Part shown: piece after piece, positions 1 through 32,183 of the stretch
Layout of the letters: every line of letters begins with the position of its first letter
How positions within the stretch are numbered: position 1 is the first letter of the stretch
DNA from: Candidatus Levybacteria bacterium RIFCSPHIGHO2_01_FULL_36_15
GTDB lineage: Bacteria > Patescibacteriota > Microgenomatia > Levybacterales > GWA1-39-11
Assembly: GCA_001782015.1 (NCBI GenBank)
Contig: MFNJ01000021.1
Coordinates: forward strand, 1 to 32,183
Direction: 5' to 3'
DNA length: 32,183 nucleotides
Made by a program: the position numbers and the translations under genes
Notes under the pieces: generated by a model
What the model saw: only the letters and a program-made list of their open reading frames with translations
The model's database searches: none
What the model was told of the DNA's origin: nothing

Positions 1-1
1 T

Positions 2-613
2 GTGACAACGCTGCTTACTACAAAAGGACAATCGGATGCCGCAAAAATTGCTGATAGGATATACGTTTTTGAATCAATTGATGAACCGTATACATATAAT
101 GTCTCAACATATATGGGAATGATATTGTCTGTAACTAAAGAAAAACCATCGGATATTAAAAACTGCATAAATTCTCTACAGTTTCCAACTGATTTTGATA
201 CTTATAAAAGCTATTCATTTGTTGTACCAGATAAATATGCGCAAATTTGTCAAATGATAGATATTAAAAAAAGTGAATTATTTGGACCATATCTTTCACT
301 TAGAGCATTCAGCCAAGGACACGCAAGACATGCCAAATTTGTAATTAAATCAAAAGACGAGCTAGTAATCACACTAGGTCAAAAAAATGAGTATTTTGGA
401 TTTCCCGCGCACAGATGGGACATATCACTTCCAGGGAATATTAATTCCGCAGGAATTATGGCGCTTACTTATTACATAGTGGGTAAAATGCAAAATGCAA
501 AGCTTGCCTATTTTAAAGAAAATATCGCAAGCTACGTTAATGATTACGGTCCAAAAGCGTATGGATCCACCAAACCTTTTGACCTTATTGTTCCCGGATC
601 AAGAAGAATATAA
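2..613 (+). CDS. SIS-domain sugar isomerase-like protein (5' partial)
   Basis: The frame is open at the left window edge, so the N-terminus is probably missing and the GTG at position 2 need not be the real start. The visible 203 residues begin with a stretch typical of the end of a sugar isomerase (SIS) domain: a Ser-Asp-Ala-Ala-x-x-Ala-Asp segment, then E-P-Y-T-Y-N-V-S-T-Y near residues 28-37. SIS domains bind phosphosugars in aldo-keto isomerases and in the isomerase half of glucosamine-6-phosphate synthase. The remaining residues (about 60-203) look like a second, less conserved isomerase-type lobe; no membrane segment is seen. Substrate cannot be told from this fragment. It could be a phosphoglucose/phosphomannose isomerase-like enzyme. 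There is no obvious terminator in the 96 nt that follow. Confidence 0.5.
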   Translation: MTTLLTTKGQSDAAKIADRIYVFESIDEPYTYNVSTYMGMILSVTKEKPSDIKNCINSLQFPTDFDTYKSYSFVVPDKYAQICQMIDIKKSELFGPYLSLRAFSQGHARHAKFVIKSKDELVITLGQKNEYFGFPAHRWDISLPGNINSAGIMALTYYIVGKMQNAKLAYFKENIASYVNDYGPKAYGSTKPFDLIVPGSRRI

Positions 614-670
614 ACTGAAGAGTTTGCTAAAAATTGCTTAAATGATACCCCTTTTCTTACTTTCTTCTTA

Positions 671-700
671 TTGACACGTTTTATCTAAAAGTTGTATAAC
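671..700 (+). promoter_or_regulatory. sigma70-type promoter giving a leaderless transcript
   Basis: A perfect -35 box TTGACA (671-676) is separated by 18 nt from TATAAC (695-700). Transcription would begin around 706-708, only 2-4 nt before the ATG at 710. The in-frame TTG at 692 lies inside the promoter and is therefore unlikely to be the start codon. Confidence 0.65.
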
Positions 701-709
701 TTATTTACC

Positions 710-1123
710 ATGAATGCGCATGATTTAAAACAAATAGATGATCTTATAGAAAAAAGGGTGAAAAATTTAGCTACGAAAGATGATCTTAAACGTGAACTTA
801 GAGGATATCCAACAAAAAAGGATCTTCAAGAGGAACTTAAAAGATTTGTAAGCAGAGATGACTTAAAAAACTTTGCTACAAAAGAAGATTTAAGCCGTTT
901 TGCCACTAAAAATGATTTAAAGGACTTCGCGAAAAAAGGCGATCTAAAAAATTTTGCAACTAAAGATGATCTTAAATTATTAGGAAAAGATTTAGAGAGT
1001 AAAATGGATGATGTAGCCTCTTTTATTATAAGTTCTATTGATAAACATAAAGCAGATAAAAGAGACTTAGATAGTCTTGAAAAAAGGGTGGAAAAAGCCG
1101 AAGAAGCACTTCATGTATCCTAA
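710..1123 (+). CDS. coiled-coil protein with tandem nine-residue repeats
   Basis: This is a 137-residue, highly charged, helical protein with no signal peptide or membrane segment. Residues 46-90 are five tandem nine-residue units of the form F-A-T-K-x-D-L-K-x. Two looser copies precede them, around residues 20-28 (A-T-K-D-D-L) and 34-39 (P-T-K-K-D-L). The C-terminal 45 residues are a further charged helix. Proteins of this appearance are common in AT-rich CPR and archaeal genomes and are usually left as hypothetical; I know no function. A structural coiled-coil or oligomerisation role is inference. Start chosen at ATG 710 because a strong promoter ends at 700, making the upstream TTG (692) untranslatable. 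It appears to be transcribed on its own. Confidence 0.7.
   Translation: MNAHDLKQIDDLIEKRVKNLATKDDLKRELRGYPTKKDLQEELKRFVSRDDLKNFATKEDLSRFATKNDLKDFAKKGDLKNFATKDDLKLLGKDLESKMDDVASFIISSIDKHKADKRDLDSLEKRVEKAEEALHVS
845..979 (+). repeat. five tandem 27-bp coding repeats
   Basis: Five consecutive 27-bp units encode the F-x-x-[KR]-x-D-L-x-x nonapeptide inside the coiled-coil gene. The DNA copies have diverged at synonymous sites but keep the F, D and L codons, so the array is old or selected at protein level. Confidence 0.6.
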
Positions 1124-1169
1124 AGAGCCTATTGCATTTTGCACATAAATTTCTCACAATAAATATGGT

Positions 1170-3437
1170 ATGGTAAAAAGTACAGATCTTGTTGTCTGGT
1201 TGTCTGAAGTTGATAAAAGCGATGTTGCCTTTGTGGGAGGGAAAGGCGCGAATCTTGGGGAAATGATCCAGGCAAAATTTCCTGTTCCAAATGGATTTGT
1301 TCTGACCGCTTATTCTTATTTTCTGTTTTTAAAACAAAACAGCCTTGAAACAAAAATCAAACACTTGCTTGGTACTGTAAATTATGATGATCCGGTCTCC
1401 ATAGACCAGGTTTCCAGACACATAAAAAAAATTCTTCTGCATTCTGAAGTGCCTGTTGAGGTTGTAAAAAAAGTTTTTGAATATTACAAAATGCTTGGGG
1501 GAATGTTTTCCGACGCGCTTGTTGCAATAAGATCATCTGCTACATCTGAGGATTCAAAAACCGCGTCTTTTGCCGGACAGCAGGAAACATACTTAAATGT
1601 TAAAGGTGAAGCAAACGTAATTGCCAAAATAAAAGAAGGGTGGGCTTCTCTTTTTGAACCCAGAGCAATATTTTACAGACACGAAAATAAATTGGACCAG
1701 GTAAGATCCGGAATATCTCTTGTGGTGCAAAAAATGGTTGAGTCCGAGGCATCAGGCGTTATGTTTACAATAGACCCGATCACAAATGAAAAGACAAAAA
1801 TAATAATTGAGGCAATTTACGGTCTGGGTGAATACATTGTTCAGGGAAAAGTAACGCCTGACCACTATGAAGTTAAAAAGTCTGATTTGGATATTATCAG
1901 CAAAACCGCTTCCGAGCAAAATGTGATGCTTGTCAAAAAAGGAACGGACAACAGGGAAATTAATGTGCCAAGAGGCAGAAGCAGCAGGCAAAAAATAAAA
2001 GATAGTGAAATTATTGCGCTTGGGAAGCTTGGTAAACAGATAGAGCATCACTATTACTTTCCTCAGGATATTGAGTGGGCGCGCGAAAAAGGAAAATTAT
2101 ATATTGTTCAAACAAGACCAATCACAACAACAGGAAATAAACAAAAAAACAAGGAAGTAGAAAAAAATTTGTTTGATTCAAAAAATATAATTTTAAAAGG
2201 TGATCCGGCAAGTCCGGGGGTTGGGATCGGACACGTAAAAATACTTAAAAGCCCTAAGCAGATGAATAAAATAATGCAGGGGGACGTTTTAGTTGCGGAA
2301 TATACAAATCCAGACTATGTTCCGGCAATGAAAAAGTCCGGTGCTATTGTAACTGAAAGGGGAGGCAGGACTTCACACGCAGCAATTGTATCACGTGAAT
2401 TTGGGATTCCGGCTGTTGTAGGGGCTGAAAACGCTATGAAAGTTCTAAAAGACGATATGCTGATTACGGTGAACGGGAAAACAGGTGAAATTTATAAAGG
2501 GGGACTTCTGACCAAGTCCTTGATTCAACAAGAAGAACAATTACACCTTAAGACTTCAACAAAAGTATATGTTAACTTGGCTGAACCTGAAAGAGCAATT
2601 GAAGTAGCCAAAATGAATGTTGACGGAGTAGGTCTTTTGAGAGCGGAATTTATGATTGCCGCGATCGGTACTCACCCAAAAAAACTGATCAAAGAAGGAA
2701 AGCAGAAAGTTTTTGTTGATAAACTGAGCGATGGGATCAGTCAAATATGCAAAGCTTTTTACCCAAGACCAGTTCTTTACAGGGCTACCGATTTTAAGAC
2801 AAATGAATACAGAGATCTTAAAGGAGGGGAAATGTATGAGCCGGTTGAGCCTAATCCTATGCTTGGATATAGAGGTGCGTATAGATACATTAATGATGCT
2901 CAAGTTTTCCATTTGGAACTTGAAACGATAAAATATGTCAGAAACAAAAAAGGGCTTACAAATTTAAACCTAATGATACCGTTTGTAAGAACTGTTCACG
3001 AGCTTGAGGAAGTTAAAAAACTGGTTAATAAAAGTGGCCTTCATAGAAACCATTCCTTTAAATTATTCATGATGGTTGAAATACCTTCAAATGTTATTCT
3101 TCTTGAGGATTTCATTAAAGTTGGTATAGACGGAGTCTCGATTGGCTCAAATGATTTAACCATGCTTATTCTGGGAACAGATAGAGACAACAGTGAGGTA
3201 GCAACAGAATTTGATGAAAGAAATCCGGCCGTTCTCTGGGCACTTGAAAAAATTGTAAAGACGTGCAAAAAACACGGCATTGCTGCCGGCATCTGCGGAC
3301 AAGCTCCTTCTTCATATCCGGATCTTGTAGAAAAACTTGTGGATTGGGGAATTACAAGCGTCTCTATTTCACCTGATGCAATTAATACTACAAGGAAGGT
3401 AATTTATAAGCTAGAAAGAAAAATATTGAAAAAGTAA
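1170..3437 (+). CDS. ppsA: phosphoenolpyruvate synthase
   Basis: Pyruvate, water dikinase, converting pyruvate and ATP to PEP, AMP and phosphate in the cytoplasm, a gluconeogenic step. At 755 residues it is slightly shorter than the usual ~790. All three domains are present. The N-terminal ATP-grasp/pyruvate-binding domain has V-G-G-K-G-A-N-L-G-E at 22-31 and R-S-S-A-T-S-E-D at 121-128. The swivelling phosphohistidine domain has G-G-R-T-S-H-A-A with catalytic His403. The C-terminal TIM barrel has N-P-M-L-G-Y-R-G at 562-569, the acid motif M-V-E-I-P-S near 635-640, S-N-D-L-T near 660-664 and catalytic Cys709 in I-C-G-Q-A-P. The divergent enolase gene begins 3 nt after the stop, so the two are probably cotranscribed, linking pyruvate, PEP and 2-phosphoglycerate. 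No Shine-Dalgarno precedes the ATG; a weak promoter-like pair (TTGCAT near 1132, CACAAT near 1155) would again give an almost leaderless mRNA. Confidence 0.95.
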   Translation: MVKSTDLVVWLSEVDKSDVAFVGGKGANLGEMIQAKFPVPNGFVLTAYSYFLFLKQNSLETKIKHLLGTVNYDDPVSIDQVSRHIKKILLHSEVPVEVVKKVFEYYKMLGGMFSDALVAIRSSATSEDSKTASFAGQQETYLNVKGEANVIAKIKEGWASLFEPRAIFYRHENKLDQVRSGISLVVQKMVESEASGVMFTIDPITNEKTKIIIEAIYGLGEYIVQGKVTPDHYEVKKSDLDIISKTASEQNVMLVKKGTDNREINVPRGRSSRQKIKDSEIIALGKLGKQIEHHYYFPQDIEWAREKGKLYIVQTRPITTTGNKQKNKEVEKNLFDSKNIILKGDPASPGVGIGHVKILKSPKQMNKIMQGDVLVAEYTNPDYVPAMKKSGAIVTERGGRTSHAAIVSREFGIPAVVGAENAMKVLKDDMLITVNGKTGEIYKGGLLTKSLIQQEEQLHLKTSTKVYVNLAEPERAIEVAKMNVDGVGLLRAEFMIAAIGTHPKKLIKEGKQKVFVDKLSDGISQICKAFYPRPVLYRATDFKTNEYRDLKGGEMYEPVEPNPMLGYRGAYRYINDAQVFHLELETIKYVRNKKGLTNLNLMIPFVRTVHELEEVKKLVNKSGLHRNHSFKLFMMVEIPSNVILLEDFIKVGIDGVSIGSNDLTMLILGTDRDNSEVATEFDERNPAVLWALEKIVKTCKKHGIAAGICGQAPSSYPDLVEKLVDWGITSVSISPDAINTTRKVIYKLERKILKK

Positions 3438-3440
3438 GAC

Positions 3441-4697
3441 ATGACAAAGATAAAAGCAATCTATGCTGAAGAAATCTTTGATTCAAGGGGTGATCCCACA
3501 ATTGAAGCATCTGTTGAACTCTCAGACGGTACAATAACAAAATCTTCTGTTGCATCAGGTTCTTCAAAAGAAGCATTTGAAGCATATGAACTGCGTGACA
3601 ACGATCCCAACAGATTTAAGGGAAGGGGAGTACTCAAGGCAGTAACTTGCATAGCTGAAGTAATCGCTCCGGCTTTAATGGGTGTGGAAATTTCAAATCA
3701 AAGGGAAATTGATAAGCTACTTATAGCCTTGGATGGAACTCAAAATAAAAGCAGACTCGGAGCAAACTCAATTCTTGCTGTTTCACAGGCAACCGTAAAA
3801 GCGGGCGCCTTGGTCGCTCATCTGCCTTTACCTGTATATATAAGGACACTTGCCTTTTCAAAAGAGTTAAATAAGAAAATTCCTATACCCATTTTTAATA
3901 TTTTGGAAGGAGGAAGGTATGCTTCAAACAACCTGGATATTCAGGAGTTTTTGATAATTCCGGCTTCTTCAAAAGACTTTAAAGAGGCACTTAAAATAGG
4001 CGTAACAGTTTACCATGCACTCAGAGAAATATTAGTTGAAAGAAATCTTTCTACGTTAAGTGCGGAGGAAGGAGGATTTGCTCCTGAGGTTTCATCAAAC
4101 CAGGAAGCTTTTAATCTTATTAAGCAAACAATAGAAAGAGCTGTTTATCAATTTTCTTATGATGTTTTTTTGGGCATAGACGCCTGCGCCGGTAACTTTA
4201 AGACAAATAACGGTTACAAATTAATAGACCGGGAGATTGCTTTAAAAACTGAAGAAATGATCAGTTTTTATGATAATTTTGTCTCAGAATTTTCCCTGAT
4301 TTACATAGAGGACCCATTTGAAAAAAGCGACAAACAGGGATGGAAAACACTATACGACGCAATTTCACAAAAAGTCCTTATTGTGGGAGACGATTTGACA
4401 ACAACGAATCCTTACAGAGTTCAAAGCGCGATTGATGAAAAAATAATAAATGCACTGGTTATAAAACTAAACCAGATAGGCACCGTAACGGAAGCTATAG
4501 ATGTTTGTCAGAAGGCAAGGATGAATAACTTGAAAATCGTAGTTTCGCAAAGAAACAGTGAGTGCATGGATGGATTTATTGCAGATTTTGCGGTTGGTGT
4601 GGAAGCAAACTATGTAAAGTTTGGCGCGCCGGCACGCGAAAGAGTAATCAAATACAATAGATTGCTTGAAATAAACAGAGAAATTCAGACTCTTTAG
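3441..4697 (+). CDS. eno: divergent enolase-family protein
   Basis: Enolase-superfamily protein of 418 residues, close to the normal ~430, and clearly homologous to 2-phosphoglycerate dehydratase. It keeps D-S-R-G-x-P-T (14-20), N-K-S-x-L-G-A-N (102-109), Q-E-F (168-170), E-E-G-G-F-A-P (209-215), three metal ligands (Asp247, Glu290, Asp317), Lys342 and Lys393. Several strictly conserved enolase positions are changed. The mobile loop S-G-A-S-T-G reads S-G-S-S-K-E (39-44). The loop His of G-G-x-H is Tyr160. The S-H-R-S-G-E motif is S-Q-R-N-S-E, replacing the substrate-binding His with Gln370. One residue is missing after G-A-P (395-397). It may therefore be a weak enolase, or act on a different acid or sugar. 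The reading frame is intact, so it is not a pseudogene. It lies 3 nt downstream of ppsA and converges with rsmI, sharing 4 bp at the stop codons. Confidence 0.8.
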   Translation: MTKIKAIYAEEIFDSRGDPTIEASVELSDGTITKSSVASGSSKEAFEAYELRDNDPNRFKGRGVLKAVTCIAEVIAPALMGVEISNQREIDKLLIALDGTQNKSRLGANSILAVSQATVKAGALVAHLPLPVYIRTLAFSKELNKKIPIPIFNILEGGRYASNNLDIQEFLIIPASSKDFKEALKIGVTVYHALREILVERNLSTLSAEEGGFAPEVSSNQEAFNLIKQTIERAVYQFSYDVFLGIDACAGNFKTNNGYKLIDREIALKTEEMISFYDNFVSEFSLIYIEDPFEKSDKQGWKTLYDAISQKVLIVGDDLTTTNPYRVQSAIDEKIINALVIKLNQIGTVTEAIDVCQKARMNNLKIVVSQRNSECMDGFIADFAVGVEANYVKFGAPARERVIKYNRLLEINREIQTL

Positions 4698-5437
4698 CGT
4701 ACGTGCGATTCACTTTTTAGATTAAAAAGTACCGTAAATTCACCTTTGGGATTTGATGTCTCAAATTTGGCAATTAAATTTGAAAGATTATCCGATACAT
4801 TCTCTTCAAAAACTTTTGTAAGCTCCCGGCCCAAAGAAATTCTTATGTTTCCAAAGACATTCTTCAAAACATAAAGCGTTTCAAGTACTCTGTGGGGAGA
4901 TTCAAAAAATATTACGGTAGGGTTAAGGCCATTTCGGGAAAGATCCTCAAGCGAACTTTTAAGATTACTTAAATGCTTTTCTTTTTTTAATTTTGTTTTA
5001 GGAAGGAAACCCAAAAAAAAATATTTATCTGTTGGAAGACCGGAACAAACAAGAGCCGCAGCAACTGCTGATGCTCCAGGAACAGAAATAAGTTTTATGC
5101 CTTTGGATAAAGCAAAATGTACCAATTTATATCCCGGATCAGAGATCAAAGGCGTTCCGGCTTCTGAAACTAAAGCAACATTATAACCTTTTTCAAGAAG
5201 GTTCATGAATTCGTAAGCCTTTTCGTTCTCAATATATTCGTTGAAATGTAAAATTTTTGGGTGTTTATTTTCATCACAAAGCTCAGGATACCTTTTTTTT
5301 ATCTCAGACAATAAAGTGCCGGTTTTTTGAGGATTTTCCGTAAGGATGTAGTCAACCTGCTGCAGAATTTTAATTGCTCTTATGGTTATATCTTGCAAAT
5401 TCCCTATTGGTGTTGATACAATGTATAAATTGTTCAT
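4694..5437 (-). CDS. rsmI: 16S rRNA (cytidine-1402-2'-O)-methyltransferase RsmI
   Basis: SAM-dependent tetrapyrrole-methylase-fold enzyme that 2'-O-methylates C1402 in the decoding centre of 16S rRNA. The 247-residue protein opens with the diagnostic L-Y-I-V-S-T-P-I-G-N-L-x-D-I-T. It continues with V-S-E-A-G-T-P-L-I-S-D-P-G (SAM site), P-G-A-S-A-V and F-F-E-S-P-H-R. I set the start at the ATG at 5437 because the family begins within three residues of L-Y-I-V. The 29 residues that an upstream ATG (5524) would add come from a low-complexity intergenic repeat. It converges on the enolase gene with overlapping stop codons and diverges from dedA. The length lacks the extra C-terminal extension seen in some members. 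Confidence 0.92.
   Translation of the reverse strand: MNNLYIVSTPIGNLQDITIRAIKILQQVDYILTENPQKTGTLLSEIKKRYPELCDENKHPKILHFNEYIENEKAYEFMNLLEKGYNVALVSEAGTPLISDPGYKLVHFALSKGIKLISVPGASAVAAALVCSGLPTDKYFFLGFLPKTKLKKEKHLSNLKSSLEDLSRNGLNPTVIFFESPHRVLETLYVLKNVFGNIRISLGRELTKVFEENVSDNLSNLIAKFETSNPKGEFTVLFNLKSESHVR
4712..4730. terminator. possible AT-rich bidirectional hairpin at the eno/rsmI junction
   Basis: Perfect 8-bp inverted repeat ACTTTTTA-GAT-TAAAAAGT located just past the enolase stop, inside the last codons of rsmI. Symmetric A and T runs could terminate from either side, but the stem has only two G-C pairs, so this is tentative. Confidence 0.35.
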
Positions 5438-5443
5438 ATCTAT

Positions 5444-5507
5444 GAAATCCAAAATTCTAAATCCGAAATACGAAACAATACTAAATGACCAAAATACAAA
5501 ATTTAAA
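5444..5507. repeat. degenerate AAATCC/AAAATAC-type intergenic repeat
   Basis: The spacer between rsmI and dedA is built of loosely repeated 9-12 nt units such as GAAATCC, AAAATTC, TAAATCCG, AAATACG and AAAATAC. It is not coding; translation of the minus strand gives a low-complexity Phe/Ile-rich peptide. Function unknown. Confidence 0.45.
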
Positions 5508-5564
5508 ATGTTTTGCAAACTCAAACTTAGTTTTGAATTTAAAAATTAGAATTTTAATTAAATT

Positions 5565-6191
5565 ATGCTGGAATTTTTAGCACACTATATTATACAACTA
5601 ATCCAAACTACAAGTTATTTTGGAATTTTTCTCCTCATGTTTTTGGAATCCGCGCTTCTTCCTATTCCTTCTGAGGTTACAATGCCCTTCTCGGGTTTTC
5701 TGGCTGCTCAGGGAAAGCTTGATTTTTGGCTTATTGTTATAACGGGAACTATTGCAAATTTGTCCGGCTCACTTTTGGCATATTATATTGGATACTACCT
5801 TGAAGAACACGTTCTGCTAGGTTTAATCAAAAAATACGGTAAATTTATACTGGTTACTGAAGAAGAATATAACCATGCATACAAGTGGTTTTCAAAATAC
5901 GGTGATAAGGTTATTTTTATCTCAAGACTTTTACCGGCTGTCAGAACAGTAATCTCCCTTCCTGCAGGAGTTTTCAAAATGAATTTAAAGAAATTCGTTA
6001 TCTATACTACTGTTGGGTGTTTTATATGGTCTGTTTTTCTTACGTATATAGGTTTCAAGCTTGGTGAAAACTGGGCTTCCCTGGAAGGATATTTTAGGCA
6101 ATTTCAATATCTTATTGCAGGATTATTTATTTTGGCAGTAATATATTATATAGAAAAGAAGCTAAAGTTCAGGAAAAAGTTTGTGAAATAG
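5565..6191 (+). CDS. DedA/SNARE-associated family membrane protein
   Basis: DedA-family integral membrane protein of 208 residues, normal length. Family members are thought to flip or transport polyprenyl-phosphate or phospholipid carriers and support membrane homeostasis. The sequence has the re-entrant-loop acid in E-S-A-L-L-P-I-P-S-E-V (about 28-38). It also has the second signature S-R-L-L-P-A-V-R-T (about 125-133), with the conserved Arg, followed by P-A-G-V-F-x-M. Hydrophobic segments lie near 15-35, 50-75, 145-165 and 178-195. It is divergent from rsmI and convergent with lexA (15 nt between stops). No Shine-Dalgarno precedes the ATG. A carrier-recycling role would fit the glycosyltransferase module further along, but the substrate cannot be read from sequence. 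Confidence 0.88.
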   Translation: MLEFLAHYIIQLIQTTSYFGIFLLMFLESALLPIPSEVTMPFSGFLAAQGKLDFWLIVITGTIANLSGSLLAYYIGYYLEEHVLLGLIKKYGKFILVTEEEYNHAYKWFSKYGDKVIFISRLLPAVRTVISLPAGVFKMNLKKFVIYTTVGCFIWSVFLTYIGFKLGENWASLEGYFRQFQYLIAGLFILAVIYYIEKKLKFRKKFVK

Positions 6192-6206
6192 GAAAATTTA
6201 TTATTT

Positions 6207-6854
6207 TTAATTTTTAAACTTCCTTACCAATCCTACAACGATTCCCTGTATTTTTACGGATTTTGGATAAATTGGCTCCATTTGGGAATTTGCTGGGCGC
6301 AGGATAACTTTTTCTCCATCTTTGTGAAACCTTTTGAGTGTCGCAAGACCTTCATCAACCAGCGCAACTACAATATCGCCGTTATTTGCCATATCCGATT
6401 TTTCTATAACAACAAAGTCTCCATCCAAAATTCCATCTTCTATCATTGAGCTTCCTTTTACCTGCAGTACATAGGCAGTTTTTTTACCTGAAATCATGGC
6501 GGAGGCAATTTCAAAAGAAGCTTCAGGATCCGTGTACGGTTCAAGCGGTCTTCCGGCAGCTATATAACCCATGAGCGGTAAAGAGATGCTCGGACCTTTT
6601 GAGCGAACTACTCCTCCGACCGCTGCAAGAATAATATCCTTCTTTAAAATTTTAAGAGTCCTTGTGTTCCCCTCAACTTTTTGGACATAACCTTTATCAA
6701 CAAGATTTTTGATGATAGTATGTATTGTTGAAACGCTTTTGTTACCCATTGCATCAGCCATCTCCCTGAGGGTTGGAGAGTAGCCGTTTTGTTCCTGAAA
6801 CTGCAAAATAAATGTAAGCAGATTTCTTTCTTTTTTATAAAGCACCGCAGTCAT
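6207..6854 (-). CDS. lexA: SOS response repressor LexA
   Basis: Repressor-protease of the SOS regulon, 215 residues. The N-terminal winged helix-turn-helix (about 5-70) has the typical G-Y-S-P-T-L-R-E-M-A and S-V-S-T-I-H elements. The C-terminal S24 peptidase domain holds the self-cleavage site Ala100-Gly101 (I-A-A-G-R-P), catalytic Ser136 in G-S-S-M and Lys174 in A-T-L-K-R-F. It should dimerise on operators and cleave itself when RecA is activated. It diverges from uvrB across 142 bp. Its own promoter is consensus-like, with a perfect inverted repeat TTGTC-N6-GACAA on the -35 box as a candidate autoregulatory operator. No Shine-Dalgarno precedes its ATG. Confidence 0.95.
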   Translation of the reverse strand: MTAVLYKKERNLLTFILQFQEQNGYSPTLREMADAMGNKSVSTIHTIIKNLVDKGYVQKVEGNTRTLKILKKDIILAAVGGVVRSKGPSISLPLMGYIAAGRPLEPYTDPEASFEIASAMISGKKTAYVLQVKGSSMIEDGILDGDFVVIEKSDMANNGDIVVALVDEGLATLKRFHKDGEKVILRPANSQMEPIYPKSVKIQGIVVGLVRKFKN

Positions 6855-6898
6855 ATTATTTTTAAATAGTAAACCTCTGTTGATTAATTTATATAAAA

Positions 6899-6927
6899 TT
6901 TATACGAAATATTCTCGAAGTTGTCAA
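6899..6927 (-). promoter_or_regulatory. lexA promoter
   Basis: Read on the minus strand: perfect -35 TTGACA (6927-6922), 17-nt spacer, -10 TATAAA (6904-6899). Transcription would start near 6892, leaving a leader of roughly 38 nt before the lexA ATG at 6854. Confidence 0.75.
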
Positions 6928-6936
6928 TTAGGACAA
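6921..6936. promoter_or_regulatory. candidate LexA operator (inverted repeat TTGTC-N6-GACAA)
   Basis: A perfect 5-bp inverted repeat with a 6-bp spacer covers the lexA -35 box in the shared lexA-uvrB control region. Position and symmetry fit an autoregulatory operator. It is neither the Bacillus GAAC-N4-GTTC nor the E. coli CTGT-N8-ACAG consensus, so assignment is inference. Confidence 0.4.
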
Positions 6937-6978
6937 AGTGTATAACAATAACTCAAATATAAAATTCTTAGCTGTTTA

Positions 6979-6987
6979 TGCTAAAAT
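6979..6987 (+). promoter_or_regulatory. extended -10 promoter of uvrB
   Basis: TGCTAAAAT matches an extended -10 element (TG-n-TAtAAT). It ends 9 nt before the uvrB ATG at 6997, so transcription would start within about 3 nt of the start codon. There is no good -35 box at the normal distance, as often seen with extended -10 promoters. Confidence 0.55.
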
Positions 6988-6996
6988 ATACACACT

Positions 6997-8976
6997 ATGG
7001 GTTTTCAATTGAAATCAAAATTCAAGCCTACGGGTGATCAGCCGCAGGCTATAAAAAAATTAACAGACGGAATTTTATCGGGCGTTAAAAATCAGGTTTT
7101 GCTTGGTGTAACAGGAAGCGGCAAAACATTCACAATTGCAAATGCCATAAAAAACGTAAACCGGCCTACATTGGTCATTTCCCACAACAAAACGCTTGCA
7201 GGCCAACTCTACCAGGAATTGCGCGATTTTTTCCCTAAAGACGCCGTTTCATACTTTGTTTCATATTACGACTATTATCAGCCGGAAGCATACATTCCGC
7301 AAACTGATACATATATTTCAAAAGAAACGGAAATAAACGAGGAAATAGACAAACTTAGGCTCGCCGCAACAACTAATATCCTGACGCAAAGCAACACGAT
7401 TGTGGTAGCATCGGTTTCATGTATTTATAACCTTGGTTCACCCACCGGATATGAAAATTCAATTTTCAAAATCTCCAAAGGTGACACAACGGATAGAAAA
7501 GATCTGATGAATAGGTTTATTGACCTTATGTATCAGAGAAACGACTACAACTTTAAAAGGGGAACTTTTAGAGCCAGAGGAGAAGTGATAGAACTTTTTC
7601 CTGCCTATGAAGATTTGGGAATAAGGATAGTTCTGGAAGAGGAAAAAATTAACAGTATTGAAAAAGTGAATCCGCTAACCGGTGAAATTCTGGAAAAAAA
7701 AGAATCGCTTCTTATTTATCCGGCAAAACACTATATTACTGACCAGAAAAGTTATGAGGTGATTTTTGAAGACATAAGAAGTGACCTGAAAAAAAGAGCA
7801 GAGGAACTAAAAAAACTTGGAAAAAATTTGGAAGCGCAAAGACTGACTCAAAAAGTGGAATATGATCTTAGGATGATTAAAGAGGTAGGATATGTAAACG
7901 GAATAGAAAATTATTCAAGATACTTTGACGGGAGAAAACCCGGCGAAGCACCCTATAGCCTTCTTGAATATTTTGAAATGGCTGCAAAAAACTGGCTTTT
8001 GGTCGTTGACGAATCCCACATGACCATTCCACAAATCAGAGGAATGTATAACGGTGACAGGGCAAGAAAACAGGTACTTATTGATTACGGATTTAGACTG
8101 CCTTCGGCTTTTGACAACAGGCCTTTAAATTTTTCAGAATTTCAAAATAAAATCCACCAAACTATTCATATGAGTGCGACTCCCAGTATTTGGGAAATAG
8201 ATATTTCCGGAAAAAATAATATAGTAGAACAGCTTATTAGACCAACCGGTATTGTTGATCCAGAAATCATTGTTAAAAAAACCGAGGGCCAGATTCAGGA
8301 TTTGATAAAGGAAATATCACTAATTGTTAAAAAGAGTGAACGGGCGCTTGTTACTACGCTGACAAAAAGAATGGCAGAGGATTTGGCGACATTTTTGGAG
8401 GAAAAAGGGATAAAAGTCGCTTATTTACACTCGGAAGTTAACACATTAGACAGACAGGATGTATTGGATAATCTGAGGGAAGGAAAATTTGATGTTCTTG
8501 TGGGCATAAATTTATTAAGAGAAGGTCTTGATCTGCCTGAAGTTTCCCGCGTTTTTATTCTGGATGCGGATAAAGAGGGGTTTTTACGGAGCCGTACTTC
8601 GCTTATTCAAACAATGGGAAGAGCCGCCAGAAGAATAGATTCAAAAGTTATCATGTACGCAGATAACATTACGGATTCAATGAAAAACGCGATCAGAGAA
8701 GTTGACAGAAGAAGAAAAAGGCAGCTTGATTATAATAAAAAACACAAAATTACCCCTAAAACAGTAAAAAAAGTAATAAGAGCAAAGCTTATAGAAAGAG
8801 AAGGAAACGTGGACGATGATATGAAGCCTCTTTTTAACAAAGAGTTTTTATTTCCCGAGGAAAGGGAAAAGGCAATTAAAATACTCCGGCAGGAAATGCA
8901 GGAGGCGGCCCGCATGCTTGATTTTGAAACCGCAGCTCTTTTGAGGGATAAAATTAAGTTTCTTCTGCAAAAATAA
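6997..8976 (+). CDS. uvrB: excinuclease ABC subunit B
   Basis: Helicase-like damage-verification subunit of nucleotide excision repair; receives DNA from UvrA and recruits UvrC. Full length at 659 residues. Walker A is G-V-T-G-S-G-K-T (37-44). The beta-hairpin that probes the duplex is Y-Y-D-Y-Y-Q-P-E-A-Y (roughly 92-101), followed by the T-Y-I-S-K-E motif. Walker B is V-D-E-S-H, helicase motif V/VI is around G-I-N-L-L-R-E-G-L-D and Q-T-M-G-R-A-A-R, and the C-terminal UVR coiled coil lies near 625-658 for UvrC contact. The ATG follows an extended -10 element almost directly, so the mRNA is probably leaderless. It is followed by a clear terminator, so it forms its own unit, facing away from lexA. 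Confidence 0.97.
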   Translation: MGFQLKSKFKPTGDQPQAIKKLTDGILSGVKNQVLLGVTGSGKTFTIANAIKNVNRPTLVISHNKTLAGQLYQELRDFFPKDAVSYFVSYYDYYQPEAYIPQTDTYISKETEINEEIDKLRLAATTNILTQSNTIVVASVSCIYNLGSPTGYENSIFKISKGDTTDRKDLMNRFIDLMYQRNDYNFKRGTFRARGEVIELFPAYEDLGIRIVLEEEKINSIEKVNPLTGEILEKKESLLIYPAKHYITDQKSYEVIFEDIRSDLKKRAEELKKLGKNLEAQRLTQKVEYDLRMIKEVGYVNGIENYSRYFDGRKPGEAPYSLLEYFEMAAKNWLLVVDESHMTIPQIRGMYNGDRARKQVLIDYGFRLPSAFDNRPLNFSEFQNKIHQTIHMSATPSIWEIDISGKNNIVEQLIRPTGIVDPEIIVKKTEGQIQDLIKEISLIVKKSERALVTTLTKRMAEDLATFLEEKGIKVAYLHSEVNTLDRQDVLDNLREGKFDVLVGINLLREGLDLPEVSRVFILDADKEGFLRSRTSLIQTMGRAARRIDSKVIMYADNITDSMKNAIREVDRRRKRQLDYNKKHKITPKTVKKVIRAKLIEREGNVDDDMKPLFNKEFLFPEEREKAIKILRQEMQEAARMLDFETAALLRDKIKFLLQK

Positions 8977-8980
8977 TTTT

Positions 8981-9004
8981 AGTTTCCAGCGTGGAGACTT
9001 TATT
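8981..9004 (+). terminator. intrinsic terminator of uvrB
   Basis: An 8-bp stem AGTTTCCA / TGGAGACT (one T-G pair) closed by a GCG loop is followed immediately by TTATT. It begins 5 nt after the uvrB stop and separates uvrB from uvrA. Confidence 0.7.
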
Positions 9005-9025
9005 ACTGTAACAAAACTCCCTATA

Positions 9026-9040
9026 GTCACAAAACGTGAC
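9026..9040. promoter_or_regulatory. inverted repeat GTCAC-N5-GTGAC upstream of uvrA
   Basis: Perfect 5-bp inverted repeat with a 5-bp spacer lying about 30 bp upstream of the uvrA -10 box. It may be an operator. It shares only the GTCA core with the lexA repeat, so a common regulator is not demonstrated. Confidence 0.3.
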
Positions 9041-9069
9041 CATGTATAGCATTTTGAAGCTGAATAAAA

Positions 9070-9075
9070 TATAAT
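9070..9075 (+). promoter_or_regulatory. -10 box of the uvrA operon
   Basis: Perfect TATAAT, 40 nt before the chosen uvrA ATG at 9115; no good -35 at 17 nt. Transcription from here would start near 9082, which makes the in-frame TTG at 9082 an unlikely start codon. Confidence 0.5.
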
Positions 9076-9114
9076 ATAGGTTTGATCAGGAAATTAATTC
9101 TGGAAAAATGTATT

Positions 9115-12003
9115 ATGCTGGATAAGATCGTTATAAAAGGAGCTGGTGAACATAATTTAAAAAACATCAGCATAGAGATTCCAAAGTACAAACTTGTGGT
9201 ATTTACTGGTATTTCCGGAAGTGGAAAAAGTTCACTTGCGTTTGACACGATTTACGCGGAGGGCCAGAGGCGCTATGTAGAAAGCCTTTCTTCTTATGCA
9301 AGACAGTTTTTGGGAGTGATGAAAAAACCTGAAGTAGATTTTATAGAAGGGTTGTCACCTGCTATTTCTATCGACCAAAAAAGTACATCTCATAATCCGC
9401 GCTCAACTGTTGGGACTGTCACGGAAATATATGATTATCTAAGACTTTTGTTCGCGCGAATAGGGCATCCCCACTGTCCAAACTGCGGCAGGGAAATTAC
9501 CCATTTATCACGCGAACAAATTGTTAATGAAATCGTAACCAGATTCACCGAGATTACTCCTGTAAAACTTTTAGTTCTTGCGCCGCTTATTAAAAGCAGA
9601 AAAGGTGAATATCAAAATTTATTTTCCGGCCTTAGAAAAAGAGGATACCAGAGAGTGAGAATTGACGGACGTATTTTTTCTTTGAATGAAAACTTGGTCT
9701 TAATTAAGACAAACAAACATAATGTAGAAGCAGTTTTGGACAGGATAATTATAAATAAAAATAATATTGACAGACAAAGATTAATTGAATCCGTTGAACA
9801 GGGGTTAAGTCTTGGCAGGGGAGAAATAATTATCTCAAAAGTCAAAGACAAGGCATTTTCTTTCCCGGATAAACCAAAAGAAATGGAAGATACACTGTTT
9901 TCAGAAAAATTCGCTTGTCCGGACTGCGGCATTTCAATGCAGGAAACACAGCCCAGACTATTTTCATTCAATTCGCCAATCGGCGCATGCCCACAGTGTA
10001 ACGGGCTTGGACAGATTTATACAATTGATGAAAACCTGGTTTTAGCAAAAGATCTAACCATTGCGGAGGGGGGAATTTTACCAATTCTTGATTTTTCAAG
10101 CCGTGATACATGGTTTTCAAGAACCATAAAAACTGTTTTTGAAGAAAACAGCATCCCCCTAAAAGTTCCAATTAAAAACTTACCAAAGGATAAAATGAAT
10201 ATAATCTTGCATGGAACAGGAGAGAAGATATATCAGGTTTACGGAAGAAACAGATTCGGAGAAGAGACAGCGATACATGAGCCTTATTACGGCGTAGTTT
10301 TCGATCTTCTCAGGCGATACAAAGAAACAGATTCGGACATTATAAGGCACGAAATAGAAAAATTCATGAGACATGAAGAATGTCCGCTTTGCCACGCATC
10401 TCGGCTTAGAAAAGAGGCAACCAGCGTTACCATACTTGAAAAATCCATAGTTGATGTAGCAAATCTTGGAATCAAAGAAGCTTTAGAATTTATTGAATCT
10501 TTAAACCAGAAGTTAACCAATAAAGAAAAAGAAATTGCAAAAATAATTTTAAAAGAAATTATATCAAGGTTAAAATTCTTGGTTGATGTTGGGCTTTCAT
10601 ACCTTACTCTTTCAAGAAATGCCAATTCTCTTGCCGGAGGAGAGGCACAAAGAATAAGACTCGCCTCACAGATCGGAAGCGGTTTATCGGGAGTTTTGTA
10701 TGTCCTAGATGAGCCTTCAATCGGTTTACACCCAAGAGACAACGGCAGGCTAATCAATTCCTTAAAAAAACTAAGAGACATCGGAAACAGCGTAATAGTT
10801 GTTGAGCATGACAGGGAAATGATGGAGGAAGCCGACTATATTCTTGATTTCGGACCGGGGGCAGGTTCACACGGCGGGCAAATAATTGCCGCAGGTTCCC
10901 CAGAACAAATAAAAAGTGATGATAAGTCTGTTACAGGTCCTTACCTTTCAGGAAGGAAAAAAATACACATTAAAAGGGAAATGCAGGAAAAAGCTGTTGA
11001 TAATCAAAAAATATCCGTGTTTGGAGCGTCTGAACACAATTTAAAAAACATCAATGTTGATTTTCCTCTAAGAAAATTTATAGTAGTTTCAGGGGTTTCA
11101 GGTAGCGGAAAATCTACTTTAGTCAATGATGTTTTATACCACGCGCTGTTGCAGAAAAAAAATCCGTATCATAGGCAAAGACCGGGAAAATTTGACCGAC
11201 TGCAAGGTGATGAGTACATCAAAAGAGTATTTCTAATAGATCAGTCACCAATCGGCAGAACGCCCAGGAGCAATCCTGTAACATATACCGGAGCGTTTAC
11301 CGCGATCAGGGAAATATTTTCCAACACCAAAGAAGCAAGACTGCGGGGTTACAGCTCAGGAAGATTTTCATTTAATGTAAAAGGGGGAAGATGTGAAGCG
11401 TGTGAAGGCGAAGGTCAGATAAAAATTGAGATGCAGTTTTTGCCGGATGTATATATACAATGCGAAACCTGCCAGGGCAAACGCTATACTTCTGATACCT
11501 TAGATATAGAATTTGAAGGAAAAAACATATCGCAGATATTGGATTTAAGCGTTGAGGAAGCACTCAAGTTCTTTTCATTTCACCAGGGGCTTAAACATAA
11601 GCTTGAAACATTAAGAGATGTTGGTTTATCATATATTAAGCTTGGTCAACCTGCCACAACTCTTTCCGGAGGAGAAGCTCAGAGAGTAAAACTTGCGGCA
11701 GAACTATCAAAAAAGGGTGGCGGGGAAAGTTTATACATGCTGGATGAACCAACAACTGGGCTTCACTTTGCAGACCTTGAAAAATTAATTTTAGTCTTAA
11801 GAAGACTTGTAACTATGGGAAATACGGTTATTGTTATTGAACACAACCTTGATGTAATAAAAAATGCGGATTATATTATAGATTTAGGCCCTGAAGGTGG
11901 GAGTGAGGGAGGTTGGATTGTTGCAACAGGAACCCCCCTTGAAATAACAAAAAATAAAAATTCCTTTACCGGAATATATCTTCAAAAAGAACTTAATATA
12001 TGA
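9115..12003 (+). CDS. uvrA: excinuclease ABC subunit A
   Basis: DNA-damage sensor ATPase of nucleotide excision repair, 962 residues, full length. It has two ABC ATPase halves. The first has Walker A G-I-S-G-S-G-K-S (32-39) and the signature L-A-G-G-E-A-Q-R. The second has Walker A G-V-S-G-S-G-K-S-T and signature L-S-G-G-E-A-Q-R with L-D-E-P-T-T-G-L-H. Zinc-module cysteine pairs are visible: C-P-N-C, C-P-D-C with C-P-Q-C, and the second module C-E-A-C ... C-E-T-C near the tail. Start set at ATG 9115 because UvrA proteins begin one or two residues before I-x-I-K-G-A-x-E-H-N; a GGA lies 10 nt upstream. The stop overlaps the ATG of the transglutaminase-like gene (ATGA), so translation is probably coupled. 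Confidence 0.97.
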   Translation: MLDKIVIKGAGEHNLKNISIEIPKYKLVVFTGISGSGKSSLAFDTIYAEGQRRYVESLSSYARQFLGVMKKPEVDFIEGLSPAISIDQKSTSHNPRSTVGTVTEIYDYLRLLFARIGHPHCPNCGREITHLSREQIVNEIVTRFTEITPVKLLVLAPLIKSRKGEYQNLFSGLRKRGYQRVRIDGRIFSLNENLVLIKTNKHNVEAVLDRIIINKNNIDRQRLIESVEQGLSLGRGEIIISKVKDKAFSFPDKPKEMEDTLFSEKFACPDCGISMQETQPRLFSFNSPIGACPQCNGLGQIYTIDENLVLAKDLTIAEGGILPILDFSSRDTWFSRTIKTVFEENSIPLKVPIKNLPKDKMNIILHGTGEKIYQVYGRNRFGEETAIHEPYYGVVFDLLRRYKETDSDIIRHEIEKFMRHEECPLCHASRLRKEATSVTILEKSIVDVANLGIKEALEFIESLNQKLTNKEKEIAKIILKEIISRLKFLVDVGLSYLTLSRNANSLAGGEAQRIRLASQIGSGLSGVLYVLDEPSIGLHPRDNGRLINSLKKLRDIGNSVIVVEHDREMMEEADYILDFGPGAGSHGGQIIAAGSPEQIKSDDKSVTGPYLSGRKKIHIKREMQEKAVDNQKISVFGASEHNLKNINVDFPLRKFIVVSGVSGSGKSTLVNDVLYHALLQKKNPYHRQRPGKFDRLQGDEYIKRVFLIDQSPIGRTPRSNPVTYTGAFTAIREIFSNTKEARLRGYSSGRFSFNVKGGRCEACEGEGQIKIEMQFLPDVYIQCETCQGKRYTSDTLDIEFEGKNISQILDLSVEEALKFFSFHQGLKHKLETLRDVGLSYIKLGQPATTLSGGEAQRVKLAAELSKKGGGESLYMLDEPTTGLHFADLEKLILVLRRLVTMGNTVIVIEHNLDVIKNADYIIDLGPEGGSEGGWIVATGTPLEITKNKNSFTGIYLQKELNI

Positions 12004-13871
12004 AAATGGCCGGATGTTTTGATGGAAAGTTATATTTATCCCTCCAAGGCTTAAAAAGTGTCATCCTGTTAATTATTATAACTTTCTTATCTTATTTGTT
12101 CCTGCAAAATTCCAACGCGCAGAGTAAAAATTTTCAGGTTTCTATACAATCCGTTTATACAGTAATGCCGGACGACTTTACTCACGTTGTACAAAAAACC
12201 TACGTTAAAAATTTGACCGATTTTTATTATATGCCTTCTTATAACCTTACCAGCGGAATAAAGGACATTAGGAATCTTAAGGCTAATTCTCTGTCCGGAT
12301 CAATTCCCTTTGAAATAAGTCAATCAGAAGATATTACTGCAATAAACTTTACCTTTCCAACAAGAGTTATAGGTAAGAATAAAGAAAATATTTTTAATAT
12401 AAATTTCGATTCTTCGTCTGTTACCCGAAAAAGTGGCGATGTACTGGAGATGACTATTCCTGGTCTTGCCAACCCAAGTGACTTTTATTCATATGATATC
12501 ACCATAAATGTTCCAAAAGACTTTGGTGGCCCTTCTATTATAAAGCCGTTTAAGGCCTTTGATTCAAACGCTACCCAATACACATTCAATAAAAATGATA
12601 TTGGAAAATCAGGAATATATATGATTTTTGGCAAAGCGCAATTTTACAGGTTTAACGTTGTTTATCATATATCAAATCCCAACCTTTTCCCCGTAAAAAC
12701 TGAAATTGCCCTGCCGCCCTCAACTAATTACCAGGATATATTAATTAAAAGCTTAAAACCCGAGCCTATTGATGTATATGAAGACTCGGATGGAAACTGG
12801 CTGGCGCTTTACACACTTGGACCTCAAAAAAAACAAAATATAAACTTAACTGGTATGGCAAAAATTTACTCATCCCCCAAACAAGAATTTCTTCCAACAA
12901 GCAAAAGATTAACTTATCTTGAAGCAAAAAATTACTGGGAAGCAAATGATCCGTCAATTAAAAAGCTGTCGGAAACTTTGAAAACACCGCGTGAAGTATA
13001 TGATTTTGTTGTAAATAAGCTAAGCTACAATTTTGATAAGATTAGTATTGGAAATAACCCCAGAAAAGGAGCAAAAAAAACGCTTGCTAATCCTGATTAT
13101 TCTGTTTGTCTTGAATTCACCGATTTATTTGTTGCCATTGCACGCACGGCAGGAATACCCGCAAGGTCCGTTGAGGGATTTGCCTACACGGATAATTCAA
13201 AATTAAAACCGCTGTCGCTTGTAAAAGATATACTTCACGCATGGCCGCAGTATTATGATGATGTTAAAAAAACCTGGGTAATGGTAGATCCTACGTGGGG
13301 AAACACAACCGGAGGAATAGATTATTTTGACAGTCTTGATTTAGAGCATTTTGCGTTTGTTATAAAAGGCGTTGACAGTTCTTATCCAATTCCGGCAGGC
13401 GGCTACAAAGATAAGCAAGCCAGCAAGGACGTAGAAGTTTTATTTGCGAAGCAAGAAGATTTTGATCCCAAAACAAGCGTAGTTTTAACGGATGATATAC
13501 CATCATCATATCTTTCAGGTTTACCTTTAAGTGCTCACGTGAAGATAAAAAATACCGGCAACACCGCCATAAAAAACAAAAAACTTCAAGTTATATCGGA
13601 CTTTTCCTCAGAGCCCCAAAACTTCAACATAGACTCTATTCCTCCCTACGGTTCTAAATCCTATGAAGTAAAATTTGGCGCCAGTCCTCTTTTGACAAAC
13701 AGAGCGTATCAGGTTAAAATCCTTCTTGAAGGAACATCAATAAATAGAAAAGTAAATGTTAGTATAGTTCCTGAAAAAATCTTTTTATTAACTGGAGGTG
13801 GTATATTTGTCGCGATTATCCTTATACTCACAATTTCCTTCAAAACCAGGCGTTTATCTGTTCCGAGATAA
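12000..13871 (+). CDS. membrane-anchored transglutaminase-like exported protein
   Basis: Protein of 623 residues with one N-terminal hydrophobic segment (about 18-36, ending N-A-Q, signal or anchor). A large extracytoplasmic region follows, then a C-terminal membrane helix (about 597-615) with a basic tail. The transglutaminase/cysteine-protease-like core carries the full triad: Cys370 (S-V-C-L-E-F), His413 (L-H-A-W-P) and Asp430 (V-D-P-T-W-G). The N-terminal ~250 residues are beta-rich, and residues ~500-590 look like an Ig-like/CARDB-type domain (K-I-K-N-T-G-N-T). The family cleaves or crosslinks peptides or proteins at the cell surface; the substrate here is unknown. Its position is odd: its ATG overlaps the uvrA stop by 4 bp and its last 65 bp overlap uvrC, so it is locked into the repair operon with no obvious mechanistic link. 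Confidence 0.82.
   Translation: MKMAGCFDGKLYLSLQGLKSVILLIIITFLSYLFLQNSNAQSKNFQVSIQSVYTVMPDDFTHVVQKTYVKNLTDFYYMPSYNLTSGIKDIRNLKANSLSGSIPFEISQSEDITAINFTFPTRVIGKNKENIFNINFDSSSVTRKSGDVLEMTIPGLANPSDFYSYDITINVPKDFGGPSIIKPFKAFDSNATQYTFNKNDIGKSGIYMIFGKAQFYRFNVVYHISNPNLFPVKTEIALPPSTNYQDILIKSLKPEPIDVYEDSDGNWLALYTLGPQKKQNINLTGMAKIYSSPKQEFLPTSKRLTYLEAKNYWEANDPSIKKLSETLKTPREVYDFVVNKLSYNFDKISIGNNPRKGAKKTLANPDYSVCLEFTDLFVAIARTAGIPARSVEGFAYTDNSKLKPLSLVKDILHAWPQYYDDVKKTWVMVDPTWGNTTGGIDYFDSLDLEHFAFVIKGVDSSYPIPAGGYKDKQASKDVEVLFAKQEDFDPKTSVVLTDDIPSSYLSGLPLSAHVKIKNTGNTAIKNKKLQVISDFSSEPQNFNIDSIPPYGSKSYEVKFGASPLLTNRAYQVKILLEGTSINRKVNVSIVPEKIFLLTGGGIFVAIILILTISFKTRRLSVPR
13794..13798 (+). promoter_or_regulatory. Shine-Dalgarno site that sets the uvrC start
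   Basis: GGAGG followed by 8 nt and a TTG codon at 13807. This is one of very few strong ribosome binding sites in the window and lies inside the coding end of the transglutaminase-like gene. The alternative GTG at 13798 overlaps the site itself. Confidence 0.6.
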
Positions 13872-15096
13872 AAACGGGACAGTAATTTACATTGGGAAAG
13901 CAAAAGACCTGAAAAAAAGAGTTGCGTCATATTTTGGCAGCACATCGCAAGACCCTAAAACACAGAACCTTTTGCAAAACCTGGCTTCAATTAATCATAT
14001 TGTTGTGGCTTCCGAAATAGAAGCGTTTTTATTGGAGGCAAATTTAGTTAAAAAGTACAAGCCTTTTTATAACATTAAATTGTCAGATGACAAAACTTTT
14101 CCATATATAAAAATTTCAAAAAAAGACGTACCTTACGTTACCATCACAAGGAAAAAAGATCAGGAAAAGGCGGTTTACTACGGTCCTTACCCTGACGCCA
14201 CATCAACAAAAATTGTTTTAAAAATTATGAGGAGAATCTTCCCTTTTCAAAATGTAAAAAACCATCCGAAGAACAAATGCCTTTATAATCATTTAGGTTT
14301 ATGTCCTTGCGCTTCAGTGTTTTCTGAAAGACTGCCGGAATATAAAAAAAATATTAAAAAACTTGAATACTTTCTTTCCGGAAAAAAGAAAAAAATTATT
14401 GATGAGTTGAGACGCGAACGAGAAAATTTTGTTAAAACTGAAGAATTTGAGAAAGCATCTCAAGTTCATGATAAAATAGAAAGAATAACTCTTATTACAA
14501 GCCCATTTTACAGCCCATTCCAGTATGAGAAAAATCCTGATACGTATGCTATTCACGTAAAAGAAGAGGTTGAGTCTTTGAAAAACATTTTATCTAAATA
14601 CTACACCGGATTAAAAAGTCTTGAGAAAATAGAATGTTTTGATATTTCAAATATTCAAGGTACAAATGCAACAGGTGGAATGGTTGTATTTTTGAATGGC
14701 GAACCGGTTAAAAATTTTTACAGAAGGTTTAGAATAAAATCCCTGAGTACACCTGATGATTTTGGGATGATGCGTGAGATAATTTCAAGAAGAATTAAGC
14801 ACAAAGAGTGGAGTAAACCGGATTTAATCGTTGTTGATGGAGGGAAGGGGCAACTGCGGGCAGCTTTTGAAATATTGCATAAGAATAATTTTATCGTTCC
14901 AGTTATTGGCCTTGCTAAAAAAGAGGAAAAAATTGTTTTTATAGATTACACAAGTCACCAGATACACTTTTTGGAGGTAAAGTTAAAACTTGACACTCCG
15001 GGAATAAACCTTTTAAGAAGAATAAGAGATGAAGCCCACAGATTTGCAATAACCTATCACAGGCTCTTAAGAAAGAAAAATTTTTTAAAGCACTAG
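13807..15096 (+). CDS. uvrC: excinuclease ABC subunit C, short form lacking the HhH domain
   Basis: Dual-incision nuclease of nucleotide excision repair, only 429 residues against the usual ~600. Present: the GIY-YIG 3'-incision domain (13-90) with G-V-Y-L-F, Y-I-G-K-A, Arg38 and Glu72; a Cys region (158-168); the UVR helix (about 200-230) that binds UvrB; and the RNase H-like 5'-incision domain with Asp279 (F-D-I-S-N) and Asp344 (V-V-D-G-G-K-G-Q), ending at R-D-E-A-H-R-F. Missing: the C-terminal tandem helix-hairpin-helix domain that binds DNA, and part of the central linker. Of four Cys that ligate an Fe-S cluster in E. coli UvrC, the first is replaced (F-P-F-Q-N-V) and the last pair is compressed to C-P-C. 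Start TTG 13807 chosen from the GGAGG eight bases upstream; GTG 13798 would add three residues. Confidence 0.9.
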   Translation: MSRLSLYSQFPSKPGVYLFRDKNGTVIYIGKAKDLKKRVASYFGSTSQDPKTQNLLQNLASINHIVVASEIEAFLLEANLVKKYKPFYNIKLSDDKTFPYIKISKKDVPYVTITRKKDQEKAVYYGPYPDATSTKIVLKIMRRIFPFQNVKNHPKNKCLYNHLGLCPCASVFSERLPEYKKNIKKLEYFLSGKKKKIIDELRRERENFVKTEEFEKASQVHDKIERITLITSPFYSPFQYEKNPDTYAIHVKEEVESLKNILSKYYTGLKSLEKIECFDISNIQGTNATGGMVVFLNGEPVKNFYRRFRIKSLSTPDDFGMMREIISRRIKHKEWSKPDLIVVDGGKGQLRAAFEILHKNNFIVPVIGLAKKEEKIVFIDYTSHQIHFLEVKLKLDTPGINLLRRIRDEAHRFAITYHRLLRKKNFLKH

Positions 15097-15114
15097 ACTT
15101 ATAGATTTGAAAGA

Positions 15115-15144
15115 TTGACTTGTTTTACGGATCTTTGTTAAGAT
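15115..15144 (+). promoter_or_regulatory. promoter of the holin-like/secG operon (leaderless)
   Basis: TTGACT (15115-15120), 18-nt spacer, TAAGAT (15139-15144). The expected transcription start near 15151 is about 2 nt before the ATG at 15153, so translation would begin at the very 5' end. The longer frame starting at 15120 would begin inside the -35 box. Confidence 0.5.
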
Positions 15145-15152
15145 CAAATATA

Positions 15153-15560
15153 ATGAAACGGATATTAAGATCAATAATTTTTAGTTCCTTAGCTTTATAT
15201 TTCGCATCTCTTCTTTTACCGGGACTTCAAATAAGAGGAGGACTCACTACTTATATAGTAGCAGGCTTAGTTCTGTCTTTAAGTGAATTTATATTAAAGC
15301 CTGTATTTACAATAATTACATTACCTTTAACCCTTTTAACCTTCGGATTATTCTCATGGATCATAAATACATTAATTTTTTATCTTGTTTCGATTCTTTA
15401 CAGACCAGTTTATGTTTCTTCATTTATTTTTGACGGGATTTATTATAAAGGATTTACAATTCCGCGCTTTACCGTTTCCCTGATTTTGTCTTATTTTATT
15501 ATTTCTGTTACAATATATGTTGTCAAAAGAGTTGCTTTCTGGCTTTCTGAAAATTCATGA
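15153..15560 (+). CDS. phage holin family 4-like four-helix membrane protein
   Basis: Small integral membrane protein, 135 residues, beginning M-K-R-I-L-R. Four hydrophobic helices can be seen: about 8-28, 35-55, 57-85 and 108-128, with conserved-looking L-P-G-L-Q-I after helix 1 and a K-P-V-F-T-I-I-T-L-P-L-T-L-L-T-F-G-L-F stretch in the middle. This pattern matches the 'holin superfamily IV' membrane proteins (PF04020-like), widespread chromosomal proteins whose real role is unknown; a lysis role is not implied. Start set at ATG 15153 from the promoter immediately upstream. Its TGA overlaps the secG ATG by 4 bp, so it is translationally coupled to secG. Confidence 0.8.
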   Translation: MKRILRSIIFSSLALYFASLLLPGLQIRGGLTTYIVAGLVLSLSEFILKPVFTIITLPLTLLTFGLFSWIINTLIFYLVSILYRPVYVSSFIFDGIYYKGFTIPRFTVSLILSYFIISVTIYVVKRVAFWLSENS

Positions 15561-15772
15561 AATTTTTAACAATTATTCAAATAGTCATTTCACTGCTGCT
15601 TATAGTTTCAATAATACTTCAATCCCGCGGAAGTCAGGTAGGAATGGCATTTGGAGGTGGAGGGGAAACGTATAGAAGTAAAAGAGGTATAGAAAAATTG
15701 CTATTTTATGTGACTATTGTACTTGCGGTTCTGTTTGCTTCTGCATCAATTCTCTCTTTGGTTATAAAATGA
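15557..15772 (+). CDS. secG: preprotein translocase subunit SecG
   Basis: Auxiliary subunit of the SecYEG protein-export channel, 71 residues, with two membrane helices (about 3-22 and 48-69). The loop between them carries the family's I-L-Q-S-R-G-S-Q-V-G-M-A-F-G-G-G (about 20-35), the most diagnostic part of SecG. Both ends overlap neighbours by 4 bp (ATGA): upstream with the holin-like gene and downstream with the binding-protein gene. No Shine-Dalgarno is seen, so expression probably relies on translational coupling. Confidence 0.92.
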   Translation: MKFLTIIQIVISLLLIVSIILQSRGSQVGMAFGGGGETYRSKRGIEKLLFYVTIVLAVLFASASILSLVIK

Positions 15773-17127
15773 TTTTCATAAGAAGAAGATATTATATCTG
15801 GCTAATCAAAGCTTACTTTAAGAGATGGAAAAGGACAATTGTAGGATCATTGGTTATTGGCGCATTTTTGTTTTTTGCGATTCTTCTTGGATTTAGAAAC
15901 TATATAGAACCTCTTCTTCAAAGAAAAGTAGAAAAAGTCGGATTAATTGGCATATATTCTCTGAATAATCTGCCTGAGGATGTTCTTTATAAAATAAGTT
16001 TTGGGCTAACGACGGTGGACGCAAACGGAGAAGTTAAACCAGCCGCGGCAAAATCATGGGAAATAAAAGATAATGGAAAAACGTATATTTTTTATCTCAG
16101 AGAAGATCTTTTTTTTGATAACGGAGAAAAACTGACGTCAGACAAAATTGAACTTAGTTTTAAAGACGTTAAAAAAAATATTATTAATCCAAGCACTATT
16201 TCATATACGCTTAAAAATCCATACGCACCGTTTATAGCTACAGTTGCAAAACCTATATTTACACGGGGGCTTGCAGGACTTGGCGAATTTAAAGTGACTA
16301 ATATCGATCTTAATTCCGGATTTGTGAGAAGCATTACTTTAGATAACAAGTTAGATTATCGAATTAAAAAGATTATTTATTTTTATCCAACTACTGAGTC
16401 GCTCAAAATAGCATTTACCCTTGGAGAAGTAGAGAAGATTGAAGGCCTGGAGGACCTAAATATTAAAAACTCAAACCTTGAAAAATGGAATAATGTTGTG
16501 GTAACCAAAAATGTAAATCACAAAAAATTGGTTGCATTATTTTATAATAATAATGATAATTTGCTGTCTAATAAAAAAATTAGACAAGCTTTAAGCTACG
16601 CGCTGCCCGATGAATTTGATGAAGGACAAAGAGCTTATTCTTCAATACTTCCTGAGTCTGCATTCTTTAATGAAAGTCTTAATTACCAAATAAATGATGT
16701 AGATATTGCAAAAACTTATATTGAAAGCGCAAATCTTACAAAAAAAGATCTTAAAATAGAAATCACTACAACAAAGGAGTATGAAAAAATAGCTGAAAAA
16801 ATTGCAAAATCATGGAAAAAGATCGGAATAGAGACCAAAATAAAAATATCAGATGATATAACAGGAAACTTCCAGGTACAGCTTTATCCCTTTAAAATTC
16901 CAAAAGATCCGGACCAGTATGTTTTATGGCATTCAGACCAGCAGAATAATATCGCCCACTATAAAAACTTAAGAATTGATAAACTGCTGGAAGACGGAAG
17001 AAAAACTGACAATTTGAATGATAGAATAAAGATTTATAGAGATTTTCAAAAATACATGTTAGATGATGTACCGGCTTCAATACTTTATTTTCCTTACACT
17101 TATAGCCTGGAAAGAAGATTAAAATGA
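15769..17127 (+). CDS. family 5 extracellular solute-binding protein, N-terminally anchored
   Basis: Periplasmic-binding-protein-like fold of the oligopeptide/nickel (SBP_bac_5) family, 452 residues, somewhat short for the usual 500-600. A basic N-terminus is followed by one hydrophobic helix (about 24-43) without a lipobox Cys, so it is probably held by an uncleaved membrane anchor. After that come the family signatures: A-K-S-W-E-I-K-D-N-G-K-T-Y-I-F-Y-L-R (about 90-107), then F-D-N-G-E-K-L-T-S-D, and a late I-R-Q-A-L-S-Y-A-like element (K-K-I-R-Q-A-L-S-Y-A). The family normally delivers peptides to an ABC importer, but no permease or ATPase gene is adjacent. It overlaps secG by 4 bp and converges with the large membrane protein (9-bp overlap). 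Ligand unknown. Confidence 0.85.
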   Translation: MIFIRRRYYIWLIKAYFKRWKRTIVGSLVIGAFLFFAILLGFRNYIEPLLQRKVEKVGLIGIYSLNNLPEDVLYKISFGLTTVDANGEVKPAAAKSWEIKDNGKTYIFYLREDLFFDNGEKLTSDKIELSFKDVKKNIINPSTISYTLKNPYAPFIATVAKPIFTRGLAGLGEFKVTNIDLNSGFVRSITLDNKLDYRIKKIIYFYPTTESLKIAFTLGEVEKIEGLEDLNIKNSNLEKWNNVVVTKNVNHKKLVALFYNNNDNLLSNKKIRQALSYALPDEFDEGQRAYSSILPESAFFNESLNYQINDVDIAKTYIESANLTKKDLKIEITTTKEYEKIAEKIAKSWKKIGIETKIKISDDITGNFQVQLYPFKIPKDPDQYVLWHSDQQNNIAHYKNLRIDKLLEDGRKTDNLNDRIKIYRDFQKYMLDDVPASILYFPYTYSLERRLK

Positions 17128-19518
17128 GAGTTGGTTTGAATTTTTCATTATTTGCAGATTTTTTTTCTCAAAAACTTTGAATTCCCCTTTATTAAAAACT
17201 TGCACGTAGTTTGAATTATTTTTCATATTCTCAACCATTCTTTTTTGTTCGTCCAGTGAAGGCTGGGCAAATTCATCATTCAGAAGAAAAAGAATTACAT
17301 CAGCTTGGTCAATGCCGATTGGAATCGTATAGATTTTTTCCCTATGTGATAAGTGCGCTCCTAAGTTATTTGTTGCAGCAATGCTCAAGTTAGATGGTAT
17401 TTTATGCAAAAATTGTTCAATTATGTCTCTGTCACTTTGCCTTCTGGTATATATTTCCAGTGCCGGATTTTTTGAGCCTGGCAGAACACCATATTGCCAG
17501 GTAGAAAATATTGCCATTATCAACAAAAAATAAAAAAGTGTTTTTTTACTCATAATCTTCAATTTTAAAGATAATATCTTTTTAGCTCCATATATGGCGG
17601 AAATAAAAATAAAAGGTATAATTGCTGCAGCATAATGAAAATTATTTGATTTTAAATTTTGATTATTAGACAAAATATTTAATAATAAATCTGGAGATGA
17701 AAACACAATATATAAAGGCGAAAATACTGAGAGAAATCCGACTGGAATAAATAAATTTATAATATAATTTATATTTTCGTTCGTTGCTATCACTCCGATT
17801 GTTTTTAGGGGTTCAAGAAATATGTTCTTTAGAATCTCAAAAGGAGTTGAACCAAACTCGCCGAAATAAGATAAGGCAAAATGGTCACTACCGCCTCTTG
17901 CCTGAGGAATGAGTTTGGTAACCAGAAAAGTAAATACCAGAACCGATAGCGCAGTAAGAAAAATTCCTGCTTTCTTCTTTTTTGAAAAGATTATATAAAT
18001 ACCATATAAACTTGCAACAAGATAAATATTCTCTTTAGTAAGTACAGACAGAATGATTGTGATAATGAACGCAAAATATCTGTTTTTGTTTAAGTAGTAA
18101 AAAGATGCCAGCAAAAAAGTAGTGGCAAGACTTACTGAATGGAAATCAAAAAGATTTTGTTTCTGAAGGTACGGATTAAGCAAATAGGAAATTGAAAATG
18201 CCAAAGCCAGGTTTTTATTTTTTAAAATATCTTTCCCTAATGCATATAAATAAATAGCTCCAATTCCAAGTACTAATGTTTGAGTAAACAATAGGACTCT
18301 GGGATCTTGCCACAATAAATACAGGGGAGAAAGAAGAATGAGTAAAAAATCAGCGTGAATTGCCAAACGTGATATTATGTTTATGTGGTCTGGATTTGTT
18401 AACAGAAATATTCTTCCGTTAATTGTATTCCATATCGTCTGATCCATATTTCCAAGGTCAAATCTTCCAGTAAAAAAGTTTAAATGTTTTTCAAACGTAA
18501 CATATGTAAAGTAGACAACATAAGAAGTTGTTGACAGAAACAGAATTAATTCCTGGTATGAAATTGAATATTTTTTAAATAGTGCAAGCCTTAATTTTAT
18601 ATTTTGCAGCAAATAAGATAAAGCAAAAAATGCCATTTCGGACGTTATCAATACTATTCTTAAAAGTATTGCTATGTATGAGGCAACATACAACGGAAGA
18701 AAAAGAGACAGGCCAAGAACAAGCACCAGTTCCCTAACTCCAAGACCCATCGGCGTAACAAATGACAGGTAACCCACAATCCATGAAAAAACAAAATATG
18801 AAACGATACCTAAAAAATTATTTGGATTTAAATATGAAAAAGAAGAAGCTATTAGAAAATTTGCTACGCCAAAAAAAAACCATCCTAAAATATAAACAGA
18901 AAATACATCAATGTAAGATTTTATACTAGTATTTTTAAAATATCTAACAAGTGCTTTCCTTTTTAGCCAAACGGTCACTATTACGGCTAAAAAGAGTATG
19001 GGAGCAAAAATTGTGAAGTAATGATATTGTTCAAATTTATTTTTTATTATGTTTGTGAAGGAAGGAAGAATAATTGGTAAAGACAGTAAACTGAATATTC
19101 CAGCAGAAGAGGTGATCAGTAAAGATTCTTCCACAAGCGATTTTAGTACAATTTTTGCAGGAACTTTCTCTTTTTTAAAGTTGCTGATTCTGGAAATAAA
19201 GGAGAATATATTACCCGGAATATATCTTTTTGTCTCTGATGACCAGAACAAATATGTTGATTTAAATAAATTCAAACCATGTCCTTGGTTTTTTAGAATC
19301 TTGCGCCATCCAACGCTTCTTAATAAAAAAAATAAAAATAAAAAGAATATTCCGGAAGCAAAAGTAATCGGCTCAAAATGAAGAAAATCCTTCGGGATAT
19401 TTTTTTGGTTTTCATAGACGATTTTTATAATAAAGTAAAATGATAATGCCGTTAGTGGAAAACCGAAAATTAAAGTAAAAAAGGATTTAAACTTTTTTAT
19501 TGTTTGGTTTAGACTCAT
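17119..19518 (-). CDS. fusion membrane protein: LPG-synthase-type TM region plus DUF2079
   Basis: Polytopic membrane protein of 799 residues. Residues ~1-310 resemble the lysylphosphatidylglycerol synthase/UPF0104 transmembrane region: G-W-R-K-I-L-K (70-76), R-Y-I-P-G-N-I-F-S-F (98-107) and T-P-M-G-L-G-V-R-E (255-263). In other proteins this region acts in lipid flipping or glycan attachment (AglD-like). Residues ~330-720 resemble DUF2079, a GT-C-like multi-spanning family, with the hallmark R-F-D-L-G-N-M-D-Q-T-I-W-N-T (352-365), then H-A-D-F and P-L-Y-L-L-W. The last ~80 residues are soluble. The ATG lies inside the end of the glycosyltransferase gene (32-bp overlap), so the pair is coupled; a glycolipid or polymer pathway using a polyprenyl-phosphate sugar is inferred. 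Catalytic activity is not established for DUF2079. Confidence 0.78.
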   Translation of the reverse strand: MSLNQTIKKFKSFFTLIFGFPLTALSFYFIIKIVYENQKNIPKDFLHFEPITFASGIFFLFLFFLLRSVGWRKILKNQGHGLNLFKSTYLFWSSETKRYIPGNIFSFISRISNFKKEKVPAKIVLKSLVEESLLITSSAGIFSLLSLPIILPSFTNIIKNKFEQYHYFTIFAPILFLAVIVTVWLKRKALVRYFKNTSIKSYIDVFSVYILGWFFFGVANFLIASSFSYLNPNNFLGIVSYFVFSWIVGYLSFVTPMGLGVRELVLVLGLSLFLPLYVASYIAILLRIVLITSEMAFFALSYLLQNIKLRLALFKKYSISYQELILFLSTTSYVVYFTYVTFEKHLNFFTGRFDLGNMDQTIWNTINGRIFLLTNPDHINIISRLAIHADFLLILLSPLYLLWQDPRVLLFTQTLVLGIGAIYLYALGKDILKNKNLALAFSISYLLNPYLQKQNLFDFHSVSLATTFLLASFYYLNKNRYFAFIITIILSVLTKENIYLVASLYGIYIIFSKKKKAGIFLTALSVLVFTFLVTKLIPQARGGSDHFALSYFGEFGSTPFEILKNIFLEPLKTIGVIATNENINYIINLFIPVGFLSVFSPLYIVFSSPDLLLNILSNNQNLKSNNFHYAAAIIPFIFISAIYGAKKILSLKLKIMSKKTLFYFLLIMAIFSTWQYGVLPGSKNPALEIYTRRQSDRDIIEQFLHKIPSNLSIAATNNLGAHLSHREKIYTIPIGIDQADVILFLLNDEFAQPSLDEQKRMVENMKNNSNYVQVFNKGEFKVFEKKNLQIMKNSNQLSF

Positions 19519-20440
19519 ATTTAATAGGGTAATTGTTGTTCTCTTTCATGTTGGTGTTTACAATTAGGTCGGCAAGAAGACCAGTAAATACAACTTGGAT
19601 TCCAAGAGTAACAAGCAGTATTCCTAAAAATAATAACGGCCTCCTACCAATGGATTCACCCAAGAAATGTATATAAGAAAGATAGGCAAGGGTAAGCAAT
19701 CCGATCAAAAAAAGCGCACTTCCTATTTTACCAAAAAAATGCAACGGCCTTCTTGTGTATTTTGTTAAAAAATAAATGGTTATTAAATCGGGAACGTCAG
19801 TTATTATTTTTGTAATTTTATATTTTGACTTTCCGTATTTTCTGGGATAATGAGTTATTTCACTTTCTCCAACTTTGTATCCCATTTCATTTACCAAAAT
19901 AGGTATGAATCTGTGCATTCCTCCATATAATTTTAACTCTTTTGCCACTTCTTTTTTGTAAACTTTTAATCCGCAGTTGAGATCATGGATTTTTAGATTG
20001 AAAATGACTGATACAACTTTATTAAACACGGAAGAAGAAATATTTTTAATTATATTATCTCTTCTGTTTCTTCTCCAGCCTGCTACCAAATCGTATTTTC
20101 TATTAACAAGCTTTTCATATAAAATCTTAATGCTTTTTGGATCATCCTGTAAATCCGCGTCAAGAGTTGCAATGTATTCACCGTTTGCTTTTTTAAAGCC
20201 CACCATAAAAGCATACGATTTTCCGAGATTTTTCCTAAAAGAGTAGATTTTAATATCTTTGTTCTTTTTACAAAGACTTTTCATGACATTCAAAGAATTA
20301 TCAGATGAACCGTCATCTATAAAAATAATTTCGTAGCTTTTCTTCAGTTTCACTAAACTTTCCGAAAGCTTTTCGTATAATTCTCTAATGCTCTCTTCCT
20401 CATTAAATACCGGAATTACAACAGATAGTTCTTTTTCCAT
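19487..20440 (-). CDS. polyprenyl-phosphate glycosyltransferase (GT2, DPM1/GtrB-like)
   Basis: Family 2 glycosyltransferase, 317 residues, that should transfer a sugar from a nucleotide donor to a polyprenyl phosphate on the inner membrane face. The GT-A domain has V-V-I-P-V-F-N-E-E (7-15), F-I-D-D-G-S-S-D (40-47), N-L-G-K-S (71-75) and the metal-binding D-A-D (94-96) in L-D-A-D-L-Q-D-D-P. An amphipathic R-K-Y-G-K-S-K-Y stretch follows. Two C-terminal membrane helices (about 237-257 and 268-292) match GtrB/DPM-like anchors. It is transcribed from a recognisable promoter and overlaps the downstream LPG-synthase/DUF2079 gene, the likely user of the lipid-linked sugar. Which sugar is transferred cannot be read. 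Confidence 0.88.
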   Translation of the reverse strand: MEKELSVVIPVFNEEESIRELYEKLSESLVKLKKSYEIIFIDDGSSDNSLNVMKSLCKKNKDIKIYSFRKNLGKSYAFMVGFKKANGEYIATLDADLQDDPKSIKILYEKLVNRKYDLVAGWRRNRRDNIIKNISSSVFNKVVSVIFNLKIHDLNCGLKVYKKEVAKELKLYGGMHRFIPILVNEMGYKVGESEITHYPRKYGKSKYKITKIITDVPDLITIYFLTKYTRRPLHFFGKIGSALFLIGLLTLAYLSYIHFLGESIGRRPLLFLGILLVTLGIQVVFTGLLADLIVNTNMKENNNYPIKYESKPNNKKV

Positions 20441-20456
20441 AAATTAATTCTTGATA

Positions 20457-20485
20457 AGTATATAAAAAATTAAGGCAAAATACAA
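20457..20485 (-). promoter_or_regulatory. promoter of the glycosyltransferase operon
   Basis: On the minus strand, TTGTAT (20485-20480), 17-nt spacer, TATACT (20462-20457). Transcription would start around 20450, leaving a leader of about 10 nt. Confidence 0.5.
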
Positions 20486-20523
20486 AGATTAAATTGTAGA
20501 TTCAGCATTTTTTCAGTATTATG

Positions 20524-20552
20524 TTGTTTGTATTATACCAATCTGGTAAAAT
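20524..20552 (+). promoter_or_regulatory. promoter of tRNA-Arg
   Basis: TTGTTT (20524-20529), 17-nt spacer, extended -10 TGGTAAAAT (TAAAAT at 20547-20552). The start site would fall about 6 nt before the mature tRNA. Confidence 0.55.
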
Positions 20553-20564
20553 TTATACAAAATT

Positions 20565-20636
20565 GCGCCTATAGCTCAACGGATAGAGCAGTAGTCTTCG
20601 GAACTACTTATGCGGGTTCGATTCCTGCTAGGCGCG
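20565..20636 (+). tRNA. tRNA-Arg (anticodon UCG)
   Basis: Complete cloverleaf. Acceptor stem GCGCCTA/TAGGCGC, D arm GCTC-GAGC, anticodon stem GTAGT/ACTAC with loop CTTCGGA (anticodon TCG, reads CGA), variable loop of four bases, T arm GCGGG/CCTGC with loop TTCGATT. Discriminator G; CCA is not encoded. Confidence 0.93.
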
Positions 20637-20670
20637 CAGAACAATCCCGATAAAATCGGTATTTTCTGCG
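20635..20670 (+). terminator. hairpin after tRNA-Arg
   Basis: An inner stem CCGAT-AAA-ATCGG (20647-20659) is followed by TATTTT. It is nested in an outer 7-bp repeat CGCAGAA/TTCTGCG whose left arm begins at the last acceptor-stem base of the tRNA. Inner hairpin plus T-run fits an intrinsic terminator; the outer arm may be a processing structure. Confidence 0.5.
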
Positions 20671-20687
20671 TAAATGCAGTTTTGTAG

Positions 20688-20693
20688 TATAAT
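20688..20693 (+). promoter_or_regulatory. -10 box upstream of the GIY-YIG gene
   Basis: Perfect TATAAT, 32 nt before the ATG; the -35 region is poor. It could also transcribe the downstream tRNA-Lys. Confidence 0.35.
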
Positions 20694-20725
20694 ATTTATT
20701 GATAATATTCTGAGTAAGCGCTATT

Positions 20726-21040
20726 ATGTATTGGTTTGTTTACATCGCAAGATGCAATGATAACACTTTATACACTGGGATAACAACAGACTTGATAAGA
20801 AGGGAATCTGAACATAATACAAATAATAGGTTAGGAGCAAAATCCTTACGGTCTAAAAGACCCATAAGAATTGTATATTACGAAAAACATGGTAGTCAGG
20901 CAGAAGCCCGTTCAAGGGAAATAGAAATTAAAGGATGGAAAAGAAGATACAAATTACAGCTTGTTCTGGGTTTACCCAGAAATTTTTTTCAGAAAATATT
21001 CTGGGCGACTAGCTCAATTGGTAGAGCAATTCCCTCTTAA
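20726..21040 (+). CDS. GIY-YIG superfamily protein (UPF0213/YhbQ-like)
   Basis: Single-domain GIY-YIG protein of 104 residues. It shows W-F-V-Y-I-A-R-C-N-D (3-12) and L-Y-T-G-I-T-T-D-L-x-R-R (15-26), where Tyr and Gly of the Y-x-G motif and the catalytic-type Arg are kept. Then come H-N-T-N-N and the Glu-containing E-I-E-I-K-G-W-K-R region (about 66-74). Members are related to the nuclease domains of UvrC and homing endonucleases, and chromosomal copies have poorly defined roles. The core ends near residue 85. The last ~13 residues are encoded by the 5' half of the tRNA-Lys gene, and the TAA stop falls at the anticodon arm. So either the gene truly overlaps the tRNA or it once had an earlier stop that was lost. 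Confidence 0.8.
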   Translation: MYWFVYIARCNDNTLYTGITTDLIRRESEHNTNNRLGAKSLRSKRPIRIVYYEKHGSQAEARSREIEIKGWKRRYKLQLVLGLPRNFFQKIFWATSSIGRAIPS

Positions 21041-21075
21041 GGAATAGGTTCAGGGTTCGAGACCCTGGTCGCTCA
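21003..21075 (+). tRNA. tRNA-Lys (anticodon CUU)
   Basis: Complete cloverleaf. Acceptor GGGCGAC/GTCGCTC (one G-T pair), D arm GCTC-GAGC, anticodon stem ATTCC/GGAAT with loop CTCTTAA (anticodon CTT, reads AAG), T arm CAGGG/CCCTG with loop TTCGAGA, discriminator A. CCA not encoded. Its 5' half overlaps the end of the GIY-YIG reading frame and its last three bases are the stop codon of the recombinase on the other strand, marking it as the likely island attachment site. Confidence 0.92.
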
Positions 21076-22851
21076 CAAATCAGAACTTTTGACCCCGAAC
21101 CGTGAGGCAAAATGGTTCAATATGTCTTGAGGTAGTTTTAATTCCATCTCTAACTTATAAGGTATTAGTTGTTCTGCTTTCTTCCTCCCAGCTATCTTAT
21201 CCTTTTTAGTTACAGGGCGAGAATAAACAGTAATACTACTAATAAGCATGTGGAGAATATCAAAAATCTCTTGCCTTTTTTTATATATATCATCAAGGGC
21301 TTTTATGTATTTTTGAGAAAATAGCTTGAGAGTATTGATATATCCAACCGAAAGCGAGTTCTGAGCTATTTGATGTTCCGTTTTCTCCAGCTCTACTTTC
21401 AGTGTTTGTTCCTTTGCAGCAAGCTCACTGGCTTTGGTTCGTAAAGCCTTGAGGTCAATATATCCGCCTTCGTGTTGTTCTTTCAACCTATCTATACGAT
21501 TAGGCAGATTATTAAGTAGTCCTTTTATTTCCTCTCTCTTCTTTTGTAGCTTGTTAATCTCAAGACGAGAAGATTTGAGTTTTTGTTGATAGTTATATAC
21601 TGCGATAGGATTACTTAGTAGTTTCTTTGTCATCTCAACAATGTAATTTTCCAAAGATGCTGCTGGTATTGGAATAGCCTTACAAATTATTTGGTTTTCT
21701 TTTGTATTCTTTCTTCCACATTTGTAGGCGTAGGTATAAGTTGGTTCATCTCCTTTTTTATCAAGTTTTTTTCTGTCTCCAACCCAAGTTGTCAAATCCG
21801 TATCGCCCCTCTCTGGTTTATAGCAACAATCGCACTTTAATAACCCTGAAAGCAAATAAATATGGTCGCCAGCTGTTTTGTTAATGGCGTTTGCTAATTG
21901 CTTTGATTGTTTTAATAAAGATTGAGCTTGTTTGAATAAGTATAAGTCAATAATGCTTGGGTGTTGGTAGGGTGAAAGCGTCCACTCCTCTTTGGGTATA
22001 GGCTTTGAGTTATGTGTTTTACCATAGAAGTATTTACCGATATAGATTTCGTTGGCTAAAATCTCCCTCACTCTTTCTGACCGCCAAAAATATAGAGTAT
22101 TTTTCTTTCTTACTTCTCCTGCTTTCTTGCGATGTTGGATTGCAGAGGCTTCGGGCGAAAGAATCTCCTGCCGAGTAAGATGGTCTGCGATCTGTTGAGC
22201 CGATAATCTTTCGTTGACAAACTTGTTAAAAATTAACCTTACAACCTCTGCCTCTTCTTCAAATACTACCAGTCTCTTATCGGCATCTTTATTATAGCCA
22301 TAGATTGCATTAGCACCCATAATGACGCCATTTTTTATTGCTTCTGCTCTTCCAGCTTGTGTTCTTGCCTTAGTAGTTTCTATTTCAAGTTCGGCGATGA
22401 TACCAACAATACCAAGAATAGCCTTACCAAAAGGAGTAGAGGTATCAATGCTTTCGTTAGCGGAGAGAAACTGAATGTCTCTTTCCTCGAAGAACTCAAT
22501 TATTTCCAACAGTATTTTTAGTCTTCTTGCAAAACGGTCAATTTTATAAACTGCTACCACATCAAACGGTTTTTGACCCTCTCCGGCAAGCAATATATCC
22601 TCCTTGAGCTGTGAAAAGGCTGGTCGCTCGTTAAGAGGAGTCGTTCCGCTTATTCCTTCATCAACATAGACGTATCTTTCACCAGCCAGTTTCATTTTCT
22701 CCCGACCATCTTCCAGCCTACCTTTGGATTGCAACAATCCAGTCAGCGAAGTCTTTTGTAAATCAAGTCCATATTTTTCTACCTGATCGTCAGTTGAAAC
22801 CCTCAAGTATAAGGCTACCCGAAGCTGGTTTTGTTCGTCTAACTTTTTCAT
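21073..22851 (-). CDS. large serine recombinase (site-specific integrase)
   Basis: Large serine recombinase of 592 residues, expected to integrate and excise its element through a phosphoserine intermediate. The N-terminal resolvase domain has catalytic Ser19 (L-R-V-S-T-D-D-Q), D-E-G-I-S-G-T near 64-70 and K-I-D-R-F-A-R-R at 103-110. The recombinase domain (about 165-290) has G-A-N-A-I-Y-G-Y and I-A-D-H-L. A zinc ribbon has Cys340, Cys342/343, Cys378 and Cys390, followed by a coiled coil (about 410-490) and a basic C-terminus. It is intact. Its TGA stop lies within the last three bases of tRNA-Lys on the opposite strand, so the attachment site probably sits between or across the two. It diverges from the HTH gene over 122 bp that hold an inverted repeat. 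Confidence 0.93.
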   Translation of the reverse strand: MKKLDEQNQLRVALYLRVSTDDQVEKYGLDLQKTSLTGLLQSKGRLEDGREKMKLAGERYVYVDEGISGTTPLNERPAFSQLKEDILLAGEGQKPFDVVAVYKIDRFARRLKILLEIIEFFEERDIQFLSANESIDTSTPFGKAILGIVGIIAELEIETTKARTQAGRAEAIKNGVIMGANAIYGYNKDADKRLVVFEEEAEVVRLIFNKFVNERLSAQQIADHLTRQEILSPEASAIQHRKKAGEVRKKNTLYFWRSERVREILANEIYIGKYFYGKTHNSKPIPKEEWTLSPYQHPSIIDLYLFKQAQSLLKQSKQLANAINKTAGDHIYLLSGLLKCDCCYKPERGDTDLTTWVGDRKKLDKKGDEPTYTYAYKCGRKNTKENQIICKAIPIPAASLENYIVEMTKKLLSNPIAVYNYQQKLKSSRLEINKLQKKREEIKGLLNNLPNRIDRLKEQHEGGYIDLKALRTKASELAAKEQTLKVELEKTEHQIAQNSLSVGYINTLKLFSQKYIKALDDIYKKRQEIFDILHMLISSITVYSRPVTKKDKIAGRKKAEQLIPYKLEMELKLPQDILNHFASRFGVKSSDL

Positions 22852-22869
22852 TGTATTAGATAGGATTAC

Positions 22870-22914
22870 ACTACCCAGAATATATTAGTATTATCAGTGA
22901 AGTATCCGGGTAGT
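22870..22914. promoter_or_regulatory. inverted repeat ACTACCC-N31-GGGTAGT between recombinase and HTH genes
   Basis: A perfect 7-bp inverted repeat with a 31-bp gap lies in the divergent control region, about three helical turns apart. It could be a pair of half-sites for the adjacent HTH protein, or recombination-accessory sites. No experimental link can be read from sequence. Confidence 0.35.
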
Positions 22915-22956
22915 CTTCCCGATATTGTAAGTATAGCGGTTTGTTGATTATTTTTG

Positions 22957-22962
22957 TATAAT
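22957..22962 (+). promoter_or_regulatory. -10 box of the HTH gene
   Basis: Perfect TATAAT preceded by a T-rich stretch, 11 nt before the ATG at 22974. Transcription would start about 5 nt before the start codon, another near-leaderless arrangement. No convincing -35 is seen. Confidence 0.45.
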
Positions 22963-22973
22963 TAAATTAAGGT

Positions 22974-23168
22974 ATGATAAAGAAAAACACAACACTAACC
23001 AAACTTCTAACTATTCGCCAAGCAGCCGAAATCTTGAATGTCCATGTTGGGACTTTGAGGCGATGGGACAAGAGTGGAAAACTAAAAGCAATTAAATTAA
23101 GCGATCGAGGTGACAGAAGGTACAATCAAGAAGATGTCGAGAGTTTTATAAACCTTAGAAAAAAATAG
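22974..23168 (+). CDS. MerR/excisionase-type helix-turn-helix protein
   Basis: Small DNA-binding protein, 64 residues. The winged-helix motif of the MerR/excisionase (HTH_17) type is clear: L-L-T-I-R-Q-A-A-E-I-L-N-V-H-V-G-T-L-R-R-W begins near residue 11, followed by G-K-L-K-A-I-K and R-R-Y-N-Q-E-D-V-E-S-F. No effector domain is attached. Placed divergently next to a large serine recombinase, it is a candidate recombination directionality factor or a repressor of the recombinase. This is inference from position. It is not fused to the recombinase, unlike the IS607-type arrangement, where a MerR domain is part of the enzyme. Confidence 0.8.
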   Translation: MIKKNTTLTKLLTIRQAAEILNVHVGTLRRWDKSGKLKAIKLSDRGDRRYNQEDVESFINLRKK

Positions 23169-23214
23169 CAACCACCAAGTCAATTATATTTCGAGTCAAT
23201 ATCTAATTTATAAG

Positions 23215-23934
23215 ATGCAACATATAGTAACCCAAAGAGTAATATGTGGCTTAACAATCCCAGACGGAATAAGCCTGACTATCGATGATTTTACCTTCTT
23301 GCCGGATTTTGAGGGAGAACACCAAGCAAGGCATATTAAAACCATCGTAGAGGCAAACACCAAAGAAGAAGCGACTGCTAAAACTGGCAAATTGTTTAGC
23401 GATTTTCTGGCAGAACTAACCCTGATAGATAATTCAAAATATATATTAGGCAATGATATGTCAGTCACCCTCATAGGAGTAAATGAACCAACCACCCAAA
23501 CAAGATCAATTACGGCAAGTGCTTTTATTGTCCAAGACGGAATGAGGATAAAAACAACCTATGAAGCGACTGTAAAAGGAAAACACATTAGAAAAAGTCC
23601 ACTCCGTTTATACAGAGATGCTATTAACACAGACGGTTTGTTTGAAAAATATCGAACTTTTTACAGAGTACTTGAGTCTTATGGAGGAACCACAGCAATA
23701 TCAAGCTGGATAAGAAAACAGCTTGGAAAGCCGGAAATGAAGAAAAATAAAAATGGGCAGCCAATTACAATCTATACTTGGATACGAATTAAATTGTCCC
23801 ACTCAAAAAGTCAAAAAGGAGATCTTGAGCCGTTTTTAATATCCAATCCGGCGCACGTAGCGATTGTAAATAGATATTTGCCAGAAATACAAAGACTTGC
23901 AAGAACAATAATAAAAGAGAGGGAAAGAGTTTAG
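23215..23934 (+). CDS. uncharacterised protein with a possible C-terminal HEPN-like domain
   Basis: I do not recognise the full-length family. The 239-residue protein is soluble. The N-terminal ~125 residues look beta-rich (T-Q-R-V-I-C-G-L-T-I-P-D-G near 6-18). The C-terminal half appears helical: F-Y-R-V-L-E at 149-154, then I-S-S-W-I-R-K, then R-I-K-L-S-H (Arg191 to His196) in an R-x4-H spacing, and a last helix P-E-I-Q-R-L-A-R. HEPN ribonuclease domains, including Apea-like ones, use R-x4-6-H, and F-Y-R-x-[LI]-E followed by such a motif is a common layout. So a HEPN-like function is possible but unproven. It is transcribed with or just after the HTH gene and converges on the accessory operon. 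Confidence 0.6.
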   Translation: MQHIVTQRVICGLTIPDGISLTIDDFTFLPDFEGEHQARHIKTIVEANTKEEATAKTGKLFSDFLAELTLIDNSKYILGNDMSVTLIGVNEPTTQTRSITASAFIVQDGMRIKTTYEATVKGKHIRKSPLRLYRDAINTDGLFEKYRTFYRVLESYGGTTAISSWIRKQLGKPEMKKNKNGQPITIYTWIRIKLSHSKSQKGDLEPFLISNPAHVAIVNRYLPEIQRLARTIIKERERV

Positions 23935-23958
23935 CGGATGATTATTTTGGCTTCCGCT
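23933..23958. terminator. possible bidirectional terminator hairpin
   Basis: Inverted repeat AGCGGA-N14-TCCGCT spans exactly the gap between two convergent stop codons. It is followed on the plus side by an AT-rich stretch. Position is persuasive, but the loop is long and the T-runs weak. Confidence 0.4.
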
Positions 23959-24500
23959 TATAAACCTTTAATTTTTAATTTAATCTTAACAACCTCTTCT
24001 CTGCCTCTTAGGTGAAACCTAAAACAGATATTTCCAGAATTATCTTCTGTTAAGGACAGCATATCTATTTTTCCGCTACTACTTTTTACTGGACATTCTT
24101 TGAGTATTTCTACTAATACCCTAACAAACCTTAACCAATAATTATTGTCGTTTGTTAAATTGCTTGGTAAATTGTTGGCAAGTAAGAAGCTTCGTAATTC
24201 AGTTTTTAGGTTTATAAACTTGAAGAAATCACTCTCGTGCAAAACAAAATCATGTGCGATTTTTTTGGCATCAGAACCACTAATATACTTATCAAACCTA
24301 TTCAAGAAGAAGTCCGTAGAAGATTTGTACGATATTTCATCATGCACCAGCCAGTCGCGAAAAAAGTCTAAGTATGACTTAACTTCACCGTCTAATTTTC
24401 GGATTTTATGGATCTCAACGAATAAATATAGTGTTTTTTCCTCTGAGTCAATTCCAGAATTAAGCAAATTAACTATTTTTCTCAAGATTATCTTTTTCAT
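23958..24500 (-). CDS. uncharacterised helical protein with R-D-x3-H motif
   Basis: Unrecognised 180-residue soluble protein, last gene of the long island operon. The N-terminal ~110 residues look helical, with Y-L-F-V-E-I-H-K-I-R-K (25-35) and F-F-R-D-W-L-V-H-D (46-54). The latter contains R-D-x3-H (Arg48 to His53), the spacing used by many HEPN nucleases, where the residue after Arg is usually polar. The C-terminal ~45 residues look beta-rich (I-C-F-R-F-H-L-R). I chose ATG 24500, 2 nt after the upstream gene's stop, over the ATG at 24524, which would start inside that gene. A HEPN-type RNase or a structural member of the system are both possible. Confidence 0.6.
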   Translation of the reverse strand: MKKIILRKIVNLLNSGIDSEEKTLYLFVEIHKIRKLDGEVKSYLDFFRDWLVHDEISYKSSTDFFLNRFDKYISGSDAKKIAHDFVLHESDFFKFINLKTELRSFLLANNLPSNLTNDNNYWLRFVRVLVEILKECPVKSSSGKIDMLSLTEDNSGNICFRFHLRGREEVVKIKLKIKGL

Positions 24501-24502
24501 TT

Positions 24503-25192
24503 TTATTTTATGAGACCTTCCCATGGAGGTAACTCATAAGTACCAGCCGGTTCCGTCCTTACACTTTTTTCACTACCAGTTCGTTTTGTAAAAATCACGT
24601 CTAACATGCCTTGTTGTTTCAAATTGAATGCTGCTTCACCAATGTTTATTTCTGACTGATAAGTTTCAGGGTTAATAATAGTGAACTCTGCAGTTGTACT
24701 TCCATCAACAGTCTTTCCAAAAAGAGTCCACACTGGAAAAGGGATTTTTGCTGTGTTGAGATATTCTCGGATAGCATCATAATCAATAGCTTCTTTTGAA
24801 AGAAGTTCCACTGCCAAGACATACTCATCCGAATACTTTTGAACTTGTCCGGTTTTTGTCCTTTTTAATTGGTCTAACAAGGTTTCATCACTATTATACC
24901 GGTAACTCGTAATTTCAAGAGTTGTGATATCTAACTGTCCATTTTTTACGAGTGATTGCTGCATCAAGTAAGCATCGGGTGGATCATGTGGTGGTAATTG
25001 GACATAAGCTGGTTTTTTTGTCCTTTGAGAAAGAATTAAAGCTACAACTGCTGCCAAACGCGCTTCTCTTACTGGTTTATATTTTCCTTCCTTTTCTATT
25101 GCTTCTGGCGCTACGACTTTTGAAAGCCTCAACAAATGTTTATAAACATTGTAAGGTGAATGCCAGATGTTACCAGTTCTACGGATTTCCAT
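24503..25192 (-). CDS. uncharacterised protein, possibly PD-(D/E)XK nuclease-like
   Basis: 229 residues, no membrane segment or signal, family not recognised. A helical N-terminus (R-E-A-R-L-A-A-V-V-A-L-I-L at 42-54) is followed by D-P-P-D-A-Y-L-M (70-77) and then L-D-I-T-T-L-E-I-T-S-Y (87-97). A P-D, then ~20 residues, then hydrophobic-E-x-[T/K] on a strand, recalls the PD-(D/E)XK nuclease core, with Asp73 and Glu93 as metal-ligand candidates and Thr95 in place of the usual Lys. This is pattern inference only. It sits 1 nt after the HNH gene and 2 nt before the next gene, so it is part of one transcript. It could alternatively be a non-catalytic partner of the HNH protein. Confidence 0.6.
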   Translation of the reverse strand: MEIRRTGNIWHSPYNVYKHLLRLSKVVAPEAIEKEGKYKPVREARLAAVVALILSQRTKKPAYVQLPPHDPPDAYLMQQSLVKNGQLDITTLEITSYRYNSDETLLDQLKRTKTGQVQKYSDEYVLAVELLSKEAIDYDAIREYLNTAKIPFPVWTLFGKTVDGSTTAEFTIINPETYQSEINIGEAAFNLKQQGMLDVIFTKRTGSEKSVRTEPAGTYELPPWEGLIK

Positions 25193-25193
25193 A

Positions 25194-25892
25194 TTATTTA
25201 TGTTTTGTCTCTCTTTGAGCTTTTATTTCTTTCGCCAAAGTAGGATTTTCTACAACAACTATTAACCCAAGACTTTTATAAAAAGATAACCACCAAATAC
25301 CTGTCGCCTGATCTTGCTTTGTAACAATTCCTTTGTAAGAAAATACCTCGTCAAATCTACCAATTAAGGGACTTGGTTTGTTTAATAGGTCAGGTAACCA
25401 GTTGGGAGGATCAAAATAAGCATCAAAATTATAGTCATCAGGAATGCGTTGTCCGAGATGGTGGTAATACAAACCTTTTATGATCTTAACAGACACACAA
25501 TTAACTCTCTTTGCGTCAATTTTTATACCTGTTGTATTTCCGATATGGATACCAGCTGGAGATTTTATAATGACTGGTACAGTGTCTCTGTTAATTAAGT
25601 CCAATTTAGTTACCGATTTGAGCATTTCATAAGGACGTAGATAACTTCTGCGTGTGCCCTGTTGAAATACTTCGCGAGCTGTATCGTTTTGTCCAGCGAT
25701 TGAAAACCGATCGCGAATATACTCTTCGTCCAAATGAAGAAGGTTATTACACTTGCTACAGGCAGGAAGTTTATATCCTTTTACTTGGTAGTCTTTTGGG
25801 AATAGATTTTTTGGGGGAACATGATCTGCTGAATTAGCCGGATTTACACCACATAAGTAACAGGTTTTATTTTCTCCACTGATTTTCTTCAT
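25194..25892 (-). CDS. HNH endonuclease
   Basis: HNH-family nuclease of 232 residues. The zinc-stabilised HNH core is at the N-terminus: Cys11-x2-Cys14, A-D-H-V-P-P-K-N-L-F-P with the general-base His24, then Cys45-x2-Cys48 and N-N at 49-50, then L-D-E-E-Y. The H-V-P-P-K-x-L-F-P form belongs to a group often found in defence islands and beside restriction genes. The remaining 170 residues are alpha/beta with no motif I recognise, and may recognise substrate. It starts 2 nt after the HEPN-motif gene's stop and is followed after 1 nt by the next gene, so it is produced with the restriction-modification operon. The core motif is certain; DNA versus RNA target is not. Confidence 0.82.
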   Translation of the reverse strand: MKKISGENKTCYLCGVNPANSADHVPPKNLFPKDYQVKGYKLPACSKCNNLLHLDEEYIRDRFSIAGQNDTAREVFQQGTRRSYLRPYEMLKSVTKLDLINRDTVPVIIKSPAGIHIGNTTGIKIDAKRVNCVSVKIIKGLYYHHLGQRIPDDYNFDAYFDPPNWLPDLLNKPSPLIGRFDEVFSYKGIVTKQDQATGIWWLSFYKSLGLIVVVENPTLAKEIKAQRETKHK

Positions 25893-25894
25893 AA

Positions 25895-26689
25895 TTATTT
25901 TTTTGTTTTTGGGGGCAATGTGCCAGAAATAGTTGTAAAAGGAACCGTAACAGATGGTGGAATTGTTGCCGTTGAGTTTGAATTAACAATGGTTGTTGTT
26001 GGAACTGGCATGGCTGATCCCGATGCTCCGCTGGCTCTCGTTCCTAAGCTTGAAAAGAACGAACTAGCTGGCACTTGCGCTCTCTTTCCGGTATTTATTG
26101 TCGAAGCATGCAAAGTTGGAATTGCTCCAAATAACCTTGTAGAGTCAACTGAATACACCCTGCTTACATCATCTAATCTTGTCTGTATGTTTACCTTCGT
26201 CGTTGTTGGTGAAGATGCCGTTCCATCAACAATAGGTTTAACAAGTTTCCAATAAGTATCCTCAAACTCTTTGAAAAAAACATTACAATCTATGTATATT
26301 TCCTGTCTGGTAGTGTCAATGGACATTTGTCGATTGCTACCTTTTTCTACAAAAATGCCCGGTTTCGCCACAAACGTGTGCGCTATACCATTTCTCATAA
26401 GTTGACGAAACAAACGACCTAATCCTGTGTATTGAGCATATTCTTTTGAAAGGTAGTTATCCCAATAATTTAGAAAATAATCATTGCTTTTGTTTTTTGG
26501 GTCAAAAGCATCAGTAGTCGGCATTAGTAAGCCACCAAGCAATTCCACTCCTGCAAGTGTAGTGGCAACCATAGGATAACCAGCAGCACCATCATTCTGT
26601 CCTGTTGGTAAGGTGATTTTGGACATGCTTTCCAAATCGTGGAATAAATATCCTTCTACAAATCTTTTCAAAAAATCATCAATAGTCAT
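25895..26689 (-). CDS. HEPN-motif protein with Ser/Thr/Pro-rich tail
   Basis: 264-residue protein, full family unknown. The helical N-terminal ~150 residues include L-F-R-Q-L-M-R-N-G-I-A-H-T-F, where R99-N-G-I-A-H104 is a classic HEPN R-N-x3-H motif (metal-independent RNase active site in toxins and defence proteins). The C-terminal ~60 residues are low-complexity and rich in Ser, Thr and Pro, probably disordered. No membrane anchor is evident. Its ATG overlaps the stop of the 52-residue gene (ATGA), and the HNH gene follows after 2 nt. In this context an RNA-cleaving effector or toxin of a defence operon is plausible, with the tiny upstream gene as a possible partner; both roles are inferred. 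HEPN domains can also be non-catalytic binding modules. Confidence 0.65.
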   Translation of the reverse strand: MTIDDFLKRFVEGYLFHDLESMSKITLPTGQNDGAAGYPMVATTLAGVELLGGLLMPTTDAFDPKNKSNDYFLNYWDNYLSKEYAQYTGLGRLFRQLMRNGIAHTFVAKPGIFVEKGSNRQMSIDTTRQEIYIDCNVFFKEFEDTYWKLVKPIVDGTASSPTTTKVNIQTRLDDVSRVYSVDSTRLFGAIPTLHASTINTGKRAQVPASSFFSSLGTRASGASGSAMPVPTTTIVNSNSTATIPPSVTVPFTTISGTLPPKTKK

Positions 26690-26844
26690 TTTATTTTTTT
26701 GTCTCTTTGGTCAACTTTTATAAGTATTTCAAAAAACTTCAACAAACGAGTTCCTTGTTCCTCTGCTTCGGTAACAGTAATGTCTTGTCCAAACTCTTCT
26801 TTCATTATCTTTTGATATTCTTCTATGGCTTGTTTAGATAACAT
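26686..26844 (-). CDS. 52-residue uncharacterised protein
   Basis: A small, intact gene of 52 residues beginning M-L-S-K-Q-A-I-E-E-Y. It is fully helical and charged, with E-E-F-G-Q-D-I-T, E-A-E-E-Q and a hydrophobic L-L-K-F-F-E-I-L-I stretch near 34-42. It starts 2 nt after the preceding gene's stop, and its TGA overlaps the next gene's ATG (ATGA), which strongly supports translation. Similar short proteins of the form 'x-A-I-E-E-[YF]-x-x-x-x-x-[EK]-x-[FY]-G' are, to my recollection, common in CPR genomes beside type I restriction genes. A role as an antitoxin-like partner of the HEPN-motif protein is possible but unproven. Confidence 0.7.
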   Translation of the reverse strand: MLSKQAIEEYQKIMKEEFGQDITVTEAEEQGTRLLKFFEILIKVDQRDKKIK

Positions 26845-26846
26845 AA

Positions 26847-27431
26847 TTATTTTTTAGGTATATTTATCGGTGGTGTAGTAATAGTTACAAAACTACCCAA
26901 CGTATATTTTTGATTATCGTCAAGTATTGTTTGTTCTGGATTGTCTTGGGACTGAAAATCAAATCCAAGTAACTTTAGTCGCATATAAGTCTCGGTATCA
27001 GATCCGTAGATATTATTGAAAATACAGTGAGTTAACCTTTCCATTAGCCTAAAGTTACTAAAGTTTGCATCAGAAAGTCTTTTTATCGTTAATGAAGTCA
27101 AATCAACCATAATGTTAGCGAATGTCTCTACTACTTCTATATTGGCAAACATATCATCTCCTTCAACATAAGGTTCAAAAGGCTTTTCAGGAATAGTAAT
27201 CAGCTCTAATTTACTCAAAGATGTGGAAATTGCGGATTTCAAATCTTTCTGTCTAAGTGAGTTAAATCTAACTCTGATTGTTGTGTATTCAAACAGATAG
27301 AACCAACCATTTATCAGATCCATCTTTTTTAGTTCATCAACTAATTTCGATATTTTCTGTAGTGTAATTTTGGGACTACCGTCAACTTTGAAATCAATCT
27401 GATACCAGTTTTTTAGTGTTAGTAGTGTCAT
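26847..27431 (-). CDS. uncharacterised protein resembling the C-terminal region of LanB/thiopeptide-type proteins
   Basis: 194-residue soluble protein that I cannot assign with certainty. Two features recall the SpaB_C/'thiopeptide-type bacteriocin biosynthesis' domain. One is a strand pair W-F-Y-L-F-E-Y-T-T-I-R-V-R-F (43-56), as in the domain's aromatic-R-Y ... R-L-R-F signature. The other is L-T-H-C-I-F-N-N-I-Y-G-S-D-T-E (133-147), as in the domain's H-x3-N-x2-[FL]-G-x4-E signature. Both are short, and no peptide substrate, dehydratase or cyclase gene is nearby, so a bacteriocin role is doubtful; the fold may be reused. The ATG overlaps the hsdS stop by 4 bp and has a good AGGGG ribosome binding site 6 nt upstream, so it belongs to the restriction operon. 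Confidence 0.6.
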   Translation of the reverse strand: MTLLTLKNWYQIDFKVDGSPKITLQKISKLVDELKKMDLINGWFYLFEYTTIRVRFNSLRQKDLKSAISTSLSKLELITIPEKPFEPYVEGDDMFANIEVVETFANIMVDLTSLTIKRLSDANFSNFRLMERLTHCIFNNIYGSDTETYMRLKLLGFDFQSQDNPEQTILDDNQKYTLGSFVTITTPPINIPKK

Positions 27432-28768
27432 AGCTCACCCCTGAATGCCTTAGCTAAAATTGACTGAGTAAGTTTGTCTGTTTTTTTGCCAGCAATCTCA
27501 ATTTGTTTTTCTAATAAATCAGCAACCTCAAACATTGACTTAACTTTCTTGACAATTTCTTGCTGTTCCTCAATAGAGCAGAAAGGAACTTCAAACTTCC
27601 CTAATTTTTGGGCGTTTATATTTGATTGACTCACTCCATCAGATTTAACTTGATAGCAATAATTATTGGCATAACCTGAATTAAGACAGTAATTCAGGTA
27701 TTCTGAATCAAGTTGAGAATAATTGTTTATTTTTATCAAATAACCTGCATATATTGCTGGTCGTTCTCCTCGATAGATACTGGTTTTACCAACTAATTCT
27801 GGACTGTTTGTTCGGTTAAACAACACATCGCCAGACTTCAATGTGTATTTTTCAATCTCTTTAGCATCTGAGGTGTATACAAGACTATTCCAGTCAATTT
27901 CTCCTCTTTGAAGGTTTCCCATGCGAAGTACTGGAACTTTACCCTCCGTTTGAGATTTGGCTGAAGTGCCATAGCTAAACGAGTTACATAGTTTATCTAA
28001 CGAAACATAACTCCACTTTTCAGGCAGCTGATCGTTGTCGTTCTGTTCTGTGTGTGTATAAATATCTTGTAATTTATTCTTGTTGCTACCAGCTACTAAT
28101 CGTTGCTCTTTTATTTGGTTTAGTATTTCTTCAGACGATTTATAATTCTGATTTTTCTCTCTCCACTCCTCAGTCAATTTGCCGGTTACGGCAGCAGATA
28201 AAACAGACTGGCGAAACTTTTGAATAAGCCTCTTTGCTTTTTGTATTTTATTTATAGATATGTCAACTGACTCCAACATATCATCAAATCGTGACACGAG
28301 ATTTAACTGAAGCCGTTTATCTTCTGGGATCATTACCACCTGAGCTTCAAATACAGGTTTAGTTACATGAACCATTCCACTTCCATGAGCTTGTGCATAT
28401 AGCTCTCGAATTATGTTTTTTATGGCGTAGTATAGTAATCTTTTTTCAACGACTTTTTCATTCGGGATTACTTTGAAGATATGTTGATTAAGCCAACCAG
28501 AACCTCGATCCCAAATATAAGCTCCCAAAGAAGCAGACCAAGAAACTAATAATTCTTCATTTTCAACTCTATACCTATCTTCAAAGACTTCACTTGAATA
28601 ATTAAATGGTGCTTGATGATTATTTAGGTTCTGTATCCTAATTATTGGAATCCCAGTTTTTTTCCAATCAGTGCTTTTGAATGCTCGACCATTGAGATAT
28701 TCTCCCAATTCTCCAAGAGAGTAGGATTTCCATTCGTTATTTGTTTTCGCCGTTTGTGAGTTCTGCAT
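27428..28768 (-). CDS. hsdS: type I restriction-modification specificity subunit HsdS
   Basis: DNA-sequence recognition subunit of a type I restriction-modification complex, 446 residues from the chosen start. Two target-recognition domains, each followed by a conserved helix, are seen. The first begins at W-K-S-Y-S-L-G-E-L-G-E-Y-L-N-G and its helix carries L-I-Q-K-F-R-Q-S-V-L-S-A-A-V-T-G-K-L. The second begins at W-S-Y-V-S-L-D-K-L-C-N and ends in the helix L-T-Q-S-I-L-A-K-A-F-R-G-E-L. Each would read one half of a bipartite site. ATG 28768 is chosen because the upstream extension to 28849 is entirely inside hsdM and does not resemble HsdS. It overlaps hsdM by 32 bp, as is common in hsd operons, and its stop overlaps the next gene. 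Confidence 0.9.
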   Translation of the reverse strand: MQNSQTAKTNNEWKSYSLGELGEYLNGRAFKSTDWKKTGIPIIRIQNLNNHQAPFNYSSEVFEDRYRVENEELLVSWSASLGAYIWDRGSGWLNQHIFKVIPNEKVVEKRLLYYAIKNIIRELYAQAHGSGMVHVTKPVFEAQVVMIPEDKRLQLNLVSRFDDMLESVDISINKIQKAKRLIQKFRQSVLSAAVTGKLTEEWREKNQNYKSSEEILNQIKEQRLVAGSNKNKLQDIYTHTEQNDNDQLPEKWSYVSLDKLCNSFSYGTSAKSQTEGKVPVLRMGNLQRGEIDWNSLVYTSDAKEIEKYTLKSGDVLFNRTNSPELVGKTSIYRGERPAIYAGYLIKINNYSQLDSEYLNYCLNSGYANNYCYQVKSDGVSQSNINAQKLGKFEVPFCSIEEQQEIVKKVKSMFEVADLLEKQIEIAGKKTDKLTQSILAKAFRGEL

Positions 28769-30158
28769 AGATTTTATCCAAATTATCAGATGCTTCCTTG
28801 AGAGCAGAGAGAGCGTCTGTAATAAGTTCCTCCGGCTCTGGTAGGTCATCTGAGTCTTCTATATCCTCGTCCTTCAGCCATTTGAAGCTATCGAGTTTGA
28901 AATGCTTCTCTTTAACCTGTTCTATCGAGAACTTTTTCCACCGTTCTTCCTTTGAGTCGGTTTCCTCTCTCTTAGACAATCCGTTTGAGTTATCTCCATA
29001 GACTTTCACAAACTCAACAAAATGAGCTGGTGATAATGGTCGATCCATCTTGGTTATGCCCGGTACATTTGTTCTGGCATCGTAGATCCAAGTATTTTCA
29101 GTAGGTAGTCCTTTAGTAAAAAATATAACATTGGCTTTTACTCCCTGACTGTAAGGAGTAAATGTACCTCTCGGTAGCCGTAAGACCGTATGTAAATTAC
29201 AATCTTGAGTAAGTATTTTGAATATCTCACCGGCTTTATCTTCAAATAACACATTATCCGGCAACACAACGGCAGCTCTGCCTCCGGGCTTGAGAATTGT
29301 TAATATGTGTTGGATAAAATTGAGTTGTTTGTTACTTGTAGCAACAGTAAAATCCTGCCGTTCTGGAACTTGATTAGCTCCTTTTGTACCAAATGGAGGA
29401 TTAGTGAGTACCACATCGAACCTGTCGCCGTTGTCAGGCTCGTACAATGAGTCTGCAAGGCGTACCTGAGACTCAATGCCATGTAGGTATAGGTTCATTA
29501 GACATAATCTACGAGGTCTGGCAACCAATTCTGTACCAAAGTATGTATGCTTCTTAATTTTATCCAGATCATCTCTGTTTATCGCACCGCCAACCTTTTT
29601 ATAGAACCAATTATATGCAGCGAGAATAAAGCCACCGGTACCGGCTGCCGGATCGCTGATCGTAAAGTCCTTTGAAGCCCTTGGATCAGGCTTCACACAC
29701 TGTACAATGGCATCTATAAGCACTCTTGGGGTAAAGAATTGACCTGCACCTTTCTTGCCTTCGGCTGCCGATTTCTCCAATAAGCCTTCATAGGCTTCCG
29801 CCTTTACATCAACATTAAGTCCAGACCAGTCTATCTCATCAATAAGATCAATAAGTTTTTTGAGATTGACAGGTTTTGTGAACTTAGAAAGTGCTTCTGC
29901 AAAGATTGCACCAAGCAGTCCAGATTGTTTTGAAAGCCCTCGTAATAAATCGTTGTAGTGATCGGTTAATTCTGTGCCTGATTTTGTTTTCAAAACAGCC
30001 CAAGAGTATTCCTTCGGGATTGGGACAACGCGTTCTTCTGCCATTTTGAGAAAGAGAAGATAAGTAAGCTGTTCGACATAATCGCCATAGTCCATGCCAT
30101 CATGCCGTAGGATATGACAAAATCCCCATAGTTTATTGACAATGTTAGTTTGTTGCAT
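28737..30158 (-). CDS. hsdM: type I restriction-modification DNA methyltransferase HsdM
   Basis: N6-adenine methyltransferase subunit, 473 residues. The N-terminal helical HsdM_N domain (about 5-125) is followed by G-Q-F-F-T-P-R (139-145), SAM-binding motif I S-D-P-A-A-G-T-G-G-F (168-177) and catalytic N-P-P-F (253-256). A late V-L-P-D-N-V-L-F segment and a C-terminal region for HsdS binding come after. With HsdS it methylates the recognition sequence; with HsdR it forms the nuclease. I set the start at the second ATG (30158) because AGAGG lies 9 nt upstream; the ATG at 30164 is too close to that site. It overlaps the end of hsdR by 14 bp. Confidence 0.94.
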   Translation of the reverse strand: MQQTNIVNKLWGFCHILRHDGMDYGDYVEQLTYLLFLKMAEERVVPIPKEYSWAVLKTKSGTELTDHYNDLLRGLSKQSGLLGAIFAEALSKFTKPVNLKKLIDLIDEIDWSGLNVDVKAEAYEGLLEKSAAEGKKGAGQFFTPRVLIDAIVQCVKPDPRASKDFTISDPAAGTGGFILAAYNWFYKKVGGAINRDDLDKIKKHTYFGTELVARPRRLCLMNLYLHGIESQVRLADSLYEPDNGDRFDVVLTNPPFGTKGANQVPERQDFTVATSNKQLNFIQHILTILKPGGRAAVVLPDNVLFEDKAGEIFKILTQDCNLHTVLRLPRGTFTPYSQGVKANVIFFTKGLPTENTWIYDARTNVPGITKMDRPLSPAHFVEFVKVYGDNSNGLSKREETDSKEERWKKFSIEQVKEKHFKLDSFKWLKDEDIEDSDDLPEPEELITDALSALKEASDNLDKIYAELTNGENK

Positions 30159-32183
30159 AGGCATATACCTCTGGTATGGCTGCGTTTATTTTGCTGATAT
30201 AAGCCATTAAATTATTATCAAAATCTTTATTCACTCTGTTAAAACTTCCGCCAAAGTTGACAAATATAGGCATTGAGTCAAAGTCGGTAGGTTCAATAGT
30301 AAGGTTTTCAATAAGATGTTTCTTGATTAGTTCCAGCCATTTCTGCTGTTGTTCAGTGAGTGTCCTGCCGTCTATGACTTTCGCAATAGCCAAATCTATC
30401 CTCTCTTTGCCGGAGATCAATGGTTCTTCTTTGGCAGCGTGTTTAATCATTGAGATAATATCGGCAAGCGGATACTTGTAGGCACGACGTAGGTTCTCAT
30501 CAGTAAAACGCTCCGGGGTTTGTGAGAGCTTCTCTCTCAGTTCTTTGAGGGCTTTTGTACTCCACGATTTTGGCTTTTCCAAAACCACTTCTAATGCCTC
30601 AATATGTTCTGGATTTTCCTTAACAAACTTCTCAAATTGTTTTATGTATTCGTCTGGTTTTAATTCACTGCCATCAAGTGTTTTGAATAGGTATTCTGAT
30701 TTAACCGTATCTTCAACACCTATTGCCTTGATAAACTTTCTTGGAGGTTTGGGATAGTGAGTCAACAGCTCAATAAAATCTTTATTGGTAAGGAGTTGTA
30801 AGGTATTAACACGGTCTTTATCAAGTTTGTCTGACAATGACTTAGCAAACTCGCCAATATCTCCATTGGGAATAAACTTAGCAAGCATCTGTCTGCCTTC
30901 GGCACTGATTTCTTTATTGATCCGTTGTAGGCGCTTAACAAGACAGCGAGTGTTGTAATCAACATCTCGGTTATTAGCAATCTCAGTAATGACTTCCTCG
31001 ATGGTTCTTGTGGGTGGTAAAGGCGTGACTTGTGTGATACCGGTGGAGTTTTTGAATGCTTCAAGTAGAGATCCACCGAAACAATCAAAAACCGTAAAAT
31101 GCGACTTTGGAGCAGTTCCCATACCATTCGGGAAGTTACTACATAATCTTGTACCTCTTCCCATCATCTGCTCGAATAAAATGCGTGACTTTACTGGTCG
31201 TAAGAAAATAATGTTTTCAATCGCTGGTATATCCACACCGGTAGAAAGCATATCTACGGTAACGACAATGTGCGGTTCCGGTCTATTCCTGAACTCTTTA
31301 ATTCGTTGAAGTGGTCTATCAACTGTTGGTGAGCCAGTAATCTTTTGGACAAAGGCATCACCGCGACCAAAAATATCTCTACAAAGATCAACAAGCTGAT
31401 CTGAGTGCGAGGTATGTGGAAGATCGTTATCAGCAAAGATTAGGGTTTTTGGAAATCTACCAGTGTCTTTTTCTTGATCGAGTGCATACTTGGCATACTC
31501 TTGAATGATCTTTTTATTACTGTCAGGCGAGGTTACTTCTCTTTCGACTTCCGTTACTTCAAAATGTCTTTCGTCCTCCAATAAATCAAGCTGTTGGGCG
31601 CCGGTTTCTGGATTAACTTCTTCAACTTCATCACCTTCTTTAATGGTTATACCTTCGATCCTGACACCGGACTCTATCTTTACCGCATCATAGTCAACTA
31701 AATATCCATCTTTTACTGCTTGTTCGTAGCCATACCTATACACAATGTCTTTGAAATAGCTGGTGGTATGGGCTGCCGGAGTGGCAGTAAGCCCGATTTT
31801 GACTGCATCAAAGTGGTCGAGTACCTCGCGCCATTTGCTTACTTCCTGTGAAGTGTATCCTCTGTGGCACTCATCAGCAATAATCGTGTCAAAAGCGTTG
31901 ATAGGTATATCCAACTTGTCGGCATCATCTTCGGGATCATAATCACCAGACGTAGAGAACATTCCTTCTTTACCAAACAGGTTAATCTGCATTCTCTGGA
32001 TCGTACATACATAGATAAAGACCTGTGAACCGTCAGGATCAGTTAAATAACCAGTTGGAAGAACACTAAAATCAACCTTTTCATTATCGTCCAAGTAGTT
32101 CTTTTGAAATTTTTGGCTGTAGACTTGATAAATCTGGTTGAACTTCAAACCATTTTCCGCTTCATAGGCTGCAAACTCCATTA
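30145..32183 (-). CDS. hsdR: type I restriction enzyme R subunit HsdR (N-terminus beyond window)
   Basis: Motor and nuclease subunit of the type I system; 678 residues are visible and the frame runs off the right edge. Present: superfamily 2 helicase motif II D-E-C-H (about residue 98), T-A-T-P in motif III, T-V-D-M-L-S-T-G-V-D-I-P, and motif VI Q-M-M-G-R-G-T-R. The C-terminal part (about 400-678) resembles the EcoEI-type C-terminal domain that contacts the methylase. Missing from view: the PD-(D/E)XK endonuclease domain and Walker A, expected upstream on the minus strand. It is the visible head of the operon hsdR-hsdM-hsdS plus accessory genes; whether other genes precede it is unknown. Confidence 0.93.
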   Translation of the reverse strand, partial: MEFAAYEAENGLKFNQIYQVYSQKFQKNYLDDNEKVDFSVLPTGYLTDPDGSQVFIYVCTIQRMQINLFGKEGMFSTSGDYDPEDDADKLDIPINAFDTIIADECHRGYTSQEVSKWREVLDHFDAVKIGLTATPAAHTTSYFKDIVYRYGYEQAVKDGYLVDYDAVKIESGVRIEGITIKEGDEVEEVNPETGAQQLDLLEDERHFEVTEVEREVTSPDSNKKIIQEYAKYALDQEKDTGRFPKTLIFADNDLPHTSHSDQLVDLCRDIFGRGDAFVQKITGSPTVDRPLQRIKEFRNRPEPHIVVTVDMLSTGVDIPAIENIIFLRPVKSRILFEQMMGRGTRLCSNFPNGMGTAPKSHFTVFDCFGGSLLEAFKNSTGITQVTPLPPTRTIEEVITEIANNRDVDYNTRCLVKRLQRINKEISAEGRQMLAKFIPNGDIGEFAKSLSDKLDKDRVNTLQLLTNKDFIELLTHYPKPPRKFIKAIGVEDTVKSEYLFKTLDGSELKPDEYIKQFEKFVKENPEHIEALEVVLEKPKSWSTKALKELREKLSQTPERFTDENLRRAYKYPLADIISMIKHAAKEEPLISGKERIDLAIAKVIDGRTLTEQQQKWLELIKKHLIENLTIEPTDFDSMPIFVNFGGSFNRVNKDFDNNLMAYISKINAAIPEVYAYATN

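Follow-up and report, generated by a model that had tools for sequence, protein, structure and literature searches.

The gene that follows ppsA in the 32,183-nucleotide stretch of Candidatus Levybacteria DNA analysed here (the window) is a real, intact member of the enolase family in which two active-site histidines are replaced. The same genome encodes a second enolase with a canonical active site, and losses of core residues recur among relatives of the ppsA-linked protein (eno-A). We consider it reasonably probable that eno-A is a catalytically impaired enolase that has been retained for a non-catalytic or changed role.

An intact enolase gene downstream of ppsA

The genes of the window that concern us are the following.

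1170..3437, + strand, ppsA-A, PEP synthase (family scan, signature residues)
3441..4697, + strand, eno-A, altered enolase paralogue of 418 aa (ORF list, Pfam, NCBIfam, predicted fold)
4694..5524, - strand, rsmI-like gene, convergent
5565-6191, DedA-like gene
6207-6854, lexA
6997-8976, uvrB

The last four names are presumptive ones, given from the sequences; together these genes served as the marker of the conserved eno-A locus in relatives. eno-A begins with an ATG 3 nt after the ppsA stop, on the same strand, and has no internal stop, as had been claimed in the earlier note. All 12 signature residues of PpsA are intact in ppsA-A, including phospho-His403 (codon at 2376), and the idea that the PpsA of the window is also degenerated was therefore rejected. 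It was the only PpsA found in a search of the source genome. Positions 692-1123 hold an ORF of 143 aa with many repeated FATKxDLK-type units and without a Pfam match.

The eno-A protein matched TIGR01060 over its full length (residues 4-416) with 446.4 bits (cut-off 300), and Enolase_N and Enolase_C (PF03952 and PF00113) with 155.8 and 269.2 bits, respectively. Its scores against MR_MLE_C (24.3 bits, cut-off 29.4) and menC (20.3 bits, cut-off 200.65) were weak and lay below the thresholds; the earlier suggestion of a new acid-sugar dehydratase (mandelate racemase/MLE group) is not supported. An AlphaFold2 model, computed with 27 named relatives, predicted an enolase fold (pLDDT 92.8, pTM 0.92). 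Compared with the PDB by Foldseek, this model gave query-normalised TM values of 0.92-0.96 to enolases, and nearly all of the 50 matches listed were annotated enolases, of bacterial, archaeal and eukaryotic origin. eno-A is thus an enolase proper by Pfam, NCBIfam, phylogeny and fold.

Active-site residues of eno-A

Residues were mapped by alignment with E. coli enolase, whose numbering is used below (residues 160, 169, 210 and 247 of eno-A are 159, 168, 209 and 246 in E. coli), and we take the aligned positions to have the meaning established for enolase. The relevant codons are the following.

3555..3572, + strand, mobile loop S39-G-S-S-K-E44 (canonical SGASTG), Ser42 kept
3918..3920, + strand, Tyr160 at the position of the catalytic-loop His (E. 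coli His159)
3945-3947, + strand, Glu169, kept
4068-4070, + strand, Glu210, kept
4179..4181, + strand, Asp247, metal ligand, kept
4308-4310, + strand, Glu290, metal ligand, kept
4389-4391, + strand, Asp317, metal ligand, kept
4464..4466, + strand, Lys342, kept
4548..4559, + strand, Gln370-Arg371-Asn372-Ser373 for His-Arg-Ser-Gly (E. coli 370-373, SHRSGE stretch), Arg kept
4617-4619, + strand, Lys393, kept

The three metal ligands (D246, E290, D317), catalytic Lys342 and Glu209, and Lys393 are thus all present, together with S42, E168 and R371. The two histidines that close the site, His159 of the G-G-x-H motif and His370 of the S-H-R-S-G motif, are replaced by Tyr160 and Gln370; on ligands, lysines and histidines alike the earlier note was right. 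The substitutions are H159Y, H370Q, S372N, G373S and G44E. An alternative alignment does not account for them: relatives have the His in the same columns.

Two other claimed anomalies held only in part. The mobile loop had been described as replaced, but Ser39, Gly40 and Ser42 are retained and Lys43 is common in the family (among 39 unaltered members of clade A, defined below, position 43 is Thr in 5 and Lys in 8); only Glu44 is specific to eno-A among the aligned rows compared. The deletion of one residue near the C-terminus exists, but 51 clade rows cover this stretch and six of them share it; all six are of eno-A's family, and the pocket is unaltered in three. The deletion and Lys43 are both ordinary, because relatives having no other enolase carry them.

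In 144 unaltered enolases, 68 alignment columns show a constancy of 97% or more. eno-A departs at six of these (P38A, H159Y, H370Q, S372N, G373S, T375C); the 39 unaltered clade-A members depart at 0.74 on average and at no more than 4. Three of these six departures fall at active-site columns, a weak enrichment (p 0.063). In a study of M. tuberculosis enolase (PMC10619443), which backs part of this assignment, the mutants E163A, E204A, D241A and K335A were non-functional and S42A kept an activity of about 5%; His154, which corresponds to H159, touched substrate and product in every conformation. All four of the residues that are essential by this measure are retained in eno-A, which counts against a loss of activity.

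A second enolase, and repeated loss of active-site residues in relatives

The source genome (1.37 Mb, 60 contigs, 91.7% complete) contains a second enolase of 429 aa on contig C48, 40% identical to eno-A and canonical at all active-site residues checked. The search for a second canonical enolase that had been recommended was thus positive, and eno-A is not the only enolase of its genome. The C48 enolase belongs with second-type enolases in a clade of 14 rows, all from eno-A's order. A sequencing or contamination artefact is unlikely, as the pattern repeats across many genomes and the C48 enolase groups with the others of the order. A genome search found no pyruvate kinase and no member of the iPGM_N family, and dPGM-like matches were below the cut-off.

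An enolase was found in 74 of the order's 82 genomes. The tree separates the eno-A-type enolases (clade A, 54 rows) from several other kinds, including the 14-row clade. A clade-A enolase is normally the sole, canonical enolase of its genome and lies directly downstream of ppsA. Enolases of a compact form, 351-361 aa long and canonical in their core residues, were seen in G001, G013 and G037 (L202, L203, L204).

Ten core residues were compared. One or more of them had been lost in 15 of the 54 clade-A rows, all with intact frames, whereas every one of the 79 named reference enolases and every full-length non-A enolase of the order had all ten. The residues changed were H370 (11/15), H159 (8/14), E209 (6), and D246, D317 and E168 (5 each); E290, K342 and K393 were retained in 15, 14 and 13 of the 15 copies, respectively. 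Two fragments at contig ends (G033, G066) were altered too. The tree indicates about seven separate events of alteration (7-8 in bootstraps), at least four of which are forced by starred branches. The nearest relative of eno-A (support 94/75) belongs to G007, a genome in which no second enolase was found; the pocket of this relative is unaltered.

Another intact enolase was present in 11 of the 15 genomes with an altered clade-A copy versus 5 of the 39 with an unaltered one (Fisher p 3.9e-5, ignoring phylogeny). In a second sample, genomes of the same class lying outside the order, an altered copy occurred in 12 of 21 two-enolase genomes versus 0 of 40 single-enolase genomes (p 1.7e-7, again ignoring phylogeny); in 11 of these 12 it was the eno-A-like, KFG-type copy that was altered, and in G183 the other one. 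A kinship-aware test of independent pairs, with 3 pairs only, gave p 0.5. There are exceptions in both directions: of the order's 16 genomes that have a clade-A copy and another intact enolase, five (G021, G023, G024, G052, G053) have an unaltered clade-A copy, and in G012, G031, G032 and G074 (94-98% complete) the copy is altered and no second enolase was found.

The altered copies are retained

None of the 15 altered frames contains an internal stop. Pairs of altered copies excluding eno-A showed 51-68% identity, with saturated synonymous sites (pS 0.74-0.83) and low pN (0.20-0.33), and eno-A compared with its two nearest relatives showed 55% identity (pS 0.72-0.76, pN 0.28-0.29). Neutral simulation to equal divergence produced 11-14 stops on average (6-7 at half divergence), and at most 1 run in 100 was stop-free. 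The frames are thus intact under purifying selection, and the codon evidence argues for selective retention of the altered enolases. D98, T100, K103, N109, E290, D291, Q345, G347 and others are constant in all 15 altered copies. Catalytic columns changed more often (31%) than other constant columns (14%; p 0.006), and therefore the fold appears to be kept while catalysis goes. Loss of catalytic residues from genes under selection, the combination expected of pseudoenzymes, was thus found; eno-A itself has lost two His and a Ser.

These data bear on the proposal that eno-A is a redundant relic heading for loss. Several altered copies lie on long branches and some genomes have no eno-A at the locus, as a relic would predict, but stop-free frames, low pN at saturated synonymous sites and the invariant residues all point the other way, and we find this reading very improbable. 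The "moonlighting relic" of the earlier note fits the presence of a second canonical enolase, but is disfavoured in the sense of a decaying gene.

PpsA at the same locus

At the same locus in relatives, the 12-residue signature of PpsA is degraded in 22 genomes, most of which also lack the C-terminal barrel, and intact in 44. A second PpsA, mostly of about 770-890 aa in open frame, was found in 12 of the 22 genomes with an altered locus PpsA versus 0 of the 44 with an intact one. The enolase is altered next to an intact PpsA in the source genome (G000), G060, G072 and, on a fragment, G073; the reverse holds in G024, G025 and G071; and both are altered in G001, G006, G031, G032, G037, G057, G074 and G077. 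eno-A and PpsA therefore degenerate independently of each other.

A short PpsA of about 345-450 aa remains at the rsmI/lexA/uvrB locus in the absence of eno-A in L218, L219, L221, L217, L216, L214, L215, L212 and L213. It lacks the phospho-His motif and most of the PEP-binding barrel, and in several genomes it adjoins a gene that we take, from its sequence, to be phosphoglycerate-mutase-like. The idea that a short PpsA (ATP-grasp and phospho-His piece) and enolase form a two-part kinase was rejected, since the phospho-His and ATP-grasp residues are also lost. The PpsA of G026 (L231:3950-6250), 53% identical to that of the window, has 11 of the 12 signature residues and Pro at the phospho-His position; this genome also carries a second PpsA.

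Possible role of eno-A

The earlier note's "changed enolase" fits an altered pocket alongside a second canonical enolase. eno-A would be the lineage's ancestral, ppsA-linked enolase, which the gain of the canonical C48 enolase may have freed from the need for 2-phosphoglycerate turnover. Its enolase activity would then have been lost or strongly lowered through His159Tyr, His370Gln and Ser372Asn, with the full fold presumably retained and selection maintaining a role independent of 2-phosphoglycerate turnover. Such a role would most likely lie at the PEP node beside PpsA and consist in binding either another protein or a ligand (PEP or 2-phosphoglycerate). Because PpsA remains beside eno-A, our preferred guess is that eno-A serves PpsA as a partner, structurally or by binding a ligand.

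Alternatively, eno-A may still work as an enolase whose kinetics have been tuned, perhaps to gluconeogenesis beside PpsA, with the second enolase serving glycolysis. The retained metal ligands, lysines, glutamates, Arg371 and Ser42 are consistent with this, as are the intact ppsA, the only one found in the genome, and the failure to find a pyruvate kinase there. However, both His and Ser372 are gone, and relatives at the same position have lost metal ligands as well (G031, G060, G074, G125, G174), so that activity cannot generally be what keeps the gene; we regard a working enolase as fairly unlikely. It also seems unlikely that eno-A has kept the enolase fold but become an enzyme for a different substrate. 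Such a change would agree with the pocket shared by three genomes of another family in the class, and with the occurrence of H159Y and H370Q in both eno-A and the distant G089, but among the altered copies the replacing residues differ between lineages, resembling release rather than a single new chemistry, and ppsA was the only pathway gene recognised directly adjoining eno-A among its neighbours in the window. The idea of a carboxyphosphonoenolpyruvate synthase was dropped, as no phosphonate gene was recognised next to eno-A and nothing useful appeared in the literature.

The shared pocket is that of the second enolases of G185, G152 and G195 (L245, L259, L262; 63-78% identity), which have E209T, D246N/Q, D317C and R371S in common; it is a conserved new pocket, and the protein is perhaps a new enzyme. 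The G089 enolase (L264) has E209L in addition; its open frame of 659 aa includes a tail rich in Pro and Thr, about 200 residues long.

More tentatively, and with some doubt on our part, both the ppsA-linked enolase and PpsA of this class of small-genome bacteria may have an additional, non-catalytic function that survives the loss of catalysis. A second copy would take over the chemistry, and the old protein would lose its active site (PpsA even its C-terminal barrel) and persist as an intact gene at the locus, so that evolution would repeatedly have parted a hidden function from the enzyme activity. Moonlighting of enolase is often claimed and is difficult to tell apart from the glycolytic role. 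Here separate lineages seem to drop catalytic residues and yet keep the protein, in the case of PpsA as well as enolase; what has stayed conserved can thus help to find what the second function needs. A match to "enolase" may also be wrongly read as a glycolytic step in these bacteria, as in the four enolase-positive genomes in which only an altered copy was found.

Comparison with known enolases

For Microgenomates, several enolase clusters and lateral transfer have been described, CPR enolases being patchy and partly transferred; the available part of that study makes no mention of the loss of active-site residues seen in eno-A (Jaffe et al. 2020, PMC7304191). In the portions of the open-access full-text literature that were covered, we found no report of altered enolases in these bacteria. 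eno-A resembles enolase (phosphopyruvate hydratase) in its full-length sequence match, fold, metal ligands and pair of lysines, and differs from it by His159Tyr, His370Gln and Ser372Asn and by the canonical enolase in the same genome. Among glycolytic enzymes, known pseudoenzyme paralogues include mammalian ENO4 and plant ENO3, which share with eno-A the enolase fold, a doubtful active site and an active paralogue alongside. Unlike these, the present case is bacterial and class-wide, has arisen repeatedly in separate lineages, and adjoins a PpsA that does likewise in relatives.
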